The position numbers and the translations under genes were made by a program. Of a stretch of 64,000 nt of DNA, positions 1-64,000 are shown one piece after another. The stretch covers positions 62,001 through 126,000 of the forward strand of contig NZ_MCBX01000003.1 of assembly GCF_001723685.1 (NCBI RefSeq). The letters are read 5' to 3'. A model generated the notes under the pieces. It ran no database searches. It had not been told where the DNA came from and saw nothing but the letters and a program-made list of their open reading frames with translations. Numbering within the stretch: the first letter of the stretch is position 1; every line of letters starts with the position of its first letter. Source of the DNA: Candidatus Marithrix sp. Canyon 246. Lineage in GTDB: Bacteria; Pseudomonadota; Gammaproteobacteria; Beggiatoales; Beggiatoaceae.

Positions 1-107
1 AGTATTATCACATATTTTACGTTTATTAGAACGCGCTCAAACTGAAAAACCTGCTATCACTAAATTGGCTGATCAAATTGCTTCATGGTTTGTATTAGGG
101 GTGCGAA
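1..107 (+). pseudogene. Fragment of a heavy-metal P-type ATPase
   Basis: Read from base 2, the first ~35 codons give a stretch resembling the region of metal-transporting P1B ATPases just before a transmembrane helix of the core: a leucine-rich start, then ERAQTEKPAITKLADQIA and SWFVLGV. After the Val-Leu-Gly-Val the reading no longer looks like the family and soon runs into caspase-derived sequence of the opposite strand. The piece could be the end of a gene starting left of the window, or one more scrap in the decayed segment that follows. The family call rests on this short motif only. Confidence 0.4.
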
Positions 108-194
108 TATTCGTGATATTTTCAGCGTTTGGGCAGCAATCACCAAAGAAGCATCTGCTAAATCCATCGGACGATCATGATATATTTCCATCAA

Positions 195-563
195 TTTCAG
201 CATCACGTCTAGCTATTTCTTTAGAAACACTTTGCCAAGGAATTTGTTGATTCTCTGTTGCAACTGCAACCTTATTAGTAACATAAGTCAACATATCCGA
301 CACACTGATATTAGGTCTATTTTTCAAAGCTCTAACTAAATATTGAGTATAAACACTATTAGGTGTTCTTTCGCTACTTTTTTAATATAACCCTTATTTC
401 ATTTTATCTAAAACCCAACTAGAATTAACCGCTTGAGTCTTAATATTAGCATCGACAGGAATCATTTATTATATTAGTAAATTTATTAACAGCGCATTTC
501 ATAGCATCATTAAGCGGATTAGCCAACCAATGGGCTTTTTTATTATAATTAGAATTAACAAAA
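195..563 (-). pseudogene. Caspase-family gene remnant (copy A)
   Basis: On the minus strand, bases 195-360 and 415-563 match parts of the broken caspase gene at 4395-4866 over long runs. They include the segments encoding the end of the caspase domain (VTNKVA, the IPWQS-like motif) and the N-terminal block with ANPLNDA. Compared with that copy it has lost about 40-50 bp in the linker, and the segment holding the catalytic His is mostly missing. No continuous frame remains. It is the left end of a duplicated block continuing to 1066. It cannot make a working protease. Confidence 0.7.
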
Positions 564-593
564 ATACTTAATATTATGTAAATATGTTAAAAT

Positions 594-660
594 ATTTGTG
601 ATAAGTGTATTAAGGTTTTGTCTTTTAGACATGAATAAAGTTGTCAATATGCTAATATAA
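594..660 (+). repeat. 67-bp exact duplicate of 6146-6212
   Basis: These 67 bases are identical to 6146-6212. In the right-hand copy they hold the last ~14 codons of the DUF4384 gene and the start of the spacer before brnT. Here the rest of that gene is gone. This is one of four matching blocks (with 744-770/6211-6237, 771-786/6384-6399 and 787-1066/7185-7480), all in the same order and orientation. That pattern shows one duplicated segment rather than independent insertions. Confidence 0.9.
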
Positions 661-663
661 GTT

Positions 664-770
664 ATGGATAGTTTTAATTTTGAATGGAATAAAAACAAGA
701 ATCAGTCAAACCATGAAAAACATGGTGTCAGAAACCGTAATTCAATTAGAGTTATCTCCGCCCGAAAAGC
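664..770 (+). pseudogene. brnT: brnT toxin remnant (N-terminus joined to C-terminus)
   Basis: From the ATG at 664 the product begins MDSFNFEWNKNKNQSNHEKHGV, the typical start of the BrnT (DUF497) RNase toxin, which normally opens with a FEWD-like motif and a KHGV-like motif. Immediately after comes RNRNSIRVISARKA, the family's C-terminal motif. The middle ~50 residues, including most of the RelE-like core, are missing. The 3' part (744-770) is identical to 6211-6237. It then fuses to brnA-derived and gltA-derived sequence. Not functional. Confidence 0.7.
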
Positions 771-786
771 AAACAAACTGGAATAC

Positions 787-1066
787 ATAAGGCTGACCTA
801 TTATGTATTTATGAATATTAGCGGCAATAGTTGGCATTTTTGCCAGTAAGCGAATCGCTGCTTCATAACGATGTTCTGGATTTTTTATATCTTGAACTTG
901 ATCAGGATAATAGCTTGATAATGCTCCTACCACACCAACAAGCATTGACATTGGGTGAGCATCATGTCTAAAGCCTTTGTAAAAGTCGAGCAAGCCCTCA
1001 TGCAACATTGTATGATGATTGATATTGTTTGTTGTTGTGTAGGTAGTTCACCATTTATTAATAAAT
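787..1066 (-). pseudogene. gltA: Citrate synthase fragment (duplicate of part of gltA)
   Basis: This matches bases 7185-7480 inside the intact gltA with only scattered substitutions and one 16-bp deletion near its right end. The open frame covers gltA residues ~115-188 (from MLHEGLLDF to IIGQPY) with conservative changes such as Ile to Val and Asp to Glu, then runs into unrelated sequence at both ends. All catalytic residues (His268, His309, Asp367 of the intact protein) lie outside the fragment. High identity implies a recent duplication. Confidence 0.92.
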
Positions 1067-1168
1067 TATTGAAGGTACGCATAAAGAGATTTATAAAAAT
1101 AGTTTTGCTTTTATACGGCGTAATTTACATCATATTCAAAATGGGCAAAGTGTGAATTCAGTGGGAGA

Positions 1169-1336
1169 ATGAGAAATCCTCTTTTAGCTTCTCATGGTAG
1201 TCATATTTTACCTTATCGTGGTTTAGGTACTGGTATTCCTAGAGCTTTAGAATATTATAATGATATAGAAATTATTGATGATCGCGCTGCTAATCAATTT
1301 AAGATAATAATAAAACGTAGTGTTCCTCAAAGCTGA
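1169..1336 (+). pseudogene. C-terminal fragment of an AlbA_2/COG2865-type regulator
   Basis: Fifty-five codons from ATG 1169 read RNPLLASHGSHILPYRGLGT and on to IIDDRAANQFKIIIKR. This is the C-terminal ATPase-like segment of COG2865 putative transcriptional regulators (AlbA_2 DNA-binding plus HATPase-like), in which a RNPLLASF...LPYRGLGTGI block and a NQFK-type end are usual. Nothing upstream extends the frame. Its TGA stop lies in the palindromic repeat at 1331-1359. It is a different paralogue from the broken gene at 30839-31838, which has another C-terminus. Confidence 0.65.
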
Positions 1337-1359
1337 CAGGTTTTTTAAACCTGTCAGCT
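1331..1359. repeat. Dispersed palindrome, copy 1 (terminator-like)
   Basis: Arms agctgacaggttt and aaacctgtcagct pair perfectly around a short T/A loop. A T-rich run (1361-1368) follows on the plus strand, so it could end plus-strand transcription. It also lies just beyond the stop of the minus-strand OmpA lipoprotein gene. Same core as the palindromes at 5050, 6415, 40212, 45980 and 50693. Confidence 0.85.
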
Positions 1360-1367
1360 CTTTTTCT

Positions 1368-2618
1368 TTACCGTGATACGGAATTTACACAAGATTTGAT
1401 TTTCTTAGGTTTTCTGAGTTTATCAGAAACTGGGCAACTTACGACTTTAAATTCAACCCGGCGATCAATTGCATCTTGAGCATTGTCAGTGCCAGAACCA
1501 ACAAGGTTTGCTGCCCAAGCTTTACCGGTACTTTTTGACTTTTTCTTTACACGATTATAATATGGTTGCAATTTTTGTTGAATTGCTTCTGCACGATTTA
1601 AAGATAATCTACAATTGTACTGCAATTTTCCAGTGTGACTACTATGCCCTACAATATTTAAACAGAGATTATTTTTCTTAAAGTATTTACCTATTTGACG
1701 TAACCAAATAGGATATTCGGCTTTTAACTTACGATCAAAGCTTGTTTTGCTGACTAAAAAGAGAAATTTAATTCCTAAAGTATTATATTCTTCAATACTC
1801 AATGCAACCAACTTTCCAAAAGCTTTTTCAGCAGCTTTCAAATTTCTTAAATGAATGTTAGTTCTATATAAACCAACATACACATTCATCATTTTCTTTT
1901 TTTCAAGCGATTGCTGTTTAGTAACTTGAGTATATAAGCGTAATGCTGTTTGATAATCTTTATTTTCATAAGCTGCATCAGCTTTAGTTATTAATGCACC
2001 TGCTTTTAAAAAGCTTTTATAATGACTTGGAGTTTGTGCGCCAATATTAAGTTTTACTACTTCTTCAGCGATACTTTGAGAACCTTGAATAACCATAGGG
2101 CTTTCTTTCACTGTGACATAATCCAAATTTTTATTGGAAATCCAAACGTCTGATTTTGCGACGACTTGACTAGTTTTTTTATCTATTACAGATGATATAG
2201 CATGATAAAAATTCCCTTTTTTACGGTATGGTTCATAAAGAATCACACCGTGCATAACATAGTTAGCTTGACTTCTATTTTCGGGAATTAAGCGTTTGAT
2301 AGTGAATTTATCGGCAAAATTTTTCTTAGTTTCCCTAAAAACAATCCGCTCAATTTGCCGACTCACTTTTACAACTTGATGACTTTTGGTATCAATAAAT
2401 GGTTCAAGCACGATATTTTTTTGACCAAAACCGTCTAACATTCCTTGCTTATTTTTTACTTGTATTAGTAAACTATTTGCTAACATAGGAATCGCCTCAT
2501 TAAAGCTAATGGGCAAGTCAGAAGTTTGAGCAACAGGTGTAGAAACACATGATGCCAATAATGAAATACTTAATAAAGTAATCGGTAGTTGTATGTGATT
2601 AAGTTTTAAATTTGACAA
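1368..2618 (-). CDS. Outer-membrane lipoprotein with C-terminal OmpA domain
   Basis: A 416-residue protein with a lipoprotein signal (lipobox L21-A22-S23-C24), so probably anchored in the outer membrane. Residues ~195-290 are helical and TPR-like, and ~295-400 form an OmpA-like peptidoglycan-binding domain. The latter shows the GHSSHTG block, the NxxLSLNRAEAI helix and the D(A)IDRRVEF ending typical of the family. Its start overlaps the end of the upstream caspase gene by 13 bp, so the two are translationally coupled and probably act together at the envelope. Which ligand or process they serve cannot be read. The palindrome at 1331-1359 lies just past the stop. Confidence 0.85.
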   Translation of the reverse strand: MSNLKLNHIQLPITLLSISLLASCVSTPVAQTSDLPISFNEAIPMLANSLLIQVKNKQGMLDGFGQKNIVLEPFIDTKSHQVVKVSRQIERIVFRETKKNFADKFTIKRLIPENRSQANYVMHGVILYEPYRKKGNFYHAISSVIDKKTSQVVAKSDVWISNKNLDYVTVKESPMVIQGSQSIAEEVVKLNIGAQTPSHYKSFLKAGALITKADAAYENKDYQTALRLYTQVTKQQSLEKKKMMNVYVGLYRTNIHLRNLKAAEKAFGKLVALSIEEYNTLGIKFLFLVSKTSFDRKLKAEYPIWLRQIGKYFKKNNLCLNIVGHSSHTGKLQYNCRLSLNRAEAIQQKLQPYYNRVKKKSKSTGKAWAANLVGSGTDNAQDAIDRRVEFKVVSCPVSDKLRKPKKIKSCVNSVSR

Positions 2619-3715
2619 GTTTTTTTAAACTCCTGTTGTTGAGATGTAAGAGGGGGAAATCCCATAGATTCTGCTCTACGAATTTCTTCGCAATCGCAGT
2701 TTTTACAAGAAGAAATGGTTTGTTCTTGTTGTTGTATTTGCTTTTGCTGCTTACGTTTTATTTCTGCTTTTTTAGCATCTGCTAAACGTTCTTGCTGCTT
2801 ACGTTTTATTTCTGCTTTTTCAGCAGCTAAAAGTTTTTGCTGCTTACGTTGCCTTCTTTCTTCAGCTAAACGTTTTTTTTCATCTTCAATTTGTTCATGA
2901 TTTATTGTTCTAGCCAAATAAATATCCTCACCATCTAAAGAGGTAGATTCCCATGGTGTTTGTCTTTTTTTAGTTTGTTTTTGAACAGCATTGCGTACTT
3001 TTTTGAATATTTCTTCAAGATATAAATCTTGATCAAGAATAAACTTTTTTAAATACATAGTATAAGGGCTATTGCGTCCAACACCATCTTCTGCCACTTT
3101 ACCGGGCGATGTCGCATAAGCAATTAGTGAACCACTAGGTGCTGTAATTTGCGCCAATCCCTTTCGTACAGCTCTTGTTCCATTTTTAAAGGGGTTATTA
3201 CGACAAGCGTCAAGAACGATAATATTTACCTGATTATTAGCTTCTTCCATATTAGATAAAACATATTCAATTGGTATTGATTTGTATTTAATTGCAGATA
3301 CTGTTGGCTCAGATATATCAGCAGGAATCATATAATTCATGCCTTCATATTGCACACCATGCCCAGAAAAATAAAACAATCCAATAATATCATTACCCAG
3401 TTTCTTTTTAAAGTTCTTAATTGCTAAATCCATTGATTCATAGTTAGCATTTTTTAGAAATATGACATCAAATCCTAATTTTTTTAGAGAAGCATTCATA
3501 TCTTCTGCATCATTCACTGGATTTTTTAATGGTGCAAATTTATAATCAGCATTACCAATGATTAAAGCAACACGTTTTTTTGAAATTACCTGTGTTTGTT
3601 GAGGTGAAGTATCAGGTATTATTTCAAAACCTTTATTTTTAGTAGGTTTAGGTTCATTACAAGCAAATAATATTATTAATAATGTTATCAATAAATATAA
3701 TTTTTTATTCTTCAT
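2606..3715 (-). CDS. Caspase-like (peptidase C14) lipoprotein with coiled-coil tail
   Basis: A 369-residue protein. Lipobox L16-F17-A18-C19 follows a hydrophobic signal. The caspase p20-type domain spans ~47-268: it opens with RVALIIGNADY, has catalytic His119 in FYFSGHG and catalytic Cys171 in LDACRNN, and ends near WESTSLDGE. Both dyad residues are present, so the fold is probably active. Residues ~277-331 are a highly charged coiled coil containing the octad AEIKRKQQ twice, mirrored by a tandem DNA repeat at ~2740-2850. A Cys-rich CKNCDC follows at 337-342. The gene leads a two-gene operon with the OmpA lipoprotein. Bacterial caspase homologues of this type cleave after basic or acidic residues; the substrate here is unknown. 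Confidence 0.88.
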   Translation of the reverse strand: MKNKKLYLLITLLIILFACNEPKPTKNKGFEIIPDTSPQQTQVISKKRVALIIGNADYKFAPLKNPVNDAEDMNASLKKLGFDVIFLKNANYESMDLAIKNFKKKLGNDIIGLFYFSGHGVQYEGMNYMIPADISEPTVSAIKYKSIPIEYVLSNMEEANNQVNIIVLDACRNNPFKNGTRAVRKGLAQITAPSGSLIAYATSPGKVAEDGVGRNSPYTMYLKKFILDQDLYLEEIFKKVRNAVQKQTKKRQTPWESTSLDGEDIYLARTINHEQIEDEKKRLAEERRQRKQQKLLAAEKAEIKRKQQERLADAKKAEIKRKQQKQIQQQEQTISSCKNCDCEEIRRAESMGFPPLTSQQQEFKKTCQI

Positions 3716-4054
3716 GGTCTTAACTCCTTAATAAAGATTAATAGGATTTAATAATTTTAACATATATAATATAGTAATTACAAACAGAAGAATGAAAAAT
3801 AATAAAACGCCCGTTATGGTAAAACTACAGGGATTGCATATAAGCAAGGATAAAACTCTTTATAAGAAAATCCCTGTAGTTATCTTGACAAATAACAACA
3901 AACTATTGCGTTCCGCCACTTAGCTGCGCTGACTCCGTATCGTATCGTTGTACTAACTGAATACAGTATTGAGTACAACGAATAAATATCAACACAGTAA
4001 AAAAATTCGCCGCAGCGCGGGGCTTTAAGTGTAAAAGGACAAAAGCAAAAAGTG
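3716..4054. other. Intergenic stretch with a small hairpin
   Basis: About 340 bp separate the caspase gene from the FGE remnant. The only structure seen is an inverted repeat at 3945-3981 (tcgttgtact / agtacaacga). Its arm resembles that of the larger inverted repeat at 47442-47537. There are short GC-rich patches (gccgcagcgcgggg) unlike the surrounding AT-rich DNA. No coding frame was recognised. Confidence 0.6.
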
Positions 4055-5030
4055 CTAATTTGTCCACGCAGCGCTAACTATACGAAAACCAATGTAGTTA
4101 TCATGATAGAGATCTGAGAACATGCTCCGGCTAGCAGTCCGAACCCCCCAAGGTTTATTGAACCATGAACCACCGCGAATCACTAGGAAATTTTCACCAG
4201 CAGTACTAACAGTCCATTCCCAGACATTTCCTACAGTGTCATATAAGCCAAACTTATTAGGAGCAAACGAACCAACCAGCCCGAATAACCACCATTTTTG
4301 GACCTAAACTGCCACTTCTTAAAGGATCTCGAAAGACTTTTCCAGCTAAATTAATAGTTTGTTGTTGTAATTGTGCTTCTAAACGAGCTATTTTGGCATC
4401 ACGTTCAGCTAATTCTTTAGAAACACCACAACGACTAAAACAAAAAATATCTTTCATAGAACCACTTTGCCAAGGAATTTGCCTATTACCAGTTTCACCA
4501 GCAACCTTATTAGTAACATAAGTCAACATATCCGACACACTCAAATTAGATCGAGTTTTCAAAGCTCTAACTAAATATTGAGTATAAACACTATTGAATT
4601 AACCGCTTGATATTGAATATCTGCTTGAGTATTAATATCAGCATCAACAGGAATCAAATAATTATGAGAATTATTATCCTGTAAACCATGCCCAGAAATT
4701 TAATCACTGAGTAAAATTATTAACAGCGCGTTTCATAGAATTATGATCAATATCCTGTTTTAAAATCACATTAAAGTTCAAACCTCTCAACACAGCAGCC
4801 ATATCAGCAGCATCATTAAGCGGATTAGCCAACCAATCGGCTTTTTTATTATAATTAGAATTACCAATAATCAAAGCCAAACGAGGCAAATTATCAGTAG
4901 CGGTAAAACTTGTCGAAGAACTACTAGAACCTACCGAAGAACTAGAATTACCATCACCTTTAGTCTGATTAGAAGCCTGACAGCCACTAATTAATATTAC
5001 TAATATTACTAAAAAATATTTTTTTATCAT
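4055..5030 (-). pseudogene. Broken caspase / FGE-sulfatase fusion gene
   Basis: Three frames of one ancestral gene can be read on the minus strand. 5030-4704 gives a lipoprotein start (ISGC), a Ser-rich linker and a caspase N-terminus (LALIIGNSNY, LANPLNDAADM), stopping after NNFTQ. 4700-4600 gives the catalytic-His segment (GHGLQDNNSHNYLIPVDADI). 4562-4257 gives the end of the caspase domain, a coiled-coil linker and the start of an FGE-sulfatase (SUMF1) domain (GSLGPKMVVI). 4262-4055 gives the end of that domain (GNVWEWT, RGGSW, GFRIV). The segment carrying the catalytic Cys and about 130-150 residues of the FGE domain are deleted. Intact caspase-FGE fusions are known from filamentous sulfur bacteria. 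Confidence 0.85.
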
Positions 5031-5049
5031 TTGAAATTCCTATTACTTT

Positions 5050-5082
5050 AGACCTGACAGGTTTTAAAAACCTGTCAGGTCT
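5050..5082. repeat. Dispersed palindrome, copy 2
   Basis: A perfect 33-bp palindrome: arms agacctgacaggttt and aaacctgtcaggtct. It lies between the divergent starts of the broken caspase gene (5030, minus) and the OmpA gene (5159, plus). Here it would sit in a promoter region rather than at a gene end. Confidence 0.9.
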
Positions 5083-5158
5083 GACCATGAATTATTTATT
5101 GTCATTTTATTAAAAATTCGTTATTATTTTAACTTAAATTTAAACTAAGGAGAATAGT

Positions 5159-5587
5159 ATGTTTATAAAAAACCAATTTATATTGACCATTATTTGTATA
5201 ACTTTAGCTCCATTAGCTTGGGCTGATAACTATCCAACTACAGCGGCAGAAATTGTAAATGCCTTAAGTTCATCGCCGTGGCAAAGAAAATCCTATAACC
5301 AAGATAAAAATATCGGTGGCTTTGCATCAGATATACCTACAGTTATAGCAGCAATTAAAAACTTAATAGAAATTGGTGGCCATACAGATAGTAGGGGTGG
5401 TTGGAATTACAACAAATATTTATCAAAGCGTCGCGCTAGTTCAGTAAAACGATTCCTAATTAGACAACGAATAAATAGCCGACAATTAAAAGTAGCTGCC
5501 TATGGTGAAAGTAAACCAATAGCAACTAATCGTACAAATAGTGGGCGAACTAAAAATCGTCGAGTTGAATTTAAACGATTGAATTAA
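5159..5587 (+). CDS. Short secreted OmpA-domain protein
   Basis: 142 residues: a signal peptide of ~22 (ending PLAWA), a short spacer, then an OmpA-like domain with IEIGGHTDSRG, the RASSVKRFL helix, AYGESKP and the NRRVEFKR end. These are the residues that bind diaminopimelate of peptidoglycan in the family. The first strand-helix unit of the domain (FASDIPTVIAAIKNLIEIGG) is shorter than usual, so an in-frame internal deletion is possible. A good ribosome site (aaggag) lies a few bases before the ATG. The gene belongs to the block with DUF4384 and caspase genes and may once have been a partner of the neighbouring caspase. Confidence 0.75.
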   Translation: MFIKNQFILTIICITLAPLAWADNYPTTAAEIVNALSSSPWQRKSYNQDKNIGGFASDIPTVIAAIKNLIEIGGHTDSRGGWNYNKYLSKRRASSVKRFLIRQRINSRQLKVAAYGESKPIATNRTNSGRTKNRRVEFKRLN

Positions 5588-5629
5588 AAATAGAATTGGA
5601 GAAAATAAATTAATATAGGTATAATTAGC

Positions 5630-6190
5630 TTGTGTGCGACTATTGTTAGTATTTATATAGACAAAAATTGGCCTGATGACGGTCTACCACTTCCTCAACC
5701 GCCACTAAAATTTAAAATCGACTACCTCTATCGCCACAAAGATCAATTTGAATTCAAACCACTAACCAACACAGCTAGATTAAAGAATGGTGATCTTTAT
5801 AAAATAATTTTCACGCCAATAGAAAAATCTTATGTATATATGTTTCAAACCGATTCAAAATCGAACAAGATAGTACAACTATTTCCAAGGTATAAATTTA
5901 AAGGTGTAAAATTAAATAACTCTAATCCAGTAATAGCGGCTAAAACTTATCACATCCCTAAAAAAGGCATCTCATTTACCTTAGACAACAACAGCGGCAC
6001 AACTGAAACAATATATTTTATAGCGGCGCGTGAACCACATTTTGAATTAGAACAACTATATAAAGAAATAAAAATAGCTCAAAACAAAACAATTGGTGAA
6101 CAACAATATATGGTAGAAGCAGCAACAGTGTCAGGATTTATGGAGATTTGTGATAAGTGTATTAAGGTTTTGTCTTTTAGACATGAATAA
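5630..6190 (+). CDS. DUF4384 domain protein, probably N-terminally truncated
   Basis: 186 codons from a TTG; an in-frame stop lies just upstream and there is no signal peptide. Residues ~48-140 match DUF4384: LKNGDLYKIIFTP, then YVYMFQTDSK, LFPRYKF, and a FIAAREP-like end. This domain commonly follows caspase domains, as in the gene at 63115-64000, so the protein may be a detached caspase accessory domain. The weak TTG start and lack of an export signal suggest the 5' end is missing. The last 14 codons are part of the 67-bp block repeated at 594-660. Confidence 0.6.
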   Translation: MCATIVSIYIDKNWPDDGLPLPQPPLKFKIDYLYRHKDQFEFKPLTNTARLKNGDLYKIIFTPIEKSYVYMFQTDSKSNKIVQLFPRYKFKGVKLNNSNPVIAAKTYHIPKKGISFTLDNNSGTTETIYFIAAREPHFELEQLYKEIKIAQNKTIGEQQYMVEAATVSGFMEICDKCIKVLSFRHE

Positions 6191-6210
6191 AGTTGTCAAT
6201 ATGCTAATAT

Positions 6211-6272
6211 AATTAGAGTTATCTCCGCCCGAAAAGCGACTAAAAAGGAGGCAAAAGTTTATGAAAGAGGAA
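6211..6272 (+). pseudogene. brnT: brnT C-terminal remnant
   Basis: The frame reads IRVISARKATKKEAKVYERGI, the conserved C-terminal motif of BrnT toxins (SARKA followed by a basic tail). The N-terminus and core are absent: the preceding base belongs to the spacer after the DUF4384 gene, with a microhomology (aat) at the junction. Its stop overlaps the brnA start, the normal brnT-brnA arrangement. Comparison with 664-770 shows both copies lost the middle of the toxin by different deletions. Confidence 0.7.
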
Positions 6273-6428
6273 TATGATTTTGAAAATATTAAAGGGCATA
6301 AAAACCCTTATGCTTCAAAACTAAAACAACAAATTACGATTAAAGTAGAAACTGATATATTAGAAGATTTCCAAAACGAATCAAAACAAACTGGAATACC
6401 CTACCAAGAATTAACTGACAGGTTTTAA
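6261..6428 (+). pseudogene. brnA: brnA antitoxin, 3' end replaced by a palindrome
   Basis: An ATG at 6261, preceded by an aggagg-type ribosome site, gives 55 codons beginning MKEEYDFENIKGHKNPYA and continuing ITIKVETDILEDFQNESK then TGIPYQEL. This is the BrnA antitoxin pattern with its ribbon-helix-helix. Family members normally end with ~10 more residues of a hydrophobic helix. Here the reading enters the palindrome at 6415 and stops at its TAA, giving TDRF. With brnT destroyed there is no toxin left to neutralise. Confidence 0.65.
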
Positions 6429-6440
6429 AAAACCTGTCAG
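6415..6440. repeat. Dispersed palindrome, copy 3, inside brnA
   Basis: Arms ctgacaggttt / aacctgtcag around an A/T loop. It supplies the last codons and stop of the brnA remnant and lies 10 bp from the stop of the convergent gltA gene. It could terminate transcription from both sides. Confidence 0.85.
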
Positions 6441-6449
6441 CTTTATTCA

Positions 6450-7748
6450 TCATCTATTATCTATAGACACATAATCCCGCTGCGCTGATCCAGTATATAG
6501 TTGGCGTGGTCGTCCGATTTTTACTGCTGGTTCTTCCATCATTTCCATCCATTGTGATATCCATCCCACTGTTCGCGCTACTGCAAACATTACTGTAAAC
6601 ATATTTAAGGGGATTCCCAAGGCTTTAAATATCATTCCTGAGTAGAAATCTACATTTGGATATAGTTTGCGTTCAATGAAGTAGTCATCTTCTAGCGCGA
6701 TTCGTTCTAGTTCCATCGCTACTTCAAACAGGGGTTGTTGTGTTGTATCTAATTCTTTTAATAGTTTATGACAAATATTTCTAATGATTGTTGCACGAGG
6801 GTCGTGGTTTTTATAAACTCTATGTCCAAAACCCATTAGTCGTGTGGGATCGTTTTTGTCTTTGAATTTTTTGATGTATTGAGGTATATTTTTTATATCA
6901 CCTATTTGTTCTAACATCTTAATCACAGCTTCATTGGCTCCACCATGTGCTGGACCCCATAAGGTTGCAATTCCTGCCGCTACGCAAGAAAATGGATGTG
7001 CTTGTGAGCTACCTGCTAAACGTACTGTTGAGGTGCTAGCATTTTGTTCGTGATCTGCATGTAATATTAGGATAATTTCTAAGGCTTTTTTAGCCGTTTC
7101 GCTAAATTTATAGTCTTCTTTAGGTACCGAAAACATCATGTTCATAAAATTATCTACATATCCTAAATTATTACGCGGATATATATAAGGCTGACCTATG
7201 ATGTATTTATGAATATTAGCGGCAATAGTTGGCATTTTTGCCAGTAATCGAATCGCTGCATCATAACGATGTTCTGGATTTTTTATATCTTGAATTTGAT
7301 CAGGATAATAACTTGATAATGCTCCTACCACACCAACAAGCATTGACATTGGGTGAGCGTCATGTCTAAAGCCTTTGTAAAAATCGAGCAAGCCCTCATG
7401 CAACATTGTATGATGATTGATATTGTTAGTAAAATCAATCGTTTGTTGTTGTCTAGGTAGTTCACCATTTATTAATAAATAACAAACTTCAAGATAACTA
7501 CTATGTTCTGCCAATTGCTCAATTGGATAGCCGCGATATAATAAAATCCCTTTATCACCATCAATAAAGGTTATTTTACTAGTACAACTAGCTGTCGTCA
7601 TAAAAGCAGGATCATAAACAAACATTCCCAAGTCTTTATATAAATTTTGAGAATGAATAACAGATGGTCCATGTATGCCCTCGTGAATAGGGTATTCAAT
7701 GGATTTTCCTGTACGATTGTCTGTTATAGTTACTGTTTGCTTGCTCAT
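6450..7748 (-). CDS. gltA: Citrate synthase
   Basis: 432 residues, the normal length of hexameric type II citrate synthase, condensing acetyl-CoA and oxaloacetate into citrate in the TCA cycle. The catalytic triad is visible: His268 in GPAHGGANE, His309 in GFGHRVYK and Asp367 in YPNVDFYSG. RxxP and DPRAT substrate-site motifs are also present. The start follows a GAGGT ribosome site. It sits 12 bp after lspA, so it is probably read from the ileS-lspA unit, an unusual neighbour for gltA. Part of it (7185-7480) is duplicated at 787-1066. Confidence 0.97.
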
Positions 7749-7760
7749 TTTTTTACCTCA

Positions 7761-8234
7761 TTATTCCTGTTTAAAGATAATAGCATCTATTAATAGCATT
7801 ACTGCTCCAATGCTAATTCCAATATCAGCTATATTAAAAGCTGGCCAATGCCATGCTTGATAATATATATCTATAAAATCAACTACATACCCATAAATTA
7901 GTCTATCCACAACATTACCTAATGCTCCGCCTAGTATTAAAGCTAATGCACAAGCTAACCAACGTTGTTTGCTGTCAAGGCGAGTTAGCCAAATCATAAT
8001 AACTATGCTAACAATAATAGCCAGCGCACTTAAAAACCAACGTTGCCAACCGCCTTGATCAGCTAAAATACTCCATGCTGCACCGGTGTTATGTAATAAT
8101 CTTAAATCAAAGTAGGGTAATATGTTTACTGGTTGATTGTAAGATAAATGAGTACTTACCCATGTTTTGGTGATTTGATCTAGTATCAGTATTATTAATG
8201 ATAAGAATAGCCACATCAAATAATTTTTAGGCAT
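7761..8234 (-). CDS. lspA: Lipoprotein signal peptidase (signal peptidase II)
   Basis: 157 residues from the ATG at 8234; a GTG at 8255 is possible but has no better ribosome site, whereas GGAG precedes the ATG. It cleaves signal peptides of prolipoproteins in the inner membrane. Four hydrophobic segments are seen. Catalytic aspartates are Asp110 in GNVVDRL and Asp137 in FNIADI; LDQITK and the HNTGAAWS motif are conserved. The start overlaps the ileS stop by 8 bp, the usual ileS-lspA coupling. It serves the several lipoproteins in this window. Confidence 0.96.
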
Positions 8235-10968
8235 ATTGACGTTGTTCTCCTTCACCAGTTACATTTTCTACACAACGCCCACATAATTCTGGATGATCGG
8301 CATTGGTTCCAACATCTTCGCGATGATGCCAGCAGCGTACACATTTAGTGTATTCAGATGCTTTAATTTTAAGTTCAAAATCTTCAATGTCTGTAGATAA
8401 ATGAATTTGCGCTGATGAAGTTATTAATACAAAACGTAATTCATCTTCTAAGAAACTTAATTGTTTATACAGTTTTTCGTTGCAATAAATTTCAACTTCA
8501 GCATCTAATGATGAACCAATCGTGCCAGCATTACGTAGTGCTTCTAATTCTTTACTTACAGCTTCACGTATTGTAAATACACTATCCCATTGTGTTGTTT
8601 GTTCTTGGCTTGCAACTAAACCTTGATACCATGTTTCAAGCAAGATTGATTCCCCACGTTCACCGGGCATATGTTGCCAAATATCTTCAGCAGTAAAGCT
8701 TAGAATTGGAGCTAGCCAACGTACTAGGGCTTCTACAATATGGTAAAGTGCAGTTTGGGCTGAGCGGCGAGCAAGACTGTCTGTTTGGCAAGTGTATTGA
8801 CGATCTTTAATTACATCCAGATAGAGGCTACCCATATCTACTGCGCAGAAATGATGTAGTTTTTGATATACTTGATGAAATTGGTAATTGTCATAAGCTG
8901 TTATGATTTCTTGCTGTAATTTGCAAGCGCGATCCATTGCCCAACGATCAAAAGCTAACATGTTTTCAGGTTCAACACAATCGGTAGCTGGATTGAAATC
9001 ATGTAGATTTGCTAGTAAGAAGCGGGATGTATTACGTAAACGTCGATAAGCGTCAGCAATGCGTTTTAGTATTTCATCAGATACTGTCATTTCACCAGTA
9101 TAATCTGTTGCTGATACCCAAAGGCGTATAATATCTGCACCTAAGTTTTTCATGACTTTTTGTGGTGCCATTACATTGCCCAATGATTTGGACATTTTTC
9201 TGCCTTTGGCATCAACTGTAAAGCCATGTGTTAATACGGCTTTGTATGGCGGTGCGCCATCGTTCATTGCTACAGATGTTAAAAGCGAAGATTGAAACCA
9301 ACCGCGATGTTGATCTGAGCCTTCTAAATATAGATCTGCGGGAATTTTGTCTAAAACTGTTGAATGTGTGACACCTGAATCAAACCATACATCTAAAGTG
9401 TCAGTAATTTTGTTATAATCATCAATCTCGAAGTCAAGCCACGCATCAGTGCCTTCTTTTTCAACGCGCTGCGCTATAGTTTCAATTAGTTCCAGAGTGT
9501 CTGGATGTAATTCGCCAGTGGTTTTATGGACAAATAAGGTAATTGGCACACCCCAATTACGTTGCCGTGATATACACCAATCTGGTCGATTTGCAATCAT
9601 TCCTTCAATACGTTGCTCACCCCAATCAGGCATCCAACTAACTGTTTTTACAGAATCTATCGCTTTTTGTCGTAAACCTTGCTTATCCATGCTAATAAAC
9701 CATTGAGGAGTAGCACGGAAAATAATTGGGGTTTTATGTCTCCAACAATGAGGGTAACTATGGCGAATATTATGTATAGCTAATAAACGTTCACGAAGTT
9801 TTAGTTCTTCAATAACATCTTCATTGGCATTAAATACATGTTTGCCAGCAAATAAAGGGGTATCAGGTAAAAATACGCCTCTTTCATTAACTGGATTCTC
9901 AATTGGTAAATTATAACGACTACCAACCACATAATCTTCTTGACCATGCCCGGGGGCTGTATGTACAGCACCAGTACCTGCTTCTGTAGTGACATGTGTG
10001 CCTAAGATAATAGGTACTTGACGATCATAAAACGGATGCTGTAATTGTAAACCTTCTAAATCTTTACCTTGACAATATGCTATTACATGATATTTTTCAA
10101 TATTATATCGCAACATAGTATCTTTTAATAAAGCTTCAGCAACAATTAAACGTTCACCTTCACATTGCACCACAGAATATTCCAATTCTGGATGTAAAGC
10201 TACTGCTTGATTAGCTGGCAAAGTCCAAGGAGTAGTAGTCCAAATTACTACTGACAATGGTCCATTACCATAATGATCTGGAGCATGATGACAGCGTTCT
10301 AATAAGCTTGCTTCATCAATAACAGCAAAACGCACATCAATAGCAGTAGAAGATTTATCCTCATATTCAACTTCAGCTTCTGCCAAGGCAGAACCGCAAT
10401 CTGTACACCAATGAACTGGCTTAAAACCTTTATCTAAATAACCAGCTTTTATAATTTTTCCCAAGGCACGAATAATATCAGCCTCAGTTTTATAATTCAT
10501 GGTTAAATAAGGATTATCCCAATCAGCAATAATACCTAATCTTTGAAAATCAGTACGTTGCTTATTGACTTGACGTTGGGCATATTTACGGCAAGACTCA
10601 CGAAATTGAATAGCATCAACTTTATGCCCTGCTTTACCAACCTTCTTTTCTACTTCTAATTCAATTGGCAAGCCATGACAATCCCAACCCGGAACATATG
10701 GTGTATTATAACCACTTAAAGTCCGAGACTTTATAATAATATCTTTTAAGATTTTATTGACAGCATGACCAATATGAATATCACCATTAGCATAAGGGGG
10801 ACCATCATGTAAGATAAAACTAGGCTGATCTTTCCGCTGTTCTCTCAGCTTTTCATATATTTTTAGCTGTTCCCAATGCTTCAAAAATTCGGGTTCACGT
10901 TTTGGTAGATTACCCCGCATGGGGAATTTGGTTTTAGGTAAATTTAAAGTATCTTTATATTGACTCAC
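8227..10968 (-). CDS. ileS: Isoleucyl-tRNA synthetase
   Basis: 913 residues from the GTG at 10968, which has a gagaaagag ribosome site and matches the family start ([12 protein letters not shown]). An open frame continues 39 codons upstream into the inverted repeat 10986-11093 but has no family similarity, so it was excluded. The class I motifs are HIGH at 65-68 and KMSKS at 591-595, and the protein ends with a zinc finger (CVRCWHH...CGRC). The editing domain holds the [11 protein letters not shown] motif. It is the first gene of ileS-lspA, with gltA behind, and charges tRNA-Ile in the cytoplasm. Confidence 0.97.
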
Positions 10969-10985
10969 GATATAATTCTCTTTCT

Positions 10986-11093
10986 CCACCCAAATGGTGG
11001 GTTTCGCTGTCGCTCTACCCACCCTACATAAAAAAATGAGTAGTTGTAGTTGTAGGGTGGGTAGAGCGCAAGCGAAACCCACCATTTGGTGGG
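10986..11093. repeat. Large inverted repeat between argF and ileS
   Basis: Two 42-bp arms (10986-11027 and 11052-11093) are inverted copies differing at about four positions, separated by 24 bp. The arm carries gtgggtagagcg and gaaacccacc. A related element with the same words lies at 52960-53012. The structure lies between the argF stop (11102) and the ileS start (10968), where it could act as a terminator or mRNA hairpin. The word is common in repeat families of filamentous bacteria; no transposase is seen. Confidence 0.85.
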
Positions 11094-11101
11094 CATTTAA
11101 T

Positions 11102-11995
11102 TTATGCTAATAAAAATTCAAGCAATGCTTTTTGTGAATGTAAGCGATTTCCTGCTTGATTCCAGACTACACTTTGATTACCATCAATAATATCCGCAGT
11201 TACTTCTTCGCCACGATGAGCTGGTAGGCAGTGCATAAATAAAGCATCTGATTTTGCTAATGACATTAATTTATTATTGACTTGATAAGCAGCAAAAATT
11301 TTAGCGCGTTCTGTTTGTTCTTGTTCTTGCCCCATGCTTGCCCAAACGTCAGTAGAGATTAAATCAGCATCAGTAACTGCTTGTTCTGGATTATGACTTA
11401 ATCTAACATGATCCTTAAATTTATTTAATAAATTTGCATCAGGTTCATAACCAACTGGATGTGCAATAACTAATTCAAAATCAAATTGATGTGCTGCTTC
11501 CATATAGGAATGACACATATTATTACCATCTCCAATCCAAGCAACTTTTTTACCTTGAATACTACCACGATGTTCAACATAAGTTTGTACATCTGCTAAT
11601 AATTGGCAAGGATGGTGGAGATCAGTTAAGGCGTTAATAACTGGTTTTACTGAATATTCAGCAAATTTTTCAATCTTATCATGGGCATCAGTACGTACAA
11701 TAATACAATCAACCATACTAGATAATACTCGCGCCATGTCTTCAATTGATTCACCACGCCCTAATTGAGTATCACGCGGTGATAAAAATATCGCGCTGCC
11801 TCCACATTGAGCCATAGCAGTTTCAAAAGAAACGCGAGTACGAGTGGATGATTTTTCAAACACCATTCCAGCGACTTTGTTTTTTAATGGTTCATAGATT
11901 GTTTTTTGTGTTTTAAGTTCAATAGCACGAGCAATTAATTGTTGTAATTCATCTTTAGATAAATCCATCAAACTTAAAAAGTGACGATATGCCAT
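11102..11995 (-). CDS. argF: Ornithine carbamoyltransferase
   Basis: 297 residues. It makes citrulline from ornithine and carbamoyl phosphate in arginine synthesis. The carbamoyl-phosphate site STRTRVSFE, the HHPCQ motif, and the ornithine-site [10 protein letters not shown] near the C-terminus identify it. The ornithine form is favoured over the aspartate enzyme by HCLP. It lies 11 bp downstream of argD on the same strand, forming an argD-argF pair. The 107-bp inverted repeat separates it from ileS. Confidence 0.95.
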
Positions 11996-12006
11996 TTTTT
12001 TCTCCT

Positions 12007-13182
12007 TTATATAGCATCAAAAAAATTTTTAATCAAATCACTTACCGTAAGCACAATTTTATTCGCTTCTGCATCAGTGATAATAAAAGGTGGCAATAAG
12101 CGAATAACATTTGCTGCGGTAACATTAATTAATAAGCCTTGTTCTAAGGCTTGACTAACTAATTCTCCACAAGGCTGATCAAGTTCAATGCCAATCATTA
12201 AACCTTTGGTACGAATATCTCGTACACCTTTAATACCATTTAAAGCGGCGATAAATCCTTCAATAAAAATATTATTTAACTGATTTACTCGTGGTAATAA
12301 ATTCTCCAGTTCAATAGTTTCAATCACTGCTAAAGCAGTTTTACAAGCTAAAGGATTACCGCCAAAAGTGGAACCATGCGTACCCGGTTGAAATACATTA
12401 GCCGCTTCACCACGCGCTAAGCAAGCACCAATTGGTATTCCATTACCTAATGCTTTAGCCAAAGTTAAAACATCAGGAATCATATCAAGATGTTGATAAG
12501 CAAACCATTTTCCAGTACGCCCAATTCCGGTTTGGATTTCATCCAGCATTAATAACCATTGATGCTGATCACATATAGAGCGTAATTTAGTTAAATAGTC
12601 ATCGCTAGGAATGACTACTCCACCTTCACCTTGAACTGGTTCAACCAGCACAGCTACCACTTCAGAATTTTGTGATGCTATATTGAGTATGGCATCTATA
12701 TCATTATAAGGCACTCGAACAAAGCCTTCTACTAAAGGTGCAAATCCAGCTCGGATTTTAGGATTACCAGTAGCACTTAAAGTGGCTAAGGTTCGCCCAT
12801 GAAATGAACCTTCAGCAACAATAATAGTTGGACATTTTAAACCTTTTTGATGACCATATAAACGCGCTAATTTTATTGCAGCTTCATTAGCTTCAGCCCC
12901 TGAATTACAAAAAAATGCCTTCTCCATATCAGAGATTTGCATTAATTTATCTGCTAAAGCTTGTTGATTTTTAATATTATAGAGGTTAGAAGTATGTAAT
13001 AACTTCTTTGCTTGTTCGCATATAGCAGAACTTATTGCTGGATGAGAATGACCTAAATTGCAAACGGCTATACCTGAAACAGCATCTAAATAAGCTTTAT
13101 CTTGCTCATCCGATAACCACGCACCTTTGGCTTTTACAAAGCTAACGGGTAGAGGAGCATAATTAGACATTAAAGTACTCAT
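12007..13182 (-). CDS. argD: Acetylornithine aminotransferase
   Basis: 391 residues, class III PLP aminotransferase. It transaminates N-acetylglutamate semialdehyde to acetylornithine; in many bacteria it also serves lysine synthesis. The PLP lysine is K243 in TLAKALGNG, the [11 protein letters not shown] motif begins at D214, and the SGAEANE and FHGRT motifs bind the cofactor phosphate. The family-specific [11 protein letters not shown] follows. It heads argD-argF. A terminator at 13193-13220 separates it from upstream alr, so it should have its own promoter. Confidence 0.94.
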
Positions 13183-13192
13183 AATTGAATTC

Positions 13193-13220
13193 CAAAAAAA
13201 AACAGTCTTTAAAAGACTGT
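13193..13220 (-). terminator. Rho-independent terminator after alr
   Basis: On the minus strand an 8-bp stem (acagtctt / aagactgt) with a short loop is followed by an unbroken run of about nine T. It lies after the alr stop at 13266 and just before the argD start at 13182, so it probably ends the rpsF-rpsR-rplI-dnaB-alr transcript. Confidence 0.85.
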
Positions 13221-13265
13221 TGTTGTCATTAAATATAATTATAACACATTGTGTTGATTTAATTT

Positions 13266-14339
13266 TTAACTAAGTTGAACTCTATTACTAACATGAGTCA
13301 ATAATTCATAAGCAATAGTACCTGATAGGCTGGCAATTTCTTCTACTGGTAAATTTTTACCCCATAATATTACTGGATCACCTACACGAGCATTAGGTTG
13401 ATTACGTAAATCTACTATTATCATATCCATAGAAACTCTACCAATTAAGGGTACTCTTCTACCATTTACTAAAATTGGAGTTCCTGAAGGTGCATGACGT
13501 GGATAGCCGTCTGCATATCCAATTGGAATTATACCAATTGGCATGGTTTGTGGGCAATGCCATGTTGCTCCATAACCAATTGCTTCACCTTTGCGACATC
13601 GTTTGATGCTCATTAAGGATGATTGTAATTGCATTACAGGCTGTAAACCATCATCTTGAGCGACGCTGTTCAGAAATGGCGAAACTCCATATAACATAAT
13701 TCCCGGGCGTACCCAATTTGCATGAGTTTGAGACCATCCTAAAACTCCGGCTGAATTAGCTAATGATGCTTCCAGATTTAAATTTCTGGCTAAATCTAAA
13801 AATATTTGAGTTTGTTGTTTGGTTGTATTATCTTTAAGATCATCAGCACAAGATAAATGGCTCATTAAACGAATAGGATCAGCAACTTGTTGACATTGTG
13901 ATAATAACTTATAAATAGGTTCAATTTCCGTGGGGCTAAAACCTAAACGGTGCATTCCAGTATCAACTTTTAACCATATATGTATAGGTTGTTCAACTTG
14001 AGATTGGACTATAGCTTCAAATTGCTTGGGGGTATGAAGAACAATTTGTAATTGATGTTCTACAATTATCTCTAATTCTTCTGCTTGAAAAAAACCTTCA
14101 AGTAAAACTATTGGTAACTTAATACCAGCATCCCGTAATACCAATGCTTCTTGAAGACAACAAACAGCAAAAGCATCGACTTCGGATTCTAATGTATTAG
14201 CAATTTTAACAGCACCATGACCATAGCCATTTGCTTTTACAACAGCCATAATAGATTGTTCAGGGGCGCAATCTTTAACTCGTTGTAAATTAGCACGTAA
14301 AGCTCCGCTATCAATGAAGGCATTAGTGGGACGGCTCAT
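13266..14339 (-). CDS. alr: Alanine racemase
   Basis: 357 residues. It interconverts L- and D-alanine for peptidoglycan. The PLP lysine is K35 in VVKANGYGHG, the second catalytic base is Tyr256 in AIGYGATW, and RVSMDM is conserved. It overlaps the dnaB stop by 4 bp (ATGA), so translation is coupled. The dnaB-alr neighbourhood is a standard gammaproteobacterial order. The terminator at 13193-13220 ends the unit. Confidence 0.96.
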   Translation of the reverse strand: MSRPTNAFIDSGALRANLQRVKDCAPEQSIMAVVKANGYGHGAVKIANTLESEVDAFAVCCLQEALVLRDAGIKLPIVLLEGFFQAEELEIIVEHQLQIVLHTPKQFEAIVQSQVEQPIHIWLKVDTGMHRLGFSPTEIEPIYKLLSQCQQVADPIRLMSHLSCADDLKDNTTKQQTQIFLDLARNLNLEASLANSAGVLGWSQTHANWVRPGIMLYGVSPFLNSVAQDDGLQPVMQLQSSLMSIKRCRKGEAIGYGATWHCPQTMPIGIIPIGYADGYPRHAPSGTPILVNGRRVPLIGRVSMDMIIVDLRNQPNARVGDPVILWGKNLPVEEIASLSGTIAYELLTHVSNRVQLS

Positions 14340-15739
14340 GTTACTTCTTCTCCGTGAAAAGAATCTGTAGATAGATCTGCAAATTTGGTGAATCTTCCCT
14401 GAAAAGACAACTTAGTCATTCCAATAGGACCATTACGTTGTTTACCAATAATAATTTCAGCAATGTTTTTATCGGGACTATCAGGATCATAAACTTCGTC
14501 TCTGTAAATAAATACTATTAGATCGCTATCTTGCTCTAGGGAACCCGATTCTCTCAAGTCTGACATTTTAGGTCTTTTATCTGGTCGTTGTTCTAAGCTA
14601 CGATTTAATTGAGATAAAGCTATTACTGGTACATTTAATTCTTTGGCTAATGACTTCAGGGAACGAGAAATTTCAGAAACTTCGGTGGCGCGATTTTCGT
14701 TGCTACCATGAACTTGCATTAGTTGTAAATAGTCAATTATAATTAAGCCTAGTTGACCATGTTCACGCGCTAAGCGGCGTGTTCTAGCTCGTAGATCTGT
14801 TGGACTTAATGCTGGTGAGTCATCAATAAATAATAATGATGATTCTAATTTACTGAGAGATTGCGTCAACTTTGACCATTCATCATTATTTAATTTACCG
14901 GTACGTATATTTTGTAGATGGACTTCCGCTGTAGATGAAATTAAACGCATCATTAATTGTTCACTTGACATTTCCATACTAAACACAGCTACTGGCAAGT
15001 TATTATTTACTGCTACATGTCCAGCAATATTCATTGCAAAGGTTGTTTTACCCATAGATGGTCGCCCTGCAACAATTATTAAGTCTGAAGATTGTAAGCC
15101 TAATGTTTCTGCATCGAAATATTTAAATCCCGTTTCTACTCCAGTAATACTTCCTTGTTGTTCAGATAGATATTCTATACGATCTAGCGTTTTACTGGCA
15201 ATAGTTTTCATATCCTGAAAACCAGTATTTTTATGTGCGCCTAGTTCTGCTATTTCAAAGACTAATTTTTCGGCATTATCTAGCAGTTGAGAGCTTTTTT
15301 GTCCCTTGGTATTTAATGCACTTTCCATAATCTTTCGACCAACTTGTATTAATTGGCGTAAAATGGAACGTTCTTGTACGATTTCTGCGTAATTTTCAAT
15401 ATTGGCAGCACTAGGCGTGTTATTAGCTAATAAAGCTAAATATACACCACCCCCAATTTTTTCTAATTTATCATGTCTTTGTAACCATTCACCTAAAGTT
15501 ACTGCATCAGAAGGCTGACCCTCTTCAGATAATGACTTAATTGCACGAAATAGAATTTGATGTTCTGGTAAATAAAAATCAGCTTCAATGACTACATCGG
15601 CAATAGAAATCCATGCTTCATTATTCAGCATCAAGCCACCTAAAACGGACTGTTCAGCTTCTTTTGAAAATGGGGGGGTTTTTAAGGATTCAACTTCTCT
15701 ATCTTGGGGAACATGACTTTGCATTTTGAGGATTACCAT
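14336..15739 (-). CDS. dnaB: Replicative DNA helicase DnaB
   Basis: 467 residues from ATG 15739, or 462 from the ATG at 15724; neither has a clear ribosome site. It is the hexameric 5'-3' helicase of the replication fork. The N-terminal DnaG-interacting domain spans ~22-130; the RecA-like ATPase has its Walker A AGRPSMGKT at 224-232 and the FIDDSPAL and IIIDYLQL segments downstream. No intein interrupts the gene. A 10-bp-stem hairpin (15733-15757) covers the first ATG, leaving the second exposed. Confidence 0.96.
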   Translation of the reverse strand: MVILKMQSHVPQDREVESLKTPPFSKEAEQSVLGGLMLNNEAWISIADVVIEADFYLPEHQILFRAIKSLSEEGQPSDAVTLGEWLQRHDKLEKIGGGVYLALLANNTPSAANIENYAEIVQERSILRQLIQVGRKIMESALNTKGQKSSQLLDNAEKLVFEIAELGAHKNTGFQDMKTIASKTLDRIEYLSEQQGSITGVETGFKYFDAETLGLQSSDLIIVAGRPSMGKTTFAMNIAGHVAVNNNLPVAVFSMEMSSEQLMMRLISSTAEVHLQNIRTGKLNNDEWSKLTQSLSKLESSLLFIDDSPALSPTDLRARTRRLAREHGQLGLIIIDYLQLMQVHGSNENRATEVSEISRSLKSLAKELNVPVIALSQLNRSLEQRPDKRPKMSDLRESGSLEQDSDLIVFIYRDEVYDPDSPDKNIAEIIIGKQRNGPIGMTKLSFQGRFTKFADLSTDSFHGEEVT

Positions 15740-15757
15740 ACTAAAATAGTATGGTAA
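15733..15757 (-). promoter_or_regulatory. Hairpin over the dnaB start
   Basis: Perfect 10-bp inverted repeat (ttaccatact / agtatggtaa) with a 5-base loop. In mRNA the upstream ATG of dnaB lies inside the 3' arm. No T-run follows, so it is not an ordinary terminator. It may lower dnaB translation relative to the ribosomal genes or stabilise the mRNA end. The role is inferred. Confidence 0.5.
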
Positions 15758-15765
15758 ATTAAAAC

Positions 15766-16215
15766 TTAGCTTTCTGAAATAACTTGAATAGTTACAAAAG
15801 AATTTACGTCTGGATGTAAATGAACATCAACATCATATTCACCTACATGTCGTATTGGTCCATCTTTTAAACTAATTTCATTTTTTGAGATTTGAATACC
15901 ACCTTTATTAATCGCTTGAGCAATATCAGCGGCACTAACAGAACCAAATAGTTTACCTTCAAGACCAACTTTACCTGCAATTTCAACTATAATTTCTTGT
16001 AATTGTTCTGCACGTTTTTTCGCGTCTTCTAGTACATCAATTTGATTTTTTTCAAATTCAGCACGACGAGCTTCAAATTCAGCAAGATTATCAGCAGTAG
16101 CAGCAGCGGCTTTTCCATGAGGAATCAAGTAATTACGACCATAGCCATTTTTAATGACAACTTTATCGCCTAAATTACCTAAATGTTTGATTTTTTCGAG
16201 AAGAATTACTTCCAT
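15766..16215 (-). CDS. rplI: 50S ribosomal protein L9
   Basis: 149 residues, normal length. The N-terminal domain (MEVILLEKIKHLGNLGD, then GYGRNYLIPHGKA) binds 23S rRNA; a long central helix (~40-75) and the C-terminal domain follow. It is part of rpsF-rpsR-rplI; 12 bp separate it from rpsR. A small palindrome and 26 bp separate it from dnaB. Confidence 0.97.
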   Translation of the reverse strand: MEVILLEKIKHLGNLGDKVVIKNGYGRNYLIPHGKAAAATADNLAEFEARRAEFEKNQIDVLEDAKKRAEQLQEIIVEIAGKVGLEGKLFGSVSAADIAQAINKGGIQISKNEISLKDGPIRHVGEYDVDVHLHPDVNSFVTIQVISES

Positions 16216-16227
16216 TGTACTAAACTC

Positions 16228-16500
16228 CTAATTATCGTGTGCATCACTATAAGGTAATAATGCCAAGTAACGAGCGCGTTTTATTGCTTGTGCTAATTGT
16301 CTTTGGTAACGAGCTTTAGTTCCTGTAATACGGCTTGGCACAATTTTACCTGTTTCGGTAACATAAGCTTTTAAGACGGCTAAATCTTTATAATCAATGG
16401 TTTCAATATTTTCAGCAGTGAAACGGCAATATCTTTTACGACGAAAAAAGCGTGATTGGGTGTTACGTTTTTGCTTATTCTTGTTTTTAAAATTTCTCAT
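16228..16500 (-). CDS. rpsR: 30S ribosomal protein S18
   Basis: 90 residues. The core after residue ~20 (RRKRYCRF, then [33 protein letters not shown]) is the S18 signature; the N-terminus is longer and Lys/Asn-rich than in E. coli (75 aa). S18 pairs with S6 in the 30S platform. It lies 8 bp after rpsF. No priB lies between rpsF and rpsR, unlike enteric bacteria. Confidence 0.97.
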
Positions 16501-16508
16501 AATATCAT

Positions 16509-16865
16509 TTAATAATGGCTAGATTTCTCAGCTTTTTTCTCAGCCGGATTCTCTTTGAATAATGGAGATACTTCAGTAATTGCCTTTTTTTGATTCATAA
16601 TCATATGACGAATTACTGCATCATTAAAACGAAATGCGGTAGAAATTTCTTCAATTACTTCAGTATCACATTCAATATTCATCAATACATAATGAGCTTT
16701 ATGTATTTTATTAATCGGATAAGCCAATTGTCGCCTTCCCCAATCTTCAAGGCGGTGAATATTACCATTATTATTGGTAATGATACCTTGATAACGTTCA
16801 ATCATTGCTTCTACTTGTTCACTTTGATCAGGATGAACAAGAAATAGTATTTCGTAGTGTTTCAT
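16509..16865 (-). CDS. rpsF: 30S ribosomal protein S6
   Basis: 118 residues starting [15 protein letters not shown], with the conserved [14 protein letters not shown] and AHYVLMNIE segments and a charged tail typical of S6. It binds S18. It is first in the operon, with an upstream promoter (16937-16965) and a leader hairpin. The ribosome site ggag lies 8 bp before ATG. Confidence 0.97.
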
Positions 16866-16888
16866 AGAAACTCCTTACGGGTTAAACA

Positions 16889-16915
16889 GCTTTATGTTTA
16901 TAATTATCATAAAGC
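16889..16915 (-). promoter_or_regulatory. Leader hairpin of the rpsF operon
   Basis: An 8-bp stem (gctttatg / cataaagc) with an 11-base loop lies in the leader between promoter and rpsF, followed by aacccgtaaggag before the start. S6-S18 complexes bind leader structures of their own mRNA in many bacteria. Whether this simple hairpin is such a site is uncertain. Confidence 0.4.
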
Positions 16916-16936
16916 AAGGAGAAATAAAAACATTAT

Positions 16937-16965
16937 ATTATATAATAATTGAATGTAAATTACAA
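16937..16965 (-). promoter_or_regulatory. Sigma-70 promoter of rpsF operon
   Basis: On the minus strand TTGTAA (16960-16965) and TATAAT (16937-16942) are separated by 17 bp. This gives a leader of about 65 bases to the rpsF start. It is the best promoter match in this intergenic region. Confidence 0.65.
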
Positions 16966-16996
16966 CAATGTTTAGAAAAACATCAAAAAAAAGCTA

Positions 16997-17791
16997 TTAA
17001 AGCTGATTCACAGTCCAATTATAATCATAATTGAATGAGCCACGATAATTTCTAAGTCGTTTAGCTAGCTGTGGTTTAGCATATTTGATTAAATGTTGTT
17101 TGACATTGCGAAAATCAACTTGATACCATTGATAAATACGAGAAATGACTAATTTGCGACCCTTAAACTGTACACCACGTGTATGATTGATATAATTTAT
17201 TGCCGCATTATTTAATAAGCTTTCTGTATTTGCAGAAGTATAAGCTGTTGCAGCTAAATTAGGGCAACCAAGACTAGCGCAATTAACTGCATAATGTATT
17301 CGATTATCGCGCCAAATTGGACGTAATATATTATGTTCAATATTGTTCAAGCTTAATTTTTTACCCAATACAGTAACATATTTATTATTCCAAGGACCTC
17401 TGCCAAACCAGCCAATTTTTTTAATTGAAGAAATCGGATAATTATCGACAACTACCTTTACTGTCAAAGCATTATAAAAGTTAATCCAATATGCTTTTTG
17501 TACTTTCTTTGAATAGCGGCGTGGATTTATGGCTTCTAAAGATCTAATATACGCATTTAACTTATTACGATTTCTTTTATTAGCTTTTAAAGCTGCATAG
17601 TTGAAACGGTTAATATCAGAAGCTATTAAATAGCCGTTTAAAATTTGTTGCCAAGCATTATGATTAATTTTGACTTTATTGGCTCCATTGCTGTGATTCC
17701 AGAATGGCATTAACCGCGCTTGAGGAGCGGCATTTACAGATCCAACTATTGTTAATAACAATATTGCAACTGCATATTTTAACTGCATCAT
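16997..17791 (-). CDS. Exported DUF547 protein
   Basis: 264 residues: a signal peptide of ~21 (VGSVNAA), then a DUF547 domain over ~75-235. The latter has the KAYWINFYNALTV block, the GPWNNKYV segment, and the RIHYAVNCASLGCPNL motif with its conserved Cys and His. The family is widespread, of unknown function, and some members have a cysteine-protease-like arrangement. It is convergent with no gene and diverges from rsmG, sharing a ~20 bp promoter gap. Function is not known. Confidence 0.85.
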   Translation of the reverse strand: MMQLKYAVAILLLTIVGSVNAAPQARLMPFWNHSNGANKVKINHNAWQQILNGYLIASDINRFNYAALKANKRNRNKLNAYIRSLEAINPRRYSKKVQKAYWINFYNALTVKVVVDNYPISSIKKIGWFGRGPWNNKYVTVLGKKLSLNNIEHNILRPIWRDNRIHYAVNCASLGCPNLAATAYTSANTESLLNNAAINYINHTRGVQFKGRKLVISRIYQWYQVDFRNVKQHLIKYAKPQLAKRLRNYRGSFNYDYNWTVNQL

Positions 17792-17811
17792 ACTTAATTC
17801 TCTAATTTAGA

Positions 17812-18426
17812 ATGATTTTATATATGAACATATTAAACTTGTTTAGTCAAGGGTTAAATTCACTTGATATAAATATTGATACCAAACACCAACAACAGAT
17901 ATTAGATTATCTGGTTTTGCTGAAAAAATGGAATCGCGTTTATAATTTAACTGCAATAGCTGATGAAGAAATGATACCTAAGCATGTATTAGATAGTTTA
18001 GCTGTATTGCCTTATATTTGTGGAACGCGAATTTTAGATGTTGGTACAGGAGCTGGTTTACCGGGATTATTATTGGCAATCGCACGCCCAGATTGGCAAT
18101 GTGTTTTAGTTGATAGTAATGCAAAAAAAATTCGTTTTATCAAGCAAGTTATAATTGAGTTAAAACTTGATAATGTTGAGGCTGTATGTTCACGTATTGA
18201 GAATTTTAATGATCAAAAACTATTTGATACTATTATTTCCAGAGCATATAGCGATATACAAAGTTTTTATATGCAAACTGAAAGATTATGTTCAAATGGC
18301 GGCTGCTTATTAGCTATGAAAGGTAAGAAACCTGAAATAGCAGAAATACAAGCATCTATAAAAATAATACCTTTAAAAATTCCATATTTGCAAGCTGCAC
18401 GACATTTGGTTAAAATACGTCTGTAG
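17812..18426 (+). CDS. rsmG: 16S rRNA m7G527 methyltransferase
   Basis: 204 residues from ATG 17812, or 200 from ATG 17824. The N-terminal helical part (LVLLKKWNRVYNLTAI) and class I SAM motif (ILDVGTGAGLPGLLLAI at ~68-84) define RsmG/GidB, which methylates G527 of 16S rRNA. In many bacteria it sits with mnmG near the origin; here mnmG is absent. A 51-bp piece (18227-18277) is copied at 19122-19172 with two mismatches. Confidence 0.95.
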   Translation: MILYMNILNLFSQGLNSLDINIDTKHQQQILDYLVLLKKWNRVYNLTAIADEEMIPKHVLDSLAVLPYICGTRILDVGTGAGLPGLLLAIARPDWQCVLVDSNAKKIRFIKQVIIELKLDNVEAVCSRIENFNDQKLFDTIISRAYSDIQSFYMQTERLCSNGGCLLAMKGKKPEIAEIQASIKIIPLKIPYLQAARHLVKIRL

Positions 18427-18439
18427 ATAAATACCTAAT

Positions 18440-18545
18440 TGTCTGAATCAGAATTTACAGGATTTTAGAATTAACAGAAACGAAGTAATAAAACTCCAAA
18501 ACCCATTCTGAAAATTCTAAAATCCTGAAAATCCTGATTCAGACA
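18440..18545. repeat. 33-bp-arm inverted repeat after rsmG
   Basis: Arms 18440-18472 and 18513-18545 are inverted copies at 31 of 33 positions around a 40-bp loop. The arm contains the words gtctgaatcagaattt and gattttagaatt. A single similar arm lies at 31892-31934. The right arm provides the last codons (SGFSGF) and the stop of the truncated TPR gene. Confidence 0.85.
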
Positions 18546-19105
18546 TAATTGGTGCTTCTTCATAATTCAACGGCTCACACACAAAATCCACATCTCTTTC
18601 GTCATCATAGCGTTTCAAAGCCGCTGCTACATTTTCGCCCCGTGCCACTGCTAAAATCAATTCGCTATATTCCTGTTTTAATTCATACTGTGTACCAGCA
18701 AAATTGGCTTTGGCTTCCCGGGCTAAAACTTCATAATTTTTCCAAATTTCCGCAGTTTCAGGGTCTAAAGTTTTTTTAATTGCTAAGGCTTGCTCGGCGA
18801 ATTGTTGGGCTTCAGGTAAACGGTTGGGATTATTTTGCAATAGATTAGCAAGGTTATTCATTAATAATGATGCTATTACCATATCTTTTCCATGTTCGAT
18901 TGCTTTTCGATACCAAGCTTCAGATTCTTTGTCTTTACCAAGAGATTCTGTTATACAAGCTAATGCATTCCAATTTGCTATAGCACCATTTTTACCAAAA
19001 ATTATTCCCAAATTTTCCTTAATCTGGACTGATTTCCTATATACTTTTTCTGCTTCCTCGAATTGATTAGCTTCTTCATACAATAAACCTAATCTATATA
19101 TAATT
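18517..19105 (-). pseudogene. Truncated tetratricopeptide-repeat gene
   Basis: The readable part (from 19083) has at least three TPR-like units: EEAEKVYRKSVQIKENLG, KESEAWYRKAIEHG and PEAQQFAEQALAIKKTLDP. The frame continues upstream of the ATG to ~19105 (RLGLLYEEANQ), where it runs into a stop-rich region, so the 5' end is lost. A region rich in Glu follows. The end is made of repeat sequence (SESGFSGF). Proteins of this kind in filamentous bacteria often join TPRs to CHAT or NB-ARC domains. Residual expression is possible but function unlikely. Confidence 0.7.
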
Positions 19106-19121
19106 ATAAATCAAAAAAAGC

Positions 19122-19172
19122 ATACTATTATTTCCAGATCATATAACGATATACAAAGTTTTTATATGCAAA
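19122..19172 (+). repeat. 51-bp duplicate of an internal rsmG segment
   Basis: 49 of 51 bases equal rsmG positions 18227-18277, in the same orientation, including the words for ISRAYSDIQSFYM. Similarity extends a few bases further left (atcaaaaa). The TPR remnant and the inverted repeat lie between the two copies, suggesting that an insertion or duplication split an older arrangement. Confidence 0.9.
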
Positions 19173-19776
19173 ATTTAGAAATAACAGCTAATTGATATTG
19201 ATAATCTTCTTCTTCTCCCCAAATTTCTTCATTTTTTTCTTCAAGAGTTTGGCGATTAAGCCTGAATAAATTTCCATTTATATAATCATAAAGATAGGTA
19301 AATAATCCTTTATCTATCGCTTGCAGTAATCGCGTTTGCCAAAAAAACATCCCCTGTTCTGTTTGAATGTTATCGCTCATGATAATATCGTAAGTTTCAA
19401 TAATATACTCAAAAAATATTTTTTCAGCTAAACCAGCTGTTAATCCTTTATATTTAGGATCTACAGTTCGCCACAATAAGATTTGTGTTGCTGGGCGAGA
19501 ATTTAAAAAAACATCATTCACAATAATGACTTTATTGTAATAAATGACTTTTTCTTCCGTTTTTGAGATTAACGCAATTTCAAAAGTATTATCAGCTTCT
19601 CTCTCATCAACTCTAATCAGATCAAATCCTTCCAAAATGGATAAGCCCAGTTTAGTCAGTATAGAAACTGGTAAACTATCCATCAGTTTATGATACAAAT
19701 CATGATTCATTCTTATTTGCATCAACTTTTTAAAATCATGTTTTATATCTTTACGGTTAAGATATAACTGTGGCAT
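19162..19776 (-). CDS. Hypothetical protein, C-terminus altered
   Basis: 204 residues, no family recognised. It is soluble, acidic towards the end, with an aromatic-rich central part (ATQILLWRTVDPKYKGLTAG, then EKIFFEYIIETYDIIMS) that vaguely recalls acyltransferase-like proteins of phage; this is weak. The last three residues lie within the rsmG-derived repeat, so the natural C-terminus was probably replaced. It is 15 bp upstream of nothing on its own strand except cysM (start 20679), whose stop is at 19792, so the two could be co-transcribed. Confidence 0.5.
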   Translation of the reverse strand: MPQLYLNRKDIKHDFKKLMQIRMNHDLYHKLMDSLPVSILTKLGLSILEGFDLIRVDEREADNTFEIALISKTEEKVIYYNKVIIVNDVFLNSRPATQILLWRTVDPKYKGLTAGLAEKIFFEYIIETYDIIMSDNIQTEQGMFFWQTRLLQAIDKGLFTYLYDYINGNLFRLNRQTLEEKNEEIWGEEEDYQYQLAVISKFCI

Positions 19777-19791
19777 AGTTATGCACTCCGG

Positions 19792-20679
19792 TTATTCAGG
19801 AAATATTCCAGTAGATAAATACCTATCGCCTCGATCACAAATAATTACTACAATTATTGCATTATTGACTTGTTCAGATAATTGCAAGGCTCCTGCTACT
19901 GCACCACCTGATGAAATACCGCAAAAAATACCTTCTTCAACTGCTAAAGCGCGTGTTGTATTTTCCGCGCTTTGTTGGTCAATATCAATAATGCTATCTA
20001 CTCGTGTTTCATCAAAGATTTTTGGTAAATATTCTTTAGACCAGCGGCGAATTCCGGGTATTTTAGCCCCTTGGGCTGGTTGCAATCCAACAATTTGTAT
20101 TTCTGAATTGACTTCTTTTAAATAACGAGAAGTACCCATAATAGTGCCAGTAGTACCCATTGCACTTACAAAATGGGTGATTGTTCCTTCTGTATCGCGC
20201 CAAATCTCTGGTCCAGTTGTTTTATAATGAGCCAAGGGATTATCGGGATTGTCAAATTGATTTAAAATTTTGCCTTTACCCTCTTGTTGCATTTTTATAG
20301 CTAAATCACGTGCTTCTTCCATGCTGCCTTGTTGTGATACTAGTATAATTTTTGCGCCATAAGCCTTCATTAATTGTCGCCGTTCAAGACTCATATTTTC
20401 TGGCATAATCAATACCATTTTATAAGCCTTAATAGCGGCTACCATAGCTAAAGCTATACCAGTATTGCCGCTAGTTGCTTCAATTAATGTATCGCCCGGT
20501 TTAATCTCACCTCGTAGCTCCGCTTCTTGAATCATACTCAAAGCAGGGCGATCTTTAACTGAACCAGCAGGATTATTACCTTCTAATTTTAGTAAAATGG
20601 TATTATTATTAGGATTTAATCGTTGTAAACGAACCAGTGGTGTATTACCAACAAAATTTTCTATGCTTGGAAATTTCAT
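19792..20679 (-). CDS. cysM: Cysteine synthase B
   Basis: 295 residues. PLP-dependent O-acetylserine (thiol) lyase: PLP lysine K42 in NPAGSVKDRPA, SGNTGIALA binds the substrate, and GTTGTIMGTSRYL binds the phosphate. The short length and RRWSKEYLP segment near 210 fit CysM (which also accepts thiosulfate) better than CysK. It diverges from the kamA-family gene across 30 bp. Confidence 0.9.
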   Translation of the reverse strand: MKFPSIENFVGNTPLVRLQRLNPNNNTILLKLEGNNPAGSVKDRPALSMIQEAELRGEIKPGDTLIEATSGNTGIALAMVAAIKAYKMVLIMPENMSLERRQLMKAYGAKIILVSQQGSMEEARDLAIKMQQEGKGKILNQFDNPDNPLAHYKTTGPEIWRDTEGTITHFVSAMGTTGTIMGTSRYLKEVNSEIQIVGLQPAQGAKIPGIRRWSKEYLPKIFDETRVDSIIDIDQQSAENTTRALAVEEGIFCGISSGGAVAGALQLSEQVNNAIIVVIICDRGDRYLSTGIFPE

Positions 20680-20709
20680 AACTTATTTTTTTAATGGAGT
20701 AAATTTATA

Positions 20710-22002
20710 TTGAATCAACAAATTTTTAAGGTTTATACCAATCGCCAACTTGATAAGATCGAAGCATTACAAAAAATACCTCAAGACATGCTTTTTTCTA
20801 TGCAAGTAGTCGCAAATGTATTGCCTTTTAGGGTCAATAACTATGTTATAAATGAATTAATTGACTGGAATAATATTCCTGATGATCCAATATTTCAATT
20901 GGTTTTTCCTCAACAAAGTATGTTAGAGCAAACCAGTTATGAACGTATGGCATCTTTATTAAAACAAAATCCAGCACCACAATTAGTCAAAAAACTAGCT
21001 ACAGAATTACGCGCTGAACTCAATCCTCATCCTGCTGGACAAATGGATTTAAATGTTCCATCATTAAATAATGAGCCAGTCAAGGGCATACAACATAAAT
21101 ATAAAGAAACAGTTCTATTTTTTCCAAGTCAAGGACAAGTATGTCATAGTTATTGTACCTTTTGCTTTCGTTGGGCACAGTTTGTAGGCGATAAAAATTT
21201 GCGTTTTGCCTCACATGAAATAGACCAATTACACACATATTTGAAAACTCATACTGAAGTTTCTGATATTTTATTTACTGGTGGTGATCCTATGGTTATG
21301 AAGACCAAAAATCTACGACCATATTTGGAAACTTTGTTAAGCCCAGAATTATCTCATGTACAAACCATCCGTATTGGTACCAAGGCTTTGACTTTTTGGC
21401 CATATCGTTTTGTTACAGATGATGATGCAGATGAGTTGTTAGAGTTGCTGGAAAAGCTTGTAAAATCTGGTAAACATGTTGCCATTATGGCACATTATAA
21501 TCATTGGCGTGAATTAGAACCACCTATAGCACATGAAGCGATTCGTAGGATTCGTAATACTGGTGCAGAAATTCGCAGTCAAGGGCCTTTATTAGCACAT
21601 ATTAATGATGATCATAAAGTTTGGGCAAAACTATGGCGTGAACAAGTGAAATTAGGGATTATTCCATATTATATGTTTGTAGAACGCGATACTGGAGCCT
21701 GTAATTATTTTGAAATACCTTTAGCTAAAGCATGGGAAATTTATCGTCAAGCTATACAAAAAGTTTCTGGTTTAGCACGTACAGCGCGTGGTCCATCAAT
21801 GAGTGCTGGTCCGGGTAAGGTTGAAATTCAGGGAGTTACAGAAATTCAAGGAGAAAAAGTATTTGTATTGCGCTTTATTCAGGGGCGTAATCCTGAATGG
21901 GTGCAAAAACCATTTTTTGCCAAATATGACCCTAAAGCAACTTGGTTGAATCATTTAGAACCAGCATTTGGAGAAAAACAGTTTTTCTTTGAAAAACAAT
22001 AA
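20710..22002 (+). CDS. kamA: KamA-family radical SAM aminomutase
   Basis: 430 residues from a TTG with ggag 10 bp upstream. The radical-SAM cluster motif is C145-x3-C149-x2-C152 (CHSYCTFCF), followed by the SAM-binding TGGDPMVM. The GPSMSAGPGKV segment near the end is PLP-site-like, as in lysine 2,3-aminomutase. It is too long for EpmB (~340 aa) and is not beside efp or epmA. The enzyme probably moves an amino group on lysine or a related amino acid; which one is unknown. beta-Lysine derivatives serve as osmolytes in some bacteria. Confidence 0.85.
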   Translation: MNQQIFKVYTNRQLDKIEALQKIPQDMLFSMQVVANVLPFRVNNYVINELIDWNNIPDDPIFQLVFPQQSMLEQTSYERMASLLKQNPAPQLVKKLATELRAELNPHPAGQMDLNVPSLNNEPVKGIQHKYKETVLFFPSQGQVCHSYCTFCFRWAQFVGDKNLRFASHEIDQLHTYLKTHTEVSDILFTGGDPMVMKTKNLRPYLETLLSPELSHVQTIRIGTKALTFWPYRFVTDDDADELLELLEKLVKSGKHVAIMAHYNHWRELEPPIAHEAIRRIRNTGAEIRSQGPLLAHINDDHKVWAKLWREQVKLGIIPYYMFVERDTGACNYFEIPLAKAWEIYRQAIQKVSGLARTARGPSMSAGPGKVEIQGVTEIQGEKVFVLRFIQGRNPEWVQKPFFAKYDPKATWLNHLEPAFGEKQFFFEKQ

Positions 22003-22014
22003 TATCAAGCATGT

Positions 22015-22033
22015 CCCCTTTCAAAAAAAGGGG
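22015..22033. terminator. Hairpin between convergent kamA and lipoprotein genes
   Basis: Stem cccccttt-like (CCCCTTT / AAAGGGG) with a CAAAA loop lies 12 bp after the kamA stop and before the convergent gene's stop at 22058. It lacks a strong T-run, so termination efficiency is uncertain. Confidence 0.5.
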
Positions 22034-22057
22034 AAGTAAGTGGAGTAATTTACTAAA

Positions 22058-22906
22058 TTATTTATACATATAAGTTTTGGTACGAATTTTCCAACCAGCA
22101 AACCAGCGAGATTCATTACGTTGTGCTGGAGAATTTTGAATACGACGTTTCAGTACATATTCAGCACTGTTGGCAAATTCTGTCATAACATCATCAGCAT
22201 TATTTGACATATTTTCTAAGACTTGTAATAAGCCCCAGCCTTGACCATTATAACGTTCAGTCGGTTTAGTACCTTCACCTTTGAAATTAACATAATCAAT
22301 TAGGGCATAAATACCATTAGGTCTGGCATTTGCTACTTGATAAAATTGTTCACGTACATGATCACGTTTTCGTTCAGAAGTTAAGCTATCCAACATAATT
22401 GGTAATGCTTTTTCTAAACGTTGAATAATAAATTGTACTTGTTGAGGGATAGTATTTTCAAGCAATGTACGTAATTCATTCATGCGAGAACTGTTCTGAT
22501 CCCTTTTGAAGGCTTCATGAGATTTCCAAGGGGCATCTTCAGGTAACCAAGTTGGAGTTGCTACTCCTTGTTGTTCTAAAAAGGCGATTAAATCAGGAAA
22601 AGTTTCATGAAAACGTCCTTCTTGAGCGGCAGGATACCAAATAAAATGACCAATACCTAGTGAGGCAAAATTTTCACCTTTATTCCAAGCGGTTAAATGT
22701 TCTACTTTCGCAGAACCTTCATTCATCCAAATTTTGTGTCCAATTTCCTTAGCTTCAGCCATTGCAACTTGGATGTATTTAGGTTTGGGTGCTTCATCTA
22801 CGACTGTTATGGGTTTTGCTTCTGGTGGCGGTGTTTCTGTGGTAGCACAAGCTGAGAATAAAAATGCTACTAAAAACATTGATGTTTTAATATACATATG
22901 ATTCAT
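22058..22906 (-). CDS. Lipoprotein of unknown function
   Basis: 282 residues. Signal ends at C20 (FSAC), then a Pro/Glu-rich linker. The rest (from ~45) is a single globular part with E63 (WMNEG) and a GIGHF motif at 84-88, a layout slightly like the Glu...G-x-GH of lysozyme-type muramidases; this is a guess from two short words. GWGLLQVLENM and RWFAGWK are other notable runs. The family appears in sulfur-oxidising bacteria as hypothetical proteins. It lies downstream of the O-antigen-ligase-like gene (36 bp) on the same strand and may belong to that operon. Confidence 0.6.
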   Translation of the reverse strand: MNHMYIKTSMFLVAFLFSACATTETPPPEAKPITVVDEAPKPKYIQVAMAEAKEIGHKIWMNEGSAKVEHLTAWNKGENFASLGIGHFIWYPAAQEGRFHETFPDLIAFLEQQGVATPTWLPEDAPWKSHEAFKRDQNSSRMNELRTLLENTIPQQVQFIIQRLEKALPIMLDSLTSERKRDHVREQFYQVANARPNGIYALIDYVNFKGEGTKPTERYNGQGWGLLQVLENMSNNADDVMTEFANSAEYVLKRRIQNSPAQRNESRWFAGWKIRTKTYMYK

Positions 22907-22942
22907 AATGGTCTTATAAGTTATTTAAAAAATTATATCTTA

Positions 22943-24328
22943 TCACAAAATCCGCCTAAATCGAAACTTAGGTTCTGGTGCAGCAGCCACTAATCCACTA
23001 GTGGTTTTTTGTAAGTTTTGATTATAAAATAATAAATAACCTTCACTCCAACCTAACAATAAAAATAATAGATAAATGGTTTGTTCTCCTAGCCAAACTG
23101 TAGCTATTGACCAAACTATTACAATATATATACTAAACAAAGTAAAACCTAGTGAGCTACCTAATGGCTGAGCTACTGGTTGTAACATTGCATGAGCAAA
23201 TAAGCGCGTCATCATACTTAACAATAAAGCTAATAATAATCCTAAACCCATCATGCCATGTTGTAAAAAAATCAATAAATAATAATTATCAATTGAAGGT
23301 TGAGAAGGAACTTTTGGCCATGTCATACGCCCCCAGCCCCATACAAAACGTTTATTTGCTATATCAACATAATTTTCTATCAATTGCCAACGATATGCTA
23401 CTGTTTGTTGATTTTCATTTCTTGCTAGTGCTGGATCTACAGAGGCATAATTAATAAACCAACTGATTGCTGGAATACCTACAATTACAAATAATGCTAC
23501 CAGTGTCCAAAATATCGTCCAACGTTTTTTGGTTTTACCAATTAATAGTACAATTGCCGCAACAATTGCACCGCTTAAAGGGCCTCGTACTAAAGTTATC
23601 AATGCCCCTATAAATAAGGTAATGGTTAATAAAGTTGGCAAAGGTATTGGTAACCATTGTAATTGAGCTGGACGTTGAGGCCATGCTTGACTCCACTGTA
23701 ACCAACGTTGAATTCGATAGCCTACAACCATTACAATACCTGCTAAAATAGCATGACCAAATGGACCGGCGGCGCGTGGTAAACCCCAACGATATTGAGT
23801 CGGCCATTCCCAACCTTGTCCACCAAAAAATGGTCCCATCACTTTTTGCCATAAAGTAAAATCTGCTTTTGTCACGGTCTGAAATAAAGCAAATACAGTT
23901 ACCACTGCTAGAACAATTACAATGCTTTTAGCAAATTGTATCCGTAAACCGGCTGGTTCAATTAATGCTTTGGCTAAAACATAAGGTGCTATCACAGCTC
24001 CAATTACAGTGGCAATAAAATTTTGTGATTCCTTATAGCCAACATTGCTATATTCTGAATATATAAGTGTTAGAGCAAAGCCAAATACTAATACATCAGT
24101 AAATGAAAACTTCCACCCCGGGGTACCTCGTATAAACCAAACTCCTAAAATAGCTAAAATAGCCGCTTGTTGAGCATTAGGATCAGGTAAACCCGGGGCT
24201 TTCCAATAATAATAAGTAGGTATAAATAACAATACAGGCACATAAATTTTTAAAAAAGCCTTATGTGGTGATTGTGTTAAAGCATAATAAAATGCAATAA
24301 AGCCGGGTATAAGAATAATAATTGACAT
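22943..24328 (-). CDS. O-antigen-ligase/polymerase-like membrane protein
   Basis: 461 residues with about 11-12 hydrophobic segments. The Wzy_C-type region is seen around 240-350: LVRGPLSGAIVA with its Arg, then RWQLIENYVDIANKRFVWGWG and DNYYLLIFLQHGMMGLGLL. These resemble O-antigen ligase WaaL and polysaccharide polymerases, which act on lipid-linked sugars in the periplasm. It lies 6 bp after the kinase gene, so it belongs to the signalling operon. No glycosyltransferase is next to it. Its place suggests that kinase signalling acts on surface polysaccharide. Confidence 0.75.
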   Translation of the reverse strand: MSIIILIPGFIAFYYALTQSPHKAFLKIYVPVLLFIPTYYYWKAPGLPDPNAQQAAILAILGVWFIRGTPGWKFSFTDVLVFGFALTLIYSEYSNVGYKESQNFIATVIGAVIAPYVLAKALIEPAGLRIQFAKSIVIVLAVVTVFALFQTVTKADFTLWQKVMGPFFGGQGWEWPTQYRWGLPRAAGPFGHAILAGIVMVVGYRIQRWLQWSQAWPQRPAQLQWLPIPLPTLLTITLFIGALITLVRGPLSGAIVAAIVLLIGKTKKRWTIFWTLVALFVIVGIPAISWFINYASVDPALARNENQQTVAYRWQLIENYVDIANKRFVWGWGRMTWPKVPSQPSIDNYYLLIFLQHGMMGLGLLLALLLSMMTRLFAHAMLQPVAQPLGSSLGFTLFSIYIVIVWSIATVWLGEQTIYLLFLLLGWSEGYLLFYNQNLQKTTSGLVAAAPEPKFRFRRIL

Positions 24329-24334
24329 TTTTAT

Positions 24335-25627
24335 TTAAGCCACAATTTCTGCTGCTACTTCTCCAATTTTAAGTTTTAAGCCTAATCTTAAAGGAGCAGC
24401 GCGTTGTGGTTCTATTACTTTTTTTGTTCCGTCAGGAAATAGAGCAGTCCATTCCATTGTCGTTAAATTTCTAATTCCCCATATTTTGGGATTATTAGGA
24501 TTTTGGACGACTTGCCCAATAAGCTGAGATTCTGTAAATAATTGTTTGTTACTAGTTAATAATACAATCTGTTGACTAGTTTCATCTGTTAAAACTAATT
24601 TAGGTGCTATGGGAATTTCGCTATTACAATGCCAACAATTAAGTGGTGCTTGATCCCATAAATTTTCTGCTTGACATTTATTGCAGTTAATACTACCATT
24701 TTTTAGTTGCAAGAATAACTGTTGCCATTCGCCTTCTGTTACACGTGAACTAGGATTATGAATGCCATCAGTAAAAGCGCGAATAAATAAAGCTTGTAAT
24801 GAAGCAGGGCAATAGTTCCAACGTTTATTAGCGGTACTATATTCAGGATCATTAGGTAATTTATTACGATTATCAATCGGGTCAAAAATAAAAACTGGTA
24901 TTTCAGCATAAATACGCCGCTTAGCTGGAATATCCCAAACATAAATGTTATATTCCATTTGTCCATGAAATGGATGATGCCATACCCAAATATTAAATAA
25001 TAATACCGCTAAAGCATATAAATCGGTTTCAATAGAAGGATCAGCTTTTGCTAGTATTAATTCTGGTGCCATATACTCCATAGTTCCCCATACTTGGGAT
25101 TTGGATTGGCGATTAATACCTACATTATCATTATCACAAATTAAAACTTCGCCGCTATTTGGGTCAAACATAATATTACCAGCAGCAATATCACGATAAC
25201 AATAACCGCTTAAATGTAAAGCGCGATAACTATTGGCAATTTGATAAGATATTTCGCAAAGAGTTGGCAAGCTAGGAGCTGGTTTACGATGTGCTTGCAC
25301 TTCCCCTAATTCTGCAAAACGATTGGTATCAATAAGCGGCATTAAATAGCCAAATTCTTTTATTTGTTCTATAGTTATTATGTCTAGCGGCCAAATAAAA
25401 CGTTGCCCAGCAATACCAGTTGGTCCACCTTGTTTAACTAAATAATTAATAGCTTCTTTTTGTTCTTGCGTTGATTGTTCAAAGCTATACCATTTTAAAG
25501 CATAGGTATTTTCACCATCAGTGACGCTATAAACTTCACCTTGACCACCTTCACCTAATTTTTCTTGTACTACTAGTCTTTGTTCTAAGGTATTTGCGTA
25601 AACTAATTGTCCTTTTTCTAATGACAT
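24335..25627 (-). CDS. Ser/Thr protein kinase with zinc ribbon and FHA-like tail
   Basis: 430 residues. The kinase domain (~18-305) has the glycine loop GEGGQGEV (25-32), ATP lysine K45, catalytic YRDIAAGN (D146, N151), and D165 in DND in place of DFG. GTMEYMAPEL is the activation-segment end. HRD and DFG are altered (YRD, DND), but all chemically needed residues are present. A four-cysteine zinc ribbon (C315, C318, C331, C334) follows, then an all-beta region (342-430, LRLGLKLKIG) that resembles an FHA fold. Such kinases accompany TerY-type VWA and PP2C proteins. It lies 3 bp after the gene at 25631. Confidence 0.85.
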   Translation of the reverse strand: MSLEKGQLVYANTLEQRLVVQEKLGEGGQGEVYSVTDGENTYALKWYSFEQSTQEQKEAINYLVKQGGPTGIAGQRFIWPLDIITIEQIKEFGYLMPLIDTNRFAELGEVQAHRKPAPSLPTLCEISYQIANSYRALHLSGYCYRDIAAGNIMFDPNSGEVLICDNDNVGINRQSKSQVWGTMEYMAPELILAKADPSIETDLYALAVLLFNIWVWHHPFHGQMEYNIYVWDIPAKRRIYAEIPVFIFDPIDNRNKLPNDPEYSTANKRWNYCPASLQALFIRAFTDGIHNPSSRVTEGEWQQLFLQLKNGSINCNKCQAENLWDQAPLNCWHCNSEIPIAPKLVLTDETSQQIVLLTSNKQLFTESQLIGQVVQNPNNPKIWGIRNLTTMEWTALFPDGTKKVIEPQRAAPLRLGLKLKIGEVAAEIVA

Positions 25628-25630
25628 TGC

Positions 25631-26056
25631 TTAAAACACCAATAATGCTAATATGGAAATAATTAATAACCATATTATAGTTAATAATATATTAATACGT
25701 TTTTGACTATAATTAATATTCTTAGTTAGGGATGATTTAATTTCTACTCCTAAAGCAAGTGCCCAACTTTCTACTGCCCAAGCAGCAACTTTTTTATCTA
25801 AGCCGACATTATCATAAAGTCGTTGTACTAAACGATTAAATAAAGCTGCCTTTGGTAAACCTCGTGGTGGATTTAACAAATCTGCTGCTACTCTTTGTTT
25901 TAAAGCATTAATTAAGGCAAAAATTTCAGCTTTATATTTTTTTTTACCAGCACACATATCTTGTAACCATGCTTCACAACGTTTCTGATCTTCACATATA
26001 GTATTGCCATGAGAATTAATTAATTCTTGCAATTTTTTACGCGGAAAATTGTTCAT
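25631..26056 (-). CDS. Tail-anchored protein with shared helical domain
   Basis: 141 residues. Residues ~8-105 share a helical domain with the downstream half of the preceding gene's product: HGNTICEDQKRCEAWLQDMC, LLNPPRGLPK, then AAWAVESWALAL. A transmembrane helix (121-140) ends the protein with no periplasmic domain, so it is probably anchored by its C-terminus facing the cytoplasm. It overlaps the previous gene by 4 bp. This helical domain is common in bacterial proteins next to kinases and PEGA domains and has no assigned function. The two genes look like a duplication where one copy kept PEGA. Confidence 0.75.
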   Translation of the reverse strand: MNNFPRKKLQELINSHGNTICEDQKRCEAWLQDMCAGKKKYKAEIFALINALKQRVAADLLNPPRGLPKAALFNRLVQRLYDNVGLDKKVAAWAVESWALALGVEIKSSLTKNINYSQKRINILLTIIWLLIISILALLVF

Positions 26057-26880
26057 TTTTGTCTTCGCAATTTGACTTTAATGATTTTAGTCTTTTGCAA
26101 ATTAATTTGCTGTTCAAATGCAATATAATTTGGTTTTTCAATTCGCAAAGTATATAAGCCCGGTGCGAGTGCTATATTATATAATGGTGTAGTTCCATAA
26201 GCTTTACCATTAATAAATACTTTATCATGATAAACATTTGAACGAATGGTCAAAGGGATGGTTTTGATTGCTGGTTGCTTTTTTTCAATCAGTTGTGGAG
26301 CAATTGGTTCCAGTTTTACTTGTGTTGTTGCTTCTGGTTCAACCAATAAAAAGACTATACTAAAAAAAAGAACAAGGCTAATAATTGCTAATGCTTTAAC
26401 AGAGAAACGCCCTTTTGAGAGTTTATCTAATGAATTAGCCCAAGTGCTGACAGCCCATGCTGATAATTTTTTATCTAAACCTAAACCCTTATGTAAACGA
26501 GCAGTTAAGTAAGAAAATAATTGATTTTTTGGTAACCATAGAGGCGGATTCAGCAAATTTTCTGTGATTTTTTCTTTTAAAGCATTAACTAATAATGAGA
26601 TTTCACGTTGATGTTTGCCACCACAACTATCCCTTAATAAAGCTTCACAACGTTTAGGATCTTCACACAAACAAGTACCATAATGGTTAATAAGTTGTGA
26701 TAGGGCTTTATTAGGAGTCACATATGGTTTTTTTATGTGATGATCAAATACTCGCTGCTGATATTGTTTGGTTAGCAAGACTTCTAAACCTGCTTTTATT
26801 AAAGCATTTTTATCAGTAATTCCTGTTAATTCAGAAGCATTATCTAAAAGACTATCATCAATATTCAAGCTAGTTTTCAT
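26053..26880 (-). CDS. VapB-like RHH / helical domain / TM / PEGA fusion
   Basis: 275 residues with four parts. Residues 1-40 read like a VapB-family ribbon-helix-helix antitoxin (MKTSLNIDDSLLDNASELTG, then ALIKAGLEVLL). Residues ~58-152 are the helical domain shared with the next gene (CEDPKRCEALL, SAWAVSTWANSL). 163-180 is a transmembrane helix. 208-273 is a PEGA domain (VFINGKAYGTTPL, YTLRIEKPNY), periplasmic by topology. A DNA-binding-type domain in a membrane protein is unusual; the antitoxin part may act only for dimerisation. It sits between phosphatase and helical/kinase genes in a tightly packed operon. Confidence 0.8.
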   Translation of the reverse strand: MKTSLNIDDSLLDNASELTGITDKNALIKAGLEVLLTKQYQQRVFDHHIKKPYVTPNKALSQLINHYGTCLCEDPKRCEALLRDSCGGKHQREISLLVNALKEKITENLLNPPLWLPKNQLFSYLTARLHKGLGLDKKLSAWAVSTWANSLDKLSKGRFSVKALAIISLVLFFSIVFLLVEPEATTQVKLEPIAPQLIEKKQPAIKTIPLTIRSNVYHDKVFINGKAYGTTPLYNIALAPGLYTLRIEKPNYIAFEQQINLQKTKIIKVKLRRQK

Positions 26881-26889
26881 GAAAAAACC

Positions 26890-27735
26890 TTATGAAAGTT
26901 GAAAATAATCTGTGAACATGACTAATGTGATATCGTCACCAGTTGCTTGTGAAGAATAGTCATCTAACCATTGTGGTAATACAGATTCAACTGATTTCAT
27001 TCCAAATTCCTGAATTCGTCGAAAAGTACTACTGCAAAAAGCATGAAATTGTACTTCATCTATAAACGCATTACTTAAACCATCAGTTGCTAATATTAAA
27101 GCTTCTCCTTTATTGCGTGTCAATATAACAATTTCCCAAAGTTTATCTGCACCCGGTGATGATAAAGAATAAGTATAATTAGCAATTAATTCATTATTTT
27201 CATTAAATAGATTTTCTATTTGATTTTCAGCAGTAAAACGCAGTATATCACCATCCCCAATTTTTCCCATTAGTAATATATCTGGTAACACCAATGCCAC
27301 TAATAAAGTAGTGCCATAGCGTTTTATCATATAAGTATCATTTTGTTGTGTTAATGCAATCGGTAGAGATAATCTACGATTAAGTGCATCTTTTAATATA
27401 GCATTACGCCAATGCAAACCAAGGCGACGAGGAAAATTATCTTTAAAATTCTTTTTTAATAAGGTTAGACTCTTTTCTTGTGCATAAAAATTTTTAAAAA
27501 ATGCTAGTAATTCTTTGATAGCAATTTCAACAGCATACTCTGCGCCGTATTGACTTAAATCATGATCTTTACTACCATGCCCATCCGCAACTGCTATAGC
27601 TAGACATTGTTTATCATCTATGCGTGTAGAAGCAACTGCATAAGCGTCTTGACAAGCAGTATGATTTTTACGGTGAGAAGCACCACGCCGCTTATTAGCT
27701 AACACCCAACCTAATTCTGTTTGTTGTAATGACAT
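26890..27735 (-). CDS. PP2C-family protein phosphatase
   Basis: 281 residues. The metal-binding aspartates are in place: D30 (TACQDAY), D51 of VADGHGS (D51-G52), D161 in GKIGDGD, D218 in ILATDGL, and D267-D268 in TGDDITLVMF. A single domain fills the length. It removes phosphate from Ser/Thr and should oppose the kinase two genes downstream. It follows the VWA gene by 5 bp. Together VWA-PP2C-kinase is the TerY-P triad described by comparative genomics of tellurite/stress systems. Confidence 0.9.
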   Translation of the reverse strand: MSLQQTELGWVLANKRRGASHRKNHTACQDAYAVASTRIDDKQCLAIAVADGHGSKDHDLSQYGAEYAVEIAIKELLAFFKNFYAQEKSLTLLKKNFKDNFPRRLGLHWRNAILKDALNRRLSLPIALTQQNDTYMIKRYGTTLLVALVLPDILLMGKIGDGDILRFTAENQIENLFNENNELIANYTYSLSSPGADKLWEIVILTRNKGEALILATDGLSNAFIDEVQFHAFCSSTFRRIQEFGMKSVESVLPQWLDDYSSQATGDDITLVMFTDYFQLS

Positions 27736-27740
27736 AGTAA

Positions 27741-28463
27741 TTAAAATACATCATTAGAATCTGCTAATGTAGGTTGAGATTTAGGAGGTGGGCTAAGAAT
27801 GATATTGTCATTATTTCTATTTTCTTTAAGATTAGCCTGTGAGGCACCAATTGTAGCAGTGACGCTAGCCCATTTGATATATTTAATAAGTTTTGCCGGA
27901 TTATCTGCTTTAAGAACACCAATATCTTTATGACTGACAAATTTTAATAATTGATCTTCATCATAATCTGATTCATCACCTATAGCGATAGCTAAACGTA
28001 CTGCCTTTTTACCCCAAGGTTGAGTTATTAACTTATTAATTGCGTTAATATATTCTTGTTCTGGATCAGTGCAGAAACCATCAGATATTAATAAACAAAC
28101 CGGTGGTAATCCACGTCGTGGCATTTTTTCAAAGCTTAATTCATCAGCTAATAAGTCAATTGCTTTGGCAGTAGCTGTCATTCCATCAACATCTAATTCT
28201 GGCCATGAAAATTTTTCTAAAGATACAGCGTTTGGTCCTACATGCCAGCTAGCATCATCGGCAAATTTAATAACACGCATATTGACTTGTACTTGAGGAT
28301 GATGAGATAATGCTTTTTTTACTTCTGGTAAAGCCTCACGAATTGCTTGGTTTAATGTAGCTATTTTTTGGCCGCTCATTGAGCCTGAATAATCAGTTAT
28401 CCAAAAAAACTCTAAGGGACGTTTAGCAACTTCCCCACTTGGTGAAGGTATATTTGTTGTCAT
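27741..28463 (-). CDS. TerY-like von Willebrand A domain protein
   Basis: 240 residues with a complete MIDAS: D24-Y-S26-G-S28 (DYSGSM), T96 (GMTAT) and D128 (ISDGF). The VWA domain spans ~17-205; a short disordered Pro/Asn-rich tail follows. No signal peptide, so it is cytoplasmic. VWA proteins of the TerY type bind metal and partners. First gene of a six-gene unit with spacings from -4 to +9 bp. The region before it (28464-28595) is AT-rich, with no clear promoter found. Ter genes proper (terB/C/D) are not in the window. Confidence 0.85.
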   Translation of the reverse strand: MTTNIPSPSGEVAKRPLEFFWITDYSGSMSGQKIATLNQAIREALPEVKKALSHHPQVQVNMRVIKFADDASWHVGPNAVSLEKFSWPELDVDGMTATAKAIDLLADELSFEKMPRRGLPPVCLLISDGFCTDPEQEYINAINKLITQPWGKKAVRLAIAIGDESDYDEDQLLKFVSHKDIGVLKADNPAKLIKYIKWASVTATIGASQANLKENRNNDNIILSPPPKSQPTLADSNDVF

Positions 28464-28613
28464 AATTTATATTATATATTTTGCTTGAATTACTACCATA
28501 ATAATTTAACTAGCAAAAGTCATGGCAGTTTTTTAAAATCTTTAAAAAAATGTTTAATTGTTTATAATTGATGATTTCATATTTTCAAACCCTCTTTGGT
28601 TAAAAAATTAATT

Positions 28614-28817
28614 ATGTCACAAGCCGCAGAATCATATATAGAAAATTATAATAAACTTAAGCAAATTGCTAAAACCATTGCTGAAACTGATGAACCTGAT
28701 ATTGATCAATTAGTTAGTTTAATTGGTGATGCAACTGAGGCTTATAAAAATTGTCAAGCACGTATTGAAGCGGTGGAAAAGGCTTGTTCTATTTCTAAAA
28801 CTGCTGCAACTGTATAA
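28614..28817 (+). CDS. xseB: Exodeoxyribonuclease VII small-subunit-like protein
   Basis: 67 residues from ATG 28614. It has the two-helix pattern of XseB: SYIENYNKLKQIAKTIAE, then DQLVSLIGDATEAYKNC and a final RIEAVEKA. XseB joins XseA to make ExoVII, which degrades single-stranded DNA. xseA and ispA are not adjacent, and the fit is moderate. The last 64 bp overlap the convergent folC gene, which reads the same DNA antisense in its last codons. Confidence 0.6.
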   Translation: MSQAAESYIENYNKLKQIAKTIAETDEPDIDQLVSLIGDATEAYKNCQARIEAVEKACSISKTAATV

Positions 28818-29989
28818 AATGATCCAAATACAATTATTCTGTCTCCTTCATTGGCATTAGATAGTATTTGTTTGTAAGCTATGTCTATAGATGGATATTT
28901 ATTTATCGCAGAAACTCCTAGATTTTTCAGTTGTGCTGCTATAAATCCACTGCTAACGGCGCGTTCTGCTTTTAAGTCTGTTACGTGCCATTCTGTAATA
29001 GAATCTATTAGTGTTTTTAATACTTGAACAATATCTTTGTCTTTTAGCATTCCTATCAGTGCATGGGTGTTAGCTTTACAAGTTTGTTCTGCCAATAAAG
29101 TGGCTAATTTTCGCGCTGCTAAAGGGTTATGTGCTACATCTAAAATACGTGTAATTGGTCCGGGTAATATTTGAAAACGCCCTGCTAATGTGGTTGTAGT
29201 TAATCCTTTTTCAATTGCCGCTTCCGAAATTGGAAACTTCAATAATTTTAATACCATTAAAACTCCAGCGGCATTTTGTTGTTGATATTCTCCGGCAAGT
29301 TTTGGTGCTGGTAAATTAGCTGGATAACTAAAATCACGATTTATACAATATAATGGTGACTGTAAGTTTTCAGCATGTTTGATCAAACTTTGTGGTGGAT
29401 TAGGATCAGAACATACTGCTGGGCGTTGTTGACGCAATATTCCAGCTTTTTCAAAGCCAATAGCTTCTCTATCATCTCCTAGCCAATCTACATGATCAAT
29501 ATCAATGGCTGTGACTAAGGCAATTTCAGCATCAAAAATATTAACTGCATCTAATCTGCCGCCTAAACCTACTTCTAATATGGCTAAATCAACTTTATAT
29601 TGTTGAAATATTAATACAGCGGCTAAGGTTGAGAATTCAAAATAAGTAAGTGAAATTTCTGCACGTGCTTTATCTATTAATTCAAAAGCTTGACAAATAT
29701 CAGCATCTGTAGCAGTGTTACCATTAACACAAATACGTTCGTTGTAGTGTAATAAATGAGGTGAAGTATATCTACCGATATTATAACCAGCGGCAGATAA
29801 GATATTATCTAAAAACATCACGCTCGAACCTTTACCATTGGTGCCAGCAACGCTGATAATTGGAAAAGCTGGAGATAATAAATTTAGACGTTGAGCAACT
29901 GTACGACAACGTTCTAAGCCTAGTTCTATTTCTTTAGGATGTAGAGTTTGTTGCCAGTTTAGCCATTGATTTAGTGTATTAAAACGCAT
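28754..29989 (-). CDS. folC: Folylpolyglutamate/dihydrofolate synthase
   Basis: 411 residues. P-loop GTNGKGSS (49-56), the DHVDWLGDDREAIGFEKAGI block and HNPLAARKLA near 290 are FolC signatures. It adds glutamates to folates and, in bacteria, usually also converts dihydropteroate. It diverges from truA with a 45-bp gap and converges with xseB in a 64-bp overlap. accD, its common neighbour, is absent. Confidence 0.93.
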   Translation of the reverse strand: MRFNTLNQWLNWQQTLHPKEIELGLERCRTVAQRLNLLSPAFPIISVAGTNGKGSSVMFLDNILSAAGYNIGRYTSPHLLHYNERICVNGNTATDADICQAFELIDKARAEISLTYFEFSTLAAVLIFQQYKVDLAILEVGLGGRLDAVNIFDAEIALVTAIDIDHVDWLGDDREAIGFEKAGILRQQRPAVCSDPNPPQSLIKHAENLQSPLYCINRDFSYPANLPAPKLAGEYQQQNAAGVLMVLKLLKFPISEAAIEKGLTTTTLAGRFQILPGPITRILDVAHNPLAARKLATLLAEQTCKANTHALIGMLKDKDIVQVLKTLIDSITEWHVTDLKAERAVSSGFIAAQLKNLGVSAINKYPSIDIAYKQILSNANEGDRIIVFGSFYTVAAVLEIEQAFSTASIRA

Positions 29990-30034
29990 ATTAATGATTA
30001 ATTTTATGAATTATTGATATAATATACTATTATT

Positions 30035-30769
30035 ATGAGAATTGCTTTAGGTATAGAATACGCTGGTACTAATTATTGTGGCTGGCAAATTCAAGATCAT
30101 GCGCCTAGTGTGCAAGCTTGTGTTGAGGCGGCTTTGTCTAAGGTTGCTAATCATCCAGTCAAGGTGGTTTGTGCTGGGCGTACAGATACTGGGGTTCATG
30201 CTTTGGAACAGGTTGTTCATATTGATGTCACGGCTGAACGTAGTATGCGATCATGGATATTGGGAGCAAATGCAAATTTACCTACTGATATTAGTATTTT
30301 ATGGGCAAAATTAGTTGATGATAATTTTCATGCTAGATTTTCAGCTACAGCGCGTCACTATCGTTATGTGATTTTAAATCGTATGACTCGCCCAGCTATA
30401 TTAGCTAATAGAATAACTTGGGAAAATAGAAATTTAGATGTTAGCAAAATGCAAATAGCGGCTAATTATTTAATAGGTACTCATGATTTTAGTTCATATC
30501 GCGCCATTGTCTGTCAAGCAAACAGCCCTGTTCGCACAATATCAGTTTTAAAAATTGTTCGTAAAGATGATGAAGTTACTATAGATATATCAGCCAACGC
30601 TTTCTTGCATCACATGGTAAGAAATATTGCAGGAGTCTTGATGACAATTGGTTATGGTAAACAAGCTCCTGAATGGGCAAAAACTGTTTTAGACGCTAGA
30701 GATAGAAAATTGGGAGGAATCACAGCACCAGCAACTGGTTTATATTTTTGCCGTGTTGATTATAGATGA
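30035..30769 (+). CDS. truA: tRNA pseudouridine(38-40) synthase
   Basis: 244 residues. The catalytic D51 lies in AGRTDTGVHA; FHARFSATARHYRY and FLHHMVRNIAGVL are also family motifs. It modifies U38-U40 of several tRNAs. The start is ATG 30035 with an AT-rich promoter (tataat at ~30015-30025) in the gap shared with folC. Confidence 0.95.
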   Translation: MRIALGIEYAGTNYCGWQIQDHAPSVQACVEAALSKVANHPVKVVCAGRTDTGVHALEQVVHIDVTAERSMRSWILGANANLPTDISILWAKLVDDNFHARFSATARHYRYVILNRMTRPAILANRITWENRNLDVSKMQIAANYLIGTHDFSSYRAIVCQANSPVRTISVLKIVRKDDEVTIDISANAFLHHMVRNIAGVLMTIGYGKQAPEWAKTVLDARDRKLGGITAPATGLYFCRVDYR

Positions 30770-30838
30770 TATCTAAAGAACTTTTTAAGTATTTTGAAAA
30801 TACCAAAAATCTAAGCGTTAAACCCAAAAGCTAACAAC

Positions 30839-31838
30839 ATGTACAAAAATAGAATAGATAGAGATAGTTATCTACATAGTTTATTAGCAGAATTATGTCA
30901 TCTACTTGTGTGGGGTATTGATGATCAAACTCATGAAATTGTTGGAACCGACTTTAAACACCGTTGTGTTAAAAAAGGTAATGAGGAACTAGAGAGTTGG
31001 TTATTACGCTTGTTCAATCCCAAAATAGAATTTCGTTTTTTTGAACTGCTTGCAAATGATCAACCAGTGGTTATTTTGGAAATTAATTGTGCTAATCATG
31101 AACCAGTTAAGTTTAAAGGCACGGCGTATATTCGTATAGGAAGTTATAAAAAACGACTTAAAGATTTTCCAGAAAAAGAACGTAAATTATGGCGTTTATT
31201 TGATAAAACCCCCTTTTGAACATCAAATTGCTCTCAATAATCTAAACGCTGATGAAGTCTTAATTTGTTTAGATTATCCTGCTTATTTTGATTTAACAGC
31301 ACAAAATTTACCTAGTAATAAAAACGGTATTCTGCAACAGTTGGAAGCCGAAAAAATGATTAGAAAACATCGTATAGAAATGACCAATACAGGTAAACCA
31401 TTAGTTGATCCTCAACGTTTTTTAGACACTCCGCCTCAGTCGCGTAATGAACCATTAGCGGCTTTTTTGCGGCGTATTGAAGTTTGTGAAGAACGTGGTA
31501 GTGGTATTGATAAAATAATGCAAGCGATTGAAAAACATCATTATCATTTACCTGCACCACAGTTTGAAGTACTAGAAAAACATACTCGTGTTACGCTTTC
31601 AGCAACCAAAACTTTTGCAAAAATGAATCGAGAAGAACGAATCATGACTTGTTATTTTCATGCTGGTTTGAAATATATAAATAAAAGCTATATGACAAGA
31701 ACTTCTTTGCGCCAACGCTTACGCTGTAGCGATAATGCGGCTAAACAAGTCATTGGACAAACTTGTGAAAAATCTTTGCTTCGCTTATCAAATCCTGAAG
31801 CTAAACGTAATTTTCAATATTTGCCTTATTGGGCATAA
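30839..31838 (+). pseudogene. AlbA_2 (COG2865) regulator with frameshift and deletion
   Basis: The first frame (30839-31219) encodes the AlbA_2-type domain (WLLRLFNPKIEFRFFE, then GTAYIRIGSYKK). It ends at a TGA where the C5T4 run (31209-31217) shifts the frame; removing one T restores DKTPFEHQIALNNL. The second frame continues to 31838 with a winged-helix-like part and PGKPLVDP-like and NEPLAAFLRRI...CEERGSGIDK motifs of the ATPase-like domain. About 150 residues between LEAEKMIRK and HRIEMTN, compared with family members, are missing. So it is broken twice; a read error could explain only the first. Confidence 0.75.
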
Positions 31839-31891
31839 AAATATCTTAATTTTATAAGCCGTATTTACATATAACGGATTATGGAAATAAA

Positions 31892-31934
31892 CTTGTCTGA
31901 ATCAGAATTTACAGAATTTAAGAATTAACAGGAT
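31892..31934 (+). repeat. Single arm of the rsmG-side inverted repeat
   Basis: The words gtctgaatcagaattt and aagaattaacagg match the left arm at 18440-18480. No inverted partner follows; the downstream end is the TA gene pair. Evidence that this arm is a dispersed repeat unit. Confidence 0.75.
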
Positions 31935-31969
31935 GTCTTAATTGAAATTTATTCCTAGACGGTGTCTTA

Positions 31970-32395
31970 TCAGAGATTATCTTGATTATTGAAAAGTTTT
32001 TTCCAAATATCTGGAAAATTATTTTTGATTAAATATTTCCATGCTACCGTTTCTGAACGACGCTTTTCTAAGTAGTCTTTGTGGTATATAAGCAGTATAT
32101 TAATATATTCTGCATCATTATCTAAAAATAGAATAATTCTATTTCCAGATTTTTTGGGAGATTTCTGTGTTCCCGCAACTGCAAAATCAAATTTAAATAA
32201 ACCATAGGAATCACAAAATTTAATACAATCTAAACGATCTGTATCTTTTAAGCGATAAATTCGCTTAAGAGATTCTATAATCGCTTTTTCTGTTATTTCC
32301 CACCCCTTGGTATATTTTTTCTTAAATTTATTTTGATAATGTTTTTTAGAATACTCAGAAAAACTCACATTGAAATCAATGTCTTTAATAAACAT
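31970..32395 (-). CDS. Putative toxin partner of a Panacea antitoxin
   Basis: 141 residues, no family that I can name with confidence. It is basic, with KKHYQNKFKKKY near 20, EKAIIESLKRIYRLKDTDRL, then KFDFAVAGTQKSPKKSGNR and ILFLDNDAEYINILLIYHK, ending with WK-rich segments. Similar proteins follow antitoxins as hypothetical toxins. It overlaps the upstream gene by 11 bp. No signal peptide or TM helix. The pairing points to a type II toxin; activity is unknown. Confidence 0.55.
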   Translation of the reverse strand: MFIKDIDFNVSFSEYSKKHYQNKFKKKYTKGWEITEKAIIESLKRIYRLKDTDRLDCIKFCDSYGLFKFDFAVAGTQKSPKKSGNRIILFLDNDAEYINILLIYHKDYLEKRRSETVAWKYLIKNNFPDIWKKLFNNQDNL

Positions 32396-32864
32396 TCTTC
32401 GGTTCCTCTTGAGTAATCAGTTCATAAGGAATAACTTCATTATCTCGTGAAATTTTCCATGGTAACTGTTCATGTGTGAAATCAACAATACTTTCCGTAT
32501 TGTGCTGACACCATTTCTTAGCAATTTCCCGAATTAATTCAATTTCTGATTCGTTGAGCAATTCCCTTTCTGGTTCTTCTATTAGAGAAATAAGATTAGC
32601 CACTCCTTTTTTTTCTTCTAGTGCAATGCCATGAGCAATCATATATTCTAATACTGAGAAAAATTCTACAGTTACTGGACCATATGGCAACTTTTTATAT
32701 TCAAATCCGGTCATGGGAGTTAAAAATTTATAAAACATTGCAAAATCTGCTAGATAAACCAATTTCGCCAGTTTAGTTTTCGTAATTTTTCCATCTTTCA
32801 TGGCACCATCTGCAATACAATGTGCAATGATTTCTTGTAATTTTTTTAAAGCGGGTGTTTTCAT
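32385..32864 (-). CDS. Panacea (DUF4065/SocA-like) antitoxin
   Basis: 159 residues. KITKTKLAKLVYLADFAMFY (26-45), LPYGPVTVEFF (59-69) and PWKISRDNEVIPYELI (135-150) are the Panacea domain signature. Panacea domains act as antitoxins to many unrelated toxins (PanAT systems). The antitoxin lies first and overlaps the putative toxin. There is no DNA-binding extension, so autoregulation is not obvious. Confidence 0.8.
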   Translation of the reverse strand: MKTPALKKLQEIIAHCIADGAMKDGKITKTKLAKLVYLADFAMFYKFLTPMTGFEYKKLPYGPVTVEFFSVLEYMIAHGIALEEKKGVANLISLIEEPERELLNESEIELIREIAKKWCQHNTESIVDFTHEQLPWKISRDNEVIPYELITQEEPKNVY

Positions 32865-33053
32865 TTGTGTGTCTCAATAATGAAGATTTAACATTTTGAC
32901 ATATTCATAATATTTTAACTTGTAAATTTACATTTGTCTATAATATTTGAGGTGATTATAGCTTATGTTATAATAATGATTCAAGAACTGAAATGGAAAA
33001 TACCAATTATGGAATTAACTTCGTGAGGATTGGATTAATCAACATTTACCTAA
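32865..33053. other. AT-rich intergenic stretch
   Basis: Between the Panacea gene and the remnant that follows. It should contain the promoter of the TA pair (minus). No convincing element recognised. Confidence 0.4.
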
Positions 33054-33269
33054 AGCCAGTTTGGCTCATATTCTAAATCACATAAACTCAATAAATTATT
33101 AGAAGAAGTTATTCAAGCAACCGCATTTAAAACAAACAAATCAAAATATCGCAGTGATTTAATGGTGATTACAGTCTGTGCTGAAGAATACAGATATAAT
33201 TTTGATAGCGTAGTTATATGTAATCAATTACTCAAAGAACTTATTAGTTTTGAACTAAACGCAGTTTAA
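33054..33269 (+). pseudogene. Unrecognised gene remnant upstream of moaA
   Basis: An open stretch of 71 codons without a plausible start: helical, with KLNKLLEEVIQATAF, KYRSDLMVITVCAEEYRY and LLKELISFELNAV before TAA. A second frame just upstream (LREDWINQHLPKAS, ~33015-33060) may be its continuation after a frameshift. I cannot assign a family. It ends 94 bp before moaA. Confidence 0.3.
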
Positions 33270-33363
33270 CTATGCTTTTGTTGCGTTGATTATTTTTTAA
33301 TTATTTGCTGCCGCCGCCTACTTACCTGACCAATCAATAAGTATTCTTATGCTATAATAAACA

Positions 33364-34353
33364 ATGACTAAATTAATAGACAATTTTAATAGAAAAGTTA
33401 CCTACTTACGCATGTCAGTTACAGATCGTTGTGATTTTCGGTGTGTTTATTGTATGACTGAGAAAATGCGATTTTTACCGCGTAATCAAGTTTTAACTTT
33501 AGAAGAATTAGAATTTTTAGGGCGTGCTTTTGTAGAGCTTGGAGTAAATAAAATTAGAATTACTGGTGGTGAGCCGCTAGTACGTAATAATATTTTAACT
33601 TTATTACAAAGCTTAGGAAAATTAAGCGGCTTAACAGAGTTAGTTATAACTACTAATGGTTCGCAATTAACAAAAATGGCTGAACAATTACGAGCCGCTG
33701 GTGTTAAACGTATTAATATTAGTCTTGATAGTTTAAAAGCTGAACGATTTGAAAAAATGACTCGTGTAGCTAAACTTGATCAAGTATTGGCTGGTATTGA
33801 TGCCGCTATAAATGCAGGATTTGAAGCTATAAAATTAAATACTGTTATTTTAAAAAATCGTAATGATGATGAAATCAATGATTTAGTAGCATTTGCTATA
33901 GATAAAGCTATAGATATTAGTTTTATTGAAGAAATGCCATTAGGAGTTGTAAGTGATCATCAACGTTCTGAGACTTTTTATTCTAATCAACAAGTTTTAA
34001 AAAAGCTTGAAAAATCATATACATTAATTGAAAGTATAAAGAATACGGGTGGACCATCTAAGTATTATAATGTAATAGATACAAACACCCGCGTTGGCTT
34101 TATTTCTCCTCATAGCCATAATTTTTGTGACACTTGTAATCGAGTACGCTTAACAACAGAAGGGCGTTTATTATTATGTTTAGGGCAAGAACACTCAATT
34201 GACTTAAAACATATAATACGAGCTAATCCTGACAATATGTCATTAGTCAAACAAGCCATAATTAATGCAATGGATATAAAACCCAAGGGGCATGATTTTG
34301 ATATAAATCAATCTCCAGAAATTATACGTTATATGAATATGACGGGTGGATAA
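33364..34353 (+). CDS. moaA: GTP 3',8-cyclase (molybdenum cofactor)
   Basis: 329 residues. First 4Fe-4S motif C23-x3-C27-x2-C30; second C255-x2-C258-x13-C272; the conserved GG C-terminus is present (MTGG). It turns GTP into the first intermediate of molybdopterin. moaC and other mo- genes are not in the window. The flanking gspF start is 53 bp downstream, possibly a separate unit. Confidence 0.97.
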   Translation: MTKLIDNFNRKVTYLRMSVTDRCDFRCVYCMTEKMRFLPRNQVLTLEELEFLGRAFVELGVNKIRITGGEPLVRNNILTLLQSLGKLSGLTELVITTNGSQLTKMAEQLRAAGVKRINISLDSLKAERFEKMTRVAKLDQVLAGIDAAINAGFEAIKLNTVILKNRNDDEINDLVAFAIDKAIDISFIEEMPLGVVSDHQRSETFYSNQQVLKKLEKSYTLIESIKNTGGPSKYYNVIDTNTRVGFISPHSHNFCDTCNRVRLTTEGRLLLCLGQEHSIDLKHIIRANPDNMSLVKQAIINAMDIKPKGHDFDINQSPEIIRYMNMTGG

Positions 34354-34406
34354 TCTTGATATATACTTGTATTATAGTTTATATATTTTTTTAAAAGAGG
34401 CATCTT

Positions 34407-35612
34407 TTGGCAATTCATCAATTCCATTATCAAGCCTGTGATGCAGCAGGTAAAGTTCAAGAAGGGCAAATTTCTGCTGAAACTGAGCAGGAAGTTGTTA
34501 ATACCTTACAAAGTAAGCAGTTAATTCCTTTAAAAATCGAAAAACAAGCCGCTCAGGGTAGTTTTTTCAAGCGACAAACCATTAAAAATGATGACATCAT
34601 TGATTTTACTAATGGCTTAACCACTTTGGTTGAAGCGCGAGTTCCTTTAGATAGAGCTTTAGGGCTATTGCAAGGTTTAACCGAAAAGCAAGTTGTTCAA
34701 CAACTAATTGAAGATTTACGGCGCGATGTTAAAGATGGTAAAACTTTAGCCGATGCTTTACAAACACGCCCTGATATTTTTTCCAAAATGTATATCAATA
34801 TGGTACACGCTGGTGAGGAAGGCGGTATCTTAGAAACTTTATTGCCTAAATTAGCAGACTTTATGGAAGCTGCGGATAAGGCTAAGCGTTCGATTTTATC
34901 ATCCTTAATTTATCCTATCATTTTAGGAGTGGTTGGCATACTTAGTGTAATTATGTTATTGGTATTTGTAGTACCATCATTTGCTACTTTATTTGAAGAT
35001 ATGGGATCTAATATTCCAGCTTCAGCCGCGTTTTTATTGGCTTTAAGTGATTGGTTAGTCCATTATGGATGGACTTTAGTGGCGGTGCCAATTTTAATTG
35101 GGTATTGGTGGCGACAATTAGACTCTACACCTGAGCGGCGTTTCAAACGCGATACTATGTTATTATCTTTACCCTTGCTTGGTAGCCTGATTTTACAAGC
35201 AGAAACTTCACGTTTTTGTCGTACCTTGGGCGCATTACTTGGAGCAGGCATTCCTTTATTAAAAGCCTTACATATTGCTCGTGGTGTTATGGAAAATCAG
35301 GTACTTACCAAAAGTTTAGCCCAAATAGAAGAAACTGTACGTGGTGGTACTAGTTTAGGAAAAGCTCTGGTAAATCAAGCTAAATTTCCAGTATTATTAG
35401 CGCAACTGGTTATAGTTGGTGAAGAATCAGGGCGCACGGCTGAGATTTTAGATAAATTAGCAGCAACATTTGATACTTATGTTAAACAACAAACCTCACG
35501 TTTGGTAGATTTATTGGAACCATTAATGATTTTAATATTAGGAATTGTTGTAGGTTCAATAGTTATTATTATGTTATCTGCAATATTTAGTATAAATGAA
35601 GTCAATTATTAA
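34407..35612 (+). CDS. gspF: Type II secretion inner-membrane protein GspF
   Basis: 401 residues from a TTG with aaaagagg upstream. Two T2SSF domains (~70-190 and ~270-395), each with a hydrophobic helix pair; GDP-like motifs RDVKDGKTLADAL and ETVRGGTSLGKAL. VPSFATLFEDMG is typical of GspF. It anchors the GspE ATPase in the inner membrane; gspE is not present. It precedes gspD by 13 bp. Confidence 0.92.
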   Translation: MAIHQFHYQACDAAGKVQEGQISAETEQEVVNTLQSKQLIPLKIEKQAAQGSFFKRQTIKNDDIIDFTNGLTTLVEARVPLDRALGLLQGLTEKQVVQQLIEDLRRDVKDGKTLADALQTRPDIFSKMYINMVHAGEEGGILETLLPKLADFMEAADKAKRSILSSLIYPIILGVVGILSVIMLLVFVVPSFATLFEDMGSNIPASAAFLLALSDWLVHYGWTLVAVPILIGYWWRQLDSTPERRFKRDTMLLSLPLLGSLILQAETSRFCRTLGALLGAGIPLLKALHIARGVMENQVLTKSLAQIEETVRGGTSLGKALVNQAKFPVLLAQLVIVGEESGRTAEILDKLAATFDTYVKQQTSRLVDLLEPLMILILGIVVGSIVIIMLSAIFSINEVNY

Positions 35613-35625
35613 TTAATTAAAGTAT

Positions 35626-37797
35626 ATGTATTGTAATTTAGAAAAACAAATTATTGTAGTGTTGTTATCTAGTAGCATATTGCTAGCTTGCACTGCAAGA
35701 CCGCAACAACCACAACCACAAAAATCTAGAGTTAGTGCAGAAGAATTGGCGATGTTTGATGCAGCTGTAGTTACTAAAACTCCTAGAACTCAGCCACTAA
35801 TAGCAGAATTGCCTACTTCTCAGCCTCAATCTTTACTGGGCATCAATCAAAAAGGGCAATTACCGATAGTTACTACTATTACTGAGCATAATATCAATTT
35901 ACCAGATATAGATTTATCTGACGATGATCCAATTAATTTGGATTTTGATCAAGTTGCTTTGCGGCAAGTTCTACAAATTCTTAGTGACGCTTTGGGTATA
36001 GGTATAATTATTGATCCCAAAATTACTGAGAAGGTGACAATACGCACAGCTAAAGATAAACCTTTGACTAAAAAGGATTTATGGCCATTGTTACAAATGT
36101 TATTAAGGGATGCTGAGATTACAATGGAGAGGAAAGGTAATGTTTATTATGTCAAGAAAACCAAACCTGAACATTTACCAGATACAGTTGGTATGATTCC
36201 AGAAACATTAACTGCTACTTCGTTTGAAGAGGTAATGCAAGTTACTCCTTTACGTTATATTACAGCGGATGCAGTGAAAAATGTTATTGATCCATTATTG
36301 AAACCAAAGGGGCGTATAGTAGCATTACCCGGTTTAAATTTTATTGGGATTGTAACTACACCGGCAAGATTAAAGCGTATTAACAAGTTAATTAAGGTTA
36401 TAGATGCTGATCCTTTTTTACATCGTGGAATGCGTTTATTTCGTTTGTATAATTCTAAAGCGACTGAAGTTCAAGCGGAACTAGATAAAATTTTAAAAGC
36501 TATGTCAGGTAATACCAAATCAACTTATCAAGTTATTGCTTTAGAGCGTGTTAATGCTTTATTAGTAGTTGCTCCACCTCGTAGTGGTTTTAGTAAAGTA
36601 GCTTCATGGGTTCAGATTTTAGATGAAAGAACTCCAGATATAACTCAACAGTTATTTGTTTATAAAGTAAAAAACTTAGAAGCTAAAAAATTACAAACTA
36701 CTTTATCAGCGGCTTTTAAAATCACTGATAAAAAAGCCGCTGAAGAAAAAAGACAACGGGAATTACGTCAACAACAGAATCAAACTGCTATAACTAATCC
36801 ACCTTTAGCACCTCCGGGTTATGGTTTATTACCTGTGTCAGCAGAATTAGATATTACTATAGTTGCTGATGAAGCGACAAATAGCTTATTGATACGGGCA
36901 ACAGCTAAAGAATATAGACAATTATTAGAAACTATTGCTGTACTTGATCAAATACCGAAAGAAGTATTGATAAATGTAGTAATTGCAGAAGTTGGTTTAA
37001 GTGAAGTTAATAAGTTTGGTATTGATTGGAGTTATATGTTTGGTGGGAACGCTAGAGAAGGCAGCGGCGATACAGTTCAGCGTAGCTATATTGGCACTGA
37101 GTTTAAGGTAGGTTCAGCTTCAGGTTTAGTTCTTAATCATTTAGCAGGTAGCATAAATGCATTGTTAAATGTAATTTCAACACATAATCAGACTCGTATC
37201 TTATCGCGCCCTTCATTATTAGTACGTAATAATGAAGAAGCTTCAATTAATGTTGGTGCTAATGAGCCATATTTAGGCGATCTTACTACTGGGGCGGTTG
37301 GTGTTCAACCAACTCAAAGTGTCCAATATAAAGATGTAGGGATTACTGTCAAAGTCACACCTCGTATTAATGATGATGGTATTATTAATATGAAAATATA
37401 TCAAGAACTATCGCAACTAGGGGATCTGAGAACTGAAAAACAGTTACAATCTTTTATTCAACGTAAGATAGAAACACATGTAGTTGTACGTGATCGTAGC
37501 GCGATTATTATTGGTGGTTTAATTGAAACCATTAATAAAGATAATAAACAAAGTATTCCCGGTTTAAGAGATATACCAGTTATAGGTGATAAAGTTTTTT
37601 CTACAAGCGATTTAGATAATAAGCGTACCGAATTAGTATTAATCATTGTACCTCAAATAGTTGATCCAGCAGTAGATAATAGTCCAATTATACAAAATTT
37701 CAAACGACAAATGAAAAAAATAGCAAAATTATTAAACAACGAATATGTATTTGTTGGTGAAATAGCTGATCTACCACAACAGAGAAAAAATAATTAA
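35626..37797 (+). CDS. gspD: Type II secretion outer-membrane secretin GspD
   Basis: 723 residues with a lipobox ending C22 (LLAC). An N0 domain (~100-170: LDFDQVALRQVLQIL) and N1-N3-type domains follow, with a longer linker at ~385-410 rich in Gln. The secretin core is near 560-690: VGITVKVTPRI, then RSAIIIGGLI and PGLRDIPVIG. It forms the outer-membrane channel. Only gspF and gspD are here; other gsp genes must be elsewhere. Its stop overlaps the arsM start (TAATG). Confidence 0.92.
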   Translation: MYCNLEKQIIVVLLSSSILLACTARPQQPQPQKSRVSAEELAMFDAAVVTKTPRTQPLIAELPTSQPQSLLGINQKGQLPIVTTITEHNINLPDIDLSDDDPINLDFDQVALRQVLQILSDALGIGIIIDPKITEKVTIRTAKDKPLTKKDLWPLLQMLLRDAEITMERKGNVYYVKKTKPEHLPDTVGMIPETLTATSFEEVMQVTPLRYITADAVKNVIDPLLKPKGRIVALPGLNFIGIVTTPARLKRINKLIKVIDADPFLHRGMRLFRLYNSKATEVQAELDKILKAMSGNTKSTYQVIALERVNALLVVAPPRSGFSKVASWVQILDERTPDITQQLFVYKVKNLEAKKLQTTLSAAFKITDKKAAEEKRQRELRQQQNQTAITNPPLAPPGYGLLPVSAELDITIVADEATNSLLIRATAKEYRQLLETIAVLDQIPKEVLINVVIAEVGLSEVNKFGIDWSYMFGGNAREGSGDTVQRSYIGTEFKVGSASGLVLNHLAGSINALLNVISTHNQTRILSRPSLLVRNNEEASINVGANEPYLGDLTTGAVGVQPTQSVQYKDVGITVKVTPRINDDGIINMKIYQELSQLGDLRTEKQLQSFIQRKIETHVVVRDRSAIIIGGLIETINKDNKQSIPGLRDIPVIGDKVFSTSDLDNKRTELVLIIVPQIVDPAVDNSPIIQNFKRQMKKIAKLLNNEYVFVGEIADLPQQRKNN

Positions 37798-38831
37798 TGA
37801 ACACACATAAGCAAGTTGAAGAATATTACGGCAAAACATTACAAAGTTCACAAGATTTAAAAACTGATGCTTGTTGCACTGATAGCAATATACCTGCTTA
37901 TATAAAAACTGCTCTTGCTGATGTGCATGATGAAGTCATGGCGCGTTATTATGGTTGTGGCTTAGTCGCGCCAGAACAGTTAGATGCTATGCGTATTTTG
38001 GATTTAGGTTCAGGCTCTGGGCGAGATTGTTATGTTTTATCGCGCTTAGTTGGTGAAAATGGTTATGTTGTTGGTGTTGATATGACAACTGAGCAACTTG
38101 ATGTTGCTAATAAATATATTGATTACCACACAGAAAAATACGCTTATCAGAAAGCTAATATTGAATTTAAGCATGGTTATATTGAGCGTTTAGATGAATT
38201 AGGTTTAGCTGATAATAGTTTTGATATTATCATTTCAAATTGTGTTATTAATCTATCACCAGATAAAGAATCTGTACTACGTGAAGCTTATCGAGTCTTA
38301 AAACCCGGTGGTGAATTGTACTTTTCTGATGTTTATGCTGATAGGCGGGTGCCAGAAACTCTTACGAAAGATCCTGTATTATATGGAGAATGTTTAAGTG
38401 GTGCTTTATATTGGAATGATTTTATCAGATTAGCTAAAGCGGCGGGATTTAAAGATCCACGTTTAGTAGAAGATCGAACTTTGGCTATTAATAATCAATC
38501 TGTAGCTGATTTATTAGGAAATATTAATTTTTATTCTGCTACATATCGCCTGTTTAAATTGCCGAATTTAGAAACTGCTTGTGAAGATTATGGGCAAGCG
38601 GTAATTTATAAAGGTACGGTTCCACATAATGAACATGTATTTACATTAGATCAACACCATGTTATTGAAATTGGGAAAGTTTTTCCAGTTTGTGGGAATA
38701 CATATCAAATGTTACATGATAGCCGCTTTGCAGTTCATTTTGAATTTATTGGCAATTGGGATACACATTATGGCATTTTTGAAGATTGTGGAACTAGTGT
38801 TCCATTTAGCGGGGGTGGCGGATGTTGCTAA
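37797..38831 (+). CDS. arsM: Arsenite methyltransferase
   Basis: 344 residues. SAM motif DLGSGSGRD (69-77). Cysteines that bind As(III) in ArsM enzymes are matched by C26/C27, C149 (SNCVINL) and C199 (YGECLSGAL); ten residues at the end are GGGGCC-like. It methylates arsenite to volatile or less toxic species. It starts within the stop of gspD and overlaps the next gene, which is unrelated, so this operon looks assembled. arsR and arsP are not nearby. Confidence 0.88.
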   Translation: MNTHKQVEEYYGKTLQSSQDLKTDACCTDSNIPAYIKTALADVHDEVMARYYGCGLVAPEQLDAMRILDLGSGSGRDCYVLSRLVGENGYVVGVDMTTEQLDVANKYIDYHTEKYAYQKANIEFKHGYIERLDELGLADNSFDIIISNCVINLSPDKESVLREAYRVLKPGGELYFSDVYADRRVPETLTKDPVLYGECLSGALYWNDFIRLAKAAGFKDPRLVEDRTLAINNQSVADLLGNINFYSATYRLFKLPNLETACEDYGQAVIYKGTVPHNEHVFTLDQHHVIEIGKVFPVCGNTYQMLHDSRFAVHFEFIGNWDTHYGIFEDCGTSVPFSGGGGCC

Positions 38832-39277
38832 AAAGGCTTAATCGCTTAGAAGAACATTTGATTGCCTTACTGTTAGCGGCTATGACATTAATAACATTTT
38901 CTCAAGTTATAGCACGCTATTTTTTTAATAGCGGCGCAGTATGGGCATTGGAATTAACTACATATTTATTTGCTTGGTTAGTTTTATTTGGAATGTCTTA
39001 CGGTGTGCGCGTTAGAGGGCATATTGGAGTTGACGTTGTTACCAGATTATTATCCAATAAATGGCAAAGAATTTTTGCCATTGTAGCCGCTTTATTATGT
39101 ATCCTTTATTGTGTGCTGATATTTATCGGTGGATTAGAATACGTTTATAAATTTTATGAACTAGGTATAGGTGCCGAAGACTTACCGATTAAACAATGGA
39201 TTATTTATAGTATATTACCCATTGGATTTCTGTTACTGTTTTTTCGCTTTGTGGAAGTGATATTTAACAAGGAATAA
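38822..39277 (+). CDS. TRAP transporter small permease (DctQ)
   Basis: 151 residues with four hydrophobic helices. ALELTTYLFAWLVLFGMSYGVR and RGHIGVDVVTRLL are the DctQ motif. In TRAP systems it works with DctM and a periplasmic DctP; neither follows (the next gene is hicB at 39281). So the rest must lie elsewhere or is lost. Starts 10 bp inside arsM. Confidence 0.85.
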   Translation: MLLKRLNRLEEHLIALLLAAMTLITFSQVIARYFFNSGAVWALELTTYLFAWLVLFGMSYGVRVRGHIGVDVVTRLLSNKWQRIFAIVAALLCILYCVLIFIGGLEYVYKFYELGIGAEDLPIKQWIIYSILPIGFLLLFFRFVEVIFNKE

Positions 39278-39280
39278 AAA

Positions 39281-39493
39281 ATGAAATATCGTGTATTAGT
39301 TGAAGTAGATGAAGATGGCATGTTTGTGGTTCAAGTTCCTTCTTTGCCGGGGTGTTTATCACAAGGAGAAACCAGAAAAGAAGCATTAAAGAATATTGAA
39401 GAAGCCATTGCCGTTTATTTAGAAAGCTTACAAGCATATGATGAACCAATTCCGCCTTCAATTTATGAAGAATTGGTGGAGGTAGCAGCGTGA
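39281..39493 (+). CDS. hicB: HicB antitoxin
   Basis: 70 residues. The HicB/UPF0150 fold is seen: VEVDEDGMFVVQVPSLPGCLSQGET, then EALKNIEEAIAVYLESL. There is no C-terminal DNA-binding extension, so autoregulation may need other contacts. Aaggaataaa before the ATG is its ribosome site. It overlaps hicA by 4 bp with the antitoxin first. Confidence 0.9.
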   Translation: MKYRVLVEVDEDGMFVVQVPSLPGCLSQGETRKEALKNIEEAIAVYLESLQAYDEPIPPSIYEELVEVAA

Positions 39494-39717
39494 GCAGTTT
39501 GCCTTGTGTTTCTGGGCGTAAAGTTGTCTATGCGCTAAGTAAAATCGGTTACGAAAAAGATAGACAGAGGGGTAGTCATATAGTGTTAAGAGAAATAGAA
39601 TACCCTCATAGGCGACTTGTAGTTCCAGATCACAATGAAGTTGCTAAAGGAACACTTCGTGCCATAATAAGCCAAGCAGGGTTGACAGTTAAAGAATTTA
39701 TTGAGCTATTAAACTAA
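39490..39717 (+). CDS. hicA: HicA mRNA interferase toxin
   Basis: 75 residues from a GTG inside the hicB stop. Catalytic H30 in RQRGSHIVL is present; GRKVVYALSKIGYE and VPDHNEVAKGTLRAII are typical. It cleaves mRNA when not bound by HicB. A strong hairpin (39740-39780) follows. Confidence 0.9.
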   Translation: MSSLPCVSGRKVVYALSKIGYEKDRQRGSHIVLREIEYPHRRLVVPDHNEVAKGTLRAIISQAGLTVKEFIELLN

Positions 39718-39739
39718 GGAATGTTCCTAGAACGACAAT

Positions 39740-39780
39740 AAATCCCCCCCTTTGAAAAAAAGGGGGTTAGGGGGGGATTT
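39740..39780. terminator. G/C-rich hairpin between hicA and psiE
   Basis: Perfect 11-bp outer arms (aaatccccccc / gggggggattt) enclose a second pairing (ccttt / aaagg). It sits between convergent hicA and psiE stops and can terminate both. Arms of this kind are known repeats in filamentous bacteria. Confidence 0.75.
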
Positions 39781-39783
39781 AAT

Positions 39784-40203
39784 TCAACAATCCCCATCTT
39801 CATTTTCCCGACTAAATTTCATATTACCAAACCGTAACACTAATTCTGCTAATGTAAGAATGAAAATAGCAATGGTCAGCGTTATAATTGATTCATTTGG
39901 CAATGTTTTTATATCAATTGCAAGCAGTCTAGTTAAAGCTGTAATTGCTATATAGATTAAGAATCTTACTGGTAAGCGGTGAGTCTTAAAATAAATGCCG
40001 ATCATCGCACCTAATTCTAGGTAGATGAATAATAGTAGAATATCATCTAACCCAGCATGTGATTGGTGCATTATACCTATATAAGCATGAACTGCTGACC
40101 AAACTACAGTTCCTCCAACCACAAATAATCCAACGGTGTGAAATAGTTCGACTAATACATCGCCTGCTTTTTCTATGTAATTAAATGATTTAGTATTTCT
40201 CAT
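39784..40203 (-). CDS. PsiE-family membrane protein
   Basis: 139 residues with four hydrophobic segments (~20-40, ~50-72, ~78-95, ~107-125). LVELFHTVGLFVV, then LEMG-like LELGAMIGIYFKTHRLPVRF and ALTRLLAID are the phosphate-starvation-inducible PsiE family. Function is not known. It follows cydX by the palindrome at 40212; it may be read with the cyd operon if the palindrome does not terminate. Confidence 0.8.
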   Translation of the reverse strand: MRNTKSFNYIEKAGDVLVELFHTVGLFVVGGTVVWSAVHAYIGIMHQSHAGLDDILLLFIYLELGAMIGIYFKTHRLPVRFLIYIAITALTRLLAIDIKTLPNESIITLTIAIFILTLAELVLRFGNMKFSRENEDGDC

Positions 40204-40211
40204 ATATAATA

Positions 40212-40244
40212 AAACCTGACAGGTTTTAAAAACCTGTCAGGTTT
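40212..40244. repeat. Dispersed palindrome, copy 4
   Basis: Arms aaacctgacaggttt and aaacctgtcaggttt around a two-to-three-base centre. Between the cydX stop (40249) and the psiE start (40203). Confidence 0.9.
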
Positions 40245-40248
40245 CTAA

Positions 40249-40356
40249 TTAATCAGAATTTGCTTCCAAATTCTCTTCAGCTTCTAACCATAATAGATTA
40301 ATGATACCTATTGAACTGGCTAATAATACTCCTAATATCCAAGCAAAATACCACAT
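40249..40356 (-). CDS. cydX: Cytochrome bd small subunit CydX
   Basis: 35 residues: MWYFAWILGVLLASSIGIIN, then LLWLEAEENLEANSD. The first 25 match CydX exactly in pattern (one TM helix starting MWYFAW). It stabilises heme d and the bd oxidase. It lies 15 bp after cydB on the same strand. Too short for most gene finders. Confidence 0.95.
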   Translation of the reverse strand: MWYFAWILGVLLASSIGIINLLWLEAEENLEANSD

Positions 40357-40371
40357 AATTATTATTTCCTC

Positions 40372-41514
40372 TTAGTATGATGTGTGTTCAGTATCACGAA
40401 TATGTTGTACTGTAATTTTACCACGTAATACACTATATACCCAACTAGTATAAAATATTATTAGAGGGATAAATATTACGCTAGCCCAAAATATAATTGT
40501 CAAAGTCAGATAGCTAGAAGCAGAATCCCAAACAATCAAGCTATGATTAGGATTAGTGCTGGATGGCATTACAAATGGAAACATCGCCATGCCGGCTGTC
40601 ATAATCACACCAACTATGCTCATACTACTTGCAATAAATGCTAATACTGGTGCATTTAACGCTGACCAAAATATAGCTATAATAGCACCTAAAAATGCTA
40701 ATGCTGGAAATAACATTGACCAAGAATATGTTTCATAATTACTCATCCATGCTCCGGGAGCAATTTCAACAGTTTTTGCTAAAGGATTTGATAAAGCATC
40801 AAGTGCTGGCATTGAAATAACTTTAAAACCATCAATACCATAAGCGATCCATACACCAGCTATAGCAAAGCTAACTATAAATATTAGACCAAATAGTTTG
40901 ACTGCTTTTTTACAACGATCATAAATAACATCGGTAGTACGTATTTGCAAATAAACAGCACCATGCATGATTAACATGGTCAGACTAACAATACCTGCTA
41001 ATAAGGCAAATGGATTTAATAATCCCCAAAAACTACCGGTATAAAAGGAACGTAACTCATCATCAAAATGGAATGGCACCCCTTGTAATAAATTACCAAA
41101 GGCAATCCCAAATATCAATGGAGGTACGAAACCGCCTATAAACAAGCCCCAATCCCATGTTGATCTCCAACGGGGATCCTTTAATTTACTACGATAATCA
41201 AAACCAACTGGACGGAAAAATAAAGCAAATAATGTTAATAACAATGCTATATAAAAGCCGGAAAATGAGACCGCATAAACAATAGGCCATGCAGCAAAGA
41301 TGGCTCCAGCCGCGGTAACAAACCAGACTTGATTACCTTCCCAAGTCGCGCCGATAGAATTAATAATCACACGACGTTCCTCATCAGTTTTTCCTAGAAA
41401 GGGTAATAAAGCGCCGACACCCATATCAAAACCATCCATAAGTGCAAAGCTAATTAGCAATACACCTACAAGTAGCCATGTAATAAGTTTTAAAGTGTCA
41501 TAATCAAATATCAT
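40372..41514 (-). CDS. cydB: Cytochrome bd ubiquinol oxidase subunit II
   Basis: 380 residues with ~8-9 helices. [18 protein letters not shown] and [20 protein letters not shown] are CydB signatures. It pairs with CydA to make the high-affinity, NO- and sulfide-tolerant terminal oxidase. Overlaps cydA by 4 bp. Confidence 0.96.
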
Positions 41515-43085
41515 TTACTTGCTCCATTTTCAAAATGATAGCGTCCAGTATGTAAGCTACTTGGACCAAGTCGAGCATATTTAAACATCAAATACATTTC
41601 AACTACTAATAACAAGGTATAAAAAGCAATAAAACCACCTATACTAAAATATAATTCGCCAACAGTTCGCGTTGAAACACTTAAATGTGTAGGTAATATT
41701 CCACCAATAGTCCAAGGTTGTCTGCCAACTTCTGCGACAATCCAACCCATTTCACAGGCTATCCAAGGTAAAGGTATGGCAAATAATGCACTCCATAATA
41801 ACCAACGTTGATTAACAATTGTACGTTTAGCTGTAAAGTAGAAAGCTAATAAGAACAATAATAACATTAAGAAGCCTGATGCCACCATAACGCGAAATGC
41901 CCAAAATAGAGGTGCAACTGGTGGAATAGTATCAAGTGCAGCTTTCTTAATTTGCTCTTCAGTTGCGTCAACTACATTTACGGTATATTTTTTCAATAAT
42001 AAACCATAACCTAACTCATGCTTATATTTTTCAAACTTAGCTTTAGTTTCTTCACGCACTTTGCCTTCTTGTTTAAGCTCTTTACGTAGCTGTTTAAATA
42101 AACCATAAGCAATCATACCTTGACGAATACGCCCCTCGTTAATTTTAATTAAGTCTTTAATTCCTGTCACTTCATGACTAATAGAACGAGTTGCAATAAT
42201 ACCCATTACATATGGTATTTTAAGAGCGTAATCAGTATGTTGTGTTTCTTGATTGGGGAATCCAAAAGCAGTAAATGCAGCAGGTGCTTCTTCTGTATGC
42301 CATTCAGCTTCTATAGCAGCTAATTTTACTTTTTGAACTTCACCAGCGTTATAACCACTTTCGTCGCCTAAGATAATCACTGAAAGTATAGAAGCTAAAC
42401 CAAAACCAGAAGCTACTGCAAAGGAGCGGGTAGCAAAGGCTAAATCGCGTTTTTTCAGCATATAATAAGCACTGATACCTAACACAAAAATAGAAGCAGT
42501 AACATATCCAGCAGCTACAGTATGAACAAATTTAACTTGAGCGACAGGGTTAAAAATAACCTGAGCAAAGCTAGTTAATTCCATACGCATGGTTTCATAG
42601 TTAAATTCAGCACCAACTGGATTTTGCATCCAACCGTTTGCAATCAAAATCCATAATGCAGACATATTAGAAGCAAAGGCAATTAACCATGTCACCATTA
42701 AATGTTTACGCTTACTTAAACGATCCCAACCGAAGAAAAACAGACCGATCATAGTCGATTCTAAAAAGAAAGCCATCATGCCTTCAATGGCTAAAGGTGC
42801 GCCAAAAATATCACCTACATAATGGGAATAATAAGCCCAATTGGTTCCAAACTGGAATTCCAGTGTCAAACCAGTAGTTACACCAAGTGCGAAGTTAATT
42901 GCGAACAATTTACCCCAAAACATTGTCATATCTCTATAAATCTGTTTATTAGTCATTACATAAACAGATTCCATAATCGCCATTAAGAATGACAACCCTA
43001 AAGTTAGGGGTACAAATAAGAAGTGATACATTGCCGTAATGGCAAATTGAAGACGTGACAAGTCAACCACGCTTTCATCAATCAT
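41511..43085 (-). CDS. cydA: Cytochrome bd ubiquinol oxidase subunit I
   Basis: 524 residues. Heme ligands are in place: H21 ([14 protein letters not shown]. coli H19), H188 ([11 protein letters not shown]186) and M400 (FWAFRVMV, M393). The Q-loop is of the long type (~250-385). [11 protein letters not shown] and the GRQPW segment are also conserved. It is the quinol-oxidising, oxygen-reducing subunit. The start overlaps the cydP stop. Confidence 0.97.
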
Positions 43086-43246
43086 AAATTTTCTCCTAAT
43101 AAAACTTTATCAATATCAGGTGCTTGCCATGATATGGCAACTGGATTATTAAAAAAAGTTATTTTTAAAAAATAAAGAATTAATACTTTAATTGCTAACA
43201 CTATTATTAATTCACGTATTAATGGTCTTTGAAAAAACTTATACAT
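43082..43246 (-). CDS. cydP: Small cytochrome oxidase protein CydP
   Basis: 54 residues: [20 protein letters not shown], then one TM helix and a tail ([20 protein letters not shown]). The RPLIREL start fits the putative small subunit CydP found before cydA. RBS aggaaac precedes ATG. Stop TGA overlaps the cydA ATG. It is the first gene after the sigma-54 promoter. Confidence 0.85.
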
Positions 43247-43281
43247 ATTGTTTCCTATATTAGACGCAAATAATATATATT

Positions 43282-43298
43282 GACAATATTTATGCCAG
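43282..43298 (-). promoter_or_regulatory. Sigma-54 (-24/-12) promoter of cydPABX
   Basis: The minus strand reads CTGGCATAAATATTGTC: TGGCAT at -24, five bases, TTGTC at -12. The consensus is TGGCAC-N5-TTGCA, so it has two deviations. Start of transcription would be ~43271, 25 bases before cydP. The divergent neighbour is a sigma-54 activator, which supports the call. Confidence 0.7.
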
Positions 43299-43387
43299 CT
43301 AGTGAAATAGCTGTGATTAACATAGGTTTTTAATCAAGTTCTTACTTCAAAACCACAAAATATCATTGTGTAATTAATTTGTAATAT

Positions 43388-43401
43388 TGTCAGTTATGAC
43401 A
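43388..43401. promoter_or_regulatory. Operator-like inverted repeat 1
   Basis: TGTCA-GTTA-TGACA. It shares half-sites with the palindrome at 43403-43431, 22 bp centre to centre, i.e. two helical turns. Likely a binding site of the sigma-54 regulator. Confidence 0.65.
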
Positions 43402-43402
43402 T

Positions 43403-43431
43403 ATAATATTGTCATTAAATGACAATATTAT
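43403..43431. promoter_or_regulatory. 29-bp perfect palindrome, operator-like site 2
   Basis: Arms of 14 bp (ataatattgtcatt / aatgacaatattat) around a single A at 43417, core TGTCATTAAATGACA. Located 119-147 bp upstream of the -12 element of cydP, the usual distance of an enhancer for sigma-54 activators, and just ahead of the regulator's ribosome site (43432), so it may also repress the regulator. Confidence 0.75.
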
Positions 43432-43444
43432 CAGGAGTTATGTC

Positions 43445-44758
43445 GTGTTACCTATTATTTCTGGGGAAGTTCTGACACTATTGCAGTATTTTTCAGAACC
43501 AGCCACTTTACTCAGCACCAATTATCAAATTTTAGCAGCCAATGATGCTTATAAGCGTTTATATGGTAAGGATATTTTATTAAAACATAGTCATTGCTAT
43601 GAAGTTTCCCATCAATATGATAAACCTTGTGATCTATCTGGAGAAACTTGCCCATTAAAAGAAACATTAAGATCTAAAAAACCACAACATGTTTTACATT
43701 TACACCACACTCCACATGGAGAAACTCATGTAGAAGTAGAAACCTTACCTATATACAATGATGATAATGATATTATTTATTTACTTGAAATCATGCGTTG
43801 CACTAAAGTTGCTACGCCTAATGCTAAAACTAAAGGTTTATTGGGCAATAGCGCAGCTTTTAGGAAAATATTAGATTTAATTACAAGAGTGGCTGCTAGT
43901 AATGCTACGGTTTTATTATTAGGTGAATCTGGTACAGGTAAGGAAGTAGTTGCTCAAGCTATACACGGTACAAGTGCTAGAGCGCAAGAAGCATTTATAC
44001 CTGTTGAATGTTCAGGTTTATCTGAAAATTTATTTGAAAGTGAATTATTTGGACATCAAAAAGGCGCATTTACTGGAGCATATAATAATAAGCAAGGTTT
44101 AGTTGAAGCAGCAAAAGGTGGAACTTTATTTCTGGATGAAATTGGAGATATTCCTTTAAGCCTTCAAGTGAAATTATTGCGTTTATTAGAAACAGGTATT
44201 TATCGGCGCGTTGGTAGCATAGAACCACAAGAAGCAAATTTTAGAGTAATTTGTGCTACACATCGTGACTTAAAACAAATGGTTGAGCAAGGGAAATTTC
44301 GTCAAGATTTGTATTATCGCATTAGTACTTTCCCTATCAAGTTACCTCCATTACGTGAACGACGTGAAGATTTACCTTTATTAATTGAAAACCAATTACA
44401 AATTATAGCTCCTAAACGTAAATTATCCTTACATAACAAAACATTATCAATATTATTACACTATGAATTTCCGGGTAATATTAGGGAATTACGCAACATT
44501 TTAGAACGCGCTAGTTTATTAACAGATCAAAATATAATTTTGCCTGAATATTTACCTGAAGAATGTAGCAAACTTACAAAAAAACTTGAAAATTCACCAG
44601 TTTCCGCAGCTATAAAGCCACTACAAAGTGTAGAACAAGAATATTTACAATGGGCAGTAAAATCTTTTGATGGTGATAAAGCAGAATTAGCTCAAAAGTT
44701 GGGCATTAGTGAACGAACTTTATATCGTAAATTGCAGAAACTTAATTGTAACATTTAA
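43445..44758 (+). CDS. Sigma-54 activator with Cys-containing PAS domain
   Basis: 437 residues from GTG 43445 with AGGAG seven bases before; an upstream TTG (43409) would lie inside the operator. The N-terminal PAS-like domain (~15-125) has C51-YEVSH, C62 and C69 ([11 protein letters not shown]), a motif that could hold metal or Fe-S or be redox-active. AAA+ domain: Walker A GESGTGKE (160-167), GAFTGA (207-212). C-terminal Fis-type HTH (~412-437, [12 protein letters not shown]). No receiver domain, so it senses directly. It diverges from cydPABX and probably activates it. Confidence 0.88.
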
Positions 44759-44804
44759 TGATATTAAGGAACGTGCTTGAAATAACTTAGTCAACTTTTT
44801 AGAC

Positions 44805-44819
44805 AAACCTGTCAGGTTT
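44805..44819 (+). repeat. Half of the dispersed palindrome (copy 5)
   Basis: Only the right arm (aaacctgtcaggttt) is present, 47 bp after the stop of the sigma-54 regulator, at the border of the adhesin remnant. No pairing arm seen upstream. Confidence 0.8.
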
Positions 44820-44834
44820 AATTGCACACATTAG

Positions 44835-45270
44835 TGGAAAATCCAGATGGTATGACAATTAATATCAACTCAGGGCTAGTTGGACACCGCCTGAATCAGC
44901 GGCAGGTAATAACTACTCTGTTCAAGTTAAGATTACAGATGGTATTTTATTTTCAGAGATAACTTTTTCAGTTAGTGTCGCAAGTATCACACCATTACAA
45001 ACAAACACTGAAGGCAATACAGTAGCAGTAACAGAAGAAGATAGTAATCTTAAAGGTCTCTCTATTAATATAATTGATACTGGCTTGAATAGCTCAGAGA
45101 TTATATTAAATAAATTGTCAGGTAGTTCCACTTCCACTATATCTAACGATAATTTGCAAGACCGTTCTATGCTTACTATTCCTGACTATATTTCACGTAT
45201 TAGCGATTTTTTTATAGTTAAAGATCCTGTAGATGGAAAACTGAAAGTAAAACTTCCACTTTCTCTTTAA
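44835..45270 (+). pseudogene. Remnant of a cadherin/Ig-repeat surface protein
   Basis: From 44881 a 129-codon frame begins WTPPESAAGNNYSVQVKITDG, the end of a cadherin-like/putative-Ig domain, and continues with SITPLQTNTEGNTVAVTEED and beta-strand-rich sequence to a TAA at 45270. The preceding part (MTININSGLV) is in another frame, a 1-2 base loss before SWTPP. No start. It is a piece of a long repetitive secreted adhesin. Confidence 0.6.
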
Positions 45271-45471
45271 ATGCATATATTTTAGAAGAGCGTGAAGGAT
45301 ACAGAATATTGAAAGCAGGTATCAATGGAGAAGGAAAGACTGTAATACACAGACCATATCAAAGGTAATAATATAACAAGCCATACAGAGATTGCATTAC
45401 ATATAAAAACCACCTCTAACTCAAAGCCTCTTATTATTTCAATAATAGGAAATGCTACATATGATCCAAAT

Positions 45472-45951
45472 ATGGATAACGATTCAGCATTCGAGACTGG
45501 TGGATATACAGGTTTTTTAGGCAATTCTAAGATTAACGGCAAACGACACTATCATTACAAAACTAAAGATATTACAAGATATACTTTTCCTAAAAAGACA
45601 TCAGGAGAATTCTTTGTTACTTTGCTTAACCATAATGATACTGATGTATCTCTTGATAAAGCCTATTTAGATGTAAGTAGCTTATTACTTAAAAGCGGCA
45701 CTTGGACAGTGCCAAAAACTGGTAACTATGAAGTTTATGGTATAGCAGCTGGTGGTATGTGGGCAGGAGATGGCGGAATTGCATATATATCAAGTAAAAA
45801 TGGAAAAATTTCTAAATCTAATAGAGGTGAAGATTCACTAGCTCAATCTGGATTTGGAAAAGGTGAAAATGGTTACAATAGTGGATCTTCAATCATGCCT
45901 AAGAATTTTGGCGCAGGTGGTAATGGAGTTATCAAAATAACAATTATTTAA
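45472..45951 (+). CDS. Glycine-rich C-terminal fragment of a secreted protein
   Basis: 159 residues; the frame has no ribosome site and begins in mid-domain. GTWTVPKTGNYEVYGIAAGG, a glycine-rich loop and a final FGAGGNGVIKITII resemble the glycine-rich ends of tail-fibre-like or surface proteins. Together with 44835-45270 it may be the rest of one large gene with several breaks. Function cannot be assigned. Confidence 0.45.
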   Translation: MDNDSAFETGGYTGFLGNSKINGKRHYHYKTKDITRYTFPKKTSGEFFVTLLNHNDTDVSLDKAYLDVSSLLLKSGTWTVPKTGNYEVYGIAAGGMWAGDGGIAYISSKNGKISKSNRGEDSLAQSGFGKGENGYNSGSSIMPKNFGAGGNGVIKITII

Positions 45952-45979
45952 TTTGAGTAGATTGGACTGATGCTAAATT

Positions 45980-46012
45980 AGACCTGACAGGTTTTAAAAA
46001 CCTGTCAGGTCT
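45980..46012. repeat. Dispersed palindrome, copy 6
   Basis: Identical to copy 2 (arms agacctgacaggttt / aaacctgtcaggtct) and lying 29 bp after the stop of the glycine-rich gene, 190 bp before folD. Confidence 0.9.
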
Positions 46013-46142
46013 TTCGTAGTCGGAAGTTAAACTACATCGAAATGGTTGGTTATAATTTGGAAAAAACTTTTGAAATTATAGATGGACTTAGACGAGCAAA
46101 AGCGGCTGATCTGGCAGGATTTCTATATTTTTTATGTTTATT

Positions 46143-46151
46143 TGCTATAAT
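46143..46151 (+). promoter_or_regulatory. Extended -10 promoter of folD
   Basis: TGC-TATAAT, an extended -10 hexamer; no good -35 at 17 bp. It lies ~50 bp before the folD start, an apt distance. Confidence 0.5.
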
Positions 46152-46201
46152 ATCATATATATGAACTTTCTATTTAAAACAAATACAACCACATTAGTAA
46201 T

Positions 46202-47035
46202 ATGACAGCAAAAATATTAGATGGTAAAGCAATAGCGGCACAACAACGTCAACTTGTAAAAACACAAGTGGCTGCACTTAAACGCGCACCGGGTTTGGCA
46301 GTTATACGTGTTGGCGATAATCCAGCATCACAAGTTTATGTACGTCATAAACGCAATGCTTGTGCTGAAGTAGGGATTAATTCACAAGCCTTTGAATTAC
46401 CTGCAAATACATCTGAAGATGAATTATTGGTATTGCTTGAAAAATTAAATAATGACAATGAAATTGATGGAATTTTGGTGCAATTACCGTTACCAGATCA
46501 TATAGATAGTGATTTGGTGTTAGAACGTATCTTGCCAAAAAAAGATGTTGATGGTTTTCATCCTTATAATGTTGGACGTTTGGCTCTACGTATGCCGCTA
46601 TTACGTTCATGTACGCCTAAAGGAGTCATGACATTATTGGCACATACCGACATTGACTTAACAGGTTTAGACGCTGTTATTGTTGGACAATCGAATATAG
46701 TTGGTCGTCCAATGGCATTAGAATTATTAGCAGCTCGTTGTACGATCACAGTATGTCATAGCCGTACCCGTAATTTACAAGAAAAAATTGCTAATGCAGA
46801 TATTGTAGTAGCTGCTGTAGGTAAACCTAATTTTGTGAAAGGTGAATGGATTAAATCGGGCGCAATTGTGATTGATGTTGGAATTAATAGACTAGAAAAT
46901 GGCAAGTTAGTTGGTGATGTAGAATTTGAAGCGGCTTCTGAACGCGCAAGTTGGATAACTCCAGTGCCGGGTGGAGTTGGTCCAATGACTGTAGCCACTT
47001 TATTGGAAAATACTTTACAGGCTGGTCAGGGATAA
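46202..47035 (+). CDS. folD: Methylene-THF dehydrogenase/cyclohydrolase
   Basis: 277 residues. Catalytic Y46-x3-K50 (YVRHK), QLPLPDHI, and the NADP-binding [12 protein letters not shown] define Fol[11 protein letters not shown] closes the fold. It interconverts 5,10-methylene- and 10-formyl-THF. The same one-carbon metabolism involves folC and thyA of this window, though the three are not linked in one operon. Confidence 0.96.
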
Positions 47036-47036
47036 A

Positions 47037-47382
47037 TTACCCCAAATTTATTATTTCTACGTCATTGGTTTTTGGGGCGATGTAAGTTACTCTTTTGCCT
47101 TCTAAGGAGCTTAGTTGTCCAAGTTGACTTGACCATTTTACTGTATCTGCTCCTCTTGCTTGTAAAGATGCAGTTTCACCGATTTTTCTGTATAAGCTTG
47201 AGCATTCAATGGGGTTTTCCAAAAAACAGAACTTAAATGACCTGCTGGAATTCGCCATTTATATTTTCACTTCAATTGAAGTATTGATAAAAACCAAAGT
47301 TAGTGTCATGTAACACACCATCTTTATCTTGCCAAGTCCATTTAAATGGTTCTGTTCCACCTACTACTTTGATTTTTTTCAT
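47037..47382 (-). pseudogene. Small-ORF pair, Ig-like remnant
   Basis: Two frames on the minus strand. 47382-47272 gives 36 codons (MKKIKVVGGTEPFKWTWQDK then DGVLHDTNFGFYQYFN) with a strong aaggag ribosome site, so it could be expressed. 47258-47037 gives 73 codons ending GADTVKWSSQLGQLSSLEGK and TYIAPKTNDVEI, an Ig-like beta-strand pattern. A frameshift or deletion probably separated them. Convergent with folD, 1 bp apart. Confidence 0.4.
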
Positions 47383-47441
47383 TTTGAAACTCCTTATATA
47401 AGAACTAATGATAAATAGCAAAAAAATCCGTTTATTCCGTA

Positions 47442-47537
47442 AATCCGTTGTACTAAATAGAGTTAAATAGTCAAATGTTGGGTTACTAGAGTTAATGTTG
47501 TTATATGGTTAATATTTTTCATGAAGTACAACGGATT
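47442..47537. repeat. Inverted repeat with 13-bp arms
   Basis: aatccgttgtact (47442-47454) and agtacaacggatt (47525-47537) pair exactly, with imperfect pairing outward. The arm resembles tcgttgtact at 3945 and the word acggattatgg also occurs at 31877. Probably a dispersed small repeat. Confidence 0.7.
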
Positions 47538-47590
47538 ATGGAGATAAGTGTGTTACTTCTTTCATATAATGATATAATTACTAATTATAT

Positions 47591-47674
47591 ACTGATGTTA
47601 CGCATTGAACTTCCCGCCCCCCCTGAAAGGGGCAACTGAGAAAATTGACAGGAATCGGGGTGCGTAACATCAGT
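47591..47674. mobile_element. 84-bp MITE-like element
   Basis: Perfect 14-bp terminal inverted repeats (actgatgttacgca / tgcgtaacatcagt) enclose 56 bp that is G/C-rich with a small internal hairpin (cccccctgaaaggggc). No open frame. A single copy in this window; no clear target-site duplication. Size and ends fit a miniature transposable element or a structured intergenic repeat. Confidence 0.6.
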
Positions 47675-47863
47675 TGTTTTACTATTGGTAAATTGTATAT
47701 TATAAATAATAATATACTTAAAGCTACCTATCATTCTCATATAAGTGACACTACAGGAAAGCTTATTTTGGAAACAAAATTTTTTTGAAAGTCATGCAGT
47801 TAATGGATTTTCGATTTAAATAGGTATATACTATTAGTATATCTTTTTAAAAAGGGTCTTTTT

Positions 47864-49714
47864 ATGTTAAAGCAAACTATATTAGCAATCATTCTTATGC
47901 TTTCCACTGAAGTAACGTTTGCCGCAGTTACATTATTAAATTCAAGCTTTTTAGGTTCAAAAGAGTTTGAAATCACTCATGCTCTTGCTATCGCAGATAA
48001 TGGTGATGTTATAGTCGCTTTACGAACCAATTCACCAAATTATTCTATTCCAGCAGGGGCTTATTTAAATACATATCAAGGAAATTTTGATGCATTAATT
48101 GTTAGATTAGATGCGAATCTAACACAATTACGCGCCGCTACATATTTTGGTGGAAATGGTGATGATACTATTCAAGCTCTAACTATCGCGCCAAATGGCG
48201 ACATTATAGTAGCTGGCATCACTCGTTCTTCTGATTTTCCAGTGACGGATGGAGCATATTCAAGACATAAAGGTAAAGCAGATAGTTTTATTGCAAGATT
48301 CGATGCTAATTTAACTAAGTTGCATAGTGCTAGTTTATTAGGTGGTAATAATGAGGATTATATTAGAGCAATTGCAGTTGCAGAAAACGGAGATATAGTA
48401 GTGGCAGGATGGACTGGTTCTGTTGATTTTCCTACTACTGAAGGGGCTTATATGAAACAATATCAAGGTAGCTCATATGGAGATGGTTTTATTGCTCGAT
48501 TAGATGCTAATTTAACACAATTACGTGCTGCAAGCTTTTTAGGTGGTAGTAACGGTGATTTTATTAATACGCTTGCTATTGATAACAATGGAGAGGTTGT
48601 AGTAGCTGGTAAAACTTGGTCTGTTAATTTTCCTACCACCGAGAATGCTTATTTAGGTAAATCTGATGATAATGCAGAAGCTTTTATTGCGAGATTGGAT
48701 CCAAATTTTAGCCAATTAGTGGCTGCAAGCTTTCTTGGTGGTGGAAAAAATCCTGATAATACTGATTCTACGGATGAGATTAAAACTTTAATTATTGGTC
48801 CAAACTCTGAAATTATTGTAGCAGGTTCGACCAAATCATTAAATTTTCCAACAACCGAAGCTGCTTATTTGACTAAGTCTCCAGATAGAACTAATGGTTT
48901 TGTAGCTAAATTTAATTCACAACTATCTCAATTAGAAGCAGCTACTTTATTACAGGTTGAAGTTATTAATAGTTTGGGTTTAGCTGCAAGTGGTGAAATC
49001 GTGGTAGCTGGTAAAACTATTTCAGCACACTTTCCAAATACAGAAGGAGGGCAAGCTCAGGGTGGATTTGAAGGTTTTGTGACTAGTTTTGATAATAAAC
49101 TTAGTGAGTTGCATAGTTCAATATTTGTTGGTGGCAAAGAGTATGATGAAGTTACCCATCTTGCTATAACGTCTGCGAATCAAGTGTTTGCCATAGGATG
49201 GACAAACTCACCTGAATTTGTTACTACAAAAGGTGCTTATTTAGAACAATTTCAAGGTGGTAATTATGGTGATGCTTTTGTTGCCTCATTTGAGGGTATA
49301 GTAGAAAAAGCTATTATTAATACTAATATTTCCCCTTTAGAATTTGTAGGAATAAAACCAAGTTATGCCATTGGTGAAAAGATGAATATAGATTTAAAGG
49401 TAAAATTTTTTCCAAATTCTATTTGTGAGCGTGCTGACTTGTGGCTGGCTTTGAGGCTACCTAATGGACCTATTTTCTATCGAGATAATAGTGGAGTTAA
49501 TATATTTAATTTACTCCCAGTAGCTTTTCAGACAGATATTAAGAATAAAATAGAGACTAATTATCATATTTTAAAAGATATTCCAGTAATACCTGAACTA
49601 GCTGGTGAATATACTTTTTATGCTTTTTTTAATTTAGAAGGTAAGGGTATTGATAATTGGATGGATACGCTATGTTCGGAAATTGTTCGTGTAAAAATTA
49701 GTTTAGTCTTGTGA
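47864..49714 (+). CDS. Secreted SBBP beta-propeller protein
   Basis: 616 residues. Signal peptide of ~21 (EVTFA). From ~30 to ~470 there are seven repeats of ~60 residues with NGDIIVAG, T-x-S-x-(D/N)FPTTEGAY, and F-(I/V)AR(L/F)DANL-(T/S)-QL blocks: the SBBP (seven-bladed beta-propeller) repeat. The final ~130 residues are a separate domain (YAIGEKMNIDLKVKF) resembling the C-terminal part of the propeller-like protein at 59837 (YGVGETINFNARL). Probably exported or surface-bound; ligand unknown. Confidence 0.88.
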   Translation: MLKQTILAIILMLSTEVTFAAVTLLNSSFLGSKEFEITHALAIADNGDVIVALRTNSPNYSIPAGAYLNTYQGNFDALIVRLDANLTQLRAATYFGGNGDDTIQALTIAPNGDIIVAGITRSSDFPVTDGAYSRHKGKADSFIARFDANLTKLHSASLLGGNNEDYIRAIAVAENGDIVVAGWTGSVDFPTTEGAYMKQYQGSSYGDGFIARLDANLTQLRAASFLGGSNGDFINTLAIDNNGEVVVAGKTWSVNFPTTENAYLGKSDDNAEAFIARLDPNFSQLVAASFLGGGKNPDNTDSTDEIKTLIIGPNSEIIVAGSTKSLNFPTTEAAYLTKSPDRTNGFVAKFNSQLSQLEAATLLQVEVINSLGLAASGEIVVAGKTISAHFPNTEGGQAQGGFEGFVTSFDNKLSELHSSIFVGGKEYDEVTHLAITSANQVFAIGWTNSPEFVTTKGAYLEQFQGGNYGDAFVASFEGIVEKAIINTNISPLEFVGIKPSYAIGEKMNIDLKVKFFPNSICERADLWLALRLPNGPIFYRDNSGVNIFNLLPVAFQTDIKNKIETNYHILKDIPVIPELAGEYTFYAFFNLEGKGIDNWMDTLCSEIVRVKISLVL

Positions 49715-49971
49715 TAAAATACTAGAATTTAGTGTTGATACCACTTGTTAAATGATCTCATTGAAAAATTATCGGTTGAGGATGCTCAGCGATTCAAAGC
49801 AATTGAACGTACCACTAATGGGTAAATTGAATGGACTCTCCAGCTTGCCTCACGGTAATGCAGTTGCTTTCAACTATAAAGTTATGGCATACTTTAACAG
49901 GGAGTTTCACCATGCTGATGAACCGCCTTAGTGGTCGTACCCTGTCAGTTGTAAATTACTATCTTTTGATT

Positions 49972-50667
49972 TTATAGTGTATTATTTGTCGCTAAAGGCG
50001 ATTTGTTGACCATTTTTAATATTTGTTTTTTATTAGAATCTAAAAGATTGTTATCATTTGCTTCCGATCTGCGATTGCCCCATGCTGCATAAAGATAGTC
50101 TAAATGCTTTTCTAAGGATTGATTAGATGATAATTGTTCAATTAGGGTTGCCCGTTTATCAGAATTAACCGCTTCTGGTTTCCTTTTTATCAGTTGTAAC
50201 AAGTTAATAGGTTTTAGTGCAAATTTAAGTAATATATCTTGCGATTCTTCTTGTAAGGCACCATTCTCATATTTGCTAAGAGTTCTTTCTTTCCAACCTA
50301 GCAAACTATTGAATTCTTTTTGAGTTAATCCATATTGTTCACGCCAATTGCGAATTTCTTCAGGTTGTAACAAGTTATGACGACGGCGATATTCACGATA
50401 AGCTTCATCTAAGGCATCATGTCCAAGACTACTGGTAAATGCTTGTCCGCAGGTAGCAGTTACTACCACAACTAAAATATTATCCCATATTTCGTAGATA
50501 ATACGATAATCCCCCACTCGAATACGATAACGATTTTCATAACTTTGCAGCTTTATAGCACCATGTGGACATGGATTATTAGCTAAAGCTTTTAAACTCT
50601 CCTGTGTTTCAAGATCATCTATTCTGGCTTTAAGTTGTACCTCATGGCAAATGATAATATAGTGCAT
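49972..50667 (-). CDS. RelE-type toxin fused to MqsA-type antitoxin
   Basis: 231 residues. Residues ~1-70 look like a RelE/ParE toxin C-terminal half (NPCPHGAIKLQSYENRYRIR, VGDYRIIYEI). 73-160 look like the C-terminal part of an MqsA/HTH antitoxin: CGQAF, DEAYREYRRRHNLLQPEEIR and LTQKEFNSLLGWKERTLSKYENG. The N-terminal zinc ribbon of MqsA is lost; only the last Cys-Gly remains. The tail (161-231) is unassigned. Either a deletion fused two TA genes or a functional self-neutralising protein exists. Frame is intact over all 231 codons. Confidence 0.7.
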   Translation of the reverse strand: MHYIIICHEVQLKARIDDLETQESLKALANNPCPHGAIKLQSYENRYRIRVGDYRIIYEIWDNILVVVVTATCGQAFTSSLGHDALDEAYREYRRRHNLLQPEEIRNWREQYGLTQKEFNSLLGWKERTLSKYENGALQEESQDILLKFALKPINLLQLIKRKPEAVNSDKRATLIEQLSSNQSLEKHLDYLYAAWGNRRSEANDNNLLDSNKKQILKMVNKSPLATNNTL

Positions 50668-50692
50668 TATAAATCTATATCACAAATAAATC

Positions 50693-50725
50693 AAACCTGA
50701 CAGGTTTTAAAAACCTGTCAGGTTT
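50693..50725. repeat. Dispersed palindrome, copy 7
   Basis: Arms aaacctgacaggttt / aaacctgtcaggttt. Lies between the algC-like stop (50737) and the RelE-MqsA gene start (50667), both minus; may end the algC transcript. Confidence 0.9.
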
Positions 50726-50736
50726 AATAGTTAATG

Positions 50737-52101
50737 TTAAAACGGCAATTCTAAATTACTATCTATAGCCAATAATTGCTCACTAAACTGTTTTTGTATT
50801 CTGCTTAGTGCAGCTTCATTATCGGCTTCAAAGCGAAATACTAAGCATGGTGTGGTATTAGATGGGCGTACTAATCCCCAAGCATCTTCAAAGTCTGCTC
50901 GTAAGCCGTCAATAGTGGTTACTTTTGCTCCTTCAAATTTGAAGCTGTTTGCAATTTTGTCCATGAATTCATAATGTTCTCCAAATTCTTTAAATTCTAA
51001 TTTTATTTCTGGAGTATTAACTGCATCTGGTAAGCTTGCAAATACTTCTTCCGGGGCGCGGCTGTCTTTTGATAATATTTCTAATAATCTAGCAGCAGTA
51101 TATAAAGCATCATCAAAACCATACCAGCGTTCTTTAAAGAAAATATGACCGCTCATTTCTCCGCCTAATAAAGCTCCACTCTGTTTCATTTCTGATTTTA
51201 TAAATGAGTGCCCTGTTTTCCACATTTTAGGCTTACCGCCGGCTTTAGAAATAGCATTAGGTAAATGGCGACTACATTTTACATCAAAAATAATTTCTGC
51301 TCCGGGATGACGACCTAATAAGTCAGTAGCATATAAAATCATTTGGCGATCTGGCCAAATTACACGCCCTTGTTTATCTACTACTCCTAAGCGATCTCCA
51401 TCTCCATCAAAAGCTAATCCGATGTCAGCGTCTTCTGTTTTTACTGTCTTAATCAAGTCATCTAAATTTTTTAGAACACTAGGATCAGGGTGATGATTAG
51501 GGAAAGTTCCATCAACTTCAGTATATAATTCAACTACTTCACATCCTAACTTTTTAATTAGGTCAGGAACCATGACTCCTGCTACACCATTACCGCAATC
51601 AATTACTACTTTAAATGGACGCTCTAATTTAATATCACTAGTAATACGTGAAATATAATCATTATAAAGATCAGCCGTAGTTCGTGATCCGTTTCCTGTG
51701 ACTAAATCACCTGTATCTATACGTTTTTTCAGACCTTGAATCGTATCTCCTGATAAGGTGTTTCCTGCAATCATCATCTTTAAACCATTATAATTAGCAG
51801 GATTATGACTACCAGTCAGCATAACACCAGTACCAGTATTCAAAAAATTAGTAGCAAAATACAATACTGGTGTAGGTACCATACCAATATCTATAACTTC
51901 ACGCCCAGCCATTTCTAAACCGGTAATTAAAGCTTCTATTAAAGATGGACCAGATAAGCGTCCATCGCGTGCAACAACAACTTTAGCTTGATTTTGTGCA
52001 GCGGCTTCACTACCAATAGCTTGACCAACTTGTGTCACAATTTCAGGTGTTAAAGATTCTCCAACGATTCCGCGAATATCGTAGGCTTTAAAAATAGACA
52101 T
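50737..52101 (-). CDS. algC: Phosphomannomutase/phosphoglucomutase
   Basis: 454 residues. Phosphoserine S98 in TGSHNP, metal loop FDGDGDR at ~233-239, sugar loop GEMSGHIFF at ~318-326. It makes mannose-1-P or glucose-1-P for surface polysaccharides. The length and motifs fit AlgC/ManB rather than GlmM. It follows thyA by 17 bp. Confidence 0.9.
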   Translation of the reverse strand: MSIFKAYDIRGIVGESLTPEIVTQVGQAIGSEAAAQNQAKVVVARDGRLSGPSLIEALITGLEMAGREVIDIGMVPTPVLYFATNFLNTGTGVMLTGSHNPANYNGLKMMIAGNTLSGDTIQGLKKRIDTGDLVTGNGSRTTADLYNDYISRITSDIKLERPFKVVIDCGNGVAGVMVPDLIKKLGCEVVELYTEVDGTFPNHHPDPSVLKNLDDLIKTVKTEDADIGLAFDGDGDRLGVVDKQGRVIWPDRQMILYATDLLGRHPGAEIIFDVKCSRHLPNAISKAGGKPKMWKTGHSFIKSEMKQSGALLGGEMSGHIFFKERWYGFDDALYTAARLLEILSKDSRAPEEVFASLPDAVNTPEIKLEFKEFGEHYEFMDKIANSFKFEGAKVTTIDGLRADFEDAWGLVRPSNTTPCLVFRFEADNEAALSRIQKQFSEQLLAIDSNLELPF

Positions 52102-52118
52102 ATTGCATTTCCTTTAAA

Positions 52119-52913
52119 TTAAACTGCCACTGAGGCTTTTATATGTGGATGACTTTGATAATTAATTATTTCAAAGTCTTCAAATTTATAGCTAAAAATA
52201 TCAGTAGGTTTATCTTTTATAATTAGTTGTGGTAATTCATAAGTTTGACGACTTAATTGTAATTTCACTTGTTCTATATGATTTAAATATAAGTGTACAT
52301 CGCCACCTGTCCAAATAAATTCTCCGACTTCCAAATCACATTGTTCTGCAACTAAATGTGTTAATAAAGCATAACTAGCAATGTTAAATGGCACACCTAT
52401 AAAAAAATCAGCACTACGTTGGTATAGTTGACAAGAAAGCTTACCCTTAGCTACATAGAATTGAAATAATAAATGACATGGCGGTAAAGCCATATTTTCA
52501 ATTTCAGCAACATTCCATGCAGACACAATTAAGCGTCTGGAATCAGGATTAGTTTTAATATCAGTAATTAATTGACTAATTTGATCAATAGATTGATCAT
52601 CGCAAGTGGGCCATGATCGCCATTGAGAACCATAAACTGGTCCCAAGTCTCCTTTTTCATCTGCCCACGCATCCCAAATATGTACATTATTATCAACTAG
52701 GTACTGAATATTAGTTTCGCCCTTTAAAAACCATAACAACTCATAAATTATACTGCGACTATGAAGTTTCTTAGTAGTTAAAAGAGGGAAACCTTGCGAT
52801 AAATCAAAGCGCATTTGTGGTCCAAAAAGTGACAAGGTACCAGTACCGGTTCTATCATCTTTTTGAACGCCATGCTCTAAAATTTGTTGCATTAAACTTA
52901 AATATTGTCTCAT
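52119..52913 (-). CDS. thyA: Thymidylate synthase
   Basis: 264 residues, as in E. coli. Catalytic C146 ([10 protein letters not shown]), the [17 protein letters not shown] stretch and DRTGTG phosphate loop all match. Converts dUMP to dTMP with methylene-THF. lgt, its usual partner, is absent. Confidence 0.97.
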
Positions 52914-52959
52914 TACTTTAAACAGAGTTACTTAATTTAATGTTAATTAATTGTTTATG

Positions 52960-53012
52960 AATGGTGGGTAGAGCGATAGCGATACGAAGTCAGCGAAGCT
53001 AAACCCACCATT
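52960..53012. repeat. Inverted repeat related to 10986-11093
   Basis: aatggtgggt / acccaccatt arms with internal agcgatagcgat; shares gtgggtagagcg and aaacccacc with the argF-ileS element. It lies between thyA (start 52913) and the mechanosensitive channel gene's stop (53031). Confidence 0.8.
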
Positions 53013-53030
53013 CAGACTATTAAATTAAAA

Positions 53031-56000
53031 TCACATTTGTTTTAAATGCACATCTTGTTGAGGATATGGCATCTTTATGCCTGCCTCTTTGAAGCTATCC
53101 CAAATAGCAAATAAGATTTTAGATTGCAGCTCGAAAGCATTGGTATTCCTTTGATCAATAAAATAATTAATACGAAACTTGACTTGATATTCGGCAAATT
53201 CCGATAAGAATACTTTATAACTAGGCTCGCTGATAATTTCAGAAAATTGATCTAGCACTGATTTAATAATTTTTTCAGCGGCATAAGGATCGTCTTCATA
53301 ACTAATACTAACATTGAAATGTTTACGTAATATCTGATCAGAATGATTGCGGTTAATTAGATGACCATTAAGCAATTCAGAATTTGGAATTATGACATCT
53401 TCACGATCAGGTGTAATAATACTGACATTATTTATTCCAATTCTTGACACATTACCTTCATCATCGCCAATTTTTATATAGTCGCCAGTTTTTAATGGGC
53501 GTTGCATTAATAATAAAAGCCCACTGATAAAGTTACTAGCAATATGTTGTAATCCAAATCCTATACCAATACCTAAAGCACCAGCAAATACCGCTAATGT
53601 TGTGGGATCTATCCCTAATACTTGTAATGTTACTAAAAATCCAAGTGCGATAATAGTATATTGTGTAAATACTGATAAACTTTGTCGTACTCCTTCATCA
53701 GCGAAATTAGCAAATAACCATTGTTCTGCTAGTTTGCGTGACCAATGAGCTAGCCAAAATACTATGATAAGTGTAAAAATTCCTAATAAAGCAGTACCTA
53801 GTGTCATGTTTTGATTTTCACTTACTGAAAATAAGGAAAAATCTAAAATTTGTTTAAGCTTATCCTGCACCGCGACATCTGATGACCATCCTGTTATTGA
53901 AAATAATATAAATAGTGCTAAAACAAATATACTAATATTTAGGATTTGAGATGTTAAAGGTATTAATACTTGTTTTAATAAATTATTGTTTGCAGAAGTT
54001 TTACAATGCAAAAATTTAATCAATGAATTAACAATTCCACCCGCTACCATCCAAACAATTAATACTGCTAAAAATATACTTAATTGTTTCGCAATTGTCC
54101 ATCCTAAATTGATATAACCAATTAAACCAGTTATTGCAATTACTAAAATGAAGAATGGTAATACTAAAGTAGTTAGACGAATTACTAATACCCAATGAGC
54201 TTCTGTGGTTTCGGGTAATGATTTCATAATCAATGAGCTGATACGTATTAGCGGCAATACTATTAAAGATAGTAATATCATAAATATACTATCAATAAAA
54301 TCTAGCATATTTAGGGATAATATTATTGTATTAGCCTCATCTTTGATATGTGCTAATGCAGTGATAATGCTTAATATTGTTAAAACAATTATAATCCAGC
54401 GTAGTTGTCGGTAGAGTTTTGGTTGTTGATGAATAATAAATTTTCTAAGTAAGAGAATTAATAATATTATTATTACAAGTATTAAGCTTACACTTTGCCA
54501 TGCTACTTTAAATTGTTCTATGAAAAAATCTGGTAAGGTTTTTATTTCTCTAAGAAAAGCATTCCATTCATTGGTATTAGAAGGCAAGGTTCTAGGTTTA
54601 GATAATAATAAACGTAAATTGCTTTTATAAGCACTTTGCAATGAAGCTTGTACTTTTTCGCCAGTTTCTAATAATTTAGGCAATTGTTTTGATTCGGTTG
54701 CTAAACTTTTCCTGAGTTGGATTAAAACTCGTTGTGCTTTTTTCTTATATCTTAATTCTTGACGACTTAAATCATCGCTACGTTTTTTTAATAATTTATC
54801 TTGTTTATCTAAGATAGATAATTTTTGTTGTAAAAAACTTTGTGAATTATTAACTTCTTTTAATAAGATATTAACTTTTTCAATTAAAGCATTTGTCTCT
54901 GTTAATTGAGTTTCAGAAATATCTGTTGCAGCCTTGCGGGTTTTCGCGATATTTTGCCATTGTGATAATTGTTGTTGTCGATGTTTATTTTTAAATAAAC
55001 GTACAACTTGTTGTGCTAATTCATTTTGTTGTTGTAATTGTAGATTTAATAAATCAGCTTGTACTGAATCGCTATCAGCGAGTTTATTTAATTGCCAACG
55101 AAATGTAGCAGCAATAGATAGATAATGCTGTTGTTTTTGTTCCATCTCGCGTTCGACGGCTTGTTGATAGTATTTGGGATAAAAGGCTTGTAATTTATCA
55201 TACCAAGTCATAGCAAGTTTTAAACGTTTTTCGGCTTGTTGAATACGTTGAAGAAGAATATCAATTTGTTGTTGTTCTAAATCTAATTTCTTTTGTTTTA
55301 ATTTTATTTTATGTTCGCGTTCTAAAATTCTGGCTTCATGTATTGCTAATTGTTCATCAGTAACTGGCTTATTACGAAATTCTTCTAATTGTGTTTGTCG
55401 TTGAGATAGTTTTTGAGTTTGTTTTTCAAAATGAGCTTGAGAGCTTTGACGTTCTAAAGCTAGATTATTGAGTTCAACTTCTACTCTATCTTTTTCTAAG
55501 GCAGATTTTTCTAAGATCTTAGTTAGAGTGTCTAAATTGACTTGTATGGTTTCTAAATTGGAAATTTCATTAGGTAAATTTTCTTGTGCTTGCTGCAAAC
55601 GTTCTTGTTTTCGTTCTAAGGTTGTTTTAGCAGCTAAGATAGCTTGTTCTTGTTCAGCAACTAAGCTTTGTTGATTAGCAATTTTTAATTGACTATGCCA
55701 ATTAATAGCAAAAACAGTTCGTTTAATCGCGATTTCCATTCTGGAATTAATTAATTCCAATAATTTTTTATTAAGATCAACGATCTTAGTTTGTATTAAA
55801 ATCGCTTGTGATATTTTTTGTTCTTGAAGTGTGGTAAGAACCTGTTGTTCTGCCTCAAGATTAATTTTTTGACGCTCTAAACGTAAAGCTTTGCGTTTGT
55901 CATTAGCCTTTTGTCTTTCAGAAGCGGCTTTTTTTAACAGTGATTGACTAAGTTTTCTCTTTTGCCAAATTCGCTCTTGAATTAAGAAAGTAGTTTCTTC

Positions 56001-56180
56001 TGTTTTTAATAATCTTTGTTGTTGATGAATACGTCGTTTATGTTTTTTTAGTGACTGTATTGTCACATTTTTCAGAATTTCTTCTAAGTGTTTCGCCTCC
56101 TCATTAGAAGAGGAATTTATATCTGGTTCTGCATAAGCAGTATTTATGATTAGATAAAGTATAAGTAAGTAATATTTCAT
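53031..56180 (-). CDS. MscK/MscM-type mechanosensitive channel
   Basis: 1049 residues. Signal peptide of 17, then a very long coiled coil (~25-500) rich in Gln, Lys and Leu, then about 10 transmembrane helices, and the MscS domain (~850-1045: FAGALGIGIGFGLQHIASNFISG pore helix, then GDYIKIGDDEGNVSRIG and VIIPNSELL). It relieves osmotic pressure by opening under membrane tension. Length and layout fit MscK/MscM. Not in an operon. Confidence 0.9.
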   Translation of the reverse strand: MKYYLLILYLIINTAYAEPDINSSSNEEAKHLEEILKNVTIQSLKKHKRRIHQQQRLLKTEETTFLIQERIWQKRKLSQSLLKKAASERQKANDKRKALRLERQKINLEAEQQVLTTLQEQKISQAILIQTKIVDLNKKLLELINSRMEIAIKRTVFAINWHSQLKIANQQSLVAEQEQAILAAKTTLERKQERLQQAQENLPNEISNLETIQVNLDTLTKILEKSALEKDRVEVELNNLALERQSSQAHFEKQTQKLSQRQTQLEEFRNKPVTDEQLAIHEARILEREHKIKLKQKKLDLEQQQIDILLQRIQQAEKRLKLAMTWYDKLQAFYPKYYQQAVEREMEQKQQHYLSIAATFRWQLNKLADSDSVQADLLNLQLQQQNELAQQVVRLFKNKHRQQQLSQWQNIAKTRKAATDISETQLTETNALIEKVNILLKEVNNSQSFLQQKLSILDKQDKLLKKRSDDLSRQELRYKKKAQRVLIQLRKSLATESKQLPKLLETGEKVQASLQSAYKSNLRLLLSKPRTLPSNTNEWNAFLREIKTLPDFFIEQFKVAWQSVSLILVIIILLILLLRKFIIHQQPKLYRQLRWIIIVLTILSIITALAHIKDEANTIILSLNMLDFIDSIFMILLSLIVLPLIRISSLIMKSLPETTEAHWVLVIRLTTLVLPFFILVIAITGLIGYINLGWTIAKQLSIFLAVLIVWMVAGGIVNSLIKFLHCKTSANNNLLKQVLIPLTSQILNISIFVLALFILFSITGWSSDVAVQDKLKQILDFSLFSVSENQNMTLGTALLGIFTLIIVFWLAHWSRKLAEQWLFANFADEGVRQSLSVFTQYTIIALGFLVTLQVLGIDPTTLAVFAGALGIGIGFGLQHIASNFISGLLLLMQRPLKTGDYIKIGDDEGNVSRIGINNVSIITPDREDVIIPNSELLNGHLINRNHSDQILRKHFNVSISYEDDPYAAEKIIKSVLDQFSEIISEPSYKVFLSEFAEYQVKFRINYFIDQRNTNAFELQSKILFAIWDSFKEAGIKMPYPQQDVHLKQM

Positions 56181-56223
56181 ATATATGTTCCTAAAAATTA
56201 TTAATAATTTATGTTAAATAATC

Positions 56224-56484
56224 TTAACGATAAGCTTTACTACGATGAATAATTTGTAAAATGTTTACAACTTGTTCGGTCTCAAATACTTCATAAATGA
56301 TTCGCCAATCACCTACCCTACAACGATAAAGTCCAGTTAAAATACCTTTTAATGGCTTGGTATTAGGATGTTTATATGGATTTTGACGTAAACGATCAAA
56401 ACAACGATTTAAACGTCGTGCTAGATTAACATCAGCTTTCTTATAAAGCTTTTCTGCATCTTGATCTAGTCTTAATTCATACAT
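56224..56484 (-). CDS. RelE/ParE-family toxin
   Basis: 86 residues from ATG 56484 (a longer reading to 56511 lies within the antitoxin). LYKKADVNLARRLNRCFDRL, then YKHPNTKPLKGILTGLYRCR and VGDWRIIYEV are the RelE/ParE fold. Overlaps the antitoxin by 8 bp. Likely an mRNA interferase. Confidence 0.88.
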   Translation of the reverse strand: MYELRLDQDAEKLYKKADVNLARRLNRCFDRLRQNPYKHPNTKPLKGILTGLYRCRVGDWRIIYEVFETEQVVNILQIIHRSKAYR

Positions 56485-56719
56485 TGCGTTTAATATCTTC
56501 ATAACGAACAAATTTTCCAGATTGCATTCGCTGTTTAGACTGTTCTATGGCATCCACTATGCCCGGCATTTCTAATAATTCTTCAGTAGCATATTGTTCA
56601 ATTTCTTTTAAGTATTGAACAAGTGCTTCCCAAATTGGAAAATCAAGCTGTGCTGCTTTTTTATTACCTTTTGTATCTACTACAAATTGTACTTTATCAA
56701 TAACTTCAGTTAGCATCAT
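56477..56719 (-). CDS. Antitoxin partner of RelE-family toxin
   Basis: 80 residues. Short N-terminal beta-rich region (VQFVVDTKGNKKAAQLDF), then helices. Resembles Phd/RelB-like antitoxins with an AbrB/Phd flavour, but is not assigned. First in the pair. Promoter not clear; tt-rich upstream region. Confidence 0.7.
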   Translation of the reverse strand: MMLTEVIDKVQFVVDTKGNKKAAQLDFPIWEALVQYLKEIEQYATEELLEMPGIVDAIEQSKQRMQSGKFVRYEDIKRNV

Positions 56720-56804
56720 AATGACCTCTTAATTAAGTAATATTTCATATCAGTTCATAACTTAATAGTATCACGATTCAGTGCTTTTTCGATTGTTATT
56801 TTTA

Positions 56805-57596
56805 TTATTTTAATTTATGTGCAGACATAGTTTTTAAATAAGCAATGAGATCATCAATTTGTTGCTCTCGATTTTCCATATTGGGAAATGCTGGCATTCT
56901 CCTATAAGGAGAAACACTCAATGGATTACGGATTAATTTTTTCAGTTGCTCTTCTTCCATATATTCTGTCACATTGATAGGATAGTTTAAATCTATCATT
57001 TTTTTGCCACCATCTCCATTAATTGAATGACAATTCATACAAAAGTTTTTAAAAACTATAAATCCGCGCTTAGTTGGCGCGTTGCTATTTGCTGGGGGTG
57101 ACACTTTAGGGAATTTTTCAGCAAATGTCACAAATTCAATTGCTATAACTTGATAGGGCCATAATTTAGCGTCAAATATATTATCCCAAATTAAATAAAA
57201 TGGTCCCAATTGGGCTTGCTCTTTATTTTGAAGATAATTAATAATTTGAAAATTAGTCCTATTAGTTTTTTGATAAGCTAAAAAGCTATTATGTTGAAGG
57301 AAAGTTTTAACTGGAATGGAAGATTGATAACCATCATTAGCAGTAAATAAAACTTGTTCATGTTTTTGCCAAGACTTACCAAATAAATGATCGAACAAAG
57401 CATTAACCGAAATCGCAGAAAATTGCATCAATTTCTGTTCATGAGGTTCTAAAACGGTGACATTTGTAGGTGGAACAATAGCTTTCATAGTGCTGAGTTT
57501 GACTATCATTCCCTTGTCTTTGAAGCTTAGTTGAGCTTCACTTTGTGCTTGAGGTGCTACTAATAATAATAAGAAAAGTATAAGATTTTTTTTCAT
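56805..57596 (-). CDS. Exported c-type cytochrome
   Basis: 263 residues. Signal peptide of ~19 (QAQSE). N-terminal half (~25-160) resembles oxidoreductase molybdopterin-like or DUF domain (GYQSSIPVKTFLQH, WPYQVIAIEF). C-terminal half is cytochrome c with C186-MN-C189-H190 and axial M234 (RRMPAFP). Periplasmic electron carrier, partner unknown. Follows the beta-helix gene by 3 bp on the same strand. Confidence 0.82.
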   Translation of the reverse strand: MKKNLILFLLLLVAPQAQSEAQLSFKDKGMIVKLSTMKAIVPPTNVTVLEPHEQKLMQFSAISVNALFDHLFGKSWQKHEQVLFTANDGYQSSIPVKTFLQHNSFLAYQKTNRTNFQIINYLQNKEQAQLGPFYLIWDNIFDAKLWPYQVIAIEFVTFAEKFPKVSPPANSNAPTKRGFIVFKNFCMNCHSINGDGGKKMIDLNYPINVTEYMEEEQLKKLIRNPLSVSPYRRMPAFPNMENREQQIDDLIAYLKTMSAHKLK

Positions 57597-57599
57597 AAT

Positions 57600-59837
57600 T
57601 TAATTTGTATGATCTTCAATATCTGTAAAAATAGCATCAATAATACGGTTATCTTTTACAAGGTTATGACTTGTTGTTGCTAAAAGATGAACCCCAGCAT
57701 AATGTTTTCCTATTATATCATTATTAATAATTTTATTATGGCAACTAGGAAAATCACTTTGTTCTGGATGTTGGCGTTGTGCGACACCAATCAATACGCC
57801 AAAGAAATGAAATTTGTCATTTCTGCCTTTGTTATTGTTAGTTATCAGATTATTTGCTGCTGTACAGGCATAAACTGAGCGTACAAATTTTATTCCATCT
57901 CCCCAATTGTCTTCAATTGAATTATTTTCAATACGACAATAAGCGGCATTATCGAGACTGATTCCGGGTAATTTGGCTTTTGAACTACCATCTTCCATAA
58001 TTCCCATTTGTTCAACAAAATCTTGATTTAATTCCGTTTCATCTTGTAAACCACGTCTGCCGTTATTATAAATATGACAATTGAGTATTTGGCAACCCCA
58101 TGAGCCATTATCAATAGTAATACCTTCACAATCATTGTTGGCAATCACGCAATTAACCACATTTAGATTGCCTACTCCATCGGTAGTAATACCCATTTTA
58201 CGATTATAACGAAATGTACAATCTATTAAGCTATTGCGATATGGTAGAGGATCTAGTGGATCAAATGGGGCGAAATTTCCAATTATTTCAGTAGTATGAT
58301 GTATTTGATTGTGAAAATCTAAGGGATCAATATGCGAAGGTAATTTCAGATCAGTTAAAAAAACTCCACCTTGTTTACAACCTTCTGCTACACAAGATTG
58401 TAATATGGTATCCCAAACATTGCGTACCATCATAAAACCAACTAAATTAGCTTCATAAACAGAACAATGTGCTAATCGTGTTCTATGTACATTATCAGCA
58501 AATAGAAATCCTACAGCGCGAGGTTTAATAATTTCTACATTGGAAAAAATTAAGTCAGTTGCTTGAGTGATAAAAATAGCAGCACAGAATTTATGTGTGC
58601 CTTGATGACGAATTCTTAAATTTTCTACTTCAATTCCATTATGATTCTGAATCATTAAACCAAAATCAACATCTTTAAATATCAATTCAGTTTTGCCAGC
58701 AATTCCAATTAAACGTAGATTAGAGGGTAATTTTAAAGTTTCAGTTAATTCAAGTTGCCCCTCTGGTAAGTGAATTTCACCTCCAGTCTTTGCTAATGCC
58801 GCTATTTCTTTAAATAAGCGTTTAGCAGTAAATTCTTCTGCTGGAATAATAGATTTATATGAATTACTTGCTTTTGAGAAACGCGCTGGAATTTCAATTT
58901 GATTAATCAAATTCATGCGCTCAAACAATGCCCATTGCATTTCTAATTCAATGGTAAAGCTTTGTAATGTTGGTGTTGCTGCAATTTCAATTGGAATCTG
59001 CTGCTGAGAGTGATAAGCATCTGCTGTAATATCAAAGCTATATTGATCTGGTAAACATCGTTCAAAAGAGATATTACCATCCTGATTAGTAATTAATGGA
59101 GATAATTGATAACAGGAAAGTTTAGCGTTTGAAATTGGTTTCTTTAGTAAATTATCAACCACCTTAATCATCAAGGTGGGTAATATTATTACTTTAGGTG
59201 GCTTTTTTTTTAAAGGAATTGTGGATTTATGTAATAATTTTTCTGCTGAAATATCTATAAATAGATCATCTTGAATCATATACTCTGGGGCTGAAATTTC
59301 AAATATATATCTATTAGGAAGATAATGATCACATAAAATAGAACCATTTGCATCGGTAATTTTAAATTTATCCAATAATTGTGGACAAATTATTTTAGCT
59401 CCTGCTATTGGTTTCTTAGTATCTATATCAATTACATTGATTTGAAGCTGATATTTTGGAGTTGGTACTATTTTAGCTGGGAACCAAGGAGTTTTGCCTA
59501 ACAGTTTATGTTGTATTCTTTTCAGCCTGTTAGCTTCTGGAAACATAATGTACATAGCTTTATCAGTCTTTTTATGCAAAACTGCTATTTCAGCTGATAT
59601 TTCAATCAATTCGATATGATTTGGAATAGCGCGATAAGCTTTTAGATGTTCAATTAGCACACGTGAACCAGAAGTTTCTGAGTAAATTTTATGCAGAATA
59701 ATATAGCCACCTATGCGCACATCATTATAATAAGTATTAAAATCTGCAAAGACTCCTTTTACGGAATAATCACCATCAATGTAAAGCAGATCAATTTTCT
59801 CTTTGGTCTGAATATAAATAGATACTGGATTGATCAT
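57600..59837 (-). CDS. Right-handed beta-helix protein with methyltransferase-like start
   Basis: 745 residues. Residues 1-~100 look like the C-terminal part of a class I methyltransferase (IDLLYIDGDYSVKGVFADFN, GGYIILHKIY) but the SAM-binding part is missing. ~125-215 and ~222-300 are two carboxypeptidase-regulatory-like beta domains (KPIAGAKIICP, KPISNAKLSC). ~330-745 is a parallel beta-helix with many NN and G-x-N turns. No signal peptide. TAATG overlap with the gene before. Possibly a truncated glycan-related enzyme; its function is unknown. Confidence 0.7.
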   Translation of the reverse strand: MINPVSIYIQTKEKIDLLYIDGDYSVKGVFADFNTYYNDVRIGGYIILHKIYSETSGSRVLIEHLKAYRAIPNHIELIEISAEIAVLHKKTDKAMYIMFPEANRLKRIQHKLLGKTPWFPAKIVPTPKYQLQINVIDIDTKKPIAGAKIICPQLLDKFKITDANGSILCDHYLPNRYIFEISAPEYMIQDDLFIDISAEKLLHKSTIPLKKKPPKVIILPTLMIKVVDNLLKKPISNAKLSCYQLSPLITNQDGNISFERCLPDQYSFDITADAYHSQQQIPIEIAATPTLQSFTIELEMQWALFERMNLINQIEIPARFSKASNSYKSIIPAEEFTAKRLFKEIAALAKTGGEIHLPEGQLELTETLKLPSNLRLIGIAGKTELIFKDVDFGLMIQNHNGIEVENLRIRHQGTHKFCAAIFITQATDLIFSNVEIIKPRAVGFLFADNVHRTRLAHCSVYEANLVGFMMVRNVWDTILQSCVAEGCKQGGVFLTDLKLPSHIDPLDFHNQIHHTTEIIGNFAPFDPLDPLPYRNSLIDCTFRYNRKMGITTDGVGNLNVVNCVIANNDCEGITIDNGSWGCQILNCHIYNNGRRGLQDETELNQDFVEQMGIMEDGSSKAKLPGISLDNAAYCRIENNSIEDNWGDGIKFVRSVYACTAANNLITNNNKGRNDKFHFFGVLIGVAQRQHPEQSDFPSCHNKIINNDIIGKHYAGVHLLATTSHNLVKDNRIIDAIFTDIEDHTN

Positions 59838-61654
59838 TATAATTCAGCACATTGCGGTTGATTACACAAATGTAATATGTATTTGAAACTGTTCTCAGAA
59901 CCAGTCAGTGGCACACCGGGATTCTTAACTATACTATGCAATACATATCGCGCTGGATTGTTAAAAGGCGGTGTGCTTCTAGCAATAGCAGTTAAAAAAT
60001 TTCCATTGAAATTTATGAGAGAAAAATTCTTAACAGTAGCTTGTGCTTGGTTAAAACTAGCGACATTATTCCAAGTAGCTAAATCTGAACCAAGATAGTA
60101 AAATCTAGTTGTAGAAATTGCTTGTAAGTTAGTTCCAATAGCGTTATATGGTCCTGCTGCTATGAGATATAAATCCTTTGGATTAGTAGCAGTTCCCTGA
60201 AGTCTAGCATTAAAATTAATAGTTTCACCGACACCATAGAACATTTTATCGCTGCTGATTTCTAACAAATCTTCAGTTGGTGTTGGCATCTGAAATTCAA
60301 TAAATTTTAAATGTGTATCTCGTGCATCACCTAATACCATTAATAAATATTTGTTATTAAATATTTTGATTCTACATTGACCCTCAGCAGAATAAGGTAA
60401 TACCACTTGTCTAACATTCCAATTTTGACCATCAGGGCTAAATCTATACATTATTGTACCAGCACCAGCTTGCCCACTTTCTCCATCTATAGGTTTATCA
60501 GGCGAATTATCCCAAACTCCATGAAAATTTCCAGCAGCATCTATAGTCAATTTTGGTCCCATTCCTGCACGAGATGCAGATGCACCAGTGCTTTTACCTG
60601 CAACAGTTTGAATTTGCCATGCACTATTAATAAATTTACCTATAATATTAGTGCTACCTTGGTGCATTCCTTTAGCATCAGTTTTATATCTAAAATTCGC
60701 TACATAGGGTATTCTATTTCGATCTAAAATCAAATCAGTCCAAAATTCATTTTCAGAAATACTTCCACTAGGATCAATTATAGATGTTGACCAGTTTTTT
60801 AAATCATCTGAATAAGCATACCATAATTTATGTCCAGCTCCCGCTGGAAATGGTACTGGTGTTTTACCTGCTGTAAGTGGTGGATTTGTAGTTGGATATG
60901 TATTTCTTAAAACAACAGCATTTTTATCTCCATAAGTTAAATGGTAACGTCCAACTTGTTTATCGTATAGAAAAGTAGCTAATCGGTAATCTTCTGCTGG
61001 AGCAGTAGGAGAAGCTAAACGTAATACATAGTCTCTATCTGTCCATTTATTTTCAGCGTCTGCAATTGGTAATTGTATTCTTAAAGCTTTAGGAAATGGA
61101 GGGCTGAGAAGTGTGCCATCTTCAGTTACAAAGATTTCATATTCACGAGCAAAAATTGCTTGTCCGTTTGCATCTAATTGCATTTTGGTATTAAAATTAC
61201 CTGAAGAAATATTTCTTTTTGGTCCAATCACGCCATTTTGAACAGTTTGATAAACCAAACCACCGTTATGAGTAATACCATCTTTATCAACAAAATCTCT
61301 TTCTACAATATAACAAATATGTACTATACCAGTATTATCATCATATATTAAATAAGTTGAAATTGAGGGAATTGAACCATTAGTTTCTAATATATTTCTT
61401 TGTTGAAATGTACCACCAACTGGTTTACTAGTATAAATAATATGTGCCTTATTGCCGCCCGGTACAGGTTGAGAATAGACAGCATGAACAATACCAGCTT
61501 TACTGACATCAAAGTCATAAGAATAGATGCGTCTTGAAAATGGTTCTTCTGAATTGGCGAGACTTTCTTCTGAGAGTTTAGTTAAAATTGCCCAACTGGG
61601 TGTAGTTAATGAGATGCCTAAAATGGCAATTAATAATAAATGTAAGTTTTTCAT
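59837..61654 (-). CDS. Secreted beta-propeller-like protein
   Basis: 605 residues from ATG 61654, chosen because the signal peptide (KNLHLLLIAILGI...SWA) begins there and aaaggg precedes; a longer frame starts at 61693. The middle has repeated Trp/Asp-rich beta strands (KLWYAYSDDLKNWSTS, IMYRFSPDGQNWNVRQ) of BNR/sialidase-like propellers. The C-terminal ~120 residues (SSDKMFYGVGETINFNARL) are shared with the SBBP protein at 47864. Substrate unknown. Confidence 0.75.
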   Translation of the reverse strand: MKNLHLLLIAILGISLTTPSWAILTKLSEESLANSEEPFSRRIYSYDFDVSKAGIVHAVYSQPVPGGNKAHIIYTSKPVGGTFQQRNILETNGSIPSISTYLIYDDNTGIVHICYIVERDFVDKDGITHNGGLVYQTVQNGVIGPKRNISSGNFNTKMQLDANGQAIFAREYEIFVTEDGTLLSPPFPKALRIQLPIADAENKWTDRDYVLRLASPTAPAEDYRLATFLYDKQVGRYHLTYGDKNAVVLRNTYPTTNPPLTAGKTPVPFPAGAGHKLWYAYSDDLKNWSTSIIDPSGSISENEFWTDLILDRNRIPYVANFRYKTDAKGMHQGSTNIIGKFINSAWQIQTVAGKSTGASASRAGMGPKLTIDAAGNFHGVWDNSPDKPIDGESGQAGAGTIMYRFSPDGQNWNVRQVVLPYSAEGQCRIKIFNNKYLLMVLGDARDTHLKFIEFQMPTPTEDLLEISSDKMFYGVGETINFNARLQGTATNPKDLYLIAAGPYNAIGTNLQAISTTRFYYLGSDLATWNNVASFNQAQATVKNFSLINFNGNFLTAIARSTPPFNNPARYVLHSIVKNPGVPLTGSENSFKYILHLCNQPQCAEL

Positions 61655-61659
61655 AAAAA

Positions 61660-63051
61660 TTAACCCTTTATCCATCGCATAACAGCTTTCCAAACATCAC
61701 TAAATTTAGGTGCTGGGCGGCGACAGATGTTTTCATCATTAACATATAATATTTCTGCTTTTAACCATGATAATCCAAATGATGCTTCATAGTCTGATTG
61801 AATCACTAAATCATAATTGCCTCGTAATTGCCAGTATTTTTTCCAACGAGTGAAATTCTTTGGCATAGCAACAAAGTTAGCATTGGGTATTTGAAATCTT
61901 GGTTTACCACCCGGTTGTGTGAGAAATTCTATACTTAAATCTGGACGCTGTTTTATTGCTTGTACAAATGCTTCTTGTAGTTGTGTTGCTTGTAAATTGA
62001 CTGTCCATGATACCAAAACCCTTTTAATCTTAGGATCTAATAAAATTGATATTATTTCTTTGTTTGCTTGTGACTTATAAGGTAATTTTATGTCTTTTTT
62101 GCCGAAGTTTCCAGCTTTAAAATCTGCTAGCGCATCATAATGTAATTGTGCTAACTCTGGTTTTCCTATTAGATGATAGTATAGGGCTTTTTTGAGGATG
62201 TAGCCTTGCATTCGTTTGAGAGTGGCATTGTCAGCTCCGTGTTTTTGTAATAAGTCTAATATGTTGCGATTATCGTAATATAATACCCATGTAGGAACTT
62301 TAGCTGCTGCTGATAGGTGCCAAATCAATGACTTAGCTGATACTACTACGCGATGTCCCATTTTTGCTATGCGTAAGCACCATTCGACATCATCAAAATG
62401 AATAAAATAGTCGCGCCATAAGCCAGCGTCTCTAGCTACATCTGCACGAATTAATAAGGAAGCAGCTGCTACATATTCTATATCCATATAAGGCTGGCAG
62501 TGCATTAAATATTTGCTTAAGTCTATGTCTATATTTAATAATTCCTGTGCTGAACGCCCTTGCCATGCTGGAATTTTTTCTAAGTGACGATTTAAGACTA
62601 ATAAGCCGGTGCCACGATCAATAAAGGCTCCCATTTCATTAATTCGCCAAGGGTAGTCAAGTTGCATCATGGTAGAACCTGCTACTGCAATATCTGGTTT
62701 GGCTTCTAATAAATTGACTAGTTCGGTTAAGGCGCGTTGATGTACTAACACATCATTGTCAAGTAACCAGAGGTATTTATAATTTTCTAATGGCTGTTCA
62801 AATGCCCAGCTTAAACCGGTATTAAATCCACCAGTGCCACCGATATTTTCTTTATTGCAAATTAGGTTTATGTCTGGATAATCTTGCTTGATAGCATCAA
62901 CAGTACCATCAGTACTAGCATTGTCTATTACTAAAATATCCAAATTTTCTTTAGGATATTCTAAGGTATTAACTGCTGCTAACAGATCTAAGACGTATTT
63001 TTGTTTATTCCAAGTAACAATTATTATTAGTATTTTAGCTGTATTGGTCAT
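61660..63051 (-). CDS. Family 2 glycosyltransferase
   Basis: 463 residues. GT-A fold in ~1-290: IIVTWNKQKYV, VIDNASTDGT, GGTGGFNTGL and DND (98-100), then HFDDVEWCLR. These are typical of rhamnosyl/galactofuranosyl transferases. The extra C-terminal ~170 residues are unassigned (VSWTVNLQATQLQEAF). Builds a surface glycan; the acceptor is unknown. Start of a four-gene cluster with propeller, beta-helix and cytochrome genes. Confidence 0.88.
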   Translation of the reverse strand: MTNTAKILIIIVTWNKQKYVLDLLAAVNTLEYPKENLDILVIDNASTDGTVDAIKQDYPDINLICNKENIGGTGGFNTGLSWAFEQPLENYKYLWLLDNDVLVHQRALTELVNLLEAKPDIAVAGSTMMQLDYPWRINEMGAFIDRGTGLLVLNRHLEKIPAWQGRSAQELLNIDIDLSKYLMHCQPYMDIEYVAAASLLIRADVARDAGLWRDYFIHFDDVEWCLRIAKMGHRVVVSAKSLIWHLSAAAKVPTWVLYYDNRNILDLLQKHGADNATLKRMQGYILKKALYYHLIGKPELAQLHYDALADFKAGNFGKKDIKLPYKSQANKEIISILLDPKIKRVLVSWTVNLQATQLQEAFVQAIKQRPDLSIEFLTQPGGKPRFQIPNANFVAMPKNFTRWKKYWQLRGNYDLVIQSDYEASFGLSWLKAEILYVNDENICRRPAPKFSDVWKAVMRWIKG

Positions 63052-63114
63052 AATGTTATCAATGTTTCAAAAGACGCACTTATGATAACAGCTAAATTAT
63101 AGAAATTGTTATTT

Positions 63115-64000
63115 TTAACGCACAATTTCATACTCAATAGTGCTTAATGACCAACGCGCTGAGCGATTTAATTGTTGAGTTAATTTTTGTAATGTTGCTG
63201 TTGCTTGTTTGGCTGGTATTTGTGTAAATGCTTTGGGAATTAGGTTTTGATATTTTGATATGTTATCTTCTATCAAGATGGCTATTAATGATCCTTTGCC
63301 TATCGGTTCTCCGGTAATGAATTTAAAGCCATAAAATCGGTCTGGAATTGTTATTGTTGATCTTGCTTTTATATAACGTCGCTTGTTTTGTTTGGGAAAT
63401 AGGCGCATTAAGTCACCTTTACTATTGATTTCAAATAGTAATAAATAGCCGTTTTTATTGCTACGTATTCTTATTTTCATGCTTTTGCCAATTTTAAGGC
63501 GGCTATTTGGTAAGACGCTTATTTGTAGATTAGCCTGATTATTATCTCTTGAAACTTTCCAAGTGCTAATATCCGCCGCTAGCATTTCTGGTTTGGCTTC
63601 TAGTTGTGGGCTGAGTTTTCCAAGTCGGCATTGCCACGGTTTTCTATCACAATAGGCTTGTGATTCTCGGCGTATATAATCTAATAATTCAGCATGAGTA
63701 ACTTTGCCATCTTTATTATTATCAGCGCGTTTGTTTTTAATGCCTTCAATAAAGCGAGAAGTAAATACTCCACGATAGGGCTTTTCTACATCTACTAAAG
63801 CCACTTGGTTAGGAGCTACGGCACTATAAGCAATTATATTTTGCTGCGTAGCAATAAAACCATCCCGTTCAACATATAAACCGCGTGTTAATTTGGGTAG
63901 GCGACTAAAAACGGGAACTTTGATAGTTGGATTGGCAATGCTGCGTGTTATGGTGCCAGAATGACAAGCATCAATAACTATCATCACTTGTCGCCCTTTT
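63115..64000 (-). CDS. Caspase-like protein with DUF4384 domain, partial at window end
   Basis: The 5' end lies beyond 64000. The visible part begins GRQVMIVIDACHSG, so the catalytic Cys segment is present but the catalytic His and N-terminus are not seen. An EF-hand-like loop DNNKDGKVTHAE follows at about 95 residues, then the end of the peptidase domain (SPQLEAKPE). The C-terminal ~150 residues are DUF4384 (LKIGKSMKIRIRSNKNGYLL, then MRLFPKQ). This is the intact version of the arrangement that appears broken near 5 kb. Calcium-dependent activation is known for metacaspases; here it is an inference. Confidence 0.85.
   Translation of the reverse strand, partial: KGRQVMIVIDACHSGTITRSIANPTIKVPVFSRLPKLTRGLYVERDGFIATQQNIIAYSAVAPNQVALVDVEKPYRGVFTSRFIEGIKNKRADNNKDGKVTHAELLDYIRRESQAYCDRKPWQCRLGKLSPQLEAKPEMLAADISTWKVSRDNNQANLQISVLPNSRLKIGKSMKIRIRSNKNGYLLLFEINSKGDLMRLFPKQNKRRYIKARSTITIPDRFYGFKFITGEPIGKGSLIAILIEDNISKYQNLIPKAFTQIPAKQATATLQKLTQQLNRSARWSLSTIEYEIVR

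Follow-up and report, generated by a model that had tools for sequence, protein, structure and literature searches.

The triad of a TerY-like VWA protein, a PP2C phosphatase and a zinc-ribbon kinase encoded in one operon is described as TerY-P (Anantharaman et al. 2012, as given in the excerpt of PMC11090510 used here), and the same excerpt presents it as an add-on module of TerY-P-containing CoCoNuTs. In the portion of PMC7159879 that includes section 29, a VWA-PP2C-kinase set, in which the kinase carries a zinc ribbon and a beta-rich domain, is linked to actinobacterial GAP1-N2 systems; the word TerY is absent from the PMC7159879 text. We compared these systems with a locus of Candidatus Marithrix in the window, i.e. 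the whole stretch of 64,000 nucleotides that was analysed. The first-pass annotation of this DNA had reported six tightly packed minus-strand genes with gaps of -4 to +9 bp, all of which were found in place; from the VWA gene to the ligase gene the gaps are 5, 9, -4, 3 and 6 bp (Table 1). It had also taken a promoter or terminator between the genes as evidence against a single unit. Both terminator-like sites on the minus strand are intragenic, one set within the kinase and ligase genes with no site between genes, and the 30 promoter-like matches did not exceed the shuffle mean of 31.5. The six genes are probably co-transcribed. The upstream stretch (query 15-84) matches G001:C6:134688-134758 in the sister genome, and the neighbours of the operon are cysM-, folC- and truA-like housekeeping genes (names read from translations).

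Table 1. Features of the Marithrix locus, in window coordinates.
Feature	Position	Strand	Evidence or remark
TerY-like VWA protein, 240 aa	27741-28463	-	MIDAS D24-x-S26-x-S28, T96, D128
PP2C-type Ser/Thr phosphatase, 281 aa	26890-27735	-	PP2C_2 3.9e-39
HEL-TM-PEGA protein with N-terminal VapB-type RHH, 275 aa	26053-26880	-	
RHH / VapB-type segment, residues 1-41	26758-26880	-	VapB_antitoxin 3.1e-9
HEL domain of the 275-aa protein, residues 55-152	26425-26718	-	HMM 2e-39
Single TM segment of the 275-aa protein, residues 163-181	26338-26394	-	hydropathy only
PEGA domain, residues 210-272, presumed periplasmic	26065-26253	-	Pfam PEGA 4.5e-14
HEL + C-terminal membrane anchor, 141 aa	25631-26056	-	HMM 2e-45; hydrophobic segment 123-141
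Ser/Thr kinase, 430 aa: kinase domain, zinc ribbon, all-beta tail	24335-25627	-	Pkinase 3.5e-20
Wzy/WaaL-type O-antigen ligase-like protein, 461 aa	22943-24328	-	Wzy_C 1.2e-13
Lipoprotein ORF, 282 aa	22058-22906		36 bp beyond ligase gene
Upstream stretch, possibly promoter region	28478-28547	-	94% identical in sister genome, stays with block

The MIDAS that had been read in the VWA protein is present, and its five residues are kept in all 34 aligned sequences, including that of the window (only near full-length matches with E<1e-40 entered this alignment). The best Pfam match of the window protein, VWA_CoxE, stayed below the family cut-off (E=0.11), and the PADLOC TerY profile weakly matched two VWA relatives (E=4.5e-4 and 2e-3) and left the window protein unmatched. 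Plasmid homologues were 28-41% identical in the best 15 of 37 matches, and VWA ORFs of the ter plasmid region scored 1e-14 to 1e-37 against the VWA family HMM. The PP2C residues D51-G-H-G, D161, D218-G and D267-D268 were present in 35 of 35 aligned sequences, just as K45, D146, N151, D165-N-D167 and the zinc-ribbon cysteines C315, C318, C331 and C334 were invariant in 35 of 35 kinases (partial kinase L156 omitted). With a MIDAS-bearing VWA protein, an adjoining PP2C and a kinase fused to a C-terminal zinc ribbon, the identification of a TerY-P-like triad holds at the sequence level. For the kinase tail, which had been called FHA-like, only the all-beta character was borne out (model pLDDT 90.6); FHA was found neither among the best 25 of 29 Pfam families nor among PDB sequences, and the top 50 matches listed in the fold search with the whole kinase model were kinase structures.

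The RHH/TM/PEGA fusion and the membrane-anchored helical protein were likewise confirmed as encoded in the same unit as the triad. What had been overlooked is that, judged by homology, the helical parts of these two proteins (genes 3 and 4) are one domain of ~100 residues, which we call HEL. No Pfam family or PDB sequence relative of HEL was found; for the 141-aa ORF, the best Pfam hit had an E of 0.1, with no family above the cut-off. The model of its HEL domain is confident (pLDDT 93.2), and the fold search with HEL gave no significant match (Foldseek best E=2.3; VIA-align best Z 4.8, to a designed cage). Nor was a described effector-associated domain (EAD) found among the best 25 of 40 Pfam families (E<=1) for 104 HEL domains; three HEL domains (L072 twice, L096) were omitted from one HEL analysis. 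The VapB-type RHH has no VapC toxin beside it, being fused to HEL-TM-PEGA and flanked by PP2C and HEL genes. Of the HEL proteins in the window's family, 47 in all, 2 matched PEGA and VapB, consistent with these being the Marithrix pair; PEGA may still occur in named genomes, where the best 25 of 119 families were listed for 94 HEL proteins. Between the two Marithrix genomes, dN/dS within the 275-aa protein was 0.60 for RHH, 0.28 for HEL, 0.55 for linker/TM and 0.30 for PEGA.

Across the named genomes, 44 of 72 HEL loci had at least one of VWA, PP2C and kinase nearby, 36 at least two and 25 all three; when L104, L107, L108, L138 and L141, already known from relatives, were left aside, these counts became 40, 32 and 23 of 67. 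Gene arrangements of the kind VWA>PP2C>HEL>KIN and HEL>KIN>VWA>PP2C were met repeatedly, in Gammaproteobacteria, Chloroflexi, Acidobacteria, Cyanobacteria, Gemmataceae, Riflebacteria and Halanaerobacter. The kinase tail and HEL coincided in 2 of 274 class genomes, one being the window's own (tail in 2, HEL in 3; Fisher 8e-5), and in 12 of 42 family genomes (tail in 13, HEL in 27; p=0.011), common descent being uncontrolled in both tests. Across 28 loci, HEL distances also tracked those of the core (r 0.57-0.77, matched by 0 of 2000 permutations, common descent again uncontrolled). The plasmid search for HEL returned 1 record; L217 is one Methylomonas plasmid with KIN, VWA, PP2C and five HEL genes. 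No HEL was confirmed in viral_contigs, and none was found in phage records. These sequence comparisons indicate that HEL with a variable tail is a recurrent fourth component beside the triad in several phyla. The earlier suggestion that the helical/PEGA pair is an undescribed version of the triad was right in that membrane helical proteins accompany it, but the pair itself is a local form of this component.

The HEL tails are unrelated to each other and include FGE/Lcl_C lectin-like, LRR, WD40, PEGA, multi-TM and PIF1 helicase types. The set of 94 HEL proteins omits five duplicate loci, tails <30 aa and proteins >1300 aa. Single-linkage clustering gave 24 tail clusters, the largest of which (52) mixes LRR- and Lcl_C-type tails. 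In the L079 operon the HEL heads are 97% identical in DNA, on an aligner that gives ~0.65-0.75 for unrelated DNA, and the tails are without detectable similarity. The heads of L150, L152 and L155 are 94-96% identical in protein and carry a VWA tail (by HMM) and LRR and Lcl_C tails (both by eye); the protein values for L159 (1.0) and L165 (0.0) are alignment artefacts, the common alignment giving 0.37 for L159. Only two fusions of HEL to a core protein were seen, HEL-VWA (L150:7998-8897) and PP2C-HEL (L165:907-3237). A crude scan for reverse transcriptase motifs, run without a positive control, gave no hit that would point to a diversity-generating retroelement by the lectin-like tails.

We consider it probable that the locus encodes a TerY-P-like switch with HEL as a docking adaptor for interchangeable sensor or target modules. 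The HEL head would dock a client protein to the switch, and the tail would set what is sensed or acted on; the kinase would phosphorylate the client or a partner, with PP2C as the resetting enzyme, and the MIDAS of the VWA protein may gate assembly in a metal-dependent manner. Since both HEL clients here appear to be membrane-anchored, the switch would sit at the inner face of the cytoplasmic membrane. The PEGA domain, if periplasmic, could monitor the cell wall or hold on to it; through its RHH, this protein may also link the signal to DNA, and the Wzy-type ligase, which in Marithrix would have been added to the transcription unit, may be an output. Several observations run against the adaptor reading: the tails mix sensor-like and effector-like domains, so that signalling may run in either direction, fusions to a core protein number only two, the PP2C-HEL of L165 corresponds to two separate genes in the related L154, and neither a Prevotella plasmid with a related triad nor the ter plasmid region has HEL at E<1. 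Prevotella plasmid pE2-28 combines its triad with a different helical head common to two proteins, one of them FGE-type; this head matches the HEL profile weakly (hhalign probability 9.5%, E 0.0034) and had only itself as a relative in plasmids and none in phages or viral contigs. Examination of 21 genomes around G232 yielded nothing further.

HEL also occurs apart from the switch, because 28 of 72 loci had no core gene within the stretch examined (some contigs end early) and, among the 27 family genomes with HEL (one of them marginal), 15 had no kinase tail. The family has 18 places with a kinase tail: eight had HEL within 4 kb, eight lay on a contig without HEL, and for the other two, in the near-closed genomes G010 and G028, HEL was 640-670 kb away, with VWA-PP2C at yet another place. 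The genomes without kinase tail, together with HEL fusions to PIF1-type helicase or multi-TM tails at triad-free loci, favour the possibility that HEL serves simply as a substrate of the kinase or for oligomerisation in general, its proximity to the triad reflecting regulation of unrelated proteins and not docking. This seems unlikely, as like heads carry different tails within core operons and HEL is twice fused to core proteins.

Returning to the docking adaptor, its heads and tails can be likened to constant and variable regions. Whether it belongs to an undescribed, widespread four-part platform (a TerY-P-like switch plus a constant HEL on interchangeable tails, with heads that stay alike per locus, tails that are replaced, and a membrane- and wall-facing copy in Marithrix) we judge to be evenly balanced. 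If true, TerY-P-like switches would be a base for exchangeable sensors or effectors through one docking domain and not fixed three-part devices, a single testable interface would serve for many lectin-like, LRR, WD40 and membrane proteins that lack annotation, and bacteria would have a parallel to adaptor-domain signalling.

An anti-phage or conflict system, with HEL-tail proteins as effectors as in effector-associated-domain systems, is suggested by the grammar that HEL shares with EADs, a small helical head with many tails, including FGE and peptidoglycan-associated domains (part of PMC7159879). In addition, the excerpt of PMC11090510 reports an antiphage role for TerY-P-like modules whose kinase has an OB fold. 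The kinase resembles PADLOC mad6 (3e-22), but this match is a general one within the kinase domain. We regard a conflict role as improbable, given that the window copy lies among housekeeping genes and that many tails are binding domains and not toxins; the lack of confirmed HEL in viral contigs and phages also counts against it, although it says nothing of defence as such.

The first-pass annotation had proposed a link from the switch to glycan assembly, and its O-antigen-ligase-like assignment was upheld by the Wzy_C match in a multi-TM protein (seven hydrophobic segments in the sister genome). The six genes form one collinear block in both Marithrix genomes, with homology ending at the block and the flanks mapping to other contigs, and pairwise dN/dS is 0.14-0.48 over the six genes. 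The ligase thus belongs to the Marithrix block but not to the switch in general: Wzy relatives were present in 20 of 57 genomes, yet Marithrix, with its two genomes, is the only place where they lie beside the switch. Homologous operons lack the ligase, so that by the yardstick of the first-pass annotation itself a glycan link is at most genus-specific. As a core part, the ligase was rejected outside Marithrix. A dedicated six-gene unit controlling surface glycan assembly through this ligase is very doubtful even with the conserved block and a Wzy dN/dS of 0.14, as the two Marithrix genomes are generally scrambled in gene order relative to each other and one surviving operon says little, Wzy was found in 1 of 76 named loci (Marithrix's own), and its relatives were not seen beside the switch in 18 other genomes (weak for a few at contig ends) and had no constant neighbours in six loci read. 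The lipoprotein gene has the reported spacing and is not part of the shared block; it was rejected as a member, its stretch mapping to another sister-genome contig and a PqiA-like gene following Wzy there. This ORF matched no Pfam family at all.

Compared with CoCoNuTs, the switch that we read as HEL-docked shares the triad as an add-on module, and the McrB-like and HEPN genes that define those systems in the PMC11090510 excerpt were not met among the annotations made here. The GAP1-N2-linked set agrees with the window operon in its three proteins and in how the kinase is laid out; that part of PMC7159879 does not describe HEL, and the window's type is found in other phyla. HEL follows the EAD principle, in that several proteins of a locus share one small domain that is not an enzyme and is joined to diverse partners. 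EADs and bacterial Death-like domains likewise have a small helical head that is present in several copies at a locus, goes with many different partners and is most alike between neighbouring copies (parts of PMC7159879 and PMC8195603). In EADs one copy is always fused to a core component, whereas such fusions of HEL are rare (L150 and L165 among the loci read). Like the TerY-P triad, the window operon encodes a TerY-like VWA protein and a PP2C alongside a kinase whose C-terminal part includes a zinc ribbon, but this kinase has a further beta tail and the window's type adds the recurrent HEL component. The triad is already known; HEL with variable tails is its so far unnamed fourth component.

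Re-reading of the window sequence bore out the six open reading frames of the first-pass annotation, along with their gaps and motifs. The PP2C, PEGA, VapB-type RHH, kinase and Wzy_C assignments were each backed by a Pfam family match; the VWA protein is too divergent in sequence and gave no Pfam match above the cut-off. At the positions that we take to be the VWA MIDAS and the PP2C metal site, residues were conserved in 34/34 aligned relatives and 35/35 aligned sequences, respectively, while kinase residues K45, D146, N151 and D165-N-D167 and the four zinc cysteines were invariant in 35/35 aligned kinases. Pairwise dN/dS of the operon genes between the two Marithrix genomes was 0.14-0.48.

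The 275-aa and 141-aa proteins share ∼50% identity across some 100 residues in their helical regions, and these regions are members of one family, HEL. Positions L9, L31, W93 and W98 were invariant in 104 sequences, and the predicted structure consists of seven helices (mean pLDDT 93.2, pTM 0.87). These 104 domains belonged to no Pfam family: among the best 25 of 40 models, the best E value was 0.0033 and any single model matched at most 6 domains. No match was found among PDB sequences, and a Foldseek comparison of the model with known structures gave no significant match.

Among 57 related genomes, VWA matches were present in 23, and the whole 275-aa protein as query had matches in 25, some solely by way of its PEGA or RHH part. 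Named genomes, when scanned, yielded 76 HEL loci, 72 of them confirmed by HMM, from Gammaproteobacteria, Chloroflexi, Cyanobacteria, Acidobacteria, Gemmataceae, Armatimonadetes, Riflebacteria, Nitrospina and Halanaerobacter; most of these genomes are MAGs, which leaves individual assignments liable to error. At least one of VWA, PP2C and kinase accompanied HEL in 44 of the 72 loci, at least two in 36 and all three in 25 (40, 32 and 23 of 67 when five already-known loci are left out). The kinase domain and its zinc-ribbon and beta tail lay in one protein at 37 of 38 kinase-bearing loci, the remaining one (L164) being cut by a contig end. At class level (274 genomes, including the window's own) the kinase tail occurred in 2, HEL in 3 and both in 2; at family level (42 genomes) the numbers were 13, 27 and 12, and the sole family genome with the kinase tail and no HEL is 59% complete. 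HEL without the kinase tail was frequent (15 of the 27 HEL-bearing family genomes, one match being marginal), and two genomes (G010 and G028) have VWA-PP2C, kinase and HEL at widely separated places. Across 28 loci HEL distances followed core-protein distances, by a statistic that ignores common descent.

What HEL carries is variable. Partners most often found for 94 named-genome HEL proteins, among the best 25 of 119 models, were FGE-sulfatase-type (18), Lcl_C (17), LRR_4 (13) and WD40 (8); the 47 window-family proteins added PIF1-type helicase (8), PEGA (2), MORN (2) and multi-TM tails. In all, 135 tails formed 24 sequence clusters. Median head identity was 0.74 within loci (50 pairs, 32 loci with at least two HEL genes) against 0.41 for random between-locus pairs, a difference for which tandem duplication alone would suffice. 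However, at locus L079, heads 97% identical in DNA bear tails without detectable similarity, and a third head (98% identical) has a tail common to one of the other two; such tails on near-identical heads also occur at L111 (93%), L171 (92%) and L137 (89%). In three Methylococcales operons, heads 94-96% identical carry VWA, LRR and Lcl_C tails, respectively, the latter two named by eye. Fusions to core proteins were found once each for HEL-VWA and PP2C-HEL, and the partners of the latter are two separate genes in a related locus (L154).

We favor the view that HEL is a docking part that would plug diverse tails into the VWA-kinase-PP2C switch. The head would dock the tail-bearing protein onto the switch; we infer both this docking and the direction of signaling. 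In Marithrix, the tails would hold the switch at the membrane, in a putative topology with PEGA outside and RHH inside, and with an output that is likewise putative.

Coordinates of additional features
Feature	Location	Remarks
Second triad locus, window's genome	G000:C10:31064-36101 (= L073:9064-14101)	VWA, PP2C, HEL, kinase, HEL
PIF1-type helicase fused to HEL	L083:8725-10452; L085:5973-7631; L086:787-2370	kinase absent at loci
Tandem HEL domains	L171:1167-11177	Caldilineaceae; ORFs of 2268 and 1058 aa
Prevotella plasmid locus L218	NZ_CP091789.1, 31000-47000	
REP-like short stretch	window 40194-40270	dozens of dispersed both-strand matches in sister genome
Two overlapping ORFs	window 30839-31838, plus strand	may be one interrupted gene (impression from translations alone)

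The six-gene unit proposed earlier is kept as a block in both Marithrix genomes, but nowhere else among the 57 genomes does the ligase adjoin the switch (a few places lie at contig ends). Ligase relatives (40-92% identity) occurred in 20 of the 57, with no constant neighbors seen in six loci read; in one genome (G032) a HEL-helicase gene lies ∼11 kb from such a relative on the same contig. Marithrix-Marithrix homology spans the six genes and ∼85 bp upstream, whereas the folC-, truA- and cysM-like flanks (named by reading of translations) are on other contigs in the sister genome, as is the lipoprotein gene. Within the stretches compared, the second triad locus showed the same cohesion against scattered flanks; at the sister locus L072 the HEL tails are LRR. 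Because gene order is generally scrambled between these genomes, survival of the block demonstrates operon cohesion, not function.

On plasmids, a Methylomonas replicon carries the triad and five HEL genes. A ter plasmid region (L219) has VWA and kinase ORFs, and the Prevotella plasmid a complete triad, both with no HEL at E<1. The Prevotella triad has a related kinase tail, and adjoining it are two proteins with a common, different helical head, one bearing an FGE domain; this head is possibly a distant counterpart of HEL. Among the first 5-15 titles and abstract openings per query of open-licence literature, in most cases out of far larger totals, none described a HEL-like fourth component, a weak pointer to novelty. 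In the excerpts consulted, the TerY-P triad comprises VWA, PP2C and a kinase with zinc ribbon (PMC11090510), a VWA, PP2C and kinase set is reported with GAP1-N2 systems in the paper that sets out the EAD principle (PMC7159879), EADs are extended in PMC8195603, and kinase fusions are the subject of PMC1262709.
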